64,000 nt of DNA from Natronospirillum operosum. GTDB taxonomy: Bacteria > Pseudomonadota > Gammaproteobacteria > Pseudomonadales > Natronospirillaceae. The stretch is from the NCBI RefSeq assembly GCF_004768465.1, contig NZ_SRMF01000006.1, positions 62,001-126,000 of the forward strand, in the 5' to 3' direction. The notes below the pieces were generated by a model. It did no database searches, was not told the DNA's origin, and worked only from the letters and a program-made list of their open reading frames with translations. The translations under genes were made by a program, and so were the position numbers. Below are positions 1 through 64,000 of this stretch, one piece after another (positions within the stretch are counted from its first letter, which is position 1; each line of letters starts with the position of its first letter).

Positions 1-1
1 G

Positions 2-628
2 ACCACCATGCTGATACTGGCCGTCGTCGCGGTCATTGCCCTCACCATATGGGCTCGTCGTCGCAAGCGCGATACCGGTGAAGAGTTTCCGGTACTCTGG
101 ACCTCATTGGGCATTCTGGTCGGCACCATGACTGTCGGCTACATCGCCACCGGTCAGCCACTGGTGTTTGAAATCCCCGAGCTGCGGGGCTTCAGCTTTG
201 ATGGCGGCATGCGTCTGCGTCCGGAACTGCTGGCGCTCTGGCTGGCACTGACCATCTACACCAGCACCTTCATTGCCGAGATCATCCGCTCCGGCATCCA
301 GTCGGTTTCACACGGTCAGACCGAGGCCTGTCGGGCCCTGTCGCTGTCCGAACGCCAACGCATGAAGCTGGTGGTACTGCCGCAGGCACTGCGGGTCATA
401 GTGCCGCCACTGACCAGCCAGTACCTGAACCTGACCAAGAACTCATCGCTGGCGGTGGCCATCGGCTACCCGGACCTGGTGTCGGTATTCCAGGGGACGG
501 CCCTCAACCAGACCGGACAGGCCATAGAAATCGTCGGCATGACGATGGCGGTCTATCTGCTGATCAGCCTGCTGGTTTCCGCCTTCATGAACTGGTTCAA
601 CAAGCGCGTCGCGCTGGTGGAGCGATAA
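2..628 (+). CDS. aapQ: Polar amino-acid ABC transporter permease, 3' part (AapQ-like)
   Basis: This is the C-terminal part of an inner-membrane permease. The reading frame is open at the left edge, so the start lies outside the window. The visible 206 or so residues contain hydrophobic spans and the permease EAA loop that contacts the ATPase (EACRALSLSERQRMKL, then PQALRVIVPP). In the HisMQ/GltK family such subunits form a heterodimer that moves amino acids across the inner membrane. The next permease starts one base after this stop codon, and an ATPase gene follows, the aapQMP order. The periplasmic binding protein (aapJ) is expected just upstream. The exact amino-acid specificity cannot be read from sequence. 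Confidence 0.9.
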   Translation, partial: TTMLILAVVAVIALTIWARRRKRDTGEEFPVLWTSLGILVGTMTVGYIATGQPLVFEIPELRGFSFDGGMRLRPELLALWLALTIYTSTFIAEIIRSGIQSVSHGQTEACRALSLSERQRMKLVVLPQALRVIVPPLTSQYLNLTKNSSLAVAIGYPDLVSVFQGTALNQTGQAIEIVGMTMAVYLLISLLVSAFMNWFNKRVALVER

Positions 629-629
629 C

Positions 630-1724
630 ATGCCTTTTACTCCGACACCTGCGCGTCCGGCCCCGATCTCCCAGATGGGTGTCATCGGCTGGCTGCGCAA
701 GAATCTGTTTTCCAATATTCCCAATACGCTGCTGAGCCTGGTGGCGCTGTATGTCGTCTGGCAGGTCCTGTCGTCCGTCATCAGTTGGGCTTTCATCAAT
801 GCCGACTGGGTTGGCAGCAGCCGGGCAGACTGCACCAGCGACGGGGCCTGCTGGGTCTTCGTCAGCGTACGCCTCAACCAGTTCATCTACGGTTTCTACC
901 CGGCTGAGGCACGCTGGCGACCCAACCTGGCCTTTGCCCTGCTGGTCGGCTTTCTGATCTGGCTGGCTGTGCCGCGCATTCCCTACAAGAAGCTGGGCGG
1001 CATTCTGGCGCTGACGGCATTTCCGGTGGCGGCCTACTTCCTGCTCTATGGCGGTGCCTTTGGCCTGCCGGTTGTGCCGACCAGCCGCTGGGGCGGTCTG
1101 CTGCTGACCATCGTACTGGCCGTGATCGGCATCGTGCTGGCCATGCCCATCGGCATTGCGCTGGCCCTGGGCCGACGCAGCAACATGCCGGCCGTGCGTC
1201 TGGTCTGTACCATCTTTATCGAGTTCTGGCGCGGTGTACCACTGATCACCATTCTGTTCATGGCATCCGTCATGCTGCCGCTGTTCTTTGCCGAAGGGGT
1301 ATCGATTGACCGCCTGATCAGGGCGCTGATCGGTATCACGCTGTTCCAGTCAGCCTATATGGCGGAAGTGGTGCGCGGCGGCCTGCAGGCGCTGGGCAAG
1401 GGGCAGTACGAAGCCGCCGACGCCCTCGGGTTGTCCTACTGGCAGAAGATGAACCTGATCATTCTGCCGCAGGCACTGAAGATCATGATCCCCGGCATCG
1501 TGAACACTACCATTTCCCTGTGGAAGGACACCAGTCTGGTGGTCATCATCGGTCTGCTCGAGGTGCTGGGTCAGGTACGCCAGGCACTGGCCGACCCCAA
1601 CTGGCTGGGCTTCCCGGCCGAAGGCTATATCTTTGCAGCCCTGACCTTCTGGGTTTTCTGTTTCAGCATGTCGCGGTTCAGCCAGTATCTGGAAAGACGC
1701 CTCGACACCGGCCACAAGAATTAA
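630..1724 (+). CDS. aapM: Polar amino-acid ABC transporter permease AapM-like
   Basis: A 364-residue inner-membrane permease and second half of the channel. The start has a GGAG ribosome site 8 nt upstream, inside the end of aapQ. It has an N-terminal membrane segment near residues 30-50, a long inserted region, and a C-terminal HisMQ-type permease domain from about residue 155. That domain carries the EAA motif ([26 protein letters not shown]). The extended N-terminus and length are typical of AapM rather than of the shorter HisM or GltK subunits. It is translated in one operon with the genes on either side, with spacings of 1 and 13 bp. Confidence 0.92.
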
Positions 1725-1737
1725 CGGAGCGACAGTC

Positions 1738-2502
<765 letters not shown>

Positions 2503-2524
2503 GCCCCGGCTCCTGCCACCAATA

Positions 2525-2586
2525 CTGACCGCGTCTCTGTACAAGGGCCCTGCACAAGGGTCCTGCACAGAAAAAGGCGCGGTCAG
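2525..2586. repeat. Inverted repeat with internal tandem 13-mers between convergent genes
   Basis: CTGACCGCG at 2525-2533 pairs exactly with CGCGGTCAG at 2578-2586. Between them lie two near-identical 13-base units (CAAGGGyCCTGCA). The right arm overlaps the stop of the chemoreceptor gene. There is no clear T-run, so a terminator role is possible but unproven. Confidence 0.4.
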
Positions 2587-4931
2587 TCTTCAACCTGCCA
2601 CTGCCCCGCACCGTCCTTTAGTTCCGTCGCAACCTGCTGCAACCGCTGGCAATCTTCCGCATTGGCCTGCGCCTTTGCTTCCAGCTGCGAAGCGGCTGAG
2701 AATGAAGCGGCCATCTGCTCGGCCAGGTCCGTCGTGACCTGCCGCTGGTCATCCGACCCCTGCACAATGTCCTGGCTGGCATCCACAATCACATGCAGTG
2801 AAGCACTGATACTGTCCAGGGCCTGTTGAGCTGTTTCCGCGACCGAAGTCAGTTCATTGGAACGCCCAAAGGTAGTCTGCATCTCGGCCTGGGCCTCGGT
2901 GGCTCTCTGCCCGAGGCCTTCCACAATGGCATGAATCTCACCGGTCGCGTCCGTCGAACGTTGCGCCAACTGGCGAACTTCATCGGCTACCACCGAAAAG
3001 CCCCGACCATGTTCGCCGGCTCGGGCCGCCTCGATGGCTGCATTCAGGGCCAGCAGGTTCGTCTGGTCGGCTATCTGGGTGATCACATCCAGCACCTGCT
3101 GAATCTGCTCGAATTCGCTGGCCAGGCTCTCCACCGTCTGTGTCGTTTTCTGCACCCCGGTAGCCATACTCTGAACGCCGCCGATCACCTGCTGGATGGT
3201 GGTACTGCTGTCGCTGATGGTGCGGTCCGCCTCCCCGGTCAGGTCCACCGCCACCTGGGCTTTCTCATGCACTCTGTCTGCACTGTTCACCAGGCGCTCG
3301 ATCATGCGCCGCACATTCTGATTGCGGGCGCCTTCCTCCCTCAGCATGGCCAGCGTCTGGTCCGAACCGGCACTGAGAGAATGGGCGGCTTCATCAACCG
3401 TGGCCGATGAGGCACGAATCACACTGACGGAAGCGGCAATGCTGTCCAGCAGACCATTCAGCGCCAGGGAGATCTGGCCGATCTCGTCACGCCCGGTGAC
3501 CGGTGTGCGCCGCGTCAGATCATGCTGGGTCTGAATATCGGTAATGCTCTGCTGCAGTCGGGATACCGGCCGACTCAGGGAGCGCGCCAACCAGAGAGCT
3601 GCCAGCCCGGCCAGCACCAGTATGGCCAGGGTTACCAGAGCGGCAGAAGTCAGAATCTGATTACGCAGATCCTGTCCCGCTATCAGGGCTTCACCGGCTT
3701 CAAGCTCGGTCAGCAGTACCCAGTCCGCACCACCGACGGCAAGAGGCTGGAAGCTCCCCAGCACCTGCCGGTCAAGGGGGTTGATGTAGCGCCCGACACC
3801 CCCCTGACCCGCCAGTGCCTGTTCAATGCCACTGCTGCTCAGCCGAACCCGACCAGCCGCAGATTCGCTGACACGCATGGCTTCTGCCTGATCGTCAGAC
3901 AAATCCGGCAACTGTGCCATAAACCCTTCAGGATCCCGCTCAAACTCCCGTTTCCCGGTTATCAGCAAGCCGGTTGGGTCGACCAGATAGGAGTCACCGG
4001 TTTCGCCCAAACCAAGCTCGGCACGTGCGCCCTGATTCGACAAGGTGGCATGCAGCTGGGCCGAGGACACTCGGGCAACAAAAACACCATACAGCTCAGC
4101 CTCTCCATCCGAGAGATCATACATCGGCATGGCCATGAAGGCGGTGAATTCGCCCAGCGCCGGCGCATACGCACTGAAAGGGGTCAAAATCGGGCTGTCT
4201 TCGGGCCCCAGTTCCAGAGCCTGTTCGTAAGCCGTCTGCAGGCCGGTACCCTGCAACCAGGGGTCCTCGACACTGGCTGCAAACTCCGGCAACTTGCGTG
4301 CACTGTAGAAGACATCCCCGGCCGGGCTGATGATGTAGGCATCGGCAAAGTTGTAGTATGTCATCAGTTCCCGCACCAGCGGATGCAGGCTCCGATGCGC
4401 AATGCTGTAACGAGTGCGGTCCTCGACGTTGGTCAGACTCAGCTTTTCATCCCAGTCTCCGGGCGAGTCCACCAGGTAGTAGTACTTGAGCACGCTATGC
4501 GGCCAGCTTCGACTGGCCACCAGACTGCTCGCATCGAAGTCCGCTCCCGGCATCTGCATGGTCAGAGCACTGCCGAACCCGGAGTCCCAGTAATCACGCA
4601 GTGCCGCTCGAACTTCCTCCTCCTCATCCGCCAGCGCATTGACCACCGCATTGAGCTGATAGCCGTTAAAGGCAGAGATCATATTGGCCGTCGACTGCCT
4701 GACCTGGGCATTGCGGGTAAAGCCAACAACCTGCTGTTGCAGGTTCTGCAGATAGTCCTGCAGGCGCCGCTGCTGGGCTTCGCTGATCAGCTCGATGCGC
4801 AGATCCGCCTGCTCTGAAAGCAGGGCCTGCCCGGCCCTGAGGCTCACTGAACTGATCAGCACACTGGCTGTTACTGCTGCCAGCAATGACAGCCCCAACA
4901 CTACCAATAACAACTTATGTTTCAGATTCAT
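2583..4931 (-). CDS. Methyl-accepting chemotaxis protein with dCache sensor
   Basis: A transmembrane chemoreceptor of about 782 residues. From the chosen ATG (MNLKHKLLL) it has TM1 at about 7-28, a long periplasmic double-Cache-like ligand domain at about 30-425, TM2 near 427-449, and a HAMP linker. The cytoplasmic signalling hairpin has the highly conserved tip [20 protein letters not shown] that docks CheA and CheW. In-frame ATGs at 4946 and 4949 and a TTG at 4955 lie upstream. None of these starts has a clear ribosome site, so the start is uncertain by up to 8 codons. No C-terminal CheR-binding pentapeptide is visible. It stands alone, facing the amino-acid transporter. An amino-acid ligand would fit that neighbour but is only a guess. 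Confidence 0.93.
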
Positions 4932-5115
4932 TGTATAGAGGACCATCATAGTCAATGACCGGAGGCACTCTGTGCAGACAGAATGCCTCCATTACCCGCC
5001 CGATCAGGCAAGTATCATGCCGCTATGCTGACGACTCTCTGTGACGTCGGTATGACTGACATGATGAAATGCCGGGCAGGCTGTCCTCTCGACATCGGCA
5101 GCCGAGGCCGAACCT

Positions 5116-6093
5116 TTATGACAACGATGTGCGGTTCCAGTCATCCAGTCCCAGCAGACGTCGCCCCAATGGGCTCAGTTCTGCGCGCGCATACCGATGC
5201 TGTTCCCAGCCGCGCGGGTCGCCTGGAAAGGCATAGCCTTCGGGGGCCACTCGATCACGCCAGGAGCGGATGCGCCATTCCCGCACCACCTCGTTGTCCT
5301 CCTCTGCCGGCACCATGGCGATGTACTGCGCCAGCCGCACCTGATCCGACCGGTTGGGCTTGATGCCGTGCGCCAGCAGACTGTTGAAAATCAGCAGATC
5401 ACCGGCCTGCATGGGCACGAACTCGACCGGATAGCCGCAGTCGGCCCCGGGTGAAAACGGGTCGCGATCTGCCGGCTGGCGGGCACGCCACTCGTCAAAG
5501 TGGTGGAACAGCTGCGGCACACACTGAAAACCGCCGGTATCCGGCGTGGTATCGGACAGCGCCAGCACGCCCTGTACATTGACTGGCAGCGGGTCCAGCG
5601 TGGTGTTGGCATCCCAGTGGATGAAGCCGTCGAAATCCCGCCCCGAACGATTGGGCGGGTTCAGGTTGGCGCGGTCTATGGTGACCCAGAGGTCTTCCCG
5701 GTCCCATATGTCGACAAAGGCGTCATACACTTTCTTGGTCTGGCGGTTGTCCCACAGCACCTGATGGTTGTAGCACTCCACCATGCCGCTGTTGTTCAGT
5801 TCCTGCATGGCATGGTCGCGCAACTGGGGGCGGTACCAGCTGTCCGGGTCATCCGGTGACATCTCCTGAAATTCCCACAACAGGGCGCGGGTTCGTTCGA
5901 TCTGCTCCGGTGCAATGGCCTGCCGCACCACCACATAGCCGTAGTTCTGCCAGAACGCCCAGTCCGCCTCCGACAGCACGCGCAGCGGGCGCGTCTTGCG
6001 AATATCCGCCAGCGGCGTGCTGAACGTATTGGAAACACTGTTGTTGCCGGGCTGGCCCTCACCAAAACCATAGCGATTCTTGACCGTCTGCAT
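5116..6093 (-). CDS. Phytanoyl-CoA dioxygenase (PhyH) family Fe(II)/2-oxoglutarate oxygenase
   Basis: A predicted cytoplasmic Fe(II)/2-oxoglutarate-dependent hydroxylase of 325 residues. The metal-binding facial triad is visible: His-x-Asp in FIHWDANT, and the distal His in LLAHGIKPN, followed by the 2-oxoglutarate-anchoring Arg in SDQVRLAQY. The start at 6093 is preferred because GAGG lies 9 nt upstream; an in-frame ATG 30 nt earlier has no well-placed ribosome site. It is divergent from an AraC-type regulator across a 169-bp gap, a common arrangement for a regulator and its target. The substrate is unknown: PhyH proteins act on acyl-CoAs, osmolytes, phosphonates and small metabolites, and nothing here discriminates. 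Confidence 0.88.
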   Translation of the reverse strand: MQTVKNRYGFGEGQPGNNSVSNTFSTPLADIRKTRPLRVLSEADWAFWQNYGYVVVRQAIAPEQIERTRALLWEFQEMSPDDPDSWYRPQLRDHAMQELNNSGMVECYNHQVLWDNRQTKKVYDAFVDIWDREDLWVTIDRANLNPPNRSGRDFDGFIHWDANTTLDPLPVNVQGVLALSDTTPDTGGFQCVPQLFHHFDEWRARQPADRDPFSPGADCGYPVEFVPMQAGDLLIFNSLLAHGIKPNRSDQVRLAQYIAMVPAEEDNEVVREWRIRSWRDRVAPEGYAFPGDPRGWEQHRYARAELSPLGRRLLGLDDWNRTSLS

Positions 6094-6262
6094 GCCTTGT
6101 GTCCTCTTGTTGTGGGAATGCATACCCTGATGGTACCGATGGGCGGGCGCTCAGGTGGTGGTAATGAGTCGAATACTGATGAAATTCGCTCATTCCATGC
6201 GTGCAGTCTGCGTCAATGCTATGATCATCTGCAGCCCCCATCCCGGAAGCGATCAGCGATCA

Positions 6263-7186
6263 ATGAAAGCCCAGTTCGAAACCGTTCACCACAGCCCCGA
6301 CACCTCGTGGCGCTTCTTTCTGCGTGAACTGGATGAGCTGCCCTTTGAATGGCACTACCACCCGGAATACGAGCTGACTCTGACCGTCAACAGCAGCGGT
6401 GAACGTTATGTGGGCGATCACATCGCGACCTATCAGAGCGGCGATCTGGTGCTGCTGGGCCCCAACCTGCCCCACAGCTGGGCCTCCCGTCGCCGCGACG
6501 ATGAGCGTCAGCCGCACCGGGTCTACGTGCTCTGGTTCCGTCAGGACCTGATGGACCGCCTGACCGGCTCCTTCCCCGAGTTTGCCAACTGGCAGTCACT
6601 GTTGTGGCAGTGTCGCCGCGGGCTGGCCTGGTCCGCTGCCGTGACCCACGGCCTCGAGCCCCTGTTTCGGCAGTTGCCGGAGGCCACGCCGGAACAGCGG
6701 CTGATCGTGCTGCTCGACATCCTGCGCCGCCTGCATCAGGAGCACGCCGAACCCCTGGCTTCTGCGGCCTTTGACAGCCAGACCCGCCCCGGCACCGAGC
6801 AGCGTCAGCTCAGTGCCCTGCTGGACACCCTGCACCAGCAATTCCGGGAACCGCTGACCACGGAGATGCTGGCTCGCCAGCACTTCATGAGTGTCAGTAC
6901 CCTGAACCGCTTCTTTCGCCGGCAGATGAATCAGAGCCCGCATCAGTATCTGACCCAGGTCCGTCTGGGCCATGCCTGCGCCCAACTGATCAGCACCGAC
7001 CGCCCGGTAGCCGTAATCGCCGAAGCCAGCGGCTTTGGCAACCTGTCCAACTTCAACCGGCACTTCCGGCTGCACAAGGGCATGACCCCGCGCGTCTTCC
7101 GCGCTTCCTTCCAGACGCGCAAGCCGCCACCCGGATTCAGCAGTAAACTGGCCTCAGCTCTTGCCGACGATCTGACAGTCCGTTAG
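6263..7186 (+). CDS. AraC-family transcriptional regulator with cupin sensor domain
   Basis: A DNA-binding regulator of about 307 residues. The N-terminal part (EWHYHPEYELTL, then GDLVLLGPNLPHSW) is a cupin-type ligand domain. The C-terminal 100 residues form the double helix-turn-helix of the family, with the second motif ending FGNLSNFNRHFRLHKGMTPRVFR. The frame is open back to 6155, but MKAQFETVHH at 6263 is the most typical start, and the residues before it look untranslated. It is divergent from the PhyH oxygenase gene, which is its most likely target. Confidence 0.88.
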   Translation: MKAQFETVHHSPDTSWRFFLRELDELPFEWHYHPEYELTLTVNSSGERYVGDHIATYQSGDLVLLGPNLPHSWASRRRDDERQPHRVYVLWFRQDLMDRLTGSFPEFANWQSLLWQCRRGLAWSAAVTHGLEPLFRQLPEATPEQRLIVLLDILRRLHQEHAEPLASAAFDSQTRPGTEQRQLSALLDTLHQQFREPLTTEMLARQHFMSVSTLNRFFRRQMNQSPHQYLTQVRLGHACAQLISTDRPVAVIAEASGFGNLSNFNRHFRLHKGMTPRVFRASFQTRKPPPGFSSKLASALADDLTVR

Positions 7187-7221
7187 TTTGCTTGCATTCA
7201 TACACAGCAGGAATCCCAAGG

Positions 7222-8298
7222 ATGACAGCACAGCCTCTTCCCGACGGCCTCAGCGTTACACCGCTCGGTCATGACCTCGATGCCGATATTCAGGCCCATC
7301 TGGACCAGCAGACCAAACCGCCGGGCTCACTGGGTCAACTGGAAACCATTGCCGCCCAGGTCGCTCGCGTGCAGGGCACGCTGCATCCGGTCTCAGCTCC
7401 GGTCTGGCATGGCGTCTTTGCTGCCGACCACGGCATCTGCAGTGAGCAGGTCAGCCCCTTTCCCAGCTCGGTTACCGCCCAGATGGTGCACAACTTTCTG
7501 CAGGGTGGCGCCGCCATCAATGTGTTCTGCCGGGAAGAGCAGGTGCAGTTGCACATCATTGATGCCGGTGTCGATGCCGACCTGCCCGAACATCCCCAGT
7601 TGCTGCATCGTTCGGCCGGCCGCGGCACGCGGGCCTTCAATCGCGAAGCGGCCATGAGCGCCGAGCAACTGCAGCATTGCCTCAGCGCGGGCGCAGAGGT
7701 GATTGACCAGCAGGCGGCAGATGCCCGCGTGATCAGCCTGGGGGACATGGGCATCGGCAACACCACCACCAGTGCCGCCGTCCTGAGCGCCATCCTGCAA
7801 CAACCACCTGCTTCTCTGGTGGGTGCCGGCACCGGGGCTTCCACAGCCATGCAGCAACAGAAGGTCCGCGTGATCGAACAGGCCATGGAACGACATGGCG
7901 CCGAGCTGACCACACCGCTCGGTTGTCTGCGTTGTGTGGGCGGTTTCGAGATCGCCATGATGACAGGTGCCTTTTTGCGCGCCGCCGCACAACGCAAGCT
8001 GGTGCTGGTCGATGGCTTTATCGCCACCGCGGCCTGGTCCGTCGCCGCAGCTCTGCAGCCGGCCATTCGCGACTACACCCTGTTCGCCCACTGCAGTGAC
8101 GAACGGGGCCATGCGCACGCCCTGGAGGCCCTGCAGGCAACACCGCTGCTGCACCTGGGCATGCGCCTGGGTGAAGGCACCGGTGCCCTCGCCGCTGCGC
8201 CCCTGGTGCGTCTGGCTGTCGCCCTGTTCAATGACATGGCGACCTTCGCCAGCGCCGGTGTTGACAACCGGGAACCCGAGGCCGGCACCGATGGCTGA
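7222..8298 (+). CDS. cobT: Nicotinate-nucleotide--dimethylbenzimidazole phosphoribosyltransferase
   Basis: CobT makes alpha-ribazole phosphate from a lower-ligand base and nicotinate mononucleotide, for the nucleotide loop of cobalamin. The 358-residue protein shows the family's KPPGSLGQLE near the N-terminus, GDMGIGNTTTSAAV in the middle, and the C-terminal MRLGEGTGA segment that holds the catalytic Glu. ATG 7222 is chosen because AGGA lies 9 nt upstream; an in-frame codon at 7192 lacks one. It overlaps cobS by 8 bp, and cobC follows at once, giving a compact lower-ligand cluster. No cobalamin riboswitch is visible in the 35 bp before it. Confidence 0.96.
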   Translation: MTAQPLPDGLSVTPLGHDLDADIQAHLDQQTKPPGSLGQLETIAAQVARVQGTLHPVSAPVWHGVFAADHGICSEQVSPFPSSVTAQMVHNFLQGGAAINVFCREEQVQLHIIDAGVDADLPEHPQLLHRSAGRGTRAFNREAAMSAEQLQHCLSAGAEVIDQQAADARVISLGDMGIGNTTTSAAVLSAILQQPPASLVGAGTGASTAMQQQKVRVIEQAMERHGAELTTPLGCLRCVGGFEIAMMTGAFLRAAAQRKLVLVDGFIATAAWSVAAALQPAIRDYTLFAHCSDERGHAHALEALQATPLLHLGMRLGEGTGALAAAPLVRLAVALFNDMATFASAGVDNREPEAGTDG

Positions 8299-9070
8299 AC
8301 AGGGCACTCCGGCCGGACTTCTGCGGCGAGAATGGCAGGCGTTCTGGCTGGCCGTGGGGTTCCTGACCCGCGTGCCAATGCCGTTGCGGATCGACTATAG
8401 CCCGCAATTGATGAACCAGTGCAGCCTGTACTTTCCGCTGGTCGGTCTGTTGCTGGGCGCTCTCTATGCCGGTCTGTACAGTCTGTTCATACTGCTGTGG
8501 ACACCGCTGGTCGCGGTGCTGCTGGTACTCGCCATGCATCTCTGGCTGACCGGCGCCTTTCATGAAGACGGTCTTGCCGACAGCGTGGATGCACTGGGTG
8601 GTGGTGCAGACCGGGAAGCTCGGCTCACCATCATGAAAGACAGCAGCATTGGTACCTATGGCAGTGTGGCGCTGCTTATGGCACTGGCGCTGAAGGCCGC
8701 CCTGCTGGTGGGCCTGGAGCAGGTCTGGCTGGCTCTGCTGGTCGTGCCCTGTGTCAGCCGGCTGACGCCCCTGTTGCTGATGCGCCTGCTGCCCTATGTC
8801 ACCCGCACCGAGCAGACCAAAACCAGCCCCGTGGCAGAAAGCTTCAGCGGGCGTCGCCTGGCACTGGCAACGCTGGGTGTCATGCTGGTTGCTCTGGTCT
8901 CCGGCACCGGCTTTGTCAGCCTGATTGCAGTCAGCCTGATCACCCTGTACTGGGGCTGGACTCTGAAACGACAACTGGGCGGCTACACCGGGGATGCGCT
9001 GGGGGCCAGCGTGGTGCTGACCGAACTGCTGTGGCTGCTGGCTCTGGCCGCACCCGGCCTGGGGCTGTAG
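8291..9070 (+). CDS. cobS: Adenosylcobinamide-GDP ribazoletransferase (cobalamin synthase)
   Basis: An integral membrane enzyme of 259 residues that joins adenosylcobinamide-GDP to alpha-ribazole (phosphate), the last condensation in cobalamin assembly. The start MAEQGTPAGLLRREW overlaps the cobT stop by 8 bp, which indicates translational coupling. The polytopic hydrophobic protein carries the family's acidic signature around residues 80-100 (FHEDGLADSVDALGGG, with the following Arg and Lys). cobC starts 2 bp after its stop. Confidence 0.95.
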   Translation: MAEQGTPAGLLRREWQAFWLAVGFLTRVPMPLRIDYSPQLMNQCSLYFPLVGLLLGALYAGLYSLFILLWTPLVAVLLVLAMHLWLTGAFHEDGLADSVDALGGGADREARLTIMKDSSIGTYGSVALLMALALKAALLVGLEQVWLALLVVPCVSRLTPLLLMRLLPYVTRTEQTKTSPVAESFSGRRLALATLGVMLVALVSGTGFVSLIAVSLITLYWGWTLKRQLGGYTGDALGASVVLTELLWLLALAAPGLGL

Positions 9071-9072
9071 GC

Positions 9073-9606
9073 ATGCGCCTGTGCCTGGTGCGACACGGAC
9101 CGCCGGCGCACACCGATTGCTGTTATGGCTGGCATGATATCCCGCTGGCCGAATCACCACAGAGCACGGCAGAATCAGTTGCCCGCCGATTGCCCGCCTG
9201 GGCCCTGCAGCCGGATACGCCGCTACTGACCAGCCCCTCGGTGCGCTGTGCCGATCTCGCCCGGGCGCTGAGTAAAGGCCGGTCTGTGCAGCCGGACGCG
9301 CGCCTGCGCGAAGTCCATTTCGGCGCCTGGGAGGGTCAGCGCTGGGACGAGATTCCGCGCGCCGCACTGGATAGCTGGGCCAAAGACCCGTTCGGTTTCA
9401 GTTTCCCGGGCGGCGAGTCGGTACCCGACTTTATTGCCCGTTGCCAGTCCATGCTGGCTGAGCTGCCCCCGCAGGCCCTGCTAGTAACCCATGCTGGCGT
9501 GATCCGCGCCTTCATGCACCTGCACCACGGGGTGCCACTGGCGGAGGCCTATGCCCGTCCCATACCCTACGCCGCAGTTCAGATGCTGGTTACAGACACC
9601 GACTGA
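9073..9606 (+). CDS. cobC: Alpha-ribazole phosphatase (histidine phosphatase family)
   Basis: A 177-residue histidine phosphatase expected to remove the 5'-phosphate of alpha-ribazole phosphate or of cobalamin phosphate. The phosphohistidine motif LVRHGPP is at residues 4-10, and the second catalytic His is in VTHAGVIRAFMH. ATG 9073, two bases after cobS, is chosen over a longer in-frame codon at 9031 because the sequence from MRLCLVRHG starts as the family does. The operon context supports CobC over a general phosphoglycerate-mutase-like enzyme. Its 3' end overlaps the convergent lpd gene by 28 bp. Confidence 0.92.
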   Translation: MRLCLVRHGPPAHTDCCYGWHDIPLAESPQSTAESVARRLPAWALQPDTPLLTSPSVRCADLARALSKGRSVQPDARLREVHFGAWEGQRWDEIPRAALDSWAKDPFGFSFPGGESVPDFIARCQSMLAELPPQALLVTHAGVIRAFMHLHHGVPLAEAYARPIPYAAVQMLVTDTD

Positions 9607-11045
9607 AGCGTCGGTGATGCTGTTCTTTGATCGACCGACCGCACTGCGCGCGGATTGCGCAGGTCGGTGATGGTACCCGCTGCCAGCTCTCCGGCCAGGC
9701 CTACAGTTTCATGCAGAGTCGGGTGGGCATGGACGGTCAGTGCCAGATCTTCCGCACAGGCACCGAATTCGATGGCCAGGCTGAGCTCCCCCAGCAGTTC
9801 ACCGGCATGGGCACCCGCCAGACCCGCCCCCAGAACCTGATCGGTTTCCGGGTCCAGAATCAGCTTGGTGCGGCCGCCACTGACCCCGCTGGACACCGCC
9901 CGACCGCTGGCAGCCCAGGGAAAAACCGCCGTGCGTATCGGGCGGCCCGCAGCGAGAGCTGCCTTCTCTGTCAACCCGACCCAGGCGATCTCCGGCTGCG
10001 TGTAGGCAATGGAAGGTATGGCGCGGGCATCAAAGGTACGGCGCAAGCCGGCGGCGTTCTCGGCTGCCACATGGCCTTCATGGCTGGCCTTGTGCGCCAG
10101 CATGGGCCCTGCCACCAGGTCTCCAATGGCGAATATATGGGCCTGCGCCGTGCGCCCATGGGCATCGACCGGAATAAAGCCACGCTCTGTAACCGTCACT
10201 CCGGCCGCTTCGGCCTGAATCAGGTCCCCATTGGGTCGGCGTCCGACCGCCACCAGGACGGCATCCACCTCCAGCGCAAAGGCATCACCCTGTTGCGGCT
10301 GCAGCGCCACCCTGAGCTGCTCGGAGTCGGCCTGCACCGCCGTGACCTGCGTGCTCAGATGCCACTGCATGCGCTCCCTGTTGGCCCGCTGCCAGACCCC
10401 GACCAGATCAGCATCGGCCTCCGGCACCAGTTGCGCCGCAGCCTCGACTATGGTCACACGACTGCCGAGCGCCGCATAGATGGTGGCCATTTCCAGACCA
10501 ATGATGCCGCCGCCAATCACCAGCAGATGCGGGGGCACCTGATGCAGGGCCAGTGCCTCGGTACTGTCCCAGATACGCGGATCCGCGGGCAGAAAAGGCA
10601 GCCTGACCGGGCGCGATCCGGCGGCGACAATGGCCTGGTCAAAGCGGAGTGTTCTGTTGCCCTCCCGGGTGCTCACGGCCAGCTCATGGCTGCCCGTAAA
10701 CTGTGCTTCGCCGGTGAGCACTTCGACTTTGCGTTGCTGAGCCAACTGCCCCACCCCGCCCGACATGCGCTGTACTGCGCTGTCACGCCAATGGCGGACA
10801 GCCTTCAGGTCCGGGGCACTGTCCTCTATTGCCAGGCCGAAATCGGCAGCCTCCTCGGCGCCCGCCAGCGTCTCCGCCACATGCAGCAGCGCCTTGGTAG
10901 GAATACAACCGGTGTTCACACAAACGCCGCCCAGTTGGGCCGAACGGTCTATCAGAGTCACCTGCAGCCCCAGATCCGCCGCCCGAAAAGCGGCTGCGTA
11001 ACCGCCTGGACCAGCACCCAGTACCACCAGTTCACGGGTTTCCAT
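9579..11045 (-). CDS. lpd: Dihydrolipoyl dehydrogenase
   Basis: A 488-residue FAD- and NAD-dependent disulfide reductase, the E3 type that reoxidises lipoamide in 2-oxoacid dehydrogenase complexes or the glycine cleavage system. FAD motif GAGPGG is at residues 10-15 and the redox disulfide GGVCVNTGC has Cys42 and Cys47. An NAD-binding GGGIIGLE segment lies mid-protein, and the C-terminal catalytic pair is in HAHPTLHE. The C-terminal tail runs about 30 residues beyond the usual end. It is not beside E1/E2 genes, so it may be a second, specialised E3. A strong promoter and two TetR-type operators precede it. Confidence 0.9.
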   Translation of the reverse strand: METRELVVLGAGPGGYAAAFRAADLGLQVTLIDRSAQLGGVCVNTGCIPTKALLHVAETLAGAEEAADFGLAIEDSAPDLKAVRHWRDSAVQRMSGGVGQLAQQRKVEVLTGEAQFTGSHELAVSTREGNRTLRFDQAIVAAGSRPVRLPFLPADPRIWDSTEALALHQVPPHLLVIGGGIIGLEMATIYAALGSRVTIVEAAAQLVPEADADLVGVWQRANRERMQWHLSTQVTAVQADSEQLRVALQPQQGDAFALEVDAVLVAVGRRPNGDLIQAEAAGVTVTERGFIPVDAHGRTAQAHIFAIGDLVAGPMLAHKASHEGHVAAENAAGLRRTFDARAIPSIAYTQPEIAWVGLTEKAALAAGRPIRTAVFPWAASGRAVSSGVSGGRTKLILDPETDQVLGAGLAGAHAGELLGELSLAIEFGACAEDLALTVHAHPTLHETVGLAGELAAGTITDLRNPRAVRSVDQRTASPTLQSVSVTSI

Positions 11046-11105
11046 TGTTGCCGTCCTCTTCCGCTATTGCCGCTATTACCGCTCTTGAATGACTACTTCT
11101 GTTGT

Positions 11106-11123
11106 CTACCTAGTGATAGATAG
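11106..11123. promoter_or_regulatory. TetR-type operator O1
   Basis: An inverted repeat CTACCTA-GTGA-TAGATAG, with arms matching at 6 of 7 positions. It lies just downstream of the lpd -10 element, over the expected transcription start. A near-identical site lies 56 bp away. Confidence 0.7.
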
Positions 11124-11128
11124 ATCAA

Positions 11129-11157
11129 ACTTTAGTGACAAGCTCGCGACCTGTCAA
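11129..11157 (-). promoter_or_regulatory. lpd promoter (sigma-70 type)
   Basis: On the minus strand, TTGACA (11157-11152) and TAAAGT (11134-11129) are separated by exactly 17 nt. This is a near-consensus promoter pointing at lpd. It is bracketed by operator O2 just upstream and operator O1 just downstream, which suits repression by the adjacent TetR protein. Confidence 0.7.
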
Positions 11158-11161
11158 TAGA

Positions 11162-11179
11162 CTACCTACCGATAGATAA
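11162..11179. promoter_or_regulatory. TetR-type operator O2
   Basis: CTACCTA-CCGA-TAGATAA repeats operator O1 in the same orientation. It lies 34 bp before the tetR start and just upstream of the lpd -35 hexamer, so one regulator could control both genes. Confidence 0.7.
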
Positions 11180-11212
11180 CCCACTGATCCACAACGACAG
11201 TACAGGCAGTTC

Positions 11213-11770
11213 ATGAGTGATACACGAGAACAGCTGATCGACCTGGCAGAACAGGCCATTGCCGAGCGGGGCTATGCCTCCTTCAGTTTCCGGGAACTGG
11301 CCAGTGAAATGGGCATCAAGAGTGCCAGCGTGCACTACCACTTTCCCACCAAGACCGACCTCGGACTGGCCGTGACCGAACGCTATCTGGATCGCTTCAC
11401 CCAGGCGCTGGCCCTGATTGACGAGCGCAACCCCTCGCCAGCCGGCCGCGTGCGCGCCTATGTACAGATGTACCGTGAAGAGGCGGAGAGCTCGGAGCGC
11501 ATGACCATCTGCATCATGCTGTCGGCAGAACGCGCTGTATTGCCCGATGCCATGTGTGCCCACCTGGCCCGCTTCTATCGTCTGAACCTGGACTGGCTGT
11601 GCGGCGTGGTCGCGCAGACGGGCGTACGAGCAGACTCCACCAAGGCCAGAAACCGCGCCTCACAGGTGCTGGCTCTGTTGCAGGGGGCCCTGCTGAGTGC
11701 TAAAACTCTGAATGAGATGGCCATGTTCGATGCCGCCACCCTGGCCATCGAACCTCTCGTTTTCCGCTAG
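11213..11770 (+). CDS. TetR/AcrR-family transcriptional regulator
   Basis: A 185-residue one-component repressor. The N-terminal helix-turn-helix is clear (FRELASEMGIKSASVHYHFP, then TKTDLGLAVTERYL). The remaining residues are the divergent ligand-binding part. It is divergent from lpd with two palindromic sites between them, one in front of each gene, suggesting autoregulation plus control of lpd. The Mpo1-like gene starts 12 bp downstream and is probably cotranscribed. The inducer is unknown. The Mpo1 neighbour would fit a lipid signal, which is inference. Confidence 0.9.
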   Translation: MSDTREQLIDLAEQAIAERGYASFSFRELASEMGIKSASVHYHFPTKTDLGLAVTERYLDRFTQALALIDERNPSPAGRVRAYVQMYREEAESSERMTICIMLSAERAVLPDAMCAHLARFYRLNLDWLCGVVAQTGVRADSTKARNRASQVLALLQGALLSAKTLNEMAMFDAATLAIEPLVFR

Positions 11771-11782
11771 AGGACCGGAACC

Positions 11783-12256
11783 ATGACACGCAGCATTCAG
11801 GACTGGCTCGACGCCTACAGCGTCAGCCACCAGAACCCGACCAACAAGAAGATCCACTGGGTCTGTGTGCCCGGCATTTTCTGGAGCATCATGGGTCTGC
11901 TGTGGGTGATTCCGAAGCCTGCCTTCATGGCCGCCCTGCCCTGGCTGAACTGGGCCACTCTGAGCCTGGTCGTGATCGTGGGCTTCTATGTGCGGCTGTC
12001 CTGGCCGCTGACACTCGGCATGGCGGCGTTTACGCTGCTGTGCCTGCTGAGCCTGGCCGGCCTGCAGAGCCTGATCGGGGTAACCGGGGTACTGATCACC
12101 AGCGTCGCGGTCTTCATCATACTGTGGATTGGCCAGTTCATCGGGCACCATATCGAAGGCCAGAAGCCTTCGTTTTTCGAGGACATTCAGTTCTTGATGA
12201 TCGGCCCGGCCTGGGTGATGGCCTTCATCTTCGATCGCCTGCACTGGCGCTACTGA
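11783..12256 (+). CDS. Mpo1-like (DUF962) membrane protein
   Basis: A 157-residue protein of the DUF962/YGL010w family. The yeast member Mpo1 is an Fe(II)-dependent dioxygenase that shortens 2-hydroxy fatty acids by alpha-oxidation. Family-conserved blocks are visible at both ends: SHQNPTNKKIHW near residues 15-26, and GQFIGHHIEGQKPSFFED near 115-132, with His residues able to bind metal. Three or four hydrophobic spans lie between them. It follows a TetR regulator by 12 bp with a GAGG-type ribosome site. The family is firm; enzyme activity is inferred from the yeast homologue. Confidence 0.85.
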   Translation: MTRSIQDWLDAYSVSHQNPTNKKIHWVCVPGIFWSIMGLLWVIPKPAFMAALPWLNWATLSLVVIVGFYVRLSWPLTLGMAAFTLLCLLSLAGLQSLIGVTGVLITSVAVFIILWIGQFIGHHIEGQKPSFFEDIQFLMIGPAWVMAFIFDRLHWRY

Positions 12257-12280
12257 TTCTCGGCCTCAAAAGACCTCTCC

Positions 12281-12313
12281 GAGCACCAGATTTCACCCAT
12301 TTGGGTGATGCTC
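12281..12313. other. Intergenic hairpin
   Basis: A perfect 16-nt palindrome TCACCCATTTGGGTGA (12293-12308) sits inside an outer GAGCA/TGCTC pair. It lies 37 bp after the Mpo1-like stop. With no following T-run it is either a weak terminator or a protein-binding site. Confidence 0.4.
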
Positions 12314-12396
12314 CCTGCCGCCCAACGCTCTAGTTTGGACTGAGGCTCTGCGCCCGCCGCCGAGCCTGGCCAACAGTACCCAGGGAGAACACATCC

Positions 12397-12927
12397 ATGA
12401 ACCGAATCCAGCTCTCAGCGCTTGCCGCCGGTATCGCTATCGCCTCCGTGGCGCTCACTGCCTGCAATGACAGCAGTTCATCCGATGACGATGACAACGG
12501 GGACGACAACCTCTCGATATCCAACAAGATCATCTTGCCAGCACCCAGCTCGGTCGACGGACCCGATGATGTGGTCGGCGTCTATGATCTGTCCGAAAAG
12601 ACTGCGGATGGCGGCATTGATGAGATTCTGGCCATCATCGCAACATCGGAAGAACCCGGGGTGGATCTCACCTATCAGGAGTTCGAATATGGGCCTGGTG
12701 GCGAGAACTGCTATGAGGAGGAAGACGAGTACAACGTCAACCATGTAGAAGACAACTCGTTCGAAATTGTTGTTGAAGGCGATGACAATATCGGTCTCGA
12801 GCTCTTTTTCGCCGATAATCTCCTCAACATCGAGTTTGATGACGAGGACGAGACCTTCGAATCCGGGCCTCGCGGGCCGCTGGTTCAGGTCAGCCCTACC
12901 GACATCACCGGCCATCTGTGCGACTGA
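12397..12927 (+). CDS. Small acidic lipoprotein of unknown function
   Basis: A 176-residue protein I do not recognise. It has a lipoprotein signal peptide with lipobox LTAC (Cys at about residue 22). A low-complexity linker rich in Ser, Asp and Asn follows. The rest is a very acidic domain with many Asp and Glu and two further Cys residues (GENCYEEE and HLCD at the C-terminus) that could form a disulfide. GGGAG lies upstream of the start. It stands alone between the Mpo1-like gene and a convergent LuxR gene. High acidity is common in exported proteins of halophiles and gives no function. Confidence 0.75.
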   Translation: MNRIQLSALAAGIAIASVALTACNDSSSSDDDDNGDDNLSISNKIILPAPSSVDGPDDVVGVYDLSEKTADGGIDEILAIIATSEEPGVDLTYQEFEYGPGGENCYEEEDEYNVNHVEDNSFEIVVEGDDNIGLELFFADNLLNIEFDDEDETFESGPRGPLVQVSPTDITGHLCD

Positions 12928-12945
12928 TCTTGCACGGGTCGACAT

Positions 12946-14103
12946 TCAGGATTCCGGAAAACCCCAATGGCCAGGGAAGGCCACTTCTTCGCCGGCGTGA
13001 GGGCGCACCAGATCACCCCCCAGAACCAGGGTCTTGATCAGCTCCGCCTGACGCCGGCAGCCGGTTTTCTGCTGCACTGACTTGAGCTGGGAGCGTACCG
13101 TATGCACTGAGACATGCAACGCCTCTGCCGCTTCGCGCAGGTCCAGCCCCTTGAGCAACTGCTCGGTAAGCCTGGCTTCTGCCGGGGTCAGCCCGTACTG
13201 TCTGTTCAGGGTTGCACAATCGACTCCTACCGGGCGCTGCGGATCCACGAAGAACAGGGCCACGCCGCCCTCATCCACAATGACCTGTGTGCCAACCCGG
13301 CGCTGCTGGGCGACCGCCAGCAGATGGCTGCCATTGCCATCCAGCGGCAGTTTCAGCTCGCCCTCTCCTGCAGCGACAAAGTCCCAGAACGCGCTTCGGT
13401 CTTGCACCCGCGGCGTATTGAAGCGGATTCTTGAACTGCTGACACTGAATCCGAAGCGCCGCTCATGCATCAGCGTCCGAGCTGCGGCATTGGCCCATTG
13501 CAGATAACCATCAGACGCCACGAAAGCAATGCCGATTGGGAAGTGGTCAAGCGCCTTCAGGGTGCGATCCAGTGCCGCCGTCATCTGACCCAGCATGCGT
13601 TGCAAGCGCACTGCCTGCTGAACATGAGGGATCAGATCATGCAGAGCCCTGCGATCAGATTCGAAGAAACCACCGGTTTCGCGGCTTCTGTGCACACCGA
13701 GATGCAGAGCCTGATCGCCCTGCACCATCAACAAGCTGCCCATGGCATAGAACCGGTTCTGCGGACCGAAAAAGTACCGATGGTGGTCTGTTTGCGCATA
13801 GTCCTCGTCGGTCAGGAAATCTTGGCTGCGCAGGGCGTGACCCACCGGATTGCTGAGCAACGCGTTGCGAAAGGGGTCCTTGACGACATACTGCGGGTAG
13901 AGATCTTTCGTGAAGCCATGCGAATGGGAGAGGTGGACCACGGGCTTATCAAGCCCAACCAGCCTCAGGCTGACTGAACCCACATTCAGATACTGCGCCA
14001 GTGTGGCCAGAACATCCGGCCAGGCATCAGCTTCGATGGCACTGTCATACAGCTTCAGCAGCAGCTGCCCTGCCAGACCGCTATCAGAGTTCGGCCCGTT
14101 CAT
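12946..14103 (-). CDS. LuxR-family transcriptional regulator
   Basis: A 385-residue regulator with a C-terminal LuxR/GerE helix-turn-helix at about 318-380 (LTPAEARLTEQLLKGLDLRE, then HVSVHTVRSQLKSVQQKTG). The N-terminal 300 residues show no receiver-domain phosphorylation site and no acyl-homoserine-lactone domain; part of the middle (HFPIGIAFVASDGYLQWAN) resembles a PAS fold. Its start overlaps the end of the upstream alpha/beta hydrolase gene by 20 bp, so the two are translationally coupled. This suggests that the regulator senses, or responds to, something the hydrolase handles. Confidence 0.88.
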   Translation of the reverse strand: MNGPNSDSGLAGQLLLKLYDSAIEADAWPDVLATLAQYLNVGSVSLRLVGLDKPVVHLSHSHGFTKDLYPQYVVKDPFRNALLSNPVGHALRSQDFLTDEDYAQTDHHRYFFGPQNRFYAMGSLLMVQGDQALHLGVHRSRETGGFFESDRRALHDLIPHVQQAVRLQRMLGQMTAALDRTLKALDHFPIGIAFVASDGYLQWANAAARTLMHERRFGFSVSSSRIRFNTPRVQDRSAFWDFVAAGEGELKLPLDGNGSHLLAVAQQRRVGTQVIVDEGGVALFFVDPQRPVGVDCATLNRQYGLTPAEARLTEQLLKGLDLREAAEALHVSVHTVRSQLKSVQQKTGCRRQAELIKTLVLGGDLVRPHAGEEVAFPGHWGFPES

Positions 14104-14965
14104 TCAACACGCTCACGAACTCGAAAACCCGACTTGCAAAGACGTCAGGCGCCTCCAGCTGCGGCCAGTGCCCCTGTCCTTCCAGTATGTCCAGACGGGC
14201 CTGTGGACCACAATCACTGAACACTTCACGCACATAGTCCCCGCTGATCAGTGGGTCTTCTGTGCCATGAAGATAGAGGCAGGGCATGCCCGAATCGACC
14301 AGTATGCGGCGCCCATCCGCTACGCGGCCAGCCTGCAGGCTGGCGGCCAGGCAGGTTCTTGCCTGCGGATCGGTGCGGTCATAGATGTCCAGCAACGTCG
14401 CTACCTGCGCGCGCGGTACGCCGCGCATCAGGTCATCTGCGGCTTCGCTGCGCACCCTGTCCTCCATGGTGGCGCTGAACAGAGCCGCTGCGGCCTCTGC
14501 CGGCAAAAAAGCACGCCCCAGATTATCCACGCCGGTCGGCGGACTGCCGGTCAGGATGATACCGTGCACACCCTGCAGATACGGCAAGGCCTCCAGAATG
14601 ACATGACCGCCGAGGCTGTGCCCCAGCAGACAAACCTCGGGCAGTTGCAGGTGTGCCAGCAGCGACCTCAGCACGGCGGCATAGCCGGGTACCGAATAAG
14701 TGGCCTCCGGGTCTGCCGCCGGTGGCGAAAGCCCGTGCCCGGGCAGATCCAGCATGATGACAGGCCAGTCAAGCCAGGGTTCCCGCGCCAGAGGCATCAG
14801 CGTAGTGGCATCCTGCGAGTTGCCATGCAGACACAGCAAGGGCGTTCGGGTGGCTGGTGAAACATCCTTGCTCCGCGCAAGGTCATCCCGAGCCGCCTGG
14901 TTGAAATGAACAACGACTCGCGTGTTGTTCGCCAGTGTGACCATTTCATGGTCAAAAGCTTGCAC
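14084..14965 (-). CDS. Alpha/beta hydrolase
   Basis: A 293-residue serine hydrolase. The nucleophile elbow GHSLGG, the acid in LHGTEDPL and the C-terminal His in GQGHWPQLE form the expected triad. The oxyanion-hole segment LCLHGNSQD comes earlier. There is no signal peptide, so it is probably cytoplasmic. It is the first gene of a two-gene unit with the overlapping LuxR regulator. The substrate cannot be predicted: the family includes esterases, lactonases, haloperoxidase-like proteins and C-C hydrolases. Confidence 0.88.
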   Translation of the reverse strand: MQAFDHEMVTLANNTRVVVHFNQAARDDLARSKDVSPATRTPLLCLHGNSQDATTLMPLAREPWLDWPVIMLDLPGHGLSPPAADPEATYSVPGYAAVLRSLLAHLQLPEVCLLGHSLGGHVILEALPYLQGVHGIILTGSPPTGVDNLGRAFLPAEAAAALFSATMEDRVRSEAADDLMRGVPRAQVATLLDIYDRTDPQARTCLAASLQAGRVADGRRILVDSGMPCLYLHGTEDPLISGDYVREVFSDCGPQARLDILEGQGHWPQLEAPDVFASRVFEFVSVLNERAEL

Positions 14966-15077
14966 CAGTGAGACTCCCTAATGCTTCCCGAGCAGCAGAT
15001 GTTTGACTGCGCCTTGAGCATTGTTCAGTTATTCGTCAAGAATAACCAAGAAACAGACATCTTGCGAATCCCGTGGT

Positions 15078-16757
15078 TCAGCGGAACACCGGCGCCGCCC
15101 GATCGATGATGGCGGCACAGTCCACTCCCACTGGCAGGTTGCCGTAGTTCAGTGCAATACCGGGCTTCAGCCGGCTCTGACAGAAGGCATCTGCCACCAC
15201 CTTGTTCGAGCCGCGCAGCAGCAGTGAGGCCTGCATGGCCAGCGCCAGATGCTCGGTCAGAGTGCGGGCGCGATAAGCCAGGTTATCGGTCTCTTCCAGT
15301 TCTTCCTGCAGACTGATCAGGAAATCATCGAACAGCGGATGCGCACCGACCGCCAGACTGACATCGGCCATGAAGGCCTCCAGCGCGTCCGGTTCCTTGT
15401 CCATGCTGCGCAATACATCCAGACACTGGATATTGCCGCTGCCCTCCCAGATGGCGTTCACCGGCGATTCCCTAAACAGGCGCGGCATGATGCAGTCCTC
15501 CATCAGGCCACTGCCGCCAATGCATTCCATGGCTTCATAGGCGTGCTGCGGGGTGCGTTTGCAGATCCAGTACTTGCCGATGGCGGTACCGATGCGGATC
15601 AGCCGCTGTTCATTCTCGTCATCCGCGTTGTCCAGCGCCTGCGCCATGCGCAGCGTGTAGGCCAGTGCGGCCTCGCTTTCCAGGGCCAGGTCAGCCAGCA
15701 CGTTCTGCATCAGCGGCTGCTCACTCAGGGCTGCACCAAAGGCCTGCCGATGCCGGCAGTGATGAACGGCCTGTGCCGTGGCCTGTCGCATGCCGCCGCT
15801 GGAGCCGATCATGCAGTCGTAGCGTGTCAGCGCCACCATCTCGATGATGGTACGCACGCCGCGTCCTGGCTCGCCGATCAGCCAGGCCAGGGCGCCGCGC
15901 AGCTCAGTTTCGCTGGAGGCATTGGCCACATTGCCCATCTTGTTCTTCAGGCGCTGAATCTGCAGCGGGTTCTTGCTGCCATCCGGGCGCCAGCGCGGCA
16001 GCAGAAAGCACGACAGCCCCTCCGGTGCCTGCGCCAGCACCAGAAAACCATCACTCATGGGGGCCGAGACGAAATACTTGTGACCGACCAGTTCATAGCT
16101 TTTCAAAGCGCCTTCGGTGTCCAGCGGATAGGCCACCGTGGCATTGGCCCTGACATCCGAGCCGCCCTGCTTTTCGGTCATGGCCATGCCCAGCGTCAGT
16201 GCCTGCTTTTCGGTATAGGGTACATTACGACCGTCATAGGCCTGTGCAAACACCTTGGGTAACCACTCATCAGCGATGGCCTTGTTCTGACGCAGGGTCG
16301 GCATGGCGGCAAAGGTCATGGTGACCGGGCAGCCATGCGCTGCTTCGACCTGGGTATGCAGATAGTATTGCAGTGCTCTTTTGACATGCGCGCCCGGCCC
16401 GGGGTCGGTCCAGGGGGAGCTGTGCAGGCCGTGCTCAAGCGCGGCCTGCATCAGTTGATGATAGGCCGGATGAAAGCGGATTTCATCGACCCGATGACCG
16501 TAGCGATCATGGGTATGAAGTTCGGGCTTCTGCGCATTGGCCTGAAAGCCCAGCTCGATCATGGCCGCCGACCCCGTCAGCGCACCATAGTCGATCAGGG
16601 TCTGTTCGTGACGACCGGCGCCAAAGCGAGCGGCCATTTCCTGTGCGGCCCGGTCACAGAGAAAGGCATTGTAGTCCTCCAGCGCCGGGGGCTGGTTTTC
16701 CACGGTATGGGTCTGCGCCATGGCGCGCTCGGCCTGGGGATACTGGGTTGCACTCAT
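15078..16757 (-). CDS. AidB-like acyl-CoA dehydrogenase
   Basis: A 559-residue flavoprotein of the acyl-CoA dehydrogenase superfamily, in the long AidB-like branch. The FAD-contacting TEKQGGSDVRAN segment (about residue 190) and the C-terminal EAMECIGGSGLMED match E. coli AidB, an isovaleryl-CoA dehydrogenase-like protein of the alkylation response. The start at 16757 (MSATQYPQ) has GAGG 6 nt upstream; an in-frame ATG 30 nt earlier has no such site. It is alone, with no ada or alkB nearby, so a fatty- or branched-acyl-CoA role is as likely as DNA protection. Confidence 0.88.
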   Translation of the reverse strand: MSATQYPQAERAMAQTHTVENQPPALEDYNAFLCDRAAQEMAARFGAGRHEQTLIDYGALTGSAAMIELGFQANAQKPELHTHDRYGHRVDEIRFHPAYHQLMQAALEHGLHSSPWTDPGPGAHVKRALQYYLHTQVEAAHGCPVTMTFAAMPTLRQNKAIADEWLPKVFAQAYDGRNVPYTEKQALTLGMAMTEKQGGSDVRANATVAYPLDTEGALKSYELVGHKYFVSAPMSDGFLVLAQAPEGLSCFLLPRWRPDGSKNPLQIQRLKNKMGNVANASSETELRGALAWLIGEPGRGVRTIIEMVALTRYDCMIGSSGGMRQATAQAVHHCRHRQAFGAALSEQPLMQNVLADLALESEAALAYTLRMAQALDNADDENEQRLIRIGTAIGKYWICKRTPQHAYEAMECIGGSGLMEDCIMPRLFRESPVNAIWEGSGNIQCLDVLRSMDKEPDALEAFMADVSLAVGAHPLFDDFLISLQEELEETDNLAYRARTLTEHLALAMQASLLLRGSNKVVADAFCQSRLKPGIALNYGNLPVGVDCAAIIDRAAPVFR

Positions 16758-16889
16758 GCCAAACCTCGAATTTGCTCTGGGGTTCATCTGACTCCGTTGT
16801 AGAACAGCTATCGGCGCGACGCAAGCACCGCCCCGTCAGCGTTAACGCAAGGGCACAAATCCGTTGTGGCCAATGCCGTCAGATCAGGC

Positions 16890-16919
16890 TTTACGAGCAC
16901 CAATATTCCCCTATATAGT
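16890..16919 (+). promoter_or_regulatory. Possible nrdA/riboswitch promoter
   Basis: TTTACG (16890-16895) and TATAGT (16914-16919), 18 nt apart, lie about 35 nt before the cobalamin riboswitch. A second CCCTATATA-like stretch follows at 16940-16955. Confidence 0.35.
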
Positions 16920-16949
16920 ATGCCTGTCTCTGGTTCAGCCCTATATATG

Positions 16950-17125
16950 GTATAGCGGGTGCTAAGCGGGAATCCGGTGAAAATCCGGAACTGACGCGCA
17001 GCGGTGAGGGGGAACGAGGGTGACAAACAGGCACTGCGATGCAGGAAATATCGTGGGAAGCCGTCACCCAAGGCGGTGTCACAATGACACCAGGCCCCCA
17101 AGTCCGAAGACCGGCCAGAGCAGCA
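16950..17125 (+). ncRNA. Cobalamin (AdoCbl) riboswitch upstream of nrdA
   Basis: The 490-bp gap before nrdA holds a recognisable cobalamin riboswitch. The conserved blocks appear in order: GGGTGCTAAGCGGGAA, then the hairpin CCGGTGAAAATCCGG, then CTGACGCGCAGCGGTGAG. The GGCACTGCGATGC and CGTGGGAAGCC blocks follow, and AAGTCCGAAGACCGGCC closes it. It is placed to shut off class I ribonucleotide reductase when adenosylcobalamin is plentiful. That logic is known from bacteria that also have a B12-dependent class II reductase (NrdJ); none lies in this window, so its presence elsewhere is predicted. An SD-blocking hairpin follows. Confidence 0.92.
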
Positions 17126-17170
17126 AGAACCGTCCTTCGCGTTCAAGGGACCGGTGCAATCGCCTCTGGC

Positions 17171-17247
17171 CGACAACCTGCCAAGTTGTCGTTCCTGCAG
17201 GCTGTTCTCCGGTGCTGCGCGAAGCCAACACGCGCCAGGGAGAACAG
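17171..17247 (+). promoter_or_regulatory. Riboswitch expression platform sequestering the nrdA ribosome site
   Basis: CTGTTCTCC (17202-17210) is the exact complement of GGAGAACAG (17239-17247), which contains the nrdA Shine-Dalgarno GGAG. The stem is extended by GCGCG/CGCGC (17217-17221 with 17231-17235). A separate perfect hairpin CGACAAC/GTTGTCG lies just before it (17171-17191). This points to translational control by the cobalamin riboswitch rather than termination, as no T-run is present. Confidence 0.75.
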
Positions 17248-17248
17248 A

Positions 17249-20074
<2,826 letters not shown>

Positions 20075-20112
20075 CCTGGCTTTGTGCCGGCTCTGTGCTT
20101 TGGTTACCGGCC

Positions 20113-20216
20113 CGGGGTTGGGTAGGCCTGTGCGAGGGCGTCTGCGGGAGGGATCCCGCAGCCGAGCCTACAGGGATGTATTCACGGCGTCCCTCGCACA
20201 GGCCTACCCCACCCCG
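20113..20216. repeat. Giant palindrome, copy 1 (26-nt arms, 52-nt core)
   Basis: Left arm 20113-20138 and right arm 20191-20216 pair at 25 of 26 positions. They enclose a 52-nt core (20139-20190) with its own perfect hairpin CTGCGGGA-GGGA-TCCCGCAG and an ending ACGGCGT. The core recurs almost unchanged at 20415-20466, but the arms there have a different sequence and length. It starts about 40 bp after the nrdA stop and would fold as one long hairpin in the nrdAB transcript. Confidence 0.85.
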
Positions 20217-20384
20217 AACCTCTGACCAGCGCCAACTGCAGGATCAGGGTGGACTACAACGGTTACACCATATGCATACAGAATAGGCAGACAACTACTA
20301 ATCGCAGCAGTCAGAACATGTCGTCCTGATTGCGACATCAAAGAATTTAACGCGGCTCCTCTGGCTGTAGATGGTTGGAGGACA

Positions 20385-20496
20385 GGCCTGAGTGAGGGGA
20401 GCCTCTGGGGTGGGCGTCTGCGGGAGGGACCCCGCAGCCGAGCCCCCATGGATGGGTTTACGGCGTCCCACCCCAGAGGCTCCCCTCACTCAGGCC
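20385..20496. repeat. Giant palindrome, copy 2 (perfect 30-nt arms, 52-nt core)
   Basis: Left arm 20385-20414 and right arm 20467-20496 are perfect complements over 30 nt. The 52-nt core (20415-20466) matches copy 1 at most positions, including the hairpin CTGCGGGA/CCCCGCAG and the closing ACGGCGT. The arms differ from those of copy 1. The right arm ends 33 nt before the nrdB start, leaving its ribosome site free. The stretch between the two copies (20217-20384) shows no gene or further repeat. Confidence 0.88.
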
Positions 20497-20529
20497 GGCA
20501 AGCAGCCACAGAGAAGAACGGAGACAGAT

Positions 20530-21717
20530 ATGTTGGATTGGAATGCACTGGAAGACGATACAGCGGTTGCAGACAAGCCGCAGCCAGAACAACCGGCGCC
20601 TGAGGTCACGACACAGGCGAGTGACGTCAACCAGCAGGTGCAGGCCGAGCTGGAGCGGCTGGATGTAGCCGCCGGTCTGGAGGAACTGGACATGAATGCC
20701 GGCCGGGTCGAGGTGGACGACAAGCGCATGATCAACTGCCGCGCCGACCTCAACCAGTTGGTGCCGTTCAAGTACGAATGGGCCTGGCAGAAATATCTGG
20801 CCGGCTGTGCCAATCACTGGATGCCGCAGGAAATCAACATGAGCGCGGACATCCAGCTGTGGAAAAGCGACTCGGGGCTGACCGATGACGAGCGGCTGAT
20901 CGTCAAACGCAGCCTGGGGTTTTTCTCCACCGCCGACAGCCTGGTAGCCAACAACCTGGTACTGGCCATCTACCGGCTGATCACCAACCCCGAATGTCGC
21001 CAGTATCTGCTGCGCCAGTCGTTCGAGGAGGCCATTCACACGCACGCCTACCAATACTGCATCGAATCTCTGGGCATGGATGAAGGCGAAATATTCAACA
21101 TGTACCGGGAAGTGCCGAGTGTAGCCAAAAAAGCCGCCTGGGGTCTGAAGTACACCCAGACGCTGGGCGACCCGAGCTTTCAGACCGGCACACCCGAAAA
21201 CGACCGGGAACTGCTGCGCAACCTGATCGCCTTCTACTGTGTACTGGAAGGCCTCTTCTTCTATTGTGGCTTTGCACAGATTCTGAGCATGGGGCGGCGC
21301 AACAAGCTGACCGGGGTCGCCGAGCAGTTCCAGTACATCCTGCGTGATGAAAGCATGCATGTGAATTTCGGCATTGATGTGATCAATCAGATCAAGGTTG
21401 AAAACCCGCATCTGTGGGACCACGCCATGCAGCAGGAAGCCACCCGCATGATCATGGAAGGCTATGAACTGGAAGCCGCTTATGCGCGGGACACCATGCC
21501 GCGTGGTGTGCTGGGCATGAATGCCGAGCAGATGAGCGAATACCTGCGCTTCATCAGCAACCGGCGGCTGCAGCAGCTCGGACTCAGCGAAGCCTACCCT
21601 GGCGCCGGCAACCCCTTCCCCTGGATGGCGGAGATCATGGACCTGAAGAAGGAGAAAAATTTCTTCGAGACCCGGGTCACCGAATACCAGGTGGGCGGGG
21701 CTCTGTCATGGGACTGA
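20530..21717 (+). CDS. nrdB: Class Ia ribonucleoside-diphosphate reductase, beta subunit
   Basis: The 395-residue radical-generating subunit. The di-iron and radical site EAIHTHAY shows Glu-x2-His followed by the Tyr that carries the radical. That Tyr separates it from class Ic proteins, which have Phe there. A second Glu-x2-His is in [12 protein letters not shown] 20530 is preferred (GGAG 7 nt upstream; [10 protein letters not shown]). The frame is open upstream only because the palindrome contains no stop. The acidic N-terminal 60 residues are an extension. It overlaps the next gene by 10 bp. Confidence 0.96.
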
Positions 21718-22139
21718 GTGTGGCCGGCACCGCCGCCCAGGTCAGCCCCTGCATCGGCATCTGCAGTGTGACGGTCGGCGATACAGTCTGCCGAGGGTGC
21801 TTTCGCACCCTCGACGACATCGCCTGCTGGGGTCAGCTTGACGACACCAAGCGCCAGCGCCGCCTGCTGCAGCGCCAGCAGATGATTGAACAGACCTTTC
21901 ATGAGCATTTCCAACTGCTGGACGCACAGCGGTTGTTCAGTCAGTGGGCGCGCTATATCCGCACGCCGCCCGAGCCGGCCTTTGCCGCCGAAGCCTGGCT
22001 GCACCTGCTGCAAAAGGGTGCGCACAAGATACAGGACCCGCAAGCCTATGGCGTTCGGGTGTTACCCCTTGCACAAAACCAGAGCCTGCGCCAGATCTGG
22101 CGCACCTGGCGGCAGCAACTGATGGAGGAACTCGGTTGA
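21708..22139 (+). CDS. DUF1289 domain protein
   Basis: A 143-residue protein with an N-terminal DUF1289 motif at residues 13-43. It has four Cys in the pattern SPCIGICSV ... [11 protein letters not shown] and a following Trp, which look like a small metal-binding site. The C-terminal 90 residues are helical and basic, with no family I recognise. It overlaps nrdB by 10 bp and so is the third gene of the nrdAB unit. Its function is unknown. A Cys-rich partner cotranscribed with a di-iron enzyme could suggest metal or redox handling, but that is only context. Confidence 0.85.
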
Positions 22140-22142
22140 AGG

Positions 22143-22161
22143 CGGCTCAGCCGCTGAGCCG
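22143..22161. other. Hairpin between convergent genes
   Basis: CGGCTCAG-CCG-CTGAGCCG is a perfect 8-bp stem spanning the 7-bp gap between the DUF1289 gene and the convergent FMN reductase, covering the latter's stop codon. It may act as a bidirectional transcription stop, although no T-run follows. Confidence 0.45.
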
Positions 22162-22728
22162 CTGCGCAAACTCGACAAAGCCGGCTACAAGGTTATCCAG
22201 TCTTTGCGCCAGATCATCATCGGTGACCTGGCCCTGTTCGTCGATCTTCTTGTTGGCCTGACCAACCGCCAGTTGCGGGCCATAGACATGCATGCCGAGG
22301 TTGGCCATCTGCGCACGCAGGTGTGGCAGTGCGCGCAGGCCACCATTGGCACCGGGTGAGGACCCGATCAGCAGCACCGGTTTGCCGCGAAACACCTTGA
22401 TCCCGGGCTGGTCACTGGCCGTGCGGCTCATCCAGTCCAGGGTGTTTTTCAACAGCGGCGGGAACAGGCCATTGTACTCCGGGCTGACCACCACCAGAGC
22501 GCGCGCATCATCCATGCGCCGATTCAGTTCGATGATCGGCGCCGGAACGCCCTCGTTCTGTTCGATATCGCCGTCGTACAGCGGCGCGGTGAGATCTCCG
22601 GCCTGTACAACGTCGACAGCCACCTGCTGATCCTGCAGGCGCGCGACCGTGGCCGCCAGTACGCGGCCACTGATGGCCCCGGTACGGCGGCTGCCGGGCA
22701 ATACAAGTATGGGTTTGGATGTGGTCAT
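22147..22728 (-). CDS. NADPH-dependent FMN reductase family protein
   Basis: A 193-residue flavodoxin-like reductase. The phosphate-binding start is LVLPGSRRTGAISGR (residues 8-22). The family's flavin-contacting block VVSPEYNGLFPPLLKNTLDW follows near 80-100, and GSSPGANGGLRAL after it. Such enzymes reduce FMN, quinones or chromate with NADPH in the cytoplasm. It is transcribed away from the b5/FMN-binding gene, from its own 139-bp leader, so no operon partner is evident. Confidence 0.9.
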   Translation of the reverse strand: MTTSKPILVLPGSRRTGAISGRVLAATVARLQDQQVAVDVVQAGDLTAPLYDGDIEQNEGVPAPIIELNRRMDDARALVVVSPEYNGLFPPLLKNTLDWMSRTASDQPGIKVFRGKPVLLIGSSPGANGGLRALPHLRAQMANLGMHVYGPQLAVGQANKKIDEQGQVTDDDLAQRLDNLVAGFVEFAQRLSG

Positions 22729-22867
22729 GACAGACTCCCTGCGTTCCGTTTGTGGTCCAGTGTACGCAGTTTGTGTCCTGTATGGCCAATTGGAAAGCGG
22801 GGTCTTTGCACTACCTGTTCAGCACGACGCAACACGCCCCACTGGCCGGGCCAGCGGGGCGTCGGTC

Positions 22868-24067
22868 TTAGCGTGCGTCCTGCAGAGCTTCTGCGGACAC
22901 TTCACGGAACCAGTCATAGGTGCTGGTGGCACCGGAAATGCCATCGACTGCTTCCGGGTCGCCGGTCTCAATCAACTGGCGCACATAGGCCGGGAAGGCC
23001 GAGAACTGGCTGACGCCACTGTCCACCGCATTGCGCCAGCGCTGCGCATAGCCGTAGTCGGTGCGCTTGCTAAGATTGACGTTGCCGTCCTCGTCGCGCC
23101 CGATCTCGTCGTAGTGAACGCTGAAGATATAGCCATCACGCACGGTAATCTCGATCAGCGCCAACTGGCCACGCGCATTGGGCTCGGTCTCGGCATAGTA
23201 GGTACCATCCCGATAACCACCCAGCGCTTCAGGCATGGCGGGCGCAGCACGCTCGACTACCTCAGCATCCGCCAGCGCCAGCTCGAGTGCGGCCGTGAAG
23301 CTGTCAAAGGCCGAGGTAGCCCCGCTGATGGCATCCACGCCCTGCGGACCACCGGCCCGAATCAGCTGCTCCACATAGCCGGGAAAGGCCGACAGCTGCG
23401 ACACGTCCGTGGGTCTGTTGTTGCGCCAGTTGGCGGCATAGCCATAGTCCTGCAGCTTGCTGCCGGTCACGTTGCCGGCATCATCACGCTGCACTTCATC
23501 ATAGTGAGCGCCCACAATGCGGCCATCCTTGATAGTCAGTTCCACCAGCGCAATCCAGCCCCGGCTGTCCGGTTCCAGCTCGGCATAGTAGGACCCATCC
23601 GCCCATTGGGCGACACCGGAGGCTGACGGTGCTGCCGCAGCCCGGGCCGGGGCAGCCGGCTGACGCTGCGGCGCCGGGGTTGCTTCCGGCTCGGCCAGAT
23701 CAGCCGCCGTCAGGCCCGAGCCTTCCAGCACGCCGATCCGGTAGCGGGCCAGCATGGCCGCAGCCGTGGCGCTGTGGCCCCGACCATTGCCGATGGCTTC
23801 CCAGGCCTCGGTAGACTCCTGACCACACCAGTCGGCAATCACGTGTTCCGGTGTCGGGTGATTGGGGATATAGCTGGTGATGTCATACACACGACCGTCA
23901 ATGGCTTTCCAGCAGCTGTCGGTGGAATCATGTTCGGCCAGTTCGGCCAGCGAAATCTCCCGCAGATCATCATCCCCGGCAGGAGAATCAGTCAGCGCAT
24001 TGACGCCGAGCAGTGTGAGTACGCTGGCCACGAAGGCCACGAACAGGGTGTAGGCGATCTTGTTCAT
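22868..24067 (-). CDS. Membrane-anchored cytochrome b5-like / double FMN-binding protein
   Basis: A 399-residue exported electron carrier. It has an N-terminal membrane anchor (residues 5-23) and a cytochrome b5-like heme domain at about 36-113, with probable heme ligands His70 in IPNHPTP and His98 in GRGHS. A Pro/Ala linker follows, then two FMN_bind domains at about 157-262 and 283-399. Each FMN domain ends with the flavinylation motif SGATS (DAISGATSAF and DGISGATSTY), whose Thr would carry covalent FMN. It overlaps the upstream reductase gene by 4 bp (ATGA). The two products probably pass electrons from NADH through heme and FAD to periplasmic flavins. The terminal acceptor is unknown. 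Confidence 0.85.
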   Translation of the reverse strand: MNKIAYTLFVAFVASVLTLLGVNALTDSPAGDDDLREISLAELAEHDSTDSCWKAIDGRVYDITSYIPNHPTPEHVIADWCGQESTEAWEAIGNGRGHSATAAAMLARYRIGVLEGSGLTAADLAEPEATPAPQRQPAAPARAAAAPSASGVAQWADGSYYAELEPDSRGWIALVELTIKDGRIVGAHYDEVQRDDAGNVTGSKLQDYGYAANWRNNRPTDVSQLSAFPGYVEQLIRAGGPQGVDAISGATSAFDSFTAALELALADAEVVERAAPAMPEALGGYRDGTYYAETEPNARGQLALIEITVRDGYIFSVHYDEIGRDEDGNVNLSKRTDYGYAQRWRNAVDSGVSQFSAFPAYVRQLIETGDPEAVDGISGATSTYDWFREVSAEALQDAR

Positions 24068-25383
24068 AGGAAATCAAAAACCTCGCTGTGAATACGTGAG
24101 CTCGGCACTCCAGCTCGGACAAAAATCTGCTTGAGATGATCGATCATCGCCGGCGGGCCGCACATGTAGATCTCGCGCTCGGCAAAGTCAGGGCAGTGGC
24201 GCCGCAGGAAGTCTTCGCTCATCGGGCCTTCGTCCCGGAAATAGTGTGGAGTCACAGTCAGGCGCTCATGGTGCTCACCGATGTCCATGAGTTCATCCAG
24301 GTAGTAGGCCCGCACATGGTCGCGCCCCAGATAGAACAAATGCGCATTGGCGTCTTCCCGCCCGGCCTGCCCCGGCAGTTCATCAGCTTCACGCAGATGG
24401 CGGGCACCGCCGACAAAGGGCGTGACACCGATACCACCGGCCAGCCAGAGCTGATCACGCTCCGGGTACAGCCGTTCATAGAAGTCGCCGTAGGGGCCTT
24501 CAATATAGGCCGTGGTGCCGGGCGTGACGGTCTGCAGCGCATGGCTGGCATCCCCCAGATCCTTGATGCCGATACGCAGTATGGCGTCTTCCGGGCTGGA
24601 GGCGATGGTGTACGGATGCTCCTCGCCCTTGCCGGCTGACAGATTGGGGTCCATCGGCGTCAGGTAGACAAACTGACCGGCCTCATAGGGCATGGTTTTG
24701 CCCCTGGGCTTGAGTTGCACTTCCACCACATCACGCACCAGCTTCTCGACCCCGACCACTTCATACTCGTAGCGGCCGAGATGCGGTGACAGGCCTTTGC
24801 GCCAGACCATGGCGCCGATGGCGAGTACCGCCAGCACAACCCAGATCCAGAATTCTCCGGCCAGCGGAAACACGTGGGCCAGCGCCAGCAGTGTGGTCGG
24901 GATGGCCAGCAGGTGGAGCGTTTTCCAGCGCTGGTAATGCGGCCGCCCAAAGAACTGGAAAGTCGGCCCCAGGAACACCACCATCAGCAGCAAGGCACCC
25001 CAGCCGGACCACACCGGCCAGTTCTCGAACGGCGGGAACAGCGTAATGATGGCCGCCGACAGATCCGCCGGCACAGCGGCGAACCCCAGCACCACGGCGT
25101 GCGCCATGATCAGGATAAAGGCGCCGAAGCCAGCCAGGCGGTGCACCAGCCAGATCTGAGGCAGGCCGCCAAAGAAGCGGTCCAGCCCCGGCAGGCGGAT
25201 GCTCAGCGTAGCCGCAAGGAGCAACAGAGCCATGGCCAGAATGCCGGTGGCGAGCGCGAACACCCGCAACGAACTGGCCGCCCCACCATCCCAGAGCTGC
25301 AACATCCGGGGCAGAGCCAGCAAAAGTGGTAGCAGGCAGAGCAATAACAGGAGCCCGTATCCGGGCTTCAACCAGGCGCGCAT
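24064..25383 (-). CDS. Ferric reductase-like transmembrane NAD(P)H oxidoreductase
   Basis: A 439-residue membrane flavocytochrome. The N-terminal half has about six membrane spans with His residues placed for two hemes b (LVHRLAGF, MAHAVVLG, RWKTLHLL, ALAHVFPL). The C-terminal half is a ferredoxin-NADP reductase-like unit: FAD motif HPYTIASSP at about 260, NAD-binding LAGGIGVTPF at about 315, and the C-terminal CGPPAMI segment. Electrons from cytoplasmic NAD(P)H would cross the membrane. Its stop overlaps the start of the b5/FMN-binding gene, so that protein is its likely acceptor. It could also reduce Fe(III) or other external acceptors. Confidence 0.87.
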   Translation of the reverse strand: MRAWLKPGYGLLLLLCLLPLLLALPRMLQLWDGGAASSLRVFALATGILAMALLLLAATLSIRLPGLDRFFGGLPQIWLVHRLAGFGAFILIMAHAVVLGFAAVPADLSAAIITLFPPFENWPVWSGWGALLLMVVFLGPTFQFFGRPHYQRWKTLHLLAIPTTLLALAHVFPLAGEFWIWVVLAVLAIGAMVWRKGLSPHLGRYEYEVVGVEKLVRDVVEVQLKPRGKTMPYEAGQFVYLTPMDPNLSAGKGEEHPYTIASSPEDAILRIGIKDLGDASHALQTVTPGTTAYIEGPYGDFYERLYPERDQLWLAGGIGVTPFVGGARHLREADELPGQAGREDANAHLFYLGRDHVRAYYLDELMDIGEHHERLTVTPHYFRDEGPMSEDFLRRHCPDFAEREIYMCGPPAMIDHLKQIFVRAGVPSSRIHSEVFDFL

Positions 25384-25490
25384 GACGTTATCCTTGTTTG
25401 ACGCGAAACGATACCCCCATTGTGGTAGGTATTTGGCTCAGGTCAATAAATGACGGTGGTGGGGTTGATCTGGGTCAATTTCCCCAGAGG

Positions 25491-25570
25491 GTCGACAGTT
25501 GACGGAAGACAGTCGACAGTACAGCAGTGCCCCTGTCGACCCTGCACTGTCTTCTGTCGACTGTTGATCA
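25491..25570. repeat. GTCGAC-type inverted-repeat element, copy a
   Basis: An 80-bp element whose ends carry GTCGACAGTTGAC and, inverted, CTGTCGACTGTTG. It shares TGTCGACTGTC-like arms with elements at 37543, 38779 and 43471. It fills most of the 184-bp gap between the ferric-reductase-like gene and the DoxX gene. Confidence 0.55.
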
Positions 25571-25963
25571 GCACAGAAACTTCTGCAAAAACGGCGGTAT
25601 CACGGGCCGGCGCAGCCACATCAGCACCACCAGCAGCGTGAACAGCACTACAGCGCCGAGCGAGTAGGCCAGCGGATCGTGAATCAGGTGCGTCAGCAGC
25701 GCTCCGAGCATCAGAAAGCTGAGCCCGAGCGCGGCGAGGCCGACCAGAGGCTTGATCAGCAGCACCAGGCCGGCAATCAGTTCACCAATGCCCAGGGTAA
25801 TGCGAAACCAGTCCGGCAGGCCGAAGCGTTCGAAGGCCTCGACCATGCCCTCGGCCCCGGAGGCTGTCAGCCAGCCCGACCACACGTAGACGGCCGCCAG
25901 CAGCACCGTCAGATTCCAGGTCACAATCTCTTTCAGTGTATGGGCGCGTCGTTGTGCGGTCAT
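25568..25963 (-). CDS. DoxX-family membrane protein
   Basis: A 131-residue protein with four predicted membrane spans and the DoxX pattern (first helix ending YVWSGW, then GIGELIAGLVLLIKP). DoxX-like proteins are found with quinone or thiosulfate oxidoreductases and in stress-linked membrane complexes, but most lack an assigned role. The start has AGGAG 6 nt upstream. It lies 20 bp before the carboxypeptidase stop on the same strand, so the two genes are probably cotranscribed. No functional link is evident. Confidence 0.8.
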   Translation of the reverse strand: MTAQRRAHTLKEIVTWNLTVLLAAVYVWSGWLTASGAEGMVEAFERFGLPDWFRITLGIGELIAGLVLLIKPLVGLAALGLSFLMLGALLTHLIHDPLAYSLGAVVLFTLLVVLMWLRRPVIPPFLQKFLC

Positions 25964-25983
25964 GGTTTTCTCCTGTCTGGTGG

Positions 25984-27111
25984 CTACCTCAGGTCAGGCA
26001 ACACGGCACGAATGGCGGGCAGGATGTCCCGGCCCAGTTGCATGGAGCGCATTTCGGACCAGCCGTAGAGTTCATCCGGCAGGTCGTCGTTGTCCTTGAA
26101 TGGCATCTCCAGAGTATAGGCCAGGCACTCGAAGTGGTTACCGACCCAGGTGCAGCCCAGCGTCAGGTTGGCCTGCCCCGGCGCATCCTTCGGATAGCCG
26201 TGCGTGGTCTGGAACTCCGGCGTGGCCTGCAGGAAGGCAGATTCAAACCGGGACTGCAAGCCAGCAATATGATCATTGTAGGTCGGCACGCCCTGGGTGC
26301 CGGCCAGGAAGTTGTACGGAATGGCCTCGTCGCCGTGGATATCCAGAAACAGGTCGACACCGGTGGCTTTCATCTTCGCGCGCACATGGAAGACTTCCGG
26401 GCTCTTTTCAAGCGAGGGCTCGGCCCACTCCCGGTTCAGGTTGACGCCGGCGGCATTGGTCCGCAGGTGGCCGCGCACACTGCCATCCGGGTTCATGTTC
26501 GGCACCACATAGAAGACGGCATCATCCAGCAGGGTGCGGCTCAGGCCATCGTCGGTGTCCAGCAGCCGTTCCAGCAGACCCTCCACAAACCATTCCGCCA
26601 TGGATTCCCCCGGGTGCTGACGGGCGGTGATCCAGATGCGGCGGCGAGCCGACTCTTCGTCACCAATCACCAGCAGGCTGAGGTCGCGGCCATCCAGCGT
26701 CGGGCCCAGATCTTCCACCCGGCACAGATGAGACTGCTGGGCTTCCTGAATCAGATCCTGATGCTGCTCGTAGCTGTAGGGCACATAGTAGGCAAAGTAC
26801 ACCACCTCATGTTCCAGCACATGGTCGATAATCAGCTCGCCGTTCTCGTAGCGCGTATCGACCCGGAACCAGGTTTCACGGTCATAGGTGGCGCAGGCGC
26901 GGTAGTTGTCCCAGCCCTTCGGGTAGGCTGCACCGGCGGCATTCAGAATACGCAGCCGATGCGCCACGCCCGGCGAGCCCGTCAGCCGGAAATGAAACCA
27001 CTGGTAGAAGTCCGACTGATGGTCGGGGCGGATATTCAGTTGGATATCGGCCGGATCATCCGCCCGGACCACCTCGATATTGCCACTGTCAAAAGCGGTG
27101 GAAATGCGCAT
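25984..27111 (-). CDS. M14-family zinc carboxypeptidase (cytosolic carboxypeptidase-like)
   Basis: A 375-residue metallopeptidase of the M14 family, close to the M14B cytosolic carboxypeptidase group. An N-terminal beta domain (about 1-125) precedes the catalytic domain. Zinc ligands are visible in RQHPGESMAEW (His, Glu) and DIHGDEAIPYN (His). The substrate-binding segment is MNPDGSVRGHLRTNAAGVNL. A catalytic Glu fits the late YTLEMPF. There is no signal peptide, so it acts in the cytoplasm. The start has AAGGAG 9 nt upstream. Bacterial members' substrates are unknown; eukaryotic relatives remove C-terminal glutamates. Confidence 0.88.
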   Translation of the reverse strand: MRISTAFDSGNIEVVRADDPADIQLNIRPDHQSDFYQWFHFRLTGSPGVAHRLRILNAAGAAYPKGWDNYRACATYDRETWFRVDTRYENGELIIDHVLEHEVVYFAYYVPYSYEQHQDLIQEAQQSHLCRVEDLGPTLDGRDLSLLVIGDEESARRRIWITARQHPGESMAEWFVEGLLERLLDTDDGLSRTLLDDAVFYVVPNMNPDGSVRGHLRTNAAGVNLNREWAEPSLEKSPEVFHVRAKMKATGVDLFLDIHGDEAIPYNFLAGTQGVPTYNDHIAGLQSRFESAFLQATPEFQTTHGYPKDAPGQANLTLGCTWVGNHFECLAYTLEMPFKDNDDLPDELYGWSEMRSMQLGRDILPAIRAVLPDLR

Positions 27112-27253
27112 CTACTCTAACTCCTTGCAAATCATTGCGTCGAACCCTGCATCCCAGAGTCCAGTGTAGTCGATTGGCACCCATGACTCGATTTTACCGA
27201 CCAAATTCGCTATGGTTCTGCCTTCTTCACAGGCAGTGACCACAGCGATCATC

Positions 27254-28276
27254 ATGACCCAACAGACCGTTCTTACCGGCATCACCACCACCGGCATTCC
27301 GCATCTGGGCAACTATGCCGGGGCCATTCGCCCGGCCATCGAATCCAGTCTGCGCGACAGCGCCAAAAGCAGCTACTTCTTCATGGCCGACTATCATGCC
27401 CTGATCAAGTGTCAGGAACCAGAGCGGGTACGTGAAAGCACACTGGCCATTGCGGCAACCTGGCTTGCCTCCGGCCTGGATACCGATCGGGTCACCTTCT
27501 ATCGCCAGTCGGACATTCCCGAAGTCACCGAGCTGAGCTGGATTCTGACCTGTGTCGCCGCCAAAGGCCTGATGAACCGGGCGCATGCCTACAAGGCCGC
27601 CGTGCAGGACAACGTGGAAAACGAAGCGGCAGACCCGGACAAGGGCATCACCATGGGGCTGTTCAGCTACCCCATTCTGATGGCCGCCGACATCCTGCTG
27701 TTCAATGCCACCCATGTACCGGTCGGTAAGGATCAGATTCAGCATCTGGAGATGACGCGGGATATCGGCCAGCGCTTCAATCACCTGTTCGGTGAGACCT
27801 TCACGCTGCCGGAAGCCGTGGTCGACGAAAACGGCATGGTGCTGAAGGGGCTGGACGGCCGCAAGATGTCGAAGAGTTACAACAACACCATTCCATTGTT
27901 CGAAGGCGAGAAGAAGTTCCGCAAGCTGATCAACAAGATCGTGACCAATTCACTGGAGCCGGGCGAACCCAAAGACCCGGACAACTGCACCCTGTTCAGC
28001 ATCTACGCGGCCTTTGCCGATGCCGAAGCAGTGGCCGCCATGCGCCGTCAGTACGAGGAAGGCATCGGCTGGGGCGAAGCCAAGAAGCAGGTGTTCGAGC
28101 ATCTGAACGAACTGCTGAAGGACAAGCGGGAAGCCTACAACGAGCTGATCAGCGACCCGGCCGAAATCGACCGCATTCTGAAAAAGGGTGCCGAGCGCGC
28201 ACGCGAATATGCCGTGCCATTGATGGCCGACGTGCGCAAGAAAGTAGGCATTGGCCCGCTGGCGGGTGGTCTGTAA
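27254..28276 (+). CDS. trpS: Tryptophanyl-tRNA synthetase
   Basis: A 340-residue class I aminoacyl-tRNA synthetase that charges tRNA-Trp. The HIGH-equivalent motif is [12 protein letters not shown] near residue 11, and the KMSKS loop is [10 protein letters not shown] near 205. ATG 27254 (MTQQTVLTG) fits the family's N-terminus; an upstream frame codon at 27212 would add 14 atypical residues. No strong ribosome site is seen before either. It stands alone, divergent from the carboxypeptidase gene. REP hairpins begin 10 bp after its stop. Confidence 0.95.
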
Positions 28277-28286
28277 CGCTGGGCGT

Positions 28287-28454
28287 GTAGTGAGGGACGC
28301 AAGTCCCGATGAGCGTGGCACCTGTCGTGCATGACCTGTAGTGAGGGACGCAAGTCCCGATATAACAAAGCGGCTTACGCCGCCATCGCGACTCGCGTCG
28401 CTCACTACAACGGATGTGCCGCCGAACCCTGTCGCGACTCGCGTCGCTCGCTAC
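28287..28454. repeat. Cluster of four REP-type hairpins (family 1)
   Basis: Two direct units (28287-28310, 28338-28361) are followed by two inverted units (28385-28408, 28432-28454), an arrangement like a bacterial interspersed mosaic element. Each unit begins with GTAG and YGAG, then a five-bp stem with a four-base loop: GGGAC-GCAA-GTCCC in the first two, GCGAC-GCGA-GTCGC in the others. The stem bases change in pairs, so the fold is kept. They lie between trpS and the convergent pirin gene. GTAG-headed hairpins are the substrates of RAYT (TnpA_REP) transposases; none is in this window. Confidence 0.8.
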
Positions 28455-28466
28455 AAGTATTGTGCT

Positions 28467-29297
28467 TCAGGCCGTCAGACGCCCTGACTGGAAGTCCTGA
28501 ATGGCCTGTTCGATTTCTTCCACCGTGTTCATCACGAACGGGCCATACTGCACCACCGGCTCGTTGAGCGGCTGACCGCCCACCAGCAGGCAGCCTGAGC
28601 CGCCTTTGGCTTCGAGCGCCACGGCTTCACCCGCACTCAGAATGGCCACTTCACCGGCACGAATCACCTGCTTGCCGACTGTAATGTCACCCTTGTAGGC
28701 ATAGACAAAGGCCGTGTGGTTCTCCGGCAGGCTGTTGCGGAAAACGCCATCCTCTTCCCAGCGTATATCGAAGAAGCGCGGCTGCGTAGCCACGCCGCTG
28801 ACCGGGCCGACCTTGCCGTTCAACTCACCGGCCAACACGCGTACCACACCGGCGTCGAAGTCGGTTTCGGGTACGTCTTCAGCCGGAATGTCCTGATAAC
28901 GCGGGTCGGTCATCTTGTCCTTCGCCGGCAGATTGACCCAGAGCTGGAAGCCCCACAGCATGCCGTTTTCCTGCTGCGGCATCTCTTCGTGAATAATGCC
29001 CCGCCCGGCCGTCATCCACTGAATCGAACCTGGCCCGAGGTAGCCTTCGCTGCCCATGTGGTCACGGTGGCGCACACTGCCCTCGATCAGGTAGGTCACT
29101 GTTTCAAAGCCCCGATGCGGGTGGCTGGGAAAACCGGCGATATAGTCGTTGGGGTCGTCCGACTTGAATTCGTCCAGCATCAGAAAAGGGTCAACCCGCT
29201 GCAGATAGGGGCTGCCGATAATGCGTGACAGGCTGACACCGGCCCCATCCTGGGTGGGCATGCCCTTGGCCAGGCGGCTGACAGTACGTTCGCTCAT
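28467..29297 (-). CDS. Pirin-family protein
   Basis: A 276-residue bicupin protein. The metal-binding motif of the N-terminal cupin is visible (FPSHPHRGFETVTY, then HRDHMGSEG and IIHEEMP), with the three His and the Glu that bind iron in pirins. The start at 29297 (MSERTVSRL) has a strong GAGGAGGT site 9 nt upstream; an in-frame codon 45 nt earlier has none. Pirins include quercetinase-like dioxygenases and regulatory partners. It is divergent from a LysR regulator across 142 bp, its probable controller. Confidence 0.92.
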   Translation of the reverse strand: MSERTVSRLAKGMPTQDGAGVSLSRIIGSPYLQRVDPFLMLDEFKSDDPNDYIAGFPSHPHRGFETVTYLIEGSVRHRDHMGSEGYLGPGSIQWMTAGRGIIHEEMPQQENGMLWGFQLWVNLPAKDKMTDPRYQDIPAEDVPETDFDAGVVRVLAGELNGKVGPVSGVATQPRFFDIRWEEDGVFRNSLPENHTAFVYAYKGDITVGKQVIRAGEVAILSAGEAVALEAKGGSGCLLVGGQPLNEPVVQYGPFVMNTVEEIEQAIQDFQSGRLTA

Positions 29298-29439
29298 GGT
29301 GACTACACCTCCTCGGTTGGCCGGGAAACCCGTCCCCGACATTCAATTCAACAATTGCCACAGTACGGATGTGCTGTCCGCTTGCATAACGAAATTAACT
29401 GGCAGATGATTTCAAAAAGACTGAATAAACGGAGATTCC

Positions 29440-30342
29440 GTGGCCCACAACCCCATAACCGTCGAGCTGATTCGCACCCTGGATGCCATTGATCGTCACG
29501 GCAGCTTCGCGGCAGCAGCGGAACATCTGCACAAGGTACCCTCGGCCCTGACCTATACGCTGCAGAAGTGCGAGCGGGATCTGGAGATAAAGCTGTTCGA
29601 CCGCAGCGGCCATCGGGCGGAATGGACCGAAGCCGCCCGACACATTCTAAGCGAGGGCAGACGCATCCTGGTGGCCATGGAGAATCTGGGCCACAGCGCC
29701 CAGCGCCTGGCGCAGGGCTGGACCACACAGTACGTAGTGGCACTGGACCATCTGCTCGACTTCGAACAGATAGTGCCGCTGCTGACCCGGGCCCACGAGG
29801 ACATTCCCTGGGTGCCGGTGCATGTGCGTCAGGGCACCCTGTCCGGCACCTGGGAACTGCTGCTGGAGCACGAGGCAGACCTGGTCGTCGCCCCACTGCA
29901 TTCCAAACCGGACGCCGGCAACATCGAGACCCGGCCCATCGGCACCATCCGCATGGTACTGGCGGTGGCGCGTGACCACCCGCTGGCGGCAGTCGACCGC
30001 CCCCTGACCGAAGACGACCTGCTGCCCTACCCCGTGGTCACCAATCAGGACACCGCGCGCCAGATCACCCCGCTGACCGCCGGTCTGCGCCAGCGGCGAC
30101 AGCAGTTGCTGGTACCGGATATGAGTACCAAGATCCTGGCCCAGAAGCGTGGCCTGGGCATCGGCTTTCTGCCCATGCACCGCATCCAGCAGGAGGTGTT
30201 GGGCGGCGACCTGATACTGAAATCACTGGCCAGCAATGACCAGGAACGGGAGATGACGCTGGTGGCGGGTTGGCGGCAGGGCGACAGCGACAAGACACAC
30301 CACTGGATGCTGGAGCATCTGGAGTTGTTGTCAATCAATTAA
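29440..30342 (+). CDS. LysR-family transcriptional regulator
   Basis: A 300-residue regulator. The N-terminal winged helix-turn-helix (IRTLDAIDRHGSFAAAAEHL, then PSALTYTLQKCERDLEIKLF) is typical of LysR proteins, and the remaining 210 residues are the periplasmic-binding-protein-like effector domain. It begins with GTG, supported by GGAG 5 nt upstream. It is divergent from the pirin gene, the normal arrangement for a LysR protein and its target. The effector is not predictable. Confidence 0.93.
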   Translation: MAHNPITVELIRTLDAIDRHGSFAAAAEHLHKVPSALTYTLQKCERDLEIKLFDRSGHRAEWTEAARHILSEGRRILVAMENLGHSAQRLAQGWTTQYVVALDHLLDFEQIVPLLTRAHEDIPWVPVHVRQGTLSGTWELLLEHEADLVVAPLHSKPDAGNIETRPIGTIRMVLAVARDHPLAAVDRPLTEDDLLPYPVVTNQDTARQITPLTAGLRQRRQQLLVPDMSTKILAQKRGLGIGFLPMHRIQQEVLGGDLILKSLASNDQEREMTLVAGWRQGDSDKTHHWMLEHLELLSIN

Positions 30343-30353
30343 GCAGCCACCTG

Positions 30354-30443
30354 GAATCGGCCAGGGGCTGGCCTCCCACAGCATCAGTAACCTGCAGTAG
30401 GAGCTCGCCCCGCGAGCGAATCGGCCAGGGGCTGGCCTCCCAC
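30354..30443. repeat. REP-type hairpins (family 2), three units
   Basis: Two minus-oriented copies (30354-30379 and 30418-30443) have the stem GGCCAG-GGG-CTGGCC. One plus-oriented unit (30397-30422) starts GTAGGAG with stem GCTCGC-CCC-GCGAGC and ends CGAATC. Read in the same direction the units share a GTrGGAG head and a GATTC-like tail, with different but paired stems. They resemble the Pseudomonas GTGGGAG-type REPs and lie between LysR and the AEC transporter. Confidence 0.7.
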
Positions 30444-30465
30444 GGCACCAGGAACCAGCGATAAA

Positions 30466-31413
30466 TCAAATCAACCCGGTCAGGCGCAGCACAAACAACC
30501 CCAGGGTGGTGCTGAACAGCGAGAACAGGGTGGTGATGACGATGATCTCGGCCGCCAGGTTGCCCCACTGGGTCATGGCTCGCGCCATGACGAAGCTGGC
30601 GGCAGCGGTTGGGGCAGCCATCATCAGGTAGAGAATACCCAGTTGCTCGCCCCGGAAACCGAGCCAGACCCCACCCAGCGCGGCCAGCGCAGGCAGCAGC
30701 ACCAGCTTGAACAGGGTTGCCCAGAGCACCAGCAGGCGGTTGCCCTTGAGGCTGCGCCAGCGCAGGCTGGCACCGATACAGAGCAGTGCGATAGGCAGCG
30801 TGAGGTCGGCCAGACCCTGCAAGGTGTTGTCGGCGAGATCCGGCATGGGCAGGCCGCTCAGCGACCAGGCCACGCCAGCCACCACACCGATCATCAGCGG
30901 GTTGCGTGCCATCTGCGACAGCATTCTGAGCGGTGCCACACCCTGCCCCTGCCCCAGTTGCAGCACCACCACAGAGGCCATGTTGTACAGAAAGGTCAGT
31001 ACGGCCAGATACAGTGACGCCAGCGGAATGGCCGAGGCCCCGAAAGCATTAACCACCATGGCCAACCCGACGATGCCCATGTTGCCGCGAAACGCGCCCT
31101 GAATGAACACGCCCCGGCTGGTGATGTCCCGCGTCAGTTGCGGCGTCAGAAACCACAGCAGCACAATGCTGCCCAGCGTAAACAACACCGCATAGGTGAT
31201 CAGATCACCCTGCCACACCTCGGTCAGTGGTGCCCGGGCAATGTTCAGAAACAACAGTGTGGGCAGACACCAGGTAAACACCAGATAGTTGCCGTCGGCA
31301 ATGAAGTCATCGCTGATGCGTTTGGTGCGGCGCAACAGCAGGCCAGCGATCAGCCAGATCAGAATTGGCAGTGTGGTGGAGAGCGAGAACAGGAGGTTGT
31401 CGAAGATACTCAC
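30466..31413 (-). CDS. AEC-family (auxin efflux carrier-like) transporter
   Basis: An inner-membrane protein of about 315 residues with ten predicted spans in two halves, matching the AEC family (PF03547). Family members export or take up organic acids, malonate or malate. The best start is GTG at 31413 (VSIFDNLLFSLSTTLPILIWLI), which gives the normal length; the frame is open 37 codons upstream, but those residues are polar and Pro-rich. No strong ribosome site is seen for either. The substrate is unknown. It is transcribed convergently to lysR. Confidence 0.88.
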   Translation of the reverse strand: MSIFDNLLFSLSTTLPILIWLIAGLLLRRTKRISDDFIADGNYLVFTWCLPTLLFLNIARAPLTEVWQGDLITYAVLFTLGSIVLLWFLTPQLTRDITSRGVFIQGAFRGNMGIVGLAMVVNAFGASAIPLASLYLAVLTFLYNMASVVVLQLGQGQGVAPLRMLSQMARNPLMIGVVAGVAWSLSGLPMPDLADNTLQGLADLTLPIALLCIGASLRWRSLKGNRLLVLWATLFKLVLLPALAALGGVWLGFRGEQLGILYLMMAAPTAAASFVMARAMTQWGNLAAEIIVITTLFSLFSTTLGLFVLRLTGLI

Positions 31414-31503
31414 GGTGTGGGGTCGGGGTTCCTTTCGGGGAATGGGCTGGCGTGGCGGCATTATACATCCAGTCGGCCACGCCTTACAGGGCAGCCCCGG
31501 GTT

Positions 31504-31616
31504 TGTAGCGCGGGGCGCAAGCAATTATCGGGACTTGCGTCCCTCGCTACAGGTAATTCATCGGGACTTGCGTCCCTCGCTACAGGTAATTCATCGGGAC
31601 TTGCGTCCCTCGCTAC
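31504..31616. repeat. Tandem array of REP hairpins (family 1)
   Basis: Three identical 24-bp units (31527-31550, 31560-31583, 31593-31616), inverted relative to those at 28287, are separated by an identical 9-bp spacer AGGTAATTC, giving a 33-bp tandem period. A degenerate opposite unit (GTAGCGCGGGGCGCAAGC) begins at 31505. The last unit abuts the stop codon of the downstream clsC-like gene, so it was inserted or amplified right at the coding end. Confidence 0.8.
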
Positions 31617-33241
31617 TAGAGCAAAAACTCGATAGGCAGGAGGGTGTAGAGCCCGATGCGAAAGCGTTGCCACCAACTGCTGTCCGGATCATAGTTGGCG
31701 ATGGCAGTGGCCTCGGAGCCCGGGCTGTCGACGTCAGGTTCTTCCACCCAGAGCTTGTCGCCGTTCTCTTCCAGCACCACTCTCCAGGCCAGGCGGTTTT
31801 TCATCGGCTCCATCCAGTCGAGAATTTGCGCGGCAAGCTCGGGGCTCTCTATCAACAGGCCGATTTCAGTGTTGTGCTCGAACGACCGGGGGTCCATGTT
31901 CACCGAACCAATAAACACGCGCTCCCGGTCAAACACCCAGACTTTGGCATGCAGGGTCACCTGTTCGGTCAGCACCGACTGCCAGGGTTCGTCGTTGGCA
32001 TCTTCATACAGCGACCAGGGCGTGGGCTGCACTTCCCACAGGCGTATTCCGGCCTCCAGCAACTCCCGGCGGTACGGCGCATAACCACTGTGCACAATGG
32101 GCATGTTGTTGGCGGCCAGTGAGTTGGTCAGCAAGTCAATCTCAATGCCACGGTCAATCAGATCCAGAAGAATATCGGTGCCTTCCTCGCCGGGCACAAA
32201 ATAGGGTGTGACAAACAGTGCCTCGTGCTGTGTTGGAGTGATCTCGGACAGCAGGCGTGGCATCAGATGGCCGGTGATGTCACCGGCCGGGCGCAGGATC
32301 TTGCCGGGGTCATCCACATAGAGTGTTGCCGGCGCCCAGATGAAATCACCATCATCCCATTGCCAGGAGGTTCTTTGCTCCGGCAGCCCGCTGGCAAACT
32401 CCTCGCGAATAGTATTCAGGGAGGTGCCATAGCGACCCAGGCTCACCCGGGATGCCTCACTGGCCAGTTGATGATTCCAGTACAGATCGAAGGCACCGGA
32501 AATATCCCGGGTAACCGACCCCAGCGTCAGTACATCCAGATCAAGGAAGATGCGTTCGGGTGAAGCCTCATAATAGGCATCCCCGGTGTTGCGGCCGCCG
32601 ATTATGCCTACCTGGTTGTCGGCCACGAAGGCCTTGTTGTGCATCCGTCGATGCACACGGGCGAAATGGGTCAGGTAGTTCAGGCGCCAGGCCGGGCGCA
32701 ACGGGAAGGGGTTGAAAATGCGCACTTCGATATTGTCATGGGTGGCCAGCGAGGCCAGCCATGCCGAGGGGTAATCATTGCCCCAGTCGTCCACCAGCAG
32801 GCGCACCTGCACACCGCGATCAGCCGCCTCCAGCAGGTGGGCGAGCAAGACCCGGGAACTGGTCTGATCCAGCAGCTCGAAGGCCTGCACATCCAGCGAG
32901 TACTCGGCCTTGCGGGCCAGAGTCAGACGGGCTTCCAGTGCGTCCGGACCTTCCTTCAACAGCAGGAAACCGCTTTCAGCCGGCCCTGAGGCCAGTACCC
33001 TGTCTTCGCCATACACTTCAATCAAACGCTGAGTCAGGCAAGAGGCTTCGGTTTCCGTGGGTGCAAACTCGATCGGGCGACTGCCCACATCCGGCAGCGC
33101 GGTGCAGGCAGTCAGCAGAGCCAGTACAGCACCTGTAACCGCGACTCTGCAACTGTCATTCAGGAAGCGGGGAACACGGAACCTGCTGAGGGAATAACCG
33201 GCGCACCGAAACAAAGCCAGCAATGAAAAAGGCATCCTCAT
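31616..33241 (-). CDS. Phospholipase D-type lipoprotein, cardiolipin synthase C-like (second of pair)
   Basis: An exported enzyme of about 541 residues with two HxKx4D active sites: RRMHNKAFVADNQVGIIGG (about 195-215) and LHAKVWVFDRERVFIGSVN (about 430-450). It closely resembles the upstream tandem copy and E. coli ClsC/YmdC, which makes cardiolipin from phosphatidylglycerol and phosphatidylethanolamine. A lipobox LTAC follows a hydrophobic segment, so the enzyme is probably membrane-anchored in the periplasm. Start uncertain: ATG 33241 is used here, but an in-frame ATG at 33310 overlaps the stop of the upstream gene (TGATG), suggesting coupling. Either start gives an unusually long N-region before the lipobox. 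Confidence 0.85.
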   Translation of the reverse strand: MRMPFSLLALFRCAGYSLSRFRVPRFLNDSCRVAVTGAVLALLTACTALPDVGSRPIEFAPTETEASCLTQRLIEVYGEDRVLASGPAESGFLLLKEGPDALEARLTLARKAEYSLDVQAFELLDQTSSRVLLAHLLEAADRGVQVRLLVDDWGNDYPSAWLASLATHDNIEVRIFNPFPLRPAWRLNYLTHFARVHRRMHNKAFVADNQVGIIGGRNTGDAYYEASPERIFLDLDVLTLGSVTRDISGAFDLYWNHQLASEASRVSLGRYGTSLNTIREEFASGLPEQRTSWQWDDGDFIWAPATLYVDDPGKILRPAGDITGHLMPRLLSEITPTQHEALFVTPYFVPGEEGTDILLDLIDRGIEIDLLTNSLAANNMPIVHSGYAPYRRELLEAGIRLWEVQPTPWSLYEDANDEPWQSVLTEQVTLHAKVWVFDRERVFIGSVNMDPRSFEHNTEIGLLIESPELAAQILDWMEPMKNRLAWRVVLEENGDKLWVEEPDVDSPGSEATAIANYDPDSSWWQRFRIGLYTLLPIEFLL

Positions 33242-33309
33242 GATCGGACCGTCTGCTTCCTGCAACACAAAAGAGGCAGTATATCCTGTTGAACAACACA
33301 CTGTCGGCA

Positions 33310-34932
33310 TCAGAGCAGTGACTCAATTGGCAAAAATGTATAAAGACTGATGCTGAAACGGCGCCACCAGCTGCTTTCGGGGTCGTAGTTGGCGATGGCG
33401 GTTGCTTCGGCACCCGGGCCTTCCAGGTCCAGGTCCGGCATGCGCAGCCAGGCCTTGTCGCCGCTCTCGTCCAGTTCCACCCGCCAGGCCAGGTGGTTCT
33501 TGAGCGGTTCGATCCAGTCCAGGATCTGGCTGGCCAGCTCCGGACTGTCGATCAGCACGCCGATTTCGGTATTGTGCTGCATCGAGCGCGGGTCCATGTT
33601 CAGGGAACCGATGAAAACCCGTTCCCGGTCCATTACCCAGACCTTGGCATGCAGCGTCACCCGGTCTGCCATGGCCGAACGCCAGGGGATGGCAGTACTG
33701 CCGCTTTCATAGCGGGTCCAGGGGGTGGGCTGTACCTCCCACAGCCGCACGCCATGCGCCAGCAGTTCCCGTCGATAGGGTGCATAGCCGCTGTGTGCTA
33801 TCGGCACATTGTTGGCAGCCAGAGAGTTGGTCAACAGGTCAATACGCAGGCCGGCACGCGTGGCTGCCGTCAACACATCGGTACCATCCTGCCCCGGCAC
33901 GAAATAGGGCGTCACAAAGAGCACCTCGTTACGGGTTGCTGCCAGCTCCGGCATCATCTGCGGCATCAGATGCCCGGTATCGTCGCGCGAAGAGCGCAGC
34001 AACTTGCCGGGGTCATCCACATAGACCCGCGCCGGCGCCCAGACCACGGGCTTGTCCTCCCAGCGCCAGTCTGCAACTGTGGCCTGGTACGCCTCCACCT
34101 GCGGCAGCAAGTCGGCCTGAATGCGCGCCAGCGAGGAACGTGTGCGCCCCTGACTCACCTGCACTGCGTCCACCGCCAACTGGTGATTCCAGTACGCATC
34201 GAACGCCTCCGACAGCGCCTGTGATGCCGGACCCAGCGTCAGTACATCCAGATCCAGAAACAGGTGCTCGGCTTCCGCTTCGAAATAGATGTCACCCAGG
34301 TTACGACCGCCGATGATGCCGACGCGGTTGTCCACCACAAAAACCTTGTTGTGCATGCGGCGGTGCACACTGGCAAAGCGGGTCAGATAGTTCAGGCCAC
34401 GGCTGAAGCGCATGGGATAGGGATTGAAAATACGAATATCAAAGTTGTCATGGCTGGCCAGTGTGGCCAGCCAGGCACTGGGAAACTCATTGTCAAAATC
34501 GTCGGTAAGCAGCCGCACGGCCACGCCACGCTCGGCGGCAGCCAGCAGATGCGCCAGTATCAGATGTGTGCTCGGCTCATCCTTGAACTGGTAGGTCTGA
34601 ATCACGATGGAGTGCTCGGCCTGCTGAATCAGCGCCAGCCGGGCCGCCAGGGCTTCGGGTCCGCCCTTTAGCAGCAGAAAGCCGCTTTCCGCAGCATCCG
34701 CTTGCAGAATGCGCTCGGCGCCGAACGCATCCAGCAACGACTGGGTCAGTGCCGCCTCGTCAGTATCTTCGGGCGTCCATTGCAGCGACCGGCTGCCCAC
34801 TTCCGGCAGGGAGACGCAGCCACTCAGCAACACGGCAACAAATATCGCCAGGAGCCCGTGCCACAGAGGCAAGACCCGGCGCAAACGCAATATCGGGTTC
34901 GGCGGCCCGATATCCGGCAGAACCATGAGCAT
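33310..34932 (-). CDS. Phospholipase D-type lipoprotein, cardiolipin synthase C-like (first of pair)
   Basis: A 540-residue tandem homologue of the next gene downstream. It has a signal peptide with lipobox LSGC near residue 39 and two HKD sites, RRMHNKVFVVDNRVGIIGG and LHAKVWVMDRERVFIGSLN, each followed by the conserved Asn and Glu region. As a ClsC-like enzyme it would condense or transfer phosphatidyl groups in the inner membrane, facing the periplasm. The shared phrases NKxFVxDNxVGIIGGRN and SLAANNxPIxHSGYAPYR show that the pair arose by duplication and then diverged, most at the N-termini. Confidence 0.87.
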   Translation of the reverse strand: MLMVLPDIGPPNPILRLRRVLPLWHGLLAIFVAVLLSGCVSLPEVGSRSLQWTPEDTDEAALTQSLLDAFGAERILQADAAESGFLLLKGGPEALAARLALIQQAEHSIVIQTYQFKDEPSTHLILAHLLAAAERGVAVRLLTDDFDNEFPSAWLATLASHDNFDIRIFNPYPMRFSRGLNYLTRFASVHRRMHNKVFVVDNRVGIIGGRNLGDIYFEAEAEHLFLDLDVLTLGPASQALSEAFDAYWNHQLAVDAVQVSQGRTRSSLARIQADLLPQVEAYQATVADWRWEDKPVVWAPARVYVDDPGKLLRSSRDDTGHLMPQMMPELAATRNEVLFVTPYFVPGQDGTDVLTAATRAGLRIDLLTNSLAANNVPIAHSGYAPYRRELLAHGVRLWEVQPTPWTRYESGSTAIPWRSAMADRVTLHAKVWVMDRERVFIGSLNMDPRSMQHNTEIGVLIDSPELASQILDWIEPLKNHLAWRVELDESGDKAWLRMPDLDLEGPGAEATAIANYDPESSWWRRFSISLYTFLPIESLL

Positions 34933-35049
34933 CCATTCCTGTCAAAACCCCAAAGAGGTCGGCATTTTAGTCAGGAGTAGCCCCGCAACGACAGAGCGCT
35001 TTGTCACAAGATGCAAAAAAGACCTGACGGTGATTTTCCGACAGGCACA

Positions 35050-35075
35050 AAAAAGCCGGCTTGCGCCGGCTTTTT
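35050..35075 (-). terminator. Bidirectional intrinsic terminator downstream of the porin gene
   Basis: A perfect 11-bp stem AAAAAGCCGGC/GCCGGCTTTTT with loop TTGC, giving a T-run on both strands. It lies 24 bp after the porin stop and before the ClsC-like operon. Confidence 0.9.
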
Positions 35076-35082
35076 AAGCAGT

Positions 35083-35100
35083 ATCTGACTTAAGTCAGAT
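35083..35100. repeat. Perfect 18-bp palindrome at the porin stop codon
   Basis: ATCTGACTTAAGTCAGAT is fully self-complementary and its last base belongs to the porin TAA. It may strengthen 3' end protection together with the terminator just beyond it. Confidence 0.6.
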
Positions 35101-36290
35101 TAGAAGCTGTATTTAGCGAACATTTCAACTTCGTTCTTCACGCCACCGTCAAAGTAGTCGTCACCCTGGTTGGTGTACTCGGCACCAAATACAACGCCAG
35201 AGTCAAAGGTGTAATCACCACCCAGAACCAGTTTCAGGTCAGCGTCTTGGTTTTCGTTGTAACCGCTGTCAGTGAAGCCTTCCAGACCATAGTTGACTTC
35301 TGCGAATGCACCGTAAGGGCCTTCAGCATAAGACAGCTTGGCGAAGACAAAGCCAGCATCGATTTCAGCTGCCAGAGCCTCATAACCGCCTTCTACGGTG
35401 AACGGAGCGAATTCAGCTACCGCGCCACCACGAACCAGCAGAGTATCGCTGTCGCTTTCCAGCGCGTCACGGTCGGTCAGCAGCAGGAATACAGACAGCT
35501 CGTCAGTAGCCTGAACGTCAGCCTTGACTGCGAAGACACCGCGATCGTCATCACCAGCACCAGCAGTAGTTACTACATCGTTGGAAATCTGACGATAAAC
35601 CGCTGTCAGGGTAACCATGTCGACCGGAGTTGCAACGGTACCCAGACCGAAGGTGAACTCGGCGTCCTGCATGCCATCAGGAGCATCCAGAGCCTCACGG
35701 TACTGGACGTCAGCCCAGACTTCTGCTACATCGAGATCCTGGTTCAGGGCAGCGGCGAAACCGAAAGGATGTCCAGCATTACCTTCGGCCTGAACGCGCA
35801 GACCCAGGTCATCAACGCTGTAACGGAAAGCCGCGTCAACACCAATGCGTGTTTCGTCGTCTTCACCGAACATTTCGTTTTCGTCAGTCAGGTCTTCATA
35901 CAGGCCAGCTGTATCAGTGATACGACCGATCTGACCAAAAGAGAACGGACCTTCGTCAACACGCAGGTTGTCTACCCAGATGCCGGCTTCGCCTTCGACC
36001 AATTCAATGCCGTTGTGCTCTTCATCTTCATCGACACCAGCGATGATGTCACCGCTGAACGGGCCATTGGATACAGACCAGGTCGCAGTAAAGTTGTACC
36101 AGTCGTCGTCGGCAGAATGGTAGCCCGGAAGACCGTGCATCCGACGCTCGTTTTCAAAGTCCAGCGTGGTGTTCACTTTCAGATCGGCACTGAAGTCGAC
36201 ATCAAATGTGGTGTCTGCAGCGGCCTGACCGGCAATGGCCAGAGCCAGAGCAGATACAGCAAAACCAGAAGCAAGTTTAATGGATTTCAT
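35100..36290 (-). CDS. Gram-negative outer-membrane porin
   Basis: A 396-residue outer-membrane protein. The signal peptide MKSIKLASGFAVSALALAIA ends with cleavage after GQAAA. The mature part is acidic, with alternating beta-strand pattern and a terminal Phe (FAKYSF), the sorting signal for outer-membrane barrels. It probably forms a general diffusion channel of the Gram-negative porin class. The start has GGGG 8 nt upstream. A terminator and a palindrome follow. Codon use looks strongly optimised, as for an abundant protein. Pore selectivity is not evident. Confidence 0.88.
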   Translation of the reverse strand: MKSIKLASGFAVSALALAIAGQAAADTTFDVDFSADLKVNTTLDFENERRMHGLPGYHSADDDWYNFTATWSVSNGPFSGDIIAGVDEDEEHNGIELVEGEAGIWVDNLRVDEGPFSFGQIGRITDTAGLYEDLTDENEMFGEDDETRIGVDAAFRYSVDDLGLRVQAEGNAGHPFGFAAALNQDLDVAEVWADVQYREALDAPDGMQDAEFTFGLGTVATPVDMVTLTAVYRQISNDVVTTAGAGDDDRGVFAVKADVQATDELSVFLLLTDRDALESDSDTLLVRGGAVAEFAPFTVEGGYEALAAEIDAGFVFAKLSYAEGPYGAFAEVNYGLEGFTDSGYNENQDADLKLVLGGDYTFDSGVVFGAEYTNQGDDYFDGGVKNEVEMFAKYSF

Positions 36291-36398
36291 TCAAGATTCC
36301 CCTTTTTTTTTCATGAAGCTGATCCGACAGAACCAGACTCCTTTGGTTGGCGGTTGCAGCAACCACCGATTCTTATCGTTATTCAGTTTGCAGCAGCC

Positions 36399-36426
36399 AT
36401 ATTACACGGCCATTACAAAATTGAAA
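36399..36426 (-). promoter_or_regulatory. Possible porin promoter
   Basis: On the minus strand, TTTCAA (36426-36421) and TAATAT (36404-36399) are 16 nt apart, about 110 nt before the porin start. The -35 is weak. The 5' leader contains a long A-run next to the ribosome site. Confidence 0.35.
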
Positions 36427-36556
36427 CCCCTGATCGCAACCCTGCGAAACCGTGCCGTTCCATTGTCAATGGCACGTCAGGCGCCTGAACGTGATGCTAT
36501 CTCACCAGAGAATTTTTTGATGGTCAACGGTTTTTTCGGCTGAATTTGGCTTTTTA

Positions 36557-36575
36557 AGGCCCATTTCATGGGCCT
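36557..36575. other. Hairpin in the dapB-porin gap
   Basis: AGGCCCAT-TTC-ATGGGCCT is a perfect 8-bp stem. On the plus strand a T6 run follows seven bases later; on the minus strand, where dapB would need a stop, no T-run follows. The rest of this 425-bp gap (36291-36715) shows only the porin promoter region. Confidence 0.45.
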
Positions 36576-36715
36576 CCTGGCGGTTTTTTGTTCAATTCGC
36601 GGATTAAATGGCGGAAGAAAGCCAGTACAGGCTCATGTAAACGCTTGCTTATCGGCTTTATTGAGCGCTCACAGGCCGCGAATATCCACTCTTGAAGTCA
36701 TTTCTCAACAGTTAT

Positions 36716-37513
36716 TCAAATACCGAGTACATCCCGCATGGTGTAAAGGTCGGCCGGCCTGCTGTGCAGCCAGCGTGCTGCGCGCAGTGCACCCCGGGCA
36801 AACGTCATGCGGCTGCTGGCCTTGTGGCCAATTTCGATGCGCTCGCCATCGGCCGCATAGATGACCGTGTGATCTCCCACCACATCACCGCCACGCAGGG
36901 TCGCAAAGCCGATGGTCTCCTGTCGGCGCGGGCCTTCGGCGCCTTCACGGCCGTAGACAGCGCACTCTTGCAGGTTGCGTTCCAGGCCTCGGGCGGCAGC
37001 TTCGCCCAGGGCCAGCGCCGTGCCTGAGGGTGCATCGACCTTGTGCCGATGATGCATCTCGACGATTTCGACGTCGTAGTCATCGCCCAGGATGCGCGCG
37101 GCCTGCTCGACCAGTTGGGTGAGCACGGTAACGCCGACTGACATGTTGGGCGCGAAAACAAGGGGTATATGTGATGCGGCCTCGGTCACGGCGGCTTTCT
37201 GCGCCTCGGACAAGCCGGTGGTGCCGATCACCAGGCCAAAACCCTTGTCGCGGCAGATCCGCAGGTGGGTTTCGGTGGCGGCTGGCAGGGTGAAGTCAAT
37301 CACTATGTCGATATCAGTCAGCGCCTCGAGGCTGTCGAGCAGCAGGATGCCGGTTTCGCCCAGGCCACACAGGTGCCCGATATCCTGCCCGAGCAGGGGG
37401 CTGTCAGGGCGGTCGGTGGCGCCGGCCAGGGTGAGGTCTTCGGCCTGGTGCACCAACTGTACCAGGGTGCGTCCCATGCGGCCGGTGGCGCCGGTTATCG
37501 CAACTCTAACCAT
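36716..37513 (-). CDS. dapB: 4-hydroxy-tetrahydrodipicolinate reductase
   Basis: A 265-residue NAD(P)H-dependent reductase of the diaminopimelate/lysine pathway. The nucleotide-binding GATGRMGRTL is at residues 8-17. The catalytic His pair and Lys appear in EMHHRHKVDAPSGTA, with the usual SGTA substrate loop. AGGA lies 8 nt before the start. It follows dnaJ by 110 bp, the normal gammaproteobacterial order, but the carAB genes that often come next are replaced here by a porin. Confidence 0.96.
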   Translation of the reverse strand: MVRVAITGATGRMGRTLVQLVHQAEDLTLAGATDRPDSPLLGQDIGHLCGLGETGILLLDSLEALTDIDIVIDFTLPAATETHLRICRDKGFGLVIGTTGLSEAQKAAVTEAASHIPLVFAPNMSVGVTVLTQLVEQAARILGDDYDVEIVEMHHRHKVDAPSGTALALGEAAARGLERNLQECAVYGREGAEGPRRQETIGFATLRGGDVVGDHTVIYAADGERIEIGHKASSRMTFARGALRAARWLHSRPADLYTMRDVLGI

Positions 37514-37542
37514 CTGAATATTCCTGAAATTCGGTGGCTATC

Positions 37543-37620
37543 AAGTAGACAGTTGACAGTGCACAGTAAGAAAGCGGAGGAGCACTGCCTACTACTGTCG
37601 ACTGTCATCTGTCGACTACC
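37543..37620. repeat. GTCGAC-type inverted-repeat element, copy b
   Basis: A 78-bp element between dnaJ and dapB. The left end AGTAGACAGTTGACAGTG and the right end (inverted GTAGTCGACAGATGACAGTC) match over about 25 bp, with a short unrelated middle. It belongs with copies a, c and d. Confidence 0.6.
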
Positions 37621-37623
37621 TAT

Positions 37624-38754
37624 CTACATGTCTTCGAAGAACTTTTTCACGCCGTCAAACCAGGAGTTTTTGCGCGGCGAGTTGCTGCTGTTCTTGCGGT
37701 CCAGGGTGGCCTGGAATTCGCGCAGCAGTTCTTTCTGCTTTTCGTTCAGCTTGACCGGGGTTTCGACCACGACCCGGCACATCAGGTCGCCCCTGGGGCC
37801 GCCGCGTACCGGGGTGACGCCCTTGCCACGCAGGCGGAACAGCTTGCCGCTCTGGGTTTCTACCGGAATCTTGAGCTTGACCCGGCCATCCAGGGTGGGC
37901 ACTTCGAGCTCGCCACCAAGCGCCGCATCCACAAAGGAGATCGGCACTTCGCAATACAGGTTGCTGCCATCGCGCTGGAACAGCGAGTGCTCCTTGACGA
38001 TGACCTGTACATAAAGATCGCCCGCCGGGCCGCCCTTGGCGCCGGCTTCGCCTTCGCCGCTGAGACGAATGCGATCGCCGGTATCGACACCGGCCGGAAT
38101 CTTCACATTGAGGGTGCGGGTTTCTTCCTTCACGCCACGGCCACGGCAGTCCATGCAGGGGTCTTCAATCACCTGGCCGCTGCCGCCACAGGCGTGGCAG
38201 GTCTGCTGTACAGCAAAGAAACCCTGCTGCATGCGTACCGTGCCGGTGCCATGACAGACACCACAGGTCTTGGGGCTGGTGCCGGGCTTGGCACCGGTGC
38301 CGTCACAGGTGCCACAGCCGACCAGGGTCGGTACGCGGATGGTCTTTTCGACTCCGCGTACGGCTTCTTCCAGGGTCAGTTCCAGGTTGTAGCGCAGATC
38401 GGACCCGCGGCGGGCGGAAGATCGACGGCCACCGCCGCCGGCAGCACCAAAGATGTCACCAAACACGTCGCCAAAGATATCGCTGAAGCTGCTGTGCCCA
38501 GCGCCACCGCCAAAGCCACCGGCTTGGCCGTCAACCCCGGCATGTCCAAACTGATCATAGGCCTGGCGTTTTTCCGCGTCCGCCAGTACTTCATAGGCTT
38601 CGCTGGCTTCCTTGAACTTGGCCTCGGCTTCCGGGTTATCCTGGTTGCGGTCCGGGTGGAACTTCATCGCCAGCCGACGGTAGGCTTTCTTGATGTCCTT
38701 TTCGTCGGCGCTGCGATCCACGCCCAGGATTTCGTAGTAGTCGCGTTTGGACAT
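37624..38754 (-). CDS. dnaJ: Chaperone protein DnaJ
   Basis: The 376-residue Hsp40 cochaperone that delivers clients to DnaK and stimulates its ATPase. It has a J domain (1-70) with the HPD triad in KFHPDRN. A Gly/Phe-rich segment (75-125) follows, then the zinc domain with four CxxCxGxG repeats ([32 protein letters not shown]). A C-terminal client-binding region completes it. It follows dnaK by 173 bp, a gap that holds a GTCGAC-type repeat. Confidence 0.98.
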
Positions 38755-38778
38755 AATTGAATCTGGCTTCTTTGGCTT

Positions 38779-38863
38779 CAGTTGACAGTCAAAAGTCGAC
38801 AGTCGACAGCGGCCCGAGATAGTTGCTCCCTGGCTGCGCTGTCTACTGTCGACTGTCTACTTG
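38779..38863. repeat. GTCGAC-type inverted-repeat element, copy c
   Basis: An 85-bp element between dnaK and dnaJ. GTCGACAGTCGACAGCG on the left is matched by inverted CGCTGTCTACTGTCGACTG on the right. In the dnaK-dnaJ transcript it would form a long stem. Confidence 0.6.
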
Positions 38864-38927
38864 AATCCGCATGGTATCTGCGGGCATCGAACGCCTCCCG
38901 GCGAACCATACCCGCACATCCTTTGGA

Positions 38928-40856
38928 TTACTTCCGGTCTTCGTCCTTCACTTCCTCGAACTCGGCGTCGACTGCATCGTCGGCGCTGCTGTCGCCGGCC
39001 TGCTCGGCGTCGGCTTCACCGCCGGCGGCTCCGGCAGCCTGTTCGGAGTACAGTTTCTGCGCCAGTGAAGCCGAGGCTTCGGTGAGGGCGTTGGTCTTGG
39101 CCTCGATGGCTTCCTTGTCGCCTTCTTTCAGCGCTGCTTCCAGCTCTTCAATGGCTTTCTCGATGGCTTGTTTCTCGTCCTCGGTGGCCTTGTCACCGGC
39201 TTCTTCCAGCGTCTTGCGGGTCGCGTGAATCATGCCATCGGCCGTGTTGCGCGCCTGCACCAGTTCCTCGAACTTGCGGTCCTCCTCGGCATGCGCTTCG
39301 GCGTCCTTCTCCATCTGGGCGATTTCTTCATCGCTCAGACCGGAAGAGGCCTTGATGACAATGGACTGCTCCTTGCCGGTGCCCTTGTCCTTCGCGGACA
39401 CGTTCAGAATGCCGTTGGCATCGATGTCGAACGCCACCTCGATCTGCGGCACACCACGCGGTGCCGGCGGAATGTCCGCCAGGTCAAAGCGGCCCAGCGA
39501 CTTGTTCTGTGCCGCCTGCTTGCGTTCGCCCTGTACCACGTGGATGGTCACGGCGGTCTGGTTGTCATCCGCGGTGGAGAAGACCTGGGTCTTCTTGGTC
39601 GGAATGGTGGTGTTTTTCTCGATCAGCGAAGTCATCACGCCACCCATGGTTTCGATACCCAGGGTCAGCGGGGTGACGTCGAGCAGCAGGACGTCCTTCA
39701 CGTCACCGGACAGTACCGCACCCTGCAGGGCAGCGCCCATGGCCACGGCTTCGTCCGGGTTGACGTCCTTGCGCGGCTCCTTGCCGAAGAACTCTTTCAC
39801 CTTGGTCTGTACCAGCGGCATGCGGGTCTGGCCACCGACCAGAATCACTTCGTCGATGTCGTCCAGGTCCACATCGGCATCCTTGATGGCGATACGGCAA
39901 GGTTCGATGGAGCGGTCGACCAGCTCTTCCACCAGGGATTCCAGCTTGGCCCGGGTCACCTTGACGTTCAGGTGCTTGGGACCATTCTGGTCCGCCGTGA
40001 TGTAGGGCAGGTTGACGTCAGTCTGCTGGGCGGAAGACAGCTCGACCTTGGCTTTCTCAGCGGCTTCTTTCAGGCGCTGCATAGCCAGGGAATCACCCTG
40101 CAGGTCAATGCCGCTGTCCTTCTTGAACTGTTCGGCCAGGTAATTGATCAGTTTGAGGTCGAAATCCTCACCACCGAGGAAGGTGTCACCATTGGTGGAC
40201 AATACTTCCACCTGGGTTTCGCCATCCACGTCGGCAATCTCGATAATGGAGATATCGAAGGTACCGCCACCCAGGTCATACACGGCCACGGTACGGTCGC
40301 CGGACTTCTTGTCCAGACCATAGGCCAGGGCGGCCGCAGTCGGCTCGTTGATGATGCGCTTTACTTCCAGGCCGGCGATGCGACCGGCATCCTTGGTGGC
40401 CTGGCGCTGGCTGTCGTTGAAGTAGGCCGGTACGGTGATGACTGCCTCGGTGACTTTCTCGCCCAGGTAGTCTTCAGCGGTCTTCTTCATCTTTTTCAGC
40501 ACTTCGGCGGAAATCTGCGGCGGTGCCTTCTTGTCGCCCTTCACTTCCACCCAGGCGTCACCATTGTCTGCTTCGACAATCTTGTAGGGCACCATCTTGA
40601 TGTCTTTCTGCACCACGTCGTCCTTGAAGCGACGACCGATCAGGCGCTTGACCGCATAGACGGTGTTGTGCGGGTTGGTGACCGCCTGCCTCTTGGCCGG
40701 CTGACCGACCAACACTTCGTTGTCGTCTGTATAGGCGACGATGGACGGGGTGGTGCGATCACCCTCTGCGTTTTCCAGTACCCGGGTCTTGTCTCCGTCC
40801 AGAATGGCCAGACAGGAATTGGTCGTACCCAGATCGATACCGATAATCTTGCCCAT
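38928..40856 (-). CDS. dnaK: Molecular chaperone DnaK
   Basis: The 642-residue Hsp70 chaperone. The ATPase domain begins [10 protein letters not shown] and carries [11 protein letters not shown] and the DLGGGTFD phosphate loop; the linker and substrate-binding domain follow ([18 protein letters not shown]). The acidic helical tail ends [11 protein letters not shown], the class-typical EEVK terminus. A consensus sigma-32 promoter lies just upstream. Order grpE-dnaK-dnaJ on one strand is standard. Confidence 0.99.
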
Positions 40857-40893
40857 GCTTAGCGCTCCTCAGTATTCGGTTGTCTTTAGCCGG

Positions 40894-40922
40894 TATATGG
40901 GTGCCGGCTGCTTGATTTCAAG
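40894..40922 (-). promoter_or_regulatory. Sigma-32 heat-shock promoter of dnaK
   Basis: On the minus strand CTTGAAA (40922-40916) and CCCATATA (40901-40894) are 14 nt apart, very close to the heat-shock consensus. They lie about 40 bp before the dnaK start. Confidence 0.8.
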
Positions 40923-40941
40923 TTGTTGACGTTGCAGCGGT

Positions 40942-41601
40942 TCAGGCTGTTTCGTCGATATTCGGTTTGGCATCGGCGCCACCCTTGGACACCATCACCA
41001 TGGCCGGACGCACCACCCGCCCGTGCAGGCGGTAGCCTTTCTGGATCACGGCGATGACGGTATTGGCCGGCACTTCCTCGTTTTCCACCATGGACATGGC
41101 CTGGTGTTCCTGCGGGTTGAACGGCTGCCCGCTGGGGTCAATCGCCTCTACCTCTATCTTGCTCAGGGTGTCGGCGAACGACTTGTCGGTCAGCTCGATG
41201 CCTTCCAGGATGGCCCGCACGGCGGCGTCTTCGACACCGGTTCCGGCTTCCAGCGCACGCTCCAGGTTGTCCTTGACCGGCAGCAGTTCCTTGATCAGTT
41301 TCTCCTGCCCGTACTTGTGCGCAGCCTCCACATCCTTTTCCGCCCGCCGCCGAATGTTCTGTGCTTCGGCTTCCGAACGCAGCAGAGCTTCCTTCAGGCG
41401 GTCCACTTCTTCCCGACTGGCCTGCAGCTCCGCCACCAGTTCTTCCAGACTGACGTCCTCACTGGTGGTTTCAGCTTCCGGCTCCGGGCTGCCCTCGGTG
41501 TCCGGGGTCTCCGCCGCCTGTGGCGCTTCCGCAGCCTCCTCTGGGGCCTGTGCAGAGTCGTTGGTCTGCTCTTCGGTCTGTCTGGACTGATCTGCCGACA
41601 T
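40942..41601 (-). CDS. grpE: Nucleotide exchange factor GrpE
   Basis: A 219-residue dimeric exchange factor that releases ADP from DnaK. The first 55 residues are a disordered acidic tail rich in Glu, Ala and Pro. A long coiled coil (about 55-125) and the GrpE head domain follow, with the signature region PFNPQEHQAMSMVENEEVP and the end GRVVRPAMVMVSKG. It is the first gene of the grpE-dnaK-dnaJ group and has its own heat-shock promoter. Confidence 0.97.
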   Translation of the reverse strand: MSADQSRQTEEQTNDSAQAPEEAAEAPQAAETPDTEGSPEPEAETTSEDVSLEELVAELQASREEVDRLKEALLRSEAEAQNIRRRAEKDVEAAHKYGQEKLIKELLPVKDNLERALEAGTGVEDAAVRAILEGIELTDKSFADTLSKIEVEAIDPSGQPFNPQEHQAMSMVENEEVPANTVIAVIQKGYRLHGRVVRPAMVMVSKGGADAKPNIDETA

Positions 41602-41649
41602 CTGTGCTGTCTCCTCGCAATTTCCAGCGATACCTGTTGGTTGCTCTCA

Positions 41650-41676
41650 ATGTGGGGCGCATCCGGACAACTTCAA
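41650..41676 (-). promoter_or_regulatory. Sigma-32 heat-shock promoter of grpE
   Basis: On the minus strand GTTGAAG (core TTGAAG 41676-41671) and CCCCACAT (41657-41650) are 13 nt apart, matching the heat-shock pattern about 50 bp before grpE. Confidence 0.75.
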
Positions 41677-41719
41677 CCCCTGGCGCCACGTCTTGTGATA
41701 CCCACTGTGGCGGAATCTC

Positions 41720-41756
41720 TTGACCTCACTTCATTTTACTGTATGTTGATACAGTA
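41720..41756 (+). promoter_or_regulatory. recN promoter with LexA (SOS) box
   Basis: The LexA operator CTGT-N8-ACAG is at 41739-41754, with one further symmetric TA pair on each side. It overlaps a promoter, TTGACC (41720-41725) and TATGTT (41742-41747) 16 nt apart, so LexA would block recN until DNA damage. Confidence 0.9.
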
Positions 41757-41787
41757 GTTTCCTGGCCGCTAGAGGGAGCCTCCGCCC

Positions 41788-43464
41788 ATGCTGTGTTACC
41801 TCAACATCCGCAACTTCATTATTGCCCGTGCCGTCGAACTGGATGTGCGCGCAGGCCTGACCGTGCTGTCCGGCGAAACCGGTGCCGGCAAGTCCATCGT
41901 GCTGGACGCCCTGATGCTGCTGGCCGGTGGGCGGGCGGATTCCAGCCAGGTGCGCCACGGTGAAGACAAGGCCGACCTGAGCGCCACCTTCATGATTCGG
42001 CCCGATTCCCCGGCCGGTCGCTGGCTGCGCGAACAGGAGCTGTGGCAGGAAGGCGAATGCGTGGTGCGCCGCGTGCTCACGGCCGATGGCCGTTCGCGGG
42101 CCTTTATCAACGCCACCTCGGTACCGGTGGCCAAACTGCGTGAACTGGGCGACCTGGTGCTGCGCATTCATGCCCAGCATGAACACCAGCGGCTGATGAA
42201 ACCGGACCAGCACCTGGCCATACTGGATGCCTATGCACAGCCTGGCGACAGCCTCACCCAGGTGGCCAAACTGTACCGGGAATGGCGGGAAGTGCGCCAG
42301 CGCCACAAGAACCTGCAGATGCGCCTGGAGCAGGATTCGGCCGAACAGAAGCTGATGGCCTATCAACTGGAAGAACTCAACGCGCTCGACCTGCAAGCCG
42401 ATGAACTGGCCAGCCTGGAACAGGAACAGAAAAGCCTGAGCCATGCGGAAGCGCTGCTGCAGTCGGCCAGCGAGGCCAGTCAGATTCTGAATGCCGAGAA
42501 CAGCGAGCAGGACCTGCTCAGCCTGTTGCGCCGCGCCACCCTGGTGCTGGAACCCCATGCGGAGCTGAACGAAACCCTGAGCAATGCGCTGTCACTGTTG
42601 CACGAAGCACAGGTACAGCTGGACGAAGCCCATTCCGACCTGCTGCATTTCGCTGAAGATTTTCAATGGGACCCGGAGCGTCTGGCCGCTGTCGAAAAGC
42701 GCCTGAGCCATATCTATGAAGTGGCCCGCAAGCACCACTGCGCGCCGGAAGCCCTGTTCGAACTGCAGGCCTCGCTGAGCGAACAACTGGGCGACCTGGA
42801 TGCCGACGAGTCGACCGTGGAAGAGCTGGCTCAGCGCGAAATGGAACTGGCCCAGGCCTATCAACAGGCAGCAGAGGCACTGTCCAAACAGCGCCAGGCC
42901 GCCGGCGCCGAGCTGGCCGAAGCCCTGGCCCAGCAACTGCATCGGCTGAACATGCCGCATGCACAGGTGGTGTGCCGGGTCATCCCGCAGGTGGAGAAAG
43001 CCTCTGCGCAGGGTATTGATGATGTGGAACTGTGTCTTTCGGCCAACCCGGGGCAACCGGTACAGCCACTGCACAAAGCAGCTTCCGGCGGCGAACTGTC
43101 ACGGATAGCGCTGGCCATTCAGGTGGTGGCCCAGCAGACCCAGCAGGCGCCGACGCTGTTCTTTGACGAAGTGGATGTGGGTATCAGCGGTGCCACGGCC
43201 GAGGAAGTGGGCCGTCTGATCCGCCAGTTGAGTGACCAGAGCCAGATTCTCTGTATCACCCATCTGCCGCAGGTGGCCTCGTTCGGCCATCAGCACTGGC
43301 TGGTGGAGAAGCGCGTGGCCGGTCAGGAAACGCTGTCCGAGATTCGCAACCTGGACCCGGATGACCGCACCCATGAAGTGGCGCGGCTGATTTCAGGTAC
43401 TCGGGTGACCGATACCACCCTGGCGCATGCGAGGGATCTGCTGGCCGCGCCGATGATGCACTGA
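41788..43464 (+). CDS. recN: DNA repair protein RecN
   Basis: A 558-residue SMC-like ATPase that acts in double-strand-break repair. Walker A is GETGAGKS at about residues 29-36. Long coiled-coil arms (about 150-370) lead to the ABC signature SGGELSRIALA and Walker B LFFDEVDVGISG. GAGGGAG lies upstream of the start. A canonical LexA box overlaps its promoter, so it is an SOS gene. It is divergent from grpE. Confidence 0.97.
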   Translation: MLCYLNIRNFIIARAVELDVRAGLTVLSGETGAGKSIVLDALMLLAGGRADSSQVRHGEDKADLSATFMIRPDSPAGRWLREQELWQEGECVVRRVLTADGRSRAFINATSVPVAKLRELGDLVLRIHAQHEHQRLMKPDQHLAILDAYAQPGDSLTQVAKLYREWREVRQRHKNLQMRLEQDSAEQKLMAYQLEELNALDLQADELASLEQEQKSLSHAEALLQSASEASQILNAENSEQDLLSLLRRATLVLEPHAELNETLSNALSLLHEAQVQLDEAHSDLLHFAEDFQWDPERLAAVEKRLSHIYEVARKHHCAPEALFELQASLSEQLGDLDADESTVEELAQREMELAQAYQQAAEALSKQRQAAGAELAEALAQQLHRLNMPHAQVVCRVIPQVEKASAQGIDDVELCLSANPGQPVQPLHKAASGGELSRIALAIQVVAQQTQQAPTLFFDEVDVGISGATAEEVGRLIRQLSDQSQILCITHLPQVASFGHQHWLVEKRVAGQETLSEIRNLDPDDRTHEVARLISGTRVTDTTLAHARDLLAAPMMH

Positions 43465-43470
43465 TGATTG

Positions 43471-43500
43471 GTCGACAGATGACAGTCGACCGTTGACAGT
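43471..43500. repeat. GTCGAC-type repeat, copy d (partial)
   Basis: GTCGACAGATGACAGTCGACCG then TTGACAGT, matching one arm of the elements at 25491, 37543 and 38779. It runs directly into a REP pair, so one element may have interrupted the other. Confidence 0.5.
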
Positions 43501-43583
43501 AGCGAGGCACGCAAGTGCCGAAAAACACGCAGCCAACAAATTTGAAGAAGGCCCTGTGTATCGCGACTGGCGTCGCTCGCTAC
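43499..43583. repeat. Pair of inverted REP hairpins (family 1)
   Basis: A plus unit (43499-43521, stem GGCAC-GCAA-GTGCC) and a minus unit (43560-43583, stem GCGAC-GCCA-GTCGC read from its GTAG head) face each other between recN and fur. Each stem differs from the other family-1 units by paired changes. Confidence 0.75.
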
Positions 43584-43596
43584 GGGTTGGACGGCG

Positions 43597-44004
43597 TTAT
43601 TTCTTGCTTTTGGGTCTGACGTACAGCACCAGGCTGTGATCCACCAGCTCATAGCCGTGCTCTTCGGCAATCTGCTGCTGACGCTGCTCGATCACGTTGT
43701 CGACGAATTCGATCACGGTGCCATCATCCACTGACACCATGTGGTCATGGTGTTCGCCGTCATCGAGTTCGAACAGGGCGTGCCCGCCATCAAAGTTGTG
43801 GCGCACCACCAGCCCGGCGGCTTCAAACTGGGTCAGCACCCGGTAAACGGTCGCCAGGCCGATTTCTTCCCCCGCTTCAATGAGTTGCCGGTATACGTCT
43901 TCAGCACTCATGTGCCGGGGTTCGGCATGCTCCAGCATTTCAAGAATCTTCAGCCGTGGCAGCGTGACCTTCAGACCTGCTTTTTTCAGCTCGGCATTAC
44001 TCAC
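43597..44004 (-). CDS. fur: Ferric uptake regulator Fur
   Basis: A 135-residue iron-responsive repressor. The N-terminal winged helix contains GLATVYRVLTQFEAAGLV. The metal-binding segment is GEHHDHMVSVDDGTVIEF. Where E. coli Fur has the CxxC of its structural zinc site, this protein has none, and it contains no Cys at all. It starts with GTG, supported by GGAGG 8 nt upstream, and overlaps the rnfH stop by 8 bp. The bamE gene that normally lies beside fur in pseudomonads is absent. Confidence 0.95.
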   Translation of the reverse strand: MSNAELKKAGLKVTLPRLKILEMLEHAEPRHMSAEDVYRQLIEAGEEIGLATVYRVLTQFEAAGLVVRHNFDGGHALFELDDGEHHDHMVSVDDGTVIEFVDNVIEQRQQQIAEEHGYELVDHSLVLYVRPKSKK

Positions 44005-44359
44005 CGGCGGTTCCTCCCGTATCTGATGACTGCTGCGAAGCAGTCTTCGCCTGACGCTCAGTGGCCGGGCGTCTGTCGGCTTTGGCGGCCCTATTGACGC
44101 GGGCCTGCTTGGGGTCGATCAACAAGGGACGGTATATCTCGATCCGCTGCCCTTCTTCCACCGGAGTCTGCTCCGGCTGAGGCACTTTCCTGCCAAAAAT
44201 CCCCAGCGGCGCATTGGCCACATCCAGCTCGGGAAACTCCTCACCAATATGGCTGCGCGCTACCGCTTCTCTCAGTGTAGTTCCTGCAGCCACAGTCAGC
44301 GCTATAATGCGCTGTTTCTCCGGCGTTGCACAGGCCACTTCAATATGCAGTTCAGCCAT
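43997..44359 (-). CDS. rnfH: RnfH family protein
   Basis: A 120-residue protein with a ubiquitin-like RnfH fold (UPF0125). The core lies at about 1-90 and includes GIFGRKV and EGQRIEIYRPLLIDPKQAR, followed by a basic and polar tail. Its function is unclear; it is usually encoded next to ratA, as here. The start MAELHIEVA overlaps the ratA stop by 8 bp, and its own stop overlaps the fur start by 8 bp, so ratA-rnfH-fur are translationally coupled. Confidence 0.9.
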   Translation of the reverse strand: MAELHIEVACATPEKQRIIALTVAAGTTLREAVARSHIGEEFPELDVANAPLGIFGRKVPQPEQTPVEEGQRIEIYRPLLIDPKQARVNRAAKADRRPATERQAKTASQQSSDTGGTAGE

Positions 44360-44777
44360 AGATCTGTCGAGCCCGTTGTGCAAAACGATCCACCAGACGA
44401 TCTGCCATTTTACCGACAACAGGCTCCAGGATCATCCGCAGCCCGAAGCCCTTTACCTCGAAGTCCAGTTGAAAGCAAACTTCGCTACCAGTTTCTCCTG
44501 CTACAAAATGCCACTCACCATGCAGGTGCCGGAACGGTCCGCGAACCAGTTCCATACTCATCCAGCCTGGCGGACGCAATTGATTGCGGGTGGCAAAGGT
44601 TTCCCGCACGGGTCCCTTGTGCACTTCCAGCTCGGCCGCAATGGCGTCGGCTGACTCATCCAGTATACGCACATCCGAGATCTCCGGCAGGAACTCGGGA
44701 TAAGACCTGATGTCGTGCACCAGGGCATACATTTGTTCCGGCGAGTACGGCACATGGGCCCGCCGTTCAATCTTCAT
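44352..44777 (-). CDS. ratA: RatA / Coq10-like START-domain protein
   Basis: A 141-residue SRPBCC/START-fold protein. It shows the family pattern VPYSPEQMYALVHDIRSYPEFLP at the N-terminus. In E. coli it is called RatA, reported to inhibit ribosome subunit joining; mitochondrial Coq10 binds ubiquinone. The start MKIERRAHV at 44777 has GGGAG 5 nt upstream and overlaps the NSS transporter stop by 4 bp (ATGA); the open frame further upstream is not protein-like. Confidence 0.93.
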   Translation of the reverse strand: MKIERRAHVPYSPEQMYALVHDIRSYPEFLPEISDVRILDESADAIAAELEVHKGPVRETFATRNQLRPPGWMSMELVRGPFRHLHGEWHFVAGETGSEVCFQLDFEVKGFGLRMILEPVVGKMADRLVDRFAQRARQIYG

Positions 44778-46216
44778 GATGACTCCCAATCCCAATGGCG
44801 GTAACGGTACACCGCCCAACCCAGTGTCAGCAGGACACCCAAGAACACCAGTTGCAACAGGGCAGGCACGGCCCAGGCGGCCTGCACCTGAATGACCAGC
44901 ACCGCCAGCAGGGCGAGCGTTGTAACAAATCTGAGATGGAAGTGCCACAGAGGGAATCGGTGCTCGGCCTTCGGTTTGAGTTCTTCAATCACCTGATGGG
45001 CTGGCAGAATCCAGCCGGTATAGATCACCATCAGCAGACAGACCATGGGAATAATCAGGTTGGTGGGTACATGCGCAAACCAGTCCAGCAGTGTAGCGCC
45101 GTAAAAGCGGATCTCGCGCCATTCATGCAGCGATTGAATAACCACAAAGCCAAGCACCCAGACCGCTGCCGTGGCCACGGCAGCCGCCCCATAGCGCGGC
45201 CACCGATAACGCTCGTGCAGCCACATGACAGCATGCTTGACCAGAAACAGAGCCGTCGACAGGCCACTGAGCAGCACGACCGCAAACAGCACCAGCAGCC
45301 AGGCCGTGCCGTTCTGCTCACCCGCCAGGCTCTGGGGCAGTTCCACAAAGATGAAGGCCAGCGCATCGGTAGAGGGCGTAATCTGGACAAAACCCAGCAC
45401 CACGGCGGCAAACACCAGGCCCCACAGCAGATCCACCAGAATGACCCAGAGTGCCGTGCCGCCAATGGAAAAGTTCGTGTCCATATGGGCGCCCAGGACC
45501 AGGCTGATGCCGAGCCCCAGACCCAGGCTGTAGAAAGACAATGCCACCGCCCGCACCCAGATATCGATCTGCCACAGGCTGGCCTCGGCAACAAAGAGGC
45601 GATCAACACCGATCGCCCAGAAGCCCTGCCCCATGGCCCAGAATGCCAATGCGGCCACCAGCAACAGCAAGAGGCCGCCCATAACCGCAACCGGCAACTG
45701 CACACCCCACTGGGAGGGCAGAGCCACGGCCAGCAGGATCAGCAGACAAATCAGTGTATGCAGCGCCACCATGCGCCCGGACCGGGTCAGCAGTTCGGTC
45801 AGACTGAAGCGCAGACCGGATTCGGTAGTGGGCAGCTGGCCGGAACCTGCGCGCCACATGTAATCAATCGCCCAGCCGGAGAAAGCCAGAAAGTAGGCGG
45901 CCACTATCAGGGCGGTGACCACCATGACCACACCCAGATAGCGCCAGCGCTGGGATACAAAGGCTTCCGCCGACAGGTGTGCCAGGCTGTGAGGTGCGCT
46001 GTGGCGCCCGCGCCGGCCGATCAGCAGCTCAGTCATGATCACCGGCACCGCAATCAGCACATGGGCCACCAGATACGCCACCACAAACACCCCGCCACCG
46101 CCGCTGACGGCCATGGGAAAGCTGAATACATTACTGAGACTGATGACGGCCCCGCTCAGCGCGAGGGCGAACAACCAGCGATGTCGCCAGAAATTATGCT
46201 GGACCAGAGAGACCAT
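44774..46216 (-). CDS. Neurotransmitter:sodium symporter (NSS/SNF) family transporter
   Basis: A 480-residue inner-membrane protein with about twelve spans and the LeuT-fold NSS pattern. The first helix contains the broken segment ISLSNVFSFPMAVSGGGGVF, equivalent to the Na+- and substrate-binding unwound helix. Bacterial members import amino acids with sodium. It sits between ratA and smpB, an insertion relative to the Pseudomonas order, and its ATGA overlap with ratA couples the two. ATG 46216 is chosen; the frame is open 30 codons upstream. Confidence 0.87.
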   Translation of the reverse strand: MVSLVQHNFWRHRWLFALALSGAVISLSNVFSFPMAVSGGGGVFVVAYLVAHVLIAVPVIMTELLIGRRGRHSAPHSLAHLSAEAFVSQRWRYLGVVMVVTALIVAAYFLAFSGWAIDYMWRAGSGQLPTTESGLRFSLTELLTRSGRMVALHTLICLLILLAVALPSQWGVQLPVAVMGGLLLLLVAALAFWAMGQGFWAIGVDRLFVAEASLWQIDIWVRAVALSFYSLGLGLGISLVLGAHMDTNFSIGGTALWVILVDLLWGLVFAAVVLGFVQITPSTDALAFIFVELPQSLAGEQNGTAWLLVLFAVVLLSGLSTALFLVKHAVMWLHERYRWPRYGAAAVATAAVWVLGFVVIQSLHEWREIRFYGATLLDWFAHVPTNLIIPMVCLLMVIYTGWILPAHQVIEELKPKAEHRFPLWHFHLRFVTTLALLAVLVIQVQAAWAVPALLQLVFLGVLLTLGWAVYRYRHWDWESS

Positions 46217-46262
46217 GGGAAACCCGTAGCAATATAGAGCGCAGGCACTATAATGGCGCGCT

Positions 46263-46736
46263 ATGTCAAAACACAAGACGCCATCGAACACCATAGCGCA
46301 GAACAAAAAGGCGCTGCACGACTATCATATTATAGAAACCTTCGAAGCGGGTATTGCTCTCTCTGGCTGGGAGGTGAAGTCGTTGCGAGCCGGCAAGTGC
46401 CAACTGCGGGATTCCTATGTCATTTTCAAGGACAATGAAGCCTGGCTGCTGGGCGCTCTGATCACACCGCTGCTCTCTGCCTCCACGCACGTCAGGACCG
46501 ATGACGTGGCGCGGCGCAAGCTGCTGCTGAAGCGACGCGAGATTGACAAACTGGCTGGCCAGTCCGAGCAGACCGGCTACACCGTGGTGGCGTTGTCCAT
46601 GTTCTGGAAGCGGCACCTGGTGAAGGTTAAAATTGCGCTGGTCAAGGGCAAGCAGTCGCATGACAAGCGCGAGACCATGAAGAACCGCGACTGGGATCGC
46701 CAGAAGCAGCGGATCATGAAGCAGCATAATCGCTAG
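46263..46736 (+). CDS. smpB: SsrA-binding protein SmpB
   Basis: A 157-residue RNA-binding protein that escorts tmRNA to stalled ribosomes. Family blocks are clear: [22 protein letters not shown] at the N-terminus, [11 protein letters not shown], then [18 protein letters not shown] basic tail ([19 protein letters not shown]) enters the mRNA channel. It is divergent from the NSS transporter and is followed 110 bp later by its partner RNA, ssrA. Confidence 0.98.
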
Positions 46737-46740
46737 ACGA

Positions 46741-46761
46741 GTTGTGAGTTGTGAGTTGTGA
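46741..46761 (+). repeat. Heptamer GTTGTGA x3
   Basis: Three exact head-to-tail copies of GTTGTGA just after smpB, before the tmRNA promoter. Confidence 0.7.
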
Positions 46762-46804
46762 GTAAAGTTTGCGCCATCTGATCCAGGCAGCAAGTGGATA
46801 GCCC

Positions 46805-46832
46805 TTGCTTTTGGCGCGATCGGGTCCATAAT
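46805..46832 (+). promoter_or_regulatory. Probable ssrA promoter
   Basis: TTGCTT (46805-46810) and CATAAT (46827-46832) are 16 nt apart, 14 bp before the mature tmRNA 5' end, in line with a processed precursor. Confidence 0.5.
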
Positions 46833-46846
46833 AGTAGCTGAGTTTT

Positions 46847-47217
46847 GGGGACGTTCCGGATTCGACGCGGATTACGAAGCTCAAGGCGCATGTCGTGATG
46901 GCAACCAATCACGTAAATCCAAAGTTGCACAAAGATAATCGCAAACGACGATACTTTTGGCGGCGAAGTCCGCCTGGCAGCTTAATAATATAGCAGCCAC
47001 TCGGAATTAGTTGAGCCTGAGCGGCTTTTTCCGAGTCAAATATCAGGATCGCAGTGAAGGTTGTCTGGGCCGGATCTGTTAAACAAACATTCCAGGCCAG
47101 CCAGCACGTCAGCCTGCCCTTCGGCGGATGTGCGGTTAAAAAAATGAAGGTGCTAAGCATGTAGTGCCGAGAGTAGAGGATTCGCGGACGCGGGTTCGAC
47201 TCCCGCCGTCTCCACCA
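46847..47217 (+). ncRNA. ssrA: Transfer-messenger RNA (tmRNA)
   Basis: A 371-nt tmRNA. The 5' end GGGGACGTTCCGGATTCGAC and the 3' end with GGGTTCGACTCCCGCC and terminal CCA form the alanine-tRNA-like domain. The tag frame (46941-46985) opens with resume codon GCA and reads ANDDTFGGEVRLAA before TAA. It keeps the AND start and LAA end recognised by proteases but is longer than most gammaproteobacterial tags. It lies next to smpB and ends in an intrinsic terminator. Confidence 0.97.
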
Positions 47218-47223
47218 ATACCG

Positions 47224-47256
47224 AAGCCCCGGGCTTAACAACCTCGGGGCTTTTTT
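47224..47256 (+). terminator. ssrA intrinsic terminator
   Basis: AAGCCCCG (47224-47231) pairs with CGGGGCTT (47245-47252), with a T6 run across 47251-47256, just after the tmRNA CCA. Confidence 0.85.
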
Positions 47257-47332
47257 GTGCTCGAAGCACAATGCAATGCCTCAAAACACCCGCAAGTAGA
47301 GCACCCTCTCCCTGTATCACGACTATTTTTCG

Positions 47333-47362
47333 TTGCCGACCGTAAACCGCGCGTGATACTAT
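47333..47362 (+). promoter_or_regulatory. Possible promoter of the two-partner secretion operon
   Basis: TTGCCG (47333-47338) and TACTAT (47357-47362), 18 nt apart, lie about 95 bp before tpsB in a locally AT-rich stretch. A ribosome site (AGGGGAG) precedes the start. Confidence 0.4.
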
Positions 47363-47459
47363 TTTTTAAATAACAAGTCAAAAATATTTTGCGCCCAAAA
47401 TGCCAACTGGTAGCGAAAAATGAAAGGAAGTTTGTAGATCCCAGGGGAGTCGCTTTTCA

Positions 47460-49271
47460 ATGAGTTGGCGTGGAACAGGACGATTTTCCCTGCCGGTGCG
47501 GCTTCTCGCCTACAGTCAGCTTGGCCTCTGGATGTGGTTGCCGCTTCATGCGTATGGACAGTCCGCTCTGGACCCTTTGCCTGACATGATACAGCCCGGA
47601 GGAATGCGCCCTGACGCCACTATTCGCGTCCCTCCCGAATCAGCAGACAGTGTGCTGGAAATACCGCCTGTCGTTGAGCGGCCGTTGTCAGCAGAGGAAG
47701 GCGAGCGCATTGTCGTCGAGCGGTTTGAGCTGGTGGGCATCAGGGACCTGCCTCAATATGACATTTCTCGCGCTGAAATAGAAGAACTGGTGGAAGAAGC
47801 GCGCCTGGAGAGGCCTGAGGGCTTCACCATCGGTCAATTGGAAGCGGTTACAGACCGCATTACCAACTACTACCGTGCGCGCGGGCTCATACTGGCCAAT
47901 GCCATCTTGCCAGTGCAGTCGGTCACGGATGGAGTCGTGGAATTGCAGGTGATTGAAGGACGACTGGGCAGAATTCTGACCGAGGGCAATGAGATCTACT
48001 CTCAGGGTACCCTGACGCGTCCGTTTTCTCATTTGCTTGGCGAACCCGTTCATCAGCAGGAGGTCGAATCGTCATTGCTGGTACTGACAGACTTCCCCGG
48101 ACTGGTGGCCTTCGGCATGTTCCAACCAGGGCAGCGGGTCGGCGAGACAGATCTGCTGGTCCGGGTGCCCAACGAGGACCGCTTCAACATTACGGTACGC
48201 ACGGACAATCACGGCTCTGACACCACCGGGTTGTGGCGCGGACGCGCCACTGCCGAATGGAACAATGTTACCGGGAATGCAGACCAGCTTGGCCTGACGC
48301 TGCAGCACACGATCATGCCTGCCAACAGCTTCTTTGCCTCGCTGGACTATCAAGTCATTATCAATCGCTATTGGCGGGCCAGTGCCTATGCGCGCCGGAA
48401 CAGTTTCACTGTCGGCGGCGACTTCGAAGTACTGGAGATCGCCGGTACGTCCCATCAATTCGGCGTTGCTGGTGAATACATCTGGCTGCGCAGCCGCGAG
48501 CGCAACCTGTCCACACGCCTGGAGCTCGGCTCGCGACATGCGGAGACGGAGCGACTCGGCAGCCAGACCAACGAAGACAGACTCACAGTGCTGACTCTGG
48601 GCATCAACTATGACTCGGTAGACACGCGCTTTGGCGGGCTGAATTACGCCGGGCTGGAGGTCTCCAAGGGGTTCAACGATATTCTGTGGGCCATGGGTGA
48701 TGCCGACAGCGCGGAGAGCCTGTCCCCCGACCAGCGACCCAGTCGCCTTGGTGGCAGCGGCGACTACGCAGAGGGCGGTTTTCTGAAACTGCTGACGTTT
48801 TACTCCCGCCTGCAGAACGTGACCTCCAATTCTTCCTTGCTGGCACGCACAGAGTTTCAGTATTCACCCGACCTGCTGGTGCCGATGGAACAGTATGCTG
48901 TCGGCGGCCCCGATCATGTGCGCGGTTTCCAGTCGTCCTATGCCTTGTACGACACTGGTGGTCTGGCCTCTCTGGAATACATTGTGCAGGCGCCATTCCT
49001 GGGGGACCAGCAGGCCTTTGGCGGTTGGCGCTGGGGAGAGCTGCTGCAAGTCTCCGTGTTTTACGACCATGCAACCGGCATGAAAAACGACCCTCTGATC
49101 AGTGAAGTGGATGGCTGGTTTCAGATGTCCAGTGTGGGTGCCGGTCTGCGGTTCGGCATTCCGGACCAGCTGACTTCCAGGTTGCAGTTGGCTGTACCGT
49201 TAATCGACGAGAGTGAACAGGATGATGAGGACACACCCAAGGTGTGGTTCGACCTTGCCTGGCATTTCTGA
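47460..49271 (+). CDS. Two-partner secretion outer-membrane translocator (TpsB; ShlB/FhaC/HecB family)
   Basis: A 603-residue outer-membrane pore that exports the adjacent TpsA. It has a signal peptide (about 1-34, ending HAYGQS) and a Pro-rich periplasmic linker. Two POTRA domains follow at about 85-160 and 163-240. A 16-strand type barrel carries the lid-loop motif VRGF in GGPDHVRGFQSSY, and the last residue is Phe. tpsA begins inside its last codons. A ribosome site AGGGGAG lies 11 nt before the start. Confidence 0.95.
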   Translation: MSWRGTGRFSLPVRLLAYSQLGLWMWLPLHAYGQSALDPLPDMIQPGGMRPDATIRVPPESADSVLEIPPVVERPLSAEEGERIVVERFELVGIRDLPQYDISRAEIEELVEEARLERPEGFTIGQLEAVTDRITNYYRARGLILANAILPVQSVTDGVVELQVIEGRLGRILTEGNEIYSQGTLTRPFSHLLGEPVHQQEVESSLLVLTDFPGLVAFGMFQPGQRVGETDLLVRVPNEDRFNITVRTDNHGSDTTGLWRGRATAEWNNVTGNADQLGLTLQHTIMPANSFFASLDYQVIINRYWRASAYARRNSFTVGGDFEVLEIAGTSHQFGVAGEYIWLRSRERNLSTRLELGSRHAETERLGSQTNEDRLTVLTLGINYDSVDTRFGGLNYAGLEVSKGFNDILWAMGDADSAESLSPDQRPSRLGGSGDYAEGGFLKLLTFYSRLQNVTSNSSLLARTEFQYSPDLLVPMEQYAVGGPDHVRGFQSSYALYDTGGLASLEYIVQAPFLGDQQAFGGWRWGELLQVSVFYDHATGMKNDPLISEVDGWFQMSSVGAGLRFGIPDQLTSRLQLAVPLIDESEQDDEDTPKVWFDLAWHF

Positions 49272-52200
49272 CCTTTCCAGGTTGGTGCCGATAATCCTGG
49301 CCACTGCAACGCTGGCCTCGGGAGCATCGCCCGTGCTCGCAGGTCCGACAGGCGGACAGGTCACCGGCGGCGACGGCAACATACAGCGACCCGATGATCA
49401 GACCACCAATGTTCATCAGCACACTGACAAGCTCGTGGTCGAGTGGCAAAGCTTCAACCTCACCCCCGAGGAGATCGTCAACTTTCTTCAACCCGGCAGC
49501 AACTCGATCGTTCTGAACCAGATACTGGACGGGGACATGAGCGTCATACGCGGCCAGATCAACGCCAACGGGCATGTCATTCTGTCCAATGCCAATGGCC
49601 TCTATTTCGGCAATACCGCACAACTCAGCGTCGGGTCCCTGATTGCATCCGGACACCACCTTTCGACCGAGGACTTTCTGGACGGCAATCTGAATTTCGA
49701 GCGCCAGGAGGGCACCAGTGGGCGGGTGATCAATCGCGGCACCATCAATGCTGCGACCGGAGGCAGCGTCACCCTGCTGGGCAGCCAGGTTGAAAACACG
49801 GGCCAGATCATCGCCCATGCAGGTCGCATCAACATGGTGGTCGGTGAACGCATTGCACTGGATTTTGATGGCGATGGGCTGATGCGGTTCGCGGTTGATG
49901 AAGCCTTACTGTCCAACGCCGATGGCCATGAAAGCGCCATACTGAACCAGGGCGAGTTGCAGGCCAATGGCGGCGTGATCGCCATGGAAGGCCGGGTAGC
50001 GCAGGACATTTTCTCCCAGGTGGTCAACAACGAGGGGGTTGTGCGGGCCGGGCGTATAGACAACAACGGTGGCGAAATCCGTCTGGTCGGCAGCGGCGGC
50101 AGCACCAGCTCGGTGGTGAACACCGGCCAAATCGATGCTTCCGCTCAGGATGCCCAGAGCGATGGCGGCCAGATCACCCTGCACGCCGAAGATTCAACCC
50201 TGCTGGTGCAGGACAGCAGCGAGATCCGGGCCGACTCCGCAGCGCAACAGGGCGGCCAGGTGCATCTGCTGGGCGACCGCATAGCGCTGACAGGAGACAC
50301 CCTGGTGGATGCCAGTGGCTGGCTGGGTGGCGGTGAGATCCTTGTCGGCGGTGACCTGCAGGGGCAGAATCCGGACATCCAGAATGCGCAGAAAGTCGTG
50401 GTGACCTCGCAGGTAAATCTGCATGCCGACGCCATCCACAACGGCGACGGCGGGCGCATCATTGCCTGGGCTGACGACTGGACGCGATTCTCCGGCCGCC
50501 TGTCGGCCCGTGGCGGCGCCGAGGGCGGTGATGGCGGCTTTGCGGAAGTCTCCGGCAAGCAGCAACTGGCGTACTCCGGCTTTGCCGACCTGAGTGCACC
50601 GCATGGGCAGATAGGCACCCTGCTGCTGGACCCGGAGAACATCCATATCGTCCAGGGCACGGGTGACGATGACACAGAACTGACAGGTAATGATGAGGTT
50701 CTGTTTGAAGATGAGAATGGTGACACTTTTGAAATCGGCGCGGACACCATCAGCAACCAGACCGCCAATGTGCTGTTGCAGGCCACTCAGGACATTATTC
50801 AGGCTTCGGATGCTGCCATCAACATCACCGAGCAGGGCATCGGGATCACCCTGCAGGCCGGACGCGACATTGAGCTCCTCGCGGGCATCACCACCAACGG
50901 TGGTCATATTACCCTTGAGGCAGATTCGGCTGACCAACCTGGCGGCACAGACGGAACAGGCACCGTCACCATTACCGACACCTCGACCGGATTAAACAGC
51001 AACGGTGGCGACATCACCCTGTCAGGGGCCGAGCTGGACATCACTCAGGCCATTGAGGCGGGTGCGGGCAACGTCAGCATGACGGCGACTGACGTTATCC
51101 AGCTTGGCGCCAATATCTCCTCAACCGGCAACCAAACTTACACCGGTGCTGTGACCCTGACCGACAGCGTTATCCTGACTGCCACCGACAGCACTATTCT
51201 GTTTGAAAGCACCGTTGACGGCGCCGAGTCACTCACTCTGGCTGCCGGACCCGGCGCAGTAACATTCGAAGGTGAAGTAGGTGGCAATACCGCTCTCGAC
51301 AGCCTCAGCATCACCGCAGGCAGCATAGAGCTTGAACAGGATGTCACCACCGCAGGTAACCAGGACTACAATGGTGCCGTCACGCTGACAGGAAACCGCA
51401 CACTCGAAGGCAACACCCTCATCTTCTCCGATACGGTAACCGGAGACGACAACAATCTGACCATCACCGGTGACCTGGACCTGCAAGGCGCCTTGACCAA
51501 TGTGGCCAATCTTGAAGTAACCGATAATGCGACGCTCGCGGCAGACGTCGCCACAACCGGCAACCAAACCTACAGCGGTGCGGTGACTCTGACTGACAGC
51601 ATTACCCTGACCACCACCGACAGCAACATCCTGTTTGGAGGCAGCATTGATGGAGCCACTGCTGGTGATGAGTCTCTGACTCTGGACGTCGGCGACGGCA
51701 CGGTAGCCTTCAGCGGTGAAGTCGGTGGCGACACTGAACTCGACAGCCTCGACATCACAGCAGACAGCATTCAACTCCAGAACGACGTAACAACGGACGG
51801 TGACCAAGCCTACCACGGTGCTGTGGACCTCACAGGTGCCCTCACTCTGACAGGCTCTACCCTGACTTTCACAGATACGGTTACCGGAGACGATAACAAC
51901 CTGACCATCGTCGGCGATCTGGATCTGCAGGGAGCCCTGACCGATGTGTCCAACCTGAGCGTGTCGGGCACTTCAACTCTGAGTGCCGACATCACCACTT
52001 CAGGCACTCAGACCTATAACAGCGCCATAACTCTGACCGACAGCATCACCCTGACCACCACCGACAGCAATATCGACTTTGGCTCCACAATTGATGGCGC
52101 GCACGGGCTGACACTGGCTGCCGGAACCGGCACGGTGACCCTGGAAGGCGAAGTGGGTGCTGGCACCGCACTCGACAGCCTGGAGATCACCGCCGGCAGT

Positions 52201-55200
52201 ATCGAGCTTGAACAGGATGTCACCACTGCGGGTAACCAGGACTACAATGGCGCCGTCACGCTGACAGGAAACCGCACACTCGAAGGCAACACCCTCATCT
52301 TCTCCGATACGGTAACCGGAGACGACAACAATCTGACCATCACCGGTGACCTGGACCTGCAAGGCGCCTTGACCGATGTGGCTGATCTGGAAGTCACCGG
52401 CAGTTCAACTCTGGGCGCCGATGTCACCACAACAGGCAGCCAAACCTATACCGGCTCCATCACCCTGACCGATAGCGTTACTCTGACCGCCGACAACAGC
52501 GATATTACCTTGCAGTCTTCTCTGGACGGTAGCGGCAACAGCCTTGGCATCAACGTTGGCGCGGGTAATATCGAGTTCCAGGCGATCAACGACCTGCAGG
52601 ATCTGGAGGTCACTGCAGATCTTATTCAACTGGGGCAAGACATCACCGCTGCCGGTGACCAGACCTACAACGGCGCGGTGAGCCTCACCGGGAACCTTAC
52701 CCTGACCGGCAACACTGTTGCCTTCTCGGAGACGGTGACCGGCAACGACAATGACCTGACTATCGCCGCTGATCTGGACCTGCAAGGCGCCATGACTGAT
52801 GTGGCTGATCTGGAAGTCACAGGCAGTTCAACTCTGGGGGCAGACGTCACCACAACCGGCAACCAGACCTACACCGGCGCCGTCACACTGGAGGACGGGG
52901 ACCGCCAGCTTGCAGGGGCTGAAATCACCTTCTCCGATACTGTAACCGGCAGCGGAGACAACCTGACCATCACTGGTGATCTGGATCTGCAGGGAGACAT
53001 GACCAGTGTGGCCAATCTGGAGGTAAGCGGTGCCTCAACCCTCGGCGCAGACATAACCACCTCCGGCAACCAGACCTACAGCGGTGCGGTCACCCTGGAT
53101 GATGACATCATCACCCTGAGCTCCAATAACGGCAACATTACTTTTGACAGTGACATCACGGGTAATGACAACAGCCTGGAACTCGACGCCAGCAATGGCA
53201 ACATCGACTTCCAGGCGATCAATGGTCTTCAGGATCTGGAGATCACCGCCGCCCAAATTGAGCTTGGGCAAGATATCACCACCTCAGGTAGCCAGACCTA
53301 TAACGGGGCGGTGACCCTGACCAACAGCATTACCCTGACCACCACCGACAGCAATATCCTGTTTGGAGGCAGCATTGATGGGACCACTGCTGGTGATGAG
53401 TCACTGACCCTGGCAGCCGGAACCGGCACGGTGACTCTGGAAGGCGAAGTGGGTGCTGACACCGCACTCGACAGCCTCGAGATCACGGCAGGCAGCATTG
53501 GGCTTGAACAGGATGTCACCACCGCAGGTAACCAGGACTACAATGGTGCCGTCACGCTGACGGGAAACCGCACACTCGAAGGCAACACCCTCACTTTCCT
53601 GGATACCGTGACCGGTGACGGCAGCAACCTGGCAGTCACCGGCAGTCTTGAGCTTCACGATGCCACCAGTAACATCGGCGACCTGACCATCACTGGCGAC
53701 CTGAACCTGCAGGGCGCCATGACCGACGTGGCCGATCTGGAAGTCACCGGCGCCTCGACCCTGGGCGCCAATGTCACCACAACCGGCAACCAGACCTACA
53801 GCGGTGCGGTCTCACTGGATGATGACACCATCATCCTGAGCTCCAATAACGGCAACATTACTTTTGACAACGACATCACAGGTAATGACAACAGTCTGGA
53901 ACTCGACGCCAGCAATGGCAACATCGAGTTTCAGGCGATCAACGGCCTTCAGGATCTGGAGCTCACTGCCAACCTTATTCAGCTCGGGCAGGACATCACC
54001 ACCTCGGGCAACCAGACCTACAACAGCGCCGTATCCCTGACCAACAGCATTACCCTGACCGGCGACACTGTTGCCTTCTCGGACACGGTGACCGGCAACG
54101 ACAATGACCTGACTGTCGCCGGCGATCTGGATCTGCAGGGTGAAATGACCGGTGTGGCAGAACTGGAAGTCACCGGCAGTTCAACTCTGGGCGCAGATGT
54201 CACCACGACAGGCACTCAGACCTATAACGGCGCCGTCACACTGGCTGGCCAGCGCGAACTTGCAGGTACCCTGCTCAACTTCGGCGATCTGCTGACCGGT
54301 GACGGCAGTAATCTTGCGGTCACCGGCAACCTTGAACTTCATGATGCCACCAGCAATATCGGCGACCTGACCATCACCGGGAATCTGGATCTGCAGGGCG
54401 CCATCACCGATGTGGCCAATCTGGAAGTCACCGGCACTTCGACACTGGGCGCCGATGTCACCACAACAGGCAGCCAAACCTACAGCGGCGCAGTAACTCT
54501 GACCGAGAGTGTCACGCTGACTGCCACCGACAGCAATATTCTGTTCGAGGACAGCATTGATGGGACCAACGCCGGTGATGAGTCACTGACCCTGGCAGCC
54601 GGAACCGGCACGGTGACTTTTGAAGGCGAAGTGGGTGGTGACACCGAACTCGACAGCCTCGAGATCACCGCAGGCAGTATCGAGCTTGAACAGGATGTCA
54701 CCACCTCGGGTAACCAGAATTACAATGGCGCCGTCACGCTGACAGGAAACCGCACACTCGACGGCACCACCCTCACCTTCTTCGATACGGTCACCAGCAA
54801 TGACAGTGACCTGACCATCGCCGGTGACCTGAACCTGCAGGGCGCCATGACCAATGTGGCTGATCTGGAAGTCACAGGCAGTTCAACCCTGGGTGCAGAC
54901 GTCACTACAACAGGCACCCAGACCTACACCGGCACCGTCACGCTGGAGAACGGGAACCGCCAGCTTGCAGGGGCTGAAATCACCTTCTCCGATGCCGTAA
55001 CCGGTAGCGGAGATAGCCTGACCATCACTGGTAATCTGGATCTGCAGGGTGCCATGAGCAGCGTGGCTGATCTGGAAGTCACCGGCAGTTCAACTCTGGG
55101 CGCAGATGTCACCACGACAAGCACCCAGACCTACACCGGAGCTGTGACTCTGACTGACAGCGTTGCGCTGACTGCCACCGACAGCAACATCCTGTTTGAA

Positions 55201-58200
55201 AACACCGTTGACGGCGCCGAGTCACTGACTCTGACTGCCGGAACCGGCACGGTGACTTTTGAAGGCGAAGTGGGTGCTGACACCGCACTCGACAGCCTCG
55301 AGATCACCGCAGGCAGTATCGAGCTTGAACAGAATGTCACCACCGCAGGTAACCAGGACTACAATGGTGCCGCCACGCTGACAGGAAACCGCACACTCGA
55401 AGGCAACACCCTCACCTTCTTCAATACGGTCACCAGCAATGACAGTGACCTGACCATCACCGGGAATCTGGACCTGCAGGGCGCCATCACCGATGTGGCC
55501 AATCTGGAAGTCACCGGCGCCTCGACCCTGGGCGCCAATATCACTACTACAGGCAGCCAGACCTACAGCGGTGCGGTCTCACTGGATGATGACACCATCA
55601 CCCTGAGCTCCAATAACGGCAACATTACTTTTGACAACGACATCACAGGTAATGACAACAGTCTGGAACTCGACGCCAGCAATGGCAACATCGAGTTTCA
55701 GGCGATCAACGGCCTTCAGGATCTGGAGCTCACTGCCAACCTTATTCAGCTCGGGCAGGACATCACCACCTCGGGCAACCAGACCTACAACAGTGCCGTA
55801 TCCCTGACCAACAGCATAACCCTGACCGGCAACACAGTCGCCTTCTCGGACACGGTGGCCGGCAACAACAATGACCTGACTGTCGCCGGCGATCTGGATC
55901 TGCAGGGTGAAATGACAGATGTGGCTGATCTGGAAGTCACCGACAGCTCAACTCTGGGCGCAGACGTCAATACAACCGGCAACCAGACCTACGGCGGCAC
56001 CGTCACGCTGGCTGGCCAGCGCGAACTTGCAGGTACCCTGCTCAACTTCGGCGATCTGCTGACCGGTGACGGCAGCAACCTGACAGTCACCGGCGCTCTT
56101 GAGCTCCATGATACCACCAGCAATATCGGCGACCTGACCATCGCCGGCGACCTGAATCTGCAGGGCGCCATCACCGATGTGACCAATCTGGAAGTCACCG
56201 GCACTTCGACCCTGGGTGCAGATGTCACCACTACCGGCAACCAGACCTACACCGGCGCCGTCACGCTGGCGAATGGAGACCGCCAGCTTGCAGGGACTGA
56301 AATCACCTTCTCGGACACGGTGACCGGAGACGACAGCGATCTGACCATCGCCGGCATTCTGGATCTACAGGGCAACATGACCGCTGTCGCTGATCTGGAA
56401 GTCACCGGCAGTTCAACCCTGGGCGCAGACGTCACCACAGCCGGCAACCAGACCTACGGCGGCGCCGTCACGCTAGCAAACGGGGACCGCCAGCTTGCAG
56501 GGACTGAAATCACCTTCTCCGATGCCGTAGCCGGTAGCGGAGATAACCTGACCATCACTGGTAATCTGGACCTTCAGGGCACCATGATCAGCGTGGCGGA
56601 TCTGGAAGTCGCCGGCACCTCAACCCTGAGTGCGGACGTCACCACAACCGGCAACCAGACCTACACCGGCGCCATAACTCTGACCGACAGCATCACCCTG
56701 ATCACCACCGATAGCGATATCGAGTTTGGCTCCACCATTGATGGCGCCCACGAACTGACCCTGACTGCCGGAACCGGCACAGTGACAATCGGAGGCGACG
56801 CGGGCGGCGATACCGCACTCGACAGCCTCGACATCACTGCAGGCAGCATCGAGCTTGAGCAAGATGTCACCACCTCGGGCAACCAGACCTACAACGGTGC
56901 CGTGACTTTGACAGGAAGCCGTACGCTTGAAGGCACACTCCTCCACTTCGGCAACCTGCTGACAGGTGACGGCAGCAATCTTGCTGTCACTGGCAACCTT
57001 GAGCTGCATGATGCCACCAGCAATATCGGCGACCTGACCGTCAACGGCAATCTGGATCTGCAGGGCGCCATCACCGATGTGGCCAATCTGGAAATCATCG
57101 GCAGTTCAAACCTGGGCGCAGACGTCACTACAACAGGCACCCAGGCCTACACCGGCGCCGTCACCCTGACCGACAACATCACCCTGACCACCACCAATAG
57201 CGATATCGAGTTTGGCTCCACCATTGATGGCGCCCACGAACTGACCCTGACTGCCGGAACGGGCACGGTAACACTCGACGGTGAAGCAGGCGGTGATACC
57301 GCACTGGCCAGCCTGGAAATCAGCGCCGGCGATATTCAGCTTGGGCAAAATATCACCACCTCAGGCACCCAGACTTACAACGACGCCGTCACCCTGACCG
57401 ACAGCGTTGTTCTGACGACCACCAACAGTGACATTACCTTCCTGTCACCCCTGACCGGTGGCGGCAACAGCCTTGGGCTGAACGTCGGCAGTGGCAACAT
57501 CGGCTTCCAGGAGTTCAATGGCCTGCAGGATCTGGAGATCACCGCTGACCAAATTGAGCTTGGGGAAGACATCATCACTGGGGGTAACCAGACCTACAAC
57601 AGTGCTGTCACCCTGACCGACAGCATTACCCTGACCGGCACCACTATTGCCTTCTCAGAGACGGTGGCCGGAGACGGTAACAATCTGACCATCGAGGGTA
57701 ACCTGGATCTGCAAAGCGCCATGACCAATGTAGCCGACCTCGACGTATCAGGCACTTCGGTCCTGGGCGCAGACGTCACCACAACCGGCAACCAGACCTA
57801 TAACGGCGCCGTCACGCTGGCGAACGGGCATCGCCAGCTTGAAGGGTCTGAAATCACCTTCTCGGATACGGTCAATGGCAACGGCAATGGCCTGACCATC
57901 GACGGCGACCTGAACCTGCAGGGCGCCATAAGCGGCGTAGCCGACCTCCAGGTCAACGGTGCCTCAGCCCTGGCCGCAGACGTCACCACATCTGGCAGCC
58001 AGACTTATAACGGAACCATAGAGCTCAACAACAGCATCAACCTGACCTCTACCACCAGCGACATTGACCTGCAGTCCGCCCTGAACGGCAACAACAACAG
58101 CTTGACACTCAACGCCAACAACGGTTCTGTCGAGTTTGGAGAGGTCAATGACCTCGACAACCTGACCATCGACGCGGGCACCATCGAGTTCGGCAACGAC

Positions 58201-61200
58201 GAAATCAGCACGACCGGCAACCAGAGTTACACCGGTGCGGTGAACCTGACCAATAACATCACCCTGACTACAGCCAACAGCAATATCACATTCGTCGGAG
58301 CCGTGGACGGTGAATACTCACTAACCCTGGACACCGGCAGCGGTGATATCGATACGAGCGACGCTGTGGTCGGCGGCGACACCCCACTGGAAGACCTGAC
58401 TATTACAGAGGCCGAGAATGCCGCCTTCGGAGCTATCAATCTTGATGGAGACTTCATACAGGTCAAAGGAACCGGCACCACAATACTGAGCGAGGCCATT
58501 GACGCAGCCAACATCAACCTGACGGTCAGCAGCCTGACACTGGATGGAATAAGTCTGGATACCAGCTCATTAGACGGTGAATCAGACGGCAACATTACGC
58601 TGAATGTGGATGAACTGCTAACTGTCGGCGGAGGCACCACAATCAATGCCGGGACAGGCACCGTAGAGCTCGCCCCTTCGACAGCGGGCAATACCATATA
58701 CATTTGCCGAGGCGCCTGCGCTAGCACCGGATTCCATACTCGCTACGATTTGGGTGATCTTTCCATTACCGCAGACACAATCCGGTTCGGCAATACCGAC
58801 CACGAGGGCGAGATCACCCTGGATGGCATCAGTTTCGACTACGAACTACAGGTTCTAAACGAAAACGGAATAGTTGTGACCGGTGATCTGGACGGCACCA
58901 ATGGCGGAGCTCTGGTACTGGACCCCGGATCGGGCATTACCAGACTGGACGGCGGGTCGATCAGAACCCAGTTCGATCAGACCTATGAATCCGAAGTCAG
59001 GTTGAGCGGAGACTTTGTACTGGAAACCTACGAGGGTGACATCACCTTTACTGGGCTGTTGGGCAGTATCGGTAGTGGCACGGACCCCGTCTACGATCTC
59101 ACCCTGAACACAGACTTCAACGACGACGGCACCGCAGGCAACATCTTTTTCCAGGGTGTCATTGAACGCCTGAACGACCTGACCATTGAGACAGCGAACA
59201 ATGTTGACCTGGCCGGCACTGTCGACATTGCCGGTGCCTTTGATCTGGAAAACGCCACCGGCAAATTATCTCTGGTCAATGGGCTAAACCTGACAGCTGC
59301 GAACATCTACCTGAATGCACTGGAAATAGACTTTGAAAATGGAGACCCCATTAAACTGATCACGGAGGACAACAACGGTGATATTGATCTGATTACCGAC
59401 AACCTGACTATCGGTGGCGAACTGGAACTGAATGCCGGCACAGGCAACATCACTCTGGCGACCCAAAGCACCAACTCGAGCCTGGGCCTGTGCAGCGGCG
59501 CATCCTGCGCTGGCACAGGCACCTACGATGCCCTGTATAACATCGGCGCCGGTTTCTCATTCAACACTGACGCCAATTTCCAGGTAGGTCAGGCTGGCCA
59601 CACAGGTGATATTACCCTGTACGGGTTTGACGCCGATTATGATCTGTCACTGGCCAACACCGGTAACGGTAAAATCACACTTGCCGGCGCGTTCTCCAGT
59701 ACCCATAGCCTAACTCTCAGCTCCGGCAGCGGCGGCATCGAAATCAATGACGCCATCAACCTGCAAGATGGTGACCTGAGTCTGACTGCGCATGAGGGCA
59801 ATGGCACCATTGATCTGGGTTCTGATATTCAGACCGGTACCGGCAACCAAACCTACAATGGCGCCATAACACTGACCGACAGCGTTAGCCTGACCACCGC
59901 TGACGGCAACATCACCTTTGAGTCCAGCATCGACGGGGGCCATGCCCTGAGTGTCAATGCCGGTGCAGGTGATGTCGACTTCCAGGGCATGGTTGGCGAC
60001 GACACCGAACTGGCAAGCCTGGACGTTACCGCTGCAAACATTGCGTTCTCCGATATCAGCACCAACGGCGATCTGACACTCAGCTCGGCGAACAATCTGG
60101 ACTTTGCAACCGACACCGAACTGACCGCAGGTGACCAGCTTACGCTGGCGATCAATCAGGCCGGAAACCCAGTTGGTGTCACACTCGATCTCAACGACCT
60201 GATATTGAACAGCAACGACATCCTGCTGCAGGGCGGTGGCTCTGACAGCCTGCAGGGGCATGAGGATGTCAGCAACAGCTGGCTTATCAGTGGTTCAACC
60301 GACGGCCGCATCGACAACAATCACCTCAACAACGGCGCCGACTTCACCGGTTTCTCGGAAGTGCTGGGTGGCGATCAGGGTGATGATTTCGAGATTACCG
60401 GTACCTACAACGGCGATATCACCGGCGGTGCGGGTGATGACGAAATCAGACGGGTTGGCAATGGCCAGATCAACGGCCAGATTGACGGTGGCGGTGGCAC
60501 CAACACCTATGATGTGTCGGGCACCAGCAACCCGGTCACCCTGACATGGGGCCAGGGGTTCACCAACATCCAGACTCTGATAGGGGATGGCGATATACTG
60601 CGCGGCAGTGCGACACAGGCGACCGACTGGAACCTCACAGACACCGACGGGGGCGAGCTCAGTGCCGGTGGCAACAGTGCAAGCTTCGAGGGGTTCACTC
60701 GCCTGATCAGCGGCTCCGGTGGCGCCAACACCTTCGAGTCCAATGGTCAGTACAATGGCACCATAGAACTGCGCGGCGGCGACAACAACTGGCACTTCAC
60801 GCCCGGCCAGCGCCTGACCCGCGGCCAGGTGGTGGGCAACGGCACCCTGTTCATCGCCCAGCGCGACGACGGCAGTGCCGGCACCGTTCGCCTCAACAAC
60901 GATGATCTGTACCTGCCGGTGCTGACTGGCTTCAATGGCAACCTGTTTATCGGCGGCAAGGTCAATCCTGGCACTCTGCCACTGGACGGCGGCTTCAACT
61001 CCATTGAGGTCAATGCCAATCGATTGGTGGTAGACAATGCGGTACAGACCGGCGGCAACCTGGTACTGCTGGGGTCGGAAATCGATCTGACCGGGGCGCC
61101 CATCACCAGCGGCGGCCAGGTGAGCTTTGTATCTGTCGGCAGTTTCTGCAACATCTGCGGCAACCTGACCGGTTCCGGCAACCTGCGGGTAGGTCAGGAG

Positions 61201-62040
61201 ACCCAGGTGCAGGCCCAGGGTGGCCAGGTGATTGCGGCCGGCGGTATCACCCAGTCTGACAATCTGGTGCTGAATTTCAATGGCGGCGATTTCGAGCTGG
61301 CCGTCAGCCAGGGACAACGCGAGACCTCGCAACCCAATGCGCTGTCCAATGTGCGTGGTATCAATCTGCGGTCCTCTACCCAGGCTTTCATCAACCGCCT
61401 CGGTCTTGAACTGGTGAGCGTGTCGGTGAACTTCGCCAATCCGGCCGCGTCTGTGCTCGGTGTGCAGGCAGTGGAAGTGATCGATCTGGCGTTGTTTGAA
61501 GAAGATCTGACCCTGTTTGGCCAACTGGGAGAGGGCGTGGCCCTGGCTTTCGCCCAATGCGAAGAGGTTGAGGGCTGTACACCCGATGTCACAGACGAGG
61601 AGCTGGTGGCCTCCATTGATGAACTGCAGGAGCGCATCGACCAACTGGAGCAGGAACTGGTCGTTACCAGCGACCCGGATCGCCGCCAGCAACTGGAGAC
61701 CCTGCTGGCAGACTTCCGCTCGCAGCAGGCCGAGTTCATGGCCTATCGTGAGGATCTGCAGGCGTTCACCGGCTTCGAGGAACTGTTGGACGAAGAGTTC
61801 GACACCATCGAGGAAATCGATATGGAAGCGGTGGAGCGTGAACTCGAAGCCATCGAAACCATCTATACCCGAGTGCGTTTTCTGGAGAACCTGCAGTACA
61901 ACTCGGAGCGGCGTGCCCAATTCTCGGAAAGCACAGGTCTCGACTTGAGTGAAGACCGACTGAACGCGATTATAGAAAGCACGCTGGAGTCGGCAGCACG
62001 TGCCGAGGCTCGTCTGGAACGGTTGCTGGATGGTGAGTAG
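49222..62040 (+). CDS. Giant two-partner secretion exoprotein (TpsA, filamentous-hemagglutinin-like)
   Basis: A secreted beta-helical exoprotein of about 4272 residues. It has a signal peptide (about 1-40), then the TPS/haemagglutination activity domain at about 42-170 (QINANGHVILSNANGLYFG) recognised by the TpsB POTRA domains. An N-terminal helix region runs to about 620, followed by 33 related modules (about residues 630-3020). Later come a duplicated Cys-pair domain, a 34th module, an Asp/Gly-rich RTX-like stretch (GGAGDDE near 3735) and a helical tail. The tail starts with CEEVEGC (Cys4113, Cys4119), then long Glu-rich coiled coil. It overlaps tpsB by about 50 bp. Starts at GTG 49213, ATG 49222 or ATG 49225 are all possible; GAGAG lies 8 nt before 49222. 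It has no VENN motif or CDI toxin end. Confidence 0.95.
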   Translation: MMRTHPRCGSTLPGISDLSRLVPIILATATLASGASPVLAGPTGGQVTGGDGNIQRPDDQTTNVHQHTDKLVVEWQSFNLTPEEIVNFLQPGSNSIVLNQILDGDMSVIRGQINANGHVILSNANGLYFGNTAQLSVGSLIASGHHLSTEDFLDGNLNFERQEGTSGRVINRGTINAATGGSVTLLGSQVENTGQIIAHAGRINMVVGERIALDFDGDGLMRFAVDEALLSNADGHESAILNQGELQANGGVIAMEGRVAQDIFSQVVNNEGVVRAGRIDNNGGEIRLVGSGGSTSSVVNTGQIDASAQDAQSDGGQITLHAEDSTLLVQDSSEIRADSAAQQGGQVHLLGDRIALTGDTLVDASGWLGGGEILVGGDLQGQNPDIQNAQKVVVTSQVNLHADAIHNGDGGRIIAWADDWTRFSGRLSARGGAEGGDGGFAEVSGKQQLAYSGFADLSAPHGQIGTLLLDPENIHIVQGTGDDDTELTGNDEVLFEDENGDTFEIGADTISNQTANVLLQATQDIIQASDAAINITEQGIGITLQAGRDIELLAGITTNGGHITLEADSADQPGGTDGTGTVTITDTSTGLNSNGGDITLSGAELDITQAIEAGAGNVSMTATDVIQLGANISSTGNQTYTGAVTLTDSVILTATDSTILFESTVDGAESLTLAAGPGAVTFEGEVGGNTALDSLSITAGSIELEQDVTTAGNQDYNGAVTLTGNRTLEGNTLIFSDTVTGDDNNLTITGDLDLQGALTNVANLEVTDNATLAADVATTGNQTYSGAVTLTDSITLTTTDSNILFGGSIDGATAGDESLTLDVGDGTVAFSGEVGGDTELDSLDITADSIQLQNDVTTDGDQAYHGAVDLTGALTLTGSTLTFTDTVTGDDNNLTIVGDLDLQGALTDVSNLSVSGTSTLSADITTSGTQTYNSAITLTDSITLTTTDSNIDFGSTIDGAHGLTLAAGTGTVTLEGEVGAGTALDSLEITAGSIELEQDVTTAGNQDYNGAVTLTGNRTLEGNTLIFSDTVTGDDNNLTITGDLDLQGALTDVADLEVTGSSTLGADVTTTGSQTYTGSITLTDSVTLTADNSDITLQSSLDGSGNSLGINVGAGNIEFQAINDLQDLEVTADLIQLGQDITAAGDQTYNGAVSLTGNLTLTGNTVAFSETVTGNDNDLTIAADLDLQGAMTDVADLEVTGSSTLGADVTTTGNQTYTGAVTLEDGDRQLAGAEITFSDTVTGSGDNLTITGDLDLQGDMTSVANLEVSGASTLGADITTSGNQTYSGAVTLDDDIITLSSNNGNITFDSDITGNDNSLELDASNGNIDFQAINGLQDLEITAAQIELGQDITTSGSQTYNGAVTLTNSITLTTTDSNILFGGSIDGTTAGDESLTLAAGTGTVTLEGEVGADTALDSLEITAGSIGLEQDVTTAGNQDYNGAVTLTGNRTLEGNTLTFLDTVTGDGSNLAVTGSLELHDATSNIGDLTITGDLNLQGAMTDVADLEVTGASTLGANVTTTGNQTYSGAVSLDDDTIILSSNNGNITFDNDITGNDNSLELDASNGNIEFQAINGLQDLELTANLIQLGQDITTSGNQTYNSAVSLTNSITLTGDTVAFSDTVTGNDNDLTVAGDLDLQGEMTGVAELEVTGSSTLGADVTTTGTQTYNGAVTLAGQRELAGTLLNFGDLLTGDGSNLAVTGNLELHDATSNIGDLTITGNLDLQGAITDVANLEVTGTSTLGADVTTTGSQTYSGAVTLTESVTLTATDSNILFEDSIDGTNAGDESLTLAAGTGTVTFEGEVGGDTELDSLEITAGSIELEQDVTTSGNQNYNGAVTLTGNRTLDGTTLTFFDTVTSNDSDLTIAGDLNLQGAMTNVADLEVTGSSTLGADVTTTGTQTYTGTVTLENGNRQLAGAEITFSDAVTGSGDSLTITGNLDLQGAMSSVADLEVTGSSTLGADVTTTSTQTYTGAVTLTDSVALTATDSNILFENTVDGAESLTLTAGTGTVTFEGEVGADTALDSLEITAGSIELEQNVTTAGNQDYNGAATLTGNRTLEGNTLTFFNTVTSNDSDLTITGNLDLQGAITDVANLEVTGASTLGANITTTGSQTYSGAVSLDDDTITLSSNNGNITFDNDITGNDNSLELDASNGNIEFQAINGLQDLELTANLIQLGQDITTSGNQTYNSAVSLTNSITLTGNTVAFSDTVAGNNNDLTVAGDLDLQGEMTDVADLEVTDSSTLGADVNTTGNQTYGGTVTLAGQRELAGTLLNFGDLLTGDGSNLTVTGALELHDTTSNIGDLTIAGDLNLQGAITDVTNLEVTGTSTLGADVTTTGNQTYTGAVTLANGDRQLAGTEITFSDTVTGDDSDLTIAGILDLQGNMTAVADLEVTGSSTLGADVTTAGNQTYGGAVTLANGDRQLAGTEITFSDAVAGSGDNLTITGNLDLQGTMISVADLEVAGTSTLSADVTTTGNQTYTGAITLTDSITLITTDSDIEFGSTIDGAHELTLTAGTGTVTIGGDAGGDTALDSLDITAGSIELEQDVTTSGNQTYNGAVTLTGSRTLEGTLLHFGNLLTGDGSNLAVTGNLELHDATSNIGDLTVNGNLDLQGAITDVANLEIIGSSNLGADVTTTGTQAYTGAVTLTDNITLTTTNSDIEFGSTIDGAHELTLTAGTGTVTLDGEAGGDTALASLEISAGDIQLGQNITTSGTQTYNDAVTLTDSVVLTTTNSDITFLSPLTGGGNSLGLNVGSGNIGFQEFNGLQDLEITADQIELGEDIITGGNQTYNSAVTLTDSITLTGTTIAFSETVAGDGNNLTIEGNLDLQSAMTNVADLDVSGTSVLGADVTTTGNQTYNGAVTLANGHRQLEGSEITFSDTVNGNGNGLTIDGDLNLQGAISGVADLQVNGASALAADVTTSGSQTYNGTIELNNSINLTSTTSDIDLQSALNGNNNSLTLNANNGSVEFGEVNDLDNLTIDAGTIEFGNDEISTTGNQSYTGAVNLTNNITLTTANSNITFVGAVDGEYSLTLDTGSGDIDTSDAVVGGDTPLEDLTITEAENAAFGAINLDGDFIQVKGTGTTILSEAIDAANINLTVSSLTLDGISLDTSSLDGESDGNITLNVDELLTVGGGTTINAGTGTVELAPSTAGNTIYICRGACASTGFHTRYDLGDLSITADTIRFGNTDHEGEITLDGISFDYELQVLNENGIVVTGDLDGTNGGALVLDPGSGITRLDGGSIRTQFDQTYESEVRLSGDFVLETYEGDITFTGLLGSIGSGTDPVYDLTLNTDFNDDGTAGNIFFQGVIERLNDLTIETANNVDLAGTVDIAGAFDLENATGKLSLVNGLNLTAANIYLNALEIDFENGDPIKLITEDNNGDIDLITDNLTIGGELELNAGTGNITLATQSTNSSLGLCSGASCAGTGTYDALYNIGAGFSFNTDANFQVGQAGHTGDITLYGFDADYDLSLANTGNGKITLAGAFSSTHSLTLSSGSGGIEINDAINLQDGDLSLTAHEGNGTIDLGSDIQTGTGNQTYNGAITLTDSVSLTTADGNITFESSIDGGHALSVNAGAGDVDFQGMVGDDTELASLDVTAANIAFSDISTNGDLTLSSANNLDFATDTELTAGDQLTLAINQAGNPVGVTLDLNDLILNSNDILLQGGGSDSLQGHEDVSNSWLISGSTDGRIDNNHLNNGADFTGFSEVLGGDQGDDFEITGTYNGDITGGAGDDEIRRVGNGQINGQIDGGGGTNTYDVSGTSNPVTLTWGQGFTNIQTLIGDGDILRGSATQATDWNLTDTDGGELSAGGNSASFEGFTRLISGSGGANTFESNGQYNGTIELRGGDNNWHFTPGQRLTRGQVVGNGTLFIAQRDDGSAGTVRLNNDDLYLPVLTGFNGNLFIGGKVNPGTLPLDGGFNSIEVNANRLVVDNAVQTGGNLVLLGSEIDLTGAPITSGGQVSFVSVGSFCNICGNLTGSGNLRVGQETQVQAQGGQVIAAGGITQSDNLVLNFNGGDFELAVSQGQRETSQPNALSNVRGINLRSSTQAFINRLGLELVSVSVNFANPAASVLGVQAVEVIDLALFEEDLTLFGQLGEGVALAFAQCEEVEGCTPDVTDEELVASIDELQERIDQLEQELVVTSDPDRRQQLETLLADFRSQQAEFMAYREDLQAFTGFEELLDEEFDTIEEIDMEAVERELEAIETIYTRVRFLENLQYNSERRAQFSESTGLDLSEDRLNAIIESTLESAARAEARLERLLDGE
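51115..58290 (+). repeat. Array of 33 related modules inside tpsA
   Basis: Thirty-three consecutive modules, mostly 65-90 codons, each open with a TTxGxQTYxGAVTL-like phrase. They alternate between a type with TDSITLTTTDSNI then EGEVGxDTALDSLEI, and a type with GNRTLEGNTLTF then TGDLDLQGAMTDVADLEV. Variant inserts are DDDTITLSSNNGNITFD, LELHDATSNIGDLT and ENGNRQLAG. A 34th copy lies apart near 59840. Some blocks are nearly identical in DNA: 51341-51500 with 52219-52378, and 53741-54460 with 55508-56227 (offset 1767 bp, a whole number of codons). The array is prone to recombination. Confidence 0.9.
58620..59690 (+). repeat. Duplicated Cys-pair domain in tpsA
   Basis: Two related segments (about 58620-58900 and 59420-59690) each read NAGTGxxxLA, then a close Cys pair (ICRGACAS, LCSGASCAG). 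Each then has a Tyr-rich stretch and a GxITLxGxxxDYxL strand. Cysteines are otherwise almost absent from the exoprotein. A third close pair, FCNIC, lies near 61147. These could be disulfide loops on the helix. Confidence 0.7.
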
Positions 62041-62515
62041 TATTAGAGTGGCTTACACCCTGCTATTGTTACTGGCATCGCCGCTTTTCGCTGAAGAGCA
62101 CGAGGAGCCAGTACAGGCTGGCCTGGAAGCCGAACTGCAGCTACTGGAAGACGTGCAGGCCGGCCTGGCTCTGGCCGTGGCCGCCTGTGGCGAGGAGCCG
62201 CACTGTGTGACGGCTCTGGATGAAAAGGAAATGCAGCACTTGCAGGAAGATCTGGATGCACTGCTGGCAGGTTCGGACCTGTCTGCGGACCATCCATTGT
62301 TCGAACGTTATCAGGCGCTGGTCGAGAACCACCAGAACCTGCAGCAGACCATTGCCCGGGTCAATGCCGACATTGACCGCGATGCCCTGGAGGGCGTCTG
62401 GGCGGATCAGTTTGTTATTGACGAAATAGTGGTCGGGCCACGAGTACCCTATCCCAATGAGGATGTACCACTGAGCCGGTTCGAAGACCTCAACCAACCC
62501 CTGCCGATACAGTAG
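62030..62515 (+). CDS. Small secreted Cys-x5-Cys helical protein linked to TpsA
   Basis: A 161-residue exported protein with no family I recognise. The signal peptide MVSSIRVAYTLLLLLASPLF ends with cleavage after FA. The mature part begins EEHEEP, is mostly helical, and carries LALAVAACGEEPHC (Cys53, Cys59) followed by LDEKEMQHLQEDLDALLAG. The TpsA C-terminus has the same layout: LALAFAQCEEVEGC, then TDEELVASIDELQERIDQL. The start overlaps the tpsA stop by 11 bp, so it is translationally coupled. A periplasmic or surface partner of the TpsA tail is a reasonable inference; by position it could also be an anchor or cap. Confidence 0.8.
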   Translation: MVSSIRVAYTLLLLLASPLFAEEHEEPVQAGLEAELQLLEDVQAGLALAVAACGEEPHCVTALDEKEMQHLQEDLDALLAGSDLSADHPLFERYQALVENHQNLQQTIARVNADIDRDALEGVWADQFVIDEIVVGPRVPYPNEDVPLSRFEDLNQPLPIQ

Positions 62516-62540
62516 GGACAAGAACTCAGGAACCCAATCG

Positions 62541-63443
62541 ATGTTTACCCAGTCCAAAAAACTCGCCATTTTATTCGCCGACATTGTCGGCAGTACGCGG
62601 CTATACGACTCTCTGGGTGACGAGCGTGCGCGGGAGGTTGTGTCCGTCACCCTTGACCTGCTGGCCGATTCGGTAGCCCGTTATGAAGGCACCGTCATCA
62701 AGGTCATTGGGGATGAGATCATGTGCACCTTCAACGACGCCGTCGCCGCCACCAAGGCTGCCTGCGACATGCAGGAAACCATGGAAGAAGCGATAGCGGA
62801 CGGCGTCACTGAAGTGCCGGTTACCATCCGTGTGGGCTACCACTTCGGCCCCTGTATTCAGGAAGATGGCGATGTGCATGGTGATGCCGTCAACGTAGCC
62901 GCTCGCATGGCCTCCCAGGCCAAGTCACGACAGATCATCACCACCGCGGAGACGGTGAAACATTTACCTGCTGTCCTGCAGGACAGCTCCCGTCTGGTGG
63001 ACTATGCCGCCATCAAGGGCAAGGGCGAAATGGAGATCGCCGAAATCATCTGGCAGGAAGAGGATGTCACCCACATGCAGGTCGACCTGGCCTCTGTCAC
63101 CGGCAGTGGGGCCAGCACCACGCAGTTGCAGTTGGCCTACCGGGATGTGCACGTCGTACTCAACCAGGACCGGGAAGCGGCCGTACTCGGACGCAGCGCA
63201 ACCTGCGACATCCCGGTGGCAGAAGCGCTGGCGTCTCGGCAACACATCAGAATCGAATTGCGGCGCGACAAGTTCGTGCTGATTGACCAAAGCACCAATG
63301 GTACCTATGTACAGCACAGCGACGGCACACAGGCCTTTGTGCGGCGTGACGAGCTGGTACTGACCGGCAGTGGGATCATCAGCCTGGGACAGGCCATGGA
63401 CAACAATCCGCAGGAACTGATTCGGTTCACAGTTGAAAACTGA
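62541..63443 (+). CDS. Class III nucleotide cyclase fused to an FHA domain
   Basis: A 300-residue cytoplasmic signalling protein. The N-terminal class III cyclase domain (about 5-175) shows a metal-binding Asp in LFADIVGSTRL, a second in VIGDEIMCTF, and the Asn/Arg transition-state pair in GDAVNVAARMAS. The Lys in TVIKVIGDE favours ATP, so adenylate cyclase is likely. The C-terminal FHA domain (about 205-295) has GRSATCDIPV, SRQHIRIE and STNGTYV, the phosphothreonine-binding loops. It starts 25 bp after the small Cys protein with no terminator between, and 22 bp before a PP2C gene. The FHA domain should dock a phosphorylated partner. Confidence 0.9.
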   Translation: MFTQSKKLAILFADIVGSTRLYDSLGDERAREVVSVTLDLLADSVARYEGTVIKVIGDEIMCTFNDAVAATKAACDMQETMEEAIADGVTEVPVTIRVGYHFGPCIQEDGDVHGDAVNVAARMASQAKSRQIITTAETVKHLPAVLQDSSRLVDYAAIKGKGEMEIAEIIWQEEDVTHMQVDLASVTGSGASTTQLQLAYRDVHVVLNQDREAAVLGRSATCDIPVAEALASRQHIRIELRRDKFVLIDQSTNGTYVQHSDGTQAFVRRDELVLTGSGIISLGQAMDNNPQELIRFTVEN

Positions 63444-63465
63444 CGCCGGCTGGGGGTAACGAACA

Positions 63466-64000
63466 ATGCCAGACCAAAATACCAACACACCCGCAGAGAT
63501 CGCTGCTTCCAGCGGCCAGACCGACCGCGGTCTGGTGCGCCGAGTCAACGAAGACGCCTTTCTGGACCTGCCGCAGAAAGGGCTCTGGGTGGTGGCCGAC
63601 GGCATGGGCGGGCACGATGCCGGCGATGTCGCCAGCCGCATGATTGTGGAAACCCTGCGCTCCACACCTCTGGAGGGGACGCTTGCCACCCGAATGGACC
63701 GCATTGAAGACGCCGTTGAACAGGTCAACCAACGGCTGTTGAGCCGCAGTTACAACGAAGAGGGCAAGAAGCACATTATCGGCAGCACCATCGCCGTGCT
63801 GGTGGCTGAAAGTCGCTATCTGGGGGCTGTGCTGTGGGCCGGCGACAGCCGGGTATACCGCTTGCGCAGCAACACCCTGGTGCAGCTTTCCACCGACCAC
63901 TCACAGGTTCAGAGCTATGTGCGTCAGGGCATCATCTCGCAGGAACAGGCCAGGACGCATCCCGAACGCAATATCATCACGCGGGCGGTGGGCAGCCAGG
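63466..64000 (+). CDS. PP2C-type serine/threonine phosphatase, 5' part
   Basis: The first 178 residues of a metal-dependent protein phosphatase, cut by the window end. PP2C motifs are present: the metal-binding Asp in RRVNEDAFLDLP, then VVADGMGGHDAGDVAS, and LWAGDSRVYRLR with TDHSQVQ. ATG 63466 follows a GGGGG-like ribosome site. It lies 22 bp after the cyclase-FHA gene in one transcription direction. PP2C and FHA proteins usually work with a Ser/Thr kinase, which is expected just beyond the window. Confidence 0.92.
   Translation, partial: MPDQNTNTPAEIAASSGQTDRGLVRRVNEDAFLDLPQKGLWVVADGMGGHDAGDVASRMIVETLRSTPLEGTLATRMDRIEDAVEQVNQRLLSRSYNEEGKKHIIGSTIAVLVAESRYLGAVLWAGDSRVYRLRSNTLVQLSTDHSQVQSYVRQGIISQEQARTHPERNIITRAVGSQ

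What the first reader, a model, noticed from the sequence alone, without database searches (positions are those of the whole stretch)
20113..20496. Two giant palindromes with a shared 52-nt core but unrelated, self-complementary arms in the nrdA-nrdB gap
Both elements have a 52-nt core that is nearly the same, with an internal CTGCGGGA hairpin and an ACGGCGT end. The arms differ in sequence and length (26 and 30 nt), yet within each copy they pair at 25/26 and 30/30. An ordinary mobile repeat carries its arms with it. Here the arms look newly made at each site, as if insertion of the core copied the flanking target in inverted form, or as if pairing alone is selected. Both also sit in one mRNA and could set the NrdA:NrdB ratio or act as RNase III sites.
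Basis: partly seen in the sequence, partly recalled or inferred. Interest (0 to 1): 0.78.

Follow-up and report, generated by a model that had tools for sequence, protein, structure and literature searches.

The report
Dispersed two-GGA-hairpin RNA repeats (TwoAYGGAY-like)
The two giant palindromes between the ribonucleotide-reductase genes are copies of a folded-RNA repeat found in about a fifth of sampled Gammaproteobacteria; each copy displays two loops that match the binding site of the global regulator CsrA, and its arms keep pairing while their sequence changes, as in other structured RNAs.

Summary
In detail: palindromes at 20113-20216 and 20385-20496 share a 52-nt core (45/52 identical), with arms pairing at 25/26 and 30/30. 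The element is a dispersed intergenic repeat: about 20 model matches in this genome, found in 35 of 185 sampled Gammaproteobacteria; a sequence pattern found none outside that class. One strand folds as a three-way junction: P1 (the arms), P2 and P3. P2 and P3 stems vary by compensatory change, but both loops keep CANGGANG, the published CsrA/RsmA site. In P1, G.U outnumbers A.C mismatches 229:40 on the GGA strand, so that strand is the folded one. Relatives' copies match Rfam TwoAYGGAY (RF01731), an orphan motif already proposed to bind CsrA; window copies do not reach that model, so this is a divergent variant. Arms are inherited and co-evolve: two duplicated copies in this genome differ at 12 sites, and all 12 preserve structure and motif. 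The nrdA-nrdB gap holds such elements in three genera, with different arms and a flipped core. Neighbouring genes show no consistent orientation, so a purely cis-acting mRNA role is doubtful. CsrA binding is inferred, not shown.

The parts
20113..20216 (+). Element copy 1 (GGA strand = nrdAB coding strand)
   Evidence: model R1 102.9 bits
20113..20138 (+). Copy 1, 5' arm of helix P1
   Evidence: pairs 25/26 with 20191-20216
20142..20161 (+).
20169..20180 (+). Copy 1, hairpin P3, TACAGGGATGTA; fits A/UCANGGANGU/A and nearly all of RUACARGGAUGU
20191..20216 (+). Copy 1, 3' arm of helix P1
20385..20496 (+). Element copy 2; ends 33 nt before the nrdB ATG (20530)
   Evidence: model R1 101.3 bits
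20385..20414 (+). Copy 2, 5' arm of helix P1
   Evidence: pairs 30/30 with 20467-20496
20418..20437 (+). Copy 2, hairpin P2, loop AGGGAC closed by G-C
20445..20456 (+). Copy 2, hairpin P3, CCCATGGATGGG (loop CATGGATG)
20467..20496 (+). Copy 2, 3' arm of helix P1
17039..20074 (+). nrdA-like ORF upstream (true start may be 17249)
20530..21717 (+). nrdB-like gene downstream; the ORF listed from GTG 20392 only reads through copy 2
   Evidence: the G007 orthologue (87% identical) starts at the corresponding residue

Best explanation
Each palindrome is one copy of a dispersed, intergenic, structured-RNA repeat of the TwoAYGGAY type. SHOWN by comparison: the GGA strand folds as a three-way junction; the long arms are helix P1, whose sequence is free but whose pairing is kept by compensatory change; P2 and P3 are hairpins with varying stems and a constant loop, mostly C-A-N-GGA-N-G. 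INFERRED: the transcript of the GGA strand offers two CsrA/RsmA sites 23 nt apart, held in a fixed geometry by the junction, so one CsrA dimer could clamp both. Copies would then act as local CsrA docking sites where a transcript reads them in sense, as both do in the nrdA-nrdB gap with copy 2 ending 33 nt before the nrdB start, and together as a scattered CsrA-titrating pool. Copies are inherited and duplicated as whole units (often as head-to-head pairs), not assembled from the target.
For: Covariation: 90.3% of cells paired against 54.8% after shuffling, 32 of 35 pairs with double changes, covariation 0.879 against 0.206, slid controls at most 0.182. Strand: G.U 229 against A.C 40 in the arms on the GGA strand, p about 2e-33 if pairs are treated as independent. 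Loops: P3 reads C64 A64 N GGA N G63 of 65 distinct cores with all four bases at each N; P2 has GGA in 213 of 246 hairpins against 48 of 396 control hairpins, with C, A and G flanks in 138, 131 and 140 of 159 distinct hairpins. This is the consensus A/UCANGGANGU/A and nearly RUACARGGAUGU, both quoted in PMC6849547. In-genome duplicates: 12 differences = 4 compensatory pairs (8), 2 G.U/Watson-Crick exchanges, 2 N positions, in a duplicated stretch 90% identical. Link to RF01731: its hits G005:C1:3235870 and G012:C26:741071 are our copies on the same strand, and our model R1 in turn finds RF01731 loci in G010, G055 and G019, the best at 35 bits. CsrA is encoded in this genome and in all 58 genomes searched. 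A CsrA role for TwoAYGGAY was proposed before (PMC4333381).
Against: Neighbouring genes give no consistent orientation: 29 sense and 38 antisense among codirectional singles, with opposite biases in different genomes. The first element of the nrdA-nrdB gap is flipped in G007 and G008. CsrA is universal in the sample, so its presence cannot discriminate. No expression or binding data are held. The window copies do not match RF01731 itself. The only related family described as an expressed RNA, Ysr224 (RF02770), is annotated on the opposite strand. In both window copies P2 is closed by G-C and not C-G. The CsrA match was noticed after looking at the sequence, and the 43 aligned copies were partly chosen for paired inner arms.
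Confidence: 0.6

Rival explanations
1. A non-autonomous mobile DNA element (REP-, MITE- or attC-like) recognised as a folded single DNA strand by an unknown recombinase; the loops and junction are its recognition marks and it has no regulatory role.
For: Copies are nearly always intergenic (1 cluster inside a gene), in either orientation, in lineage-specific sub-families with shared arms, in head-to-head pairs (11 '-+', 0 '+-'), once in a tandem array of about 227 bp, and one is missing from the congener G001. A preference for G.T over A.C would also fit a folded DNA strand.
Against: Arms differ between copies, unlike the fixed ends of a MITE. Pairing is maintained between duplicates after duplication and apparently over genus distances at one site, which a recognition need at the time of movement alone would not require. 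No Y1/RAYT transposase is flanked by a copy (20 loci). No match in the phage or plasmid collections.
Confidence: 0.27
2. Arms are made de novo at each insertion by copying the flanking target in inverted form.
For: Most own-genome arms are not detectably related between loci.
Against: Arms are shared between loci in many genomes. Duplicates diverge by paired substitutions. The G001 site shows neither arm.
Confidence: 0.03
3. Arm pairing is kept by template-switch correction of quasi-palindromes during replication, without selection for folding.
For: Long quasi-palindromes are known to be corrected this way (own knowledge); arms here reach 30 or more perfect pairs.
Against: It predicts equal G.U and A.C mismatches, but 229 against 40 were seen, in the same direction in every genome group with data; P2 and P3 co-vary too and keep constant loops.
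Confidence: 0.05
4. Intrinsic terminators or RNase III / mRNA-stability hairpins acting at the RNA level from either strand, without a loop-binding protein.
For: Very stable hairpins; in G427 and G055 most copies lie antisense, next to the 3' end of a gene; nrdA-nrdB gap occupied in three genera irrespective of core orientation.
Against: No T tract on either strand. Constant GGA loops on one strand are not needed for RNase III or termination.
Confidence: 0.05

Closest known systems
TwoAYGGAY RNA motif (Rfam RF01731; Weinberg 2010 PMC2864571; CsrA proposal in PMC4333381)
   Same: Two hairpins with ANGGAN-type loops inside a poorly conserved outer stem; same strand; RF01731 hits in G005 and G012 are our copies; reported from Gammaproteobacteria among others.
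   Different: Window copies do not reach RF01731 even at E 10; loops are ANGGAN rather than AYGGAY (G as common as T at the first N); junction GAGCC...ACGGCGT; many copies per genome in intergenic regions.
Ysr224, Yersinia sRNA 224 (Rfam RF02770)
   Same: Contains the same core; Yersinia similis copies score 127-130 bits.
   Different: Modelled on the opposite strand with a different structure; window copies reach only 29-31 bits against a cut-off of 70.
CsrA/RsmA-titrating sRNAs (CsrB RF00018, RsmZ RF00166)
   Same: GGA-loop hairpins fitting the same consensus.
   Different: Two sites instead of many, dispersed in many copies, no terminator; those families themselves do not reach their cut-offs in the genomes tested.
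REP/BIME repeats, GTAG and CGTC families (Di Nocera 2013, PMC3733652)
   Same: Dispersed intergenic palindromes, head-to-head pairs; CGTC precedes P2 in the window.
   Different: About 110 nt instead of 20-40; no GTAG tag; no AT-starting stem or CCA tail of CGTC REPs; not next to RAYT genes.

Membership tests
TwoAYGGAY (RF01731) | Two hairpins with A-Y-GGA-Y terminal loops in one structure | tested here: inconclusive
   Two ANGGAN loops, but the first N is G about as often as T, so AYGGAY in the strict sense is met only by some copies
TwoAYGGAY (RF01731) | Outer stem, poorly conserved in sequence | tested here: met
   P1 pairs in 89% of cells with all 22 pairs doubly changed
TwoAYGGAY (RF01731) | Covariance-model score at or above 43 bits | tested here: not met
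   Window copies unlisted at E up to 10, none in the own genome at 0.01; two sibling copies in relatives matched at 33-39 bits
TwoAYGGAY (RF01731) | Tandem G.A pairs in one stem (reported in PMC4333381) | not tested
   Not examined
CsrA-binding RNA | GGA in a hairpin loop within A/UCANGGANGU/A | tested here: met
   P3 of copy 1 in full, P2 in most copies of the family (in the window P2 is closed by G-C)
CsrA-binding RNA | CsrA encoded in the genome | tested here: met
   G000:C1:347485-347643, 67-aa frame; universal, so weak
CsrA-binding RNA | Expressed and bound by CsrA | not testable with these tools
   No RNA-seq or CLIP data held
REP repeat / RAYT element | Copies flank a Y1 (RAYT) transposase gene | tested here: not met
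   0 of 20 Y1 loci carry a copy within about 1.5 kb
CGTC REP | 8-9 bp stem starting with A-T pairs, 4-5 nt loop, CCA tail | tested here: not met
   P2 stems start with any pair, loop is NGGA-type, no CCA tail seen
MITE | Terminal inverted repeats of constant sequence | tested here: not met
   Arms unlike between loci in the own genome except within duplicates
Intrinsic terminator | T tract after the hairpin | tested here: not met
   No T excess downstream (18%, background 23%); A upstream 27% against 24%
Ysr224 (RF02770) | Score at or above 70 bits | tested here: not met
   31.3 and 29 bits on the minus strand

The most novel reading that the evidence does not exclude
A mobile or duplicating RNA module that scatters paired CsrA docking sites through gammaproteobacterial genomes, so that the copies jointly form a CsrA sponge and locally place new genes (such as nrdB) under Csr control wherever they are transcribed in sense.
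Probability: 0.3. Interest if true: 0.85.

Novelty: new variant of a known kind. Interest (0 to 1): 0.6.

Why it matters
If the inference holds, a global regulator's binding site has been packaged into a dispersed element carried by about a fifth of sampled gammaproteobacterial genomes, tens of copies in some, which would rewire Csr regulation each time a copy arises. Even without CsrA, the strand-specific G.U excess and the paired substitutions between duplicates give an orphan Rfam motif a firm three-way-junction structure, a functional strand, a host range and many copies for testing.

Tried and rejected
Core sequence in papers: none. Phages and plasmids: none. Rfam miRNA matches to the window are taken as chance matches to long hairpins. 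RAYT association: none. Terminator reading: no T tract. Promoter-like conservation between paired copies was looked for by eye and not seen. A universal sense orientation in mRNA, the simplest CsrA model, was tested twice and not found. Known Csr sponge families as a contrast gave only sub-threshold hits. In the nrdA-nrdB gap of G007 and G008 no empty site exists; the congener G001 has no detectable nrdB of this type.

Full report
WHAT IS THERE. Searches confirm both palindromes in the 455-nt gap between nrdA (ends 20074) and nrdB (ATG 20530). Each has arms around a 52-nt core; the arms pair 25/26 and 30/30. RNA folding gives -81.7 and -98 kcal/mol (z -7.3, -10.0). The two cores differ at 7 of 52 positions; by reading, four of these are two compensatory pairs in hairpin P3, two are at the free N of each loop motif, and one is a T/C in TTY.

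IT IS A REPEAT FAMILY. A 62-nt core query finds further copies in the genome; a covariance model built here gives 21 matches (at most 22 candidates scored). Nineteen of 58 genomes searched carry the core, some with dozens of candidates. A pattern scan finds it in 11 of 299 Pseudomonadota, all Gammaproteobacteria; the model finds it in 35 of 185 Gammaproteobacteria. Named carriers include Stenotrophomonas, Rheinheimera, Marinobacter, Methylotuvimicrobium, Halopseudomonas, Yersinia similis and Pantoea. One relative (G020) shares its contig length with Saccharospirillum sp. M30B14, so the window's family is probably Saccharospirillaceae.

STRUCTURE AND STRAND. A gapless alignment of 43 copies under the structure P1 + CGT/ACG + P2 + P3 has 90.3% of cells paired, 32 of 35 pairs with double changes, and covariation 0.879 against 0.206 in shuffles and 0.157-0.182 in slid controls. 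These copies were partly chosen for paired inner arms, which favours P1 but not P3. With a separate detector whose arm score treats both mismatch kinds alike, arms hold 229 G.U and 40 A.C on the GGA strand (203 and 51 with another method). A G.U on one strand is an A.C on the other, so without folding of one strand the two should be equal. The GGA strand is therefore the one whose fold is kept. This suits RNA best; a folded DNA strand is not excluded.

THE LOOPS. In 65 distinct P3 cores outside the exact-pattern set, the loop is C(64) A(64) N GGA N G(63); in 159 distinct P2 hairpins it is mostly C-A-N-GGA-N-G while the stem takes many sequences. P2 loops hold GGA in 213 of 246 cases against 48 of 396 control hairpins. 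The published Rsm/CsrA consensus is A/UCANGGANGU/A and the CsrA SELEX consensus RUACARGGAUGU (quoted in PMC6849547). The two GGAs lie 23 nt apart in the window.

ARMS ARE INHERITED AND CO-EVOLVE. On contig C29 two head-to-head pairs of copies are duplicates (duplicated stretch 90% identical over 328 nt). The first copies of the two pairs differ at 12 of 102 positions: 10/93, 16/87, 17/86 and 33/44 are compensatory double changes, 13 and 82 exchange G.U and Watson-Crick, and 37 and 41 are the N positions of the loop. All 12 keep structure and motif. Across G016 the arms share an outer theme (GYGCC...GGCRC) with paired variation. Own arms pair much better than arms swapped between copies.

THE nrdA-nrdB GAP. 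In G007 (NrdB 87% identical) the gap holds two elements and in G008 one. In G007 the nrdB-proximal copy is in sense and, as in the window, ends 33 nt before the nrdB start; the first element is in the opposite orientation in both G007 and G008. Flank and outer-arm similarity suggests, but does not prove, descent from one ancestral element with core flips; a plain alignment of the three gaps is weak outside the genes. For another copy (C12:471573) the congener G001 has a much shorter gap with neither arm; the site is too diverged to decide between gain and loss.

CONTEXT. Over 12 genomes, codirectional single copies are 29 sense and 38 antisense, convergent 13, divergent 14, similar to background; one of all clusters is inside a predicted gene. 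Clusters are '-+' 11, '++' 2, '--' 1, '+-' 0. Bias differs by genome (G427 3:18, G055 1:8, G016 7:2 sense:antisense). Gene calls are by a home-made hexamer method. No T tracts, no RAYT neighbours.

COMPARISON. RF01731 TwoAYGGAY hits in relatives include our copies at G005 and G012 on the same strand. Our model finds RF01731 loci in G010, G019 and G055, weakly except in G010. The window copies themselves are missed by RF01731. I therefore call it a divergent variant of that kind, not a certified member. Gardner and Eldai already proposed that TwoAYGGAY binds CsrA (PMC4333381); what is added here is the gammaproteobacterial family, its strand, covariation, copy structure and paired evolution. 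RF02770 Ysr224 contains the same core on the opposite strand.

JUDGEMENT. Structured repeat of TwoAYGGAY type: about 0.9. CsrA/RsmA binding by its two loops: about 0.55-0.6. Purely selfish folded-DNA element: about 0.27. The lack of a consistent orientation to genes is the main unexplained fact for the RNA model.

Noticed in passing
G000:C29:26991-27314 and 29275-29593 (L282): Two duplicated head-to-head pairs of the element about 2.3 kb apart, with a predicted gene between them; 12 of 12 differences between the first copies preserve structure and motif.
   Followed up: yes
L283 (G244:C1:92000-98000): Tandem array of at least six copies with a period of about 227 bp.
   Followed up: no
L106, L128, L150, L071, L036, L156: Copies in which the hairpin upstream of P3 reads CATCCATG-like, as if P2 alone had been inverted or belonged to a neighbouring opposite copy.
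   Followed up: no
L073, L109 (Yersinia similis): Rfam RF02770 Ysr224 covers this element but models the strand opposite to the GGA strand; the family may be mis-stranded or describe an antisense transcript.
   Followed up: partly
G427 (L307-L326), G055 (L175-L194), G016 (L215-L229): Orientation of copies to neighbouring genes is strongly biased in opposite ways in different genomes (18:3 and 8:1 antisense against 7:2 sense).
   Followed up: partly
G035: This relative encodes nine CsrA-like proteins and carries dozens of element candidates.
   Followed up: no
window 20392-20529: The longest ORF for nrdB reads in frame through the second palindrome from a GTG; homology places the start at ATG 20530.
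   Followed up: yes
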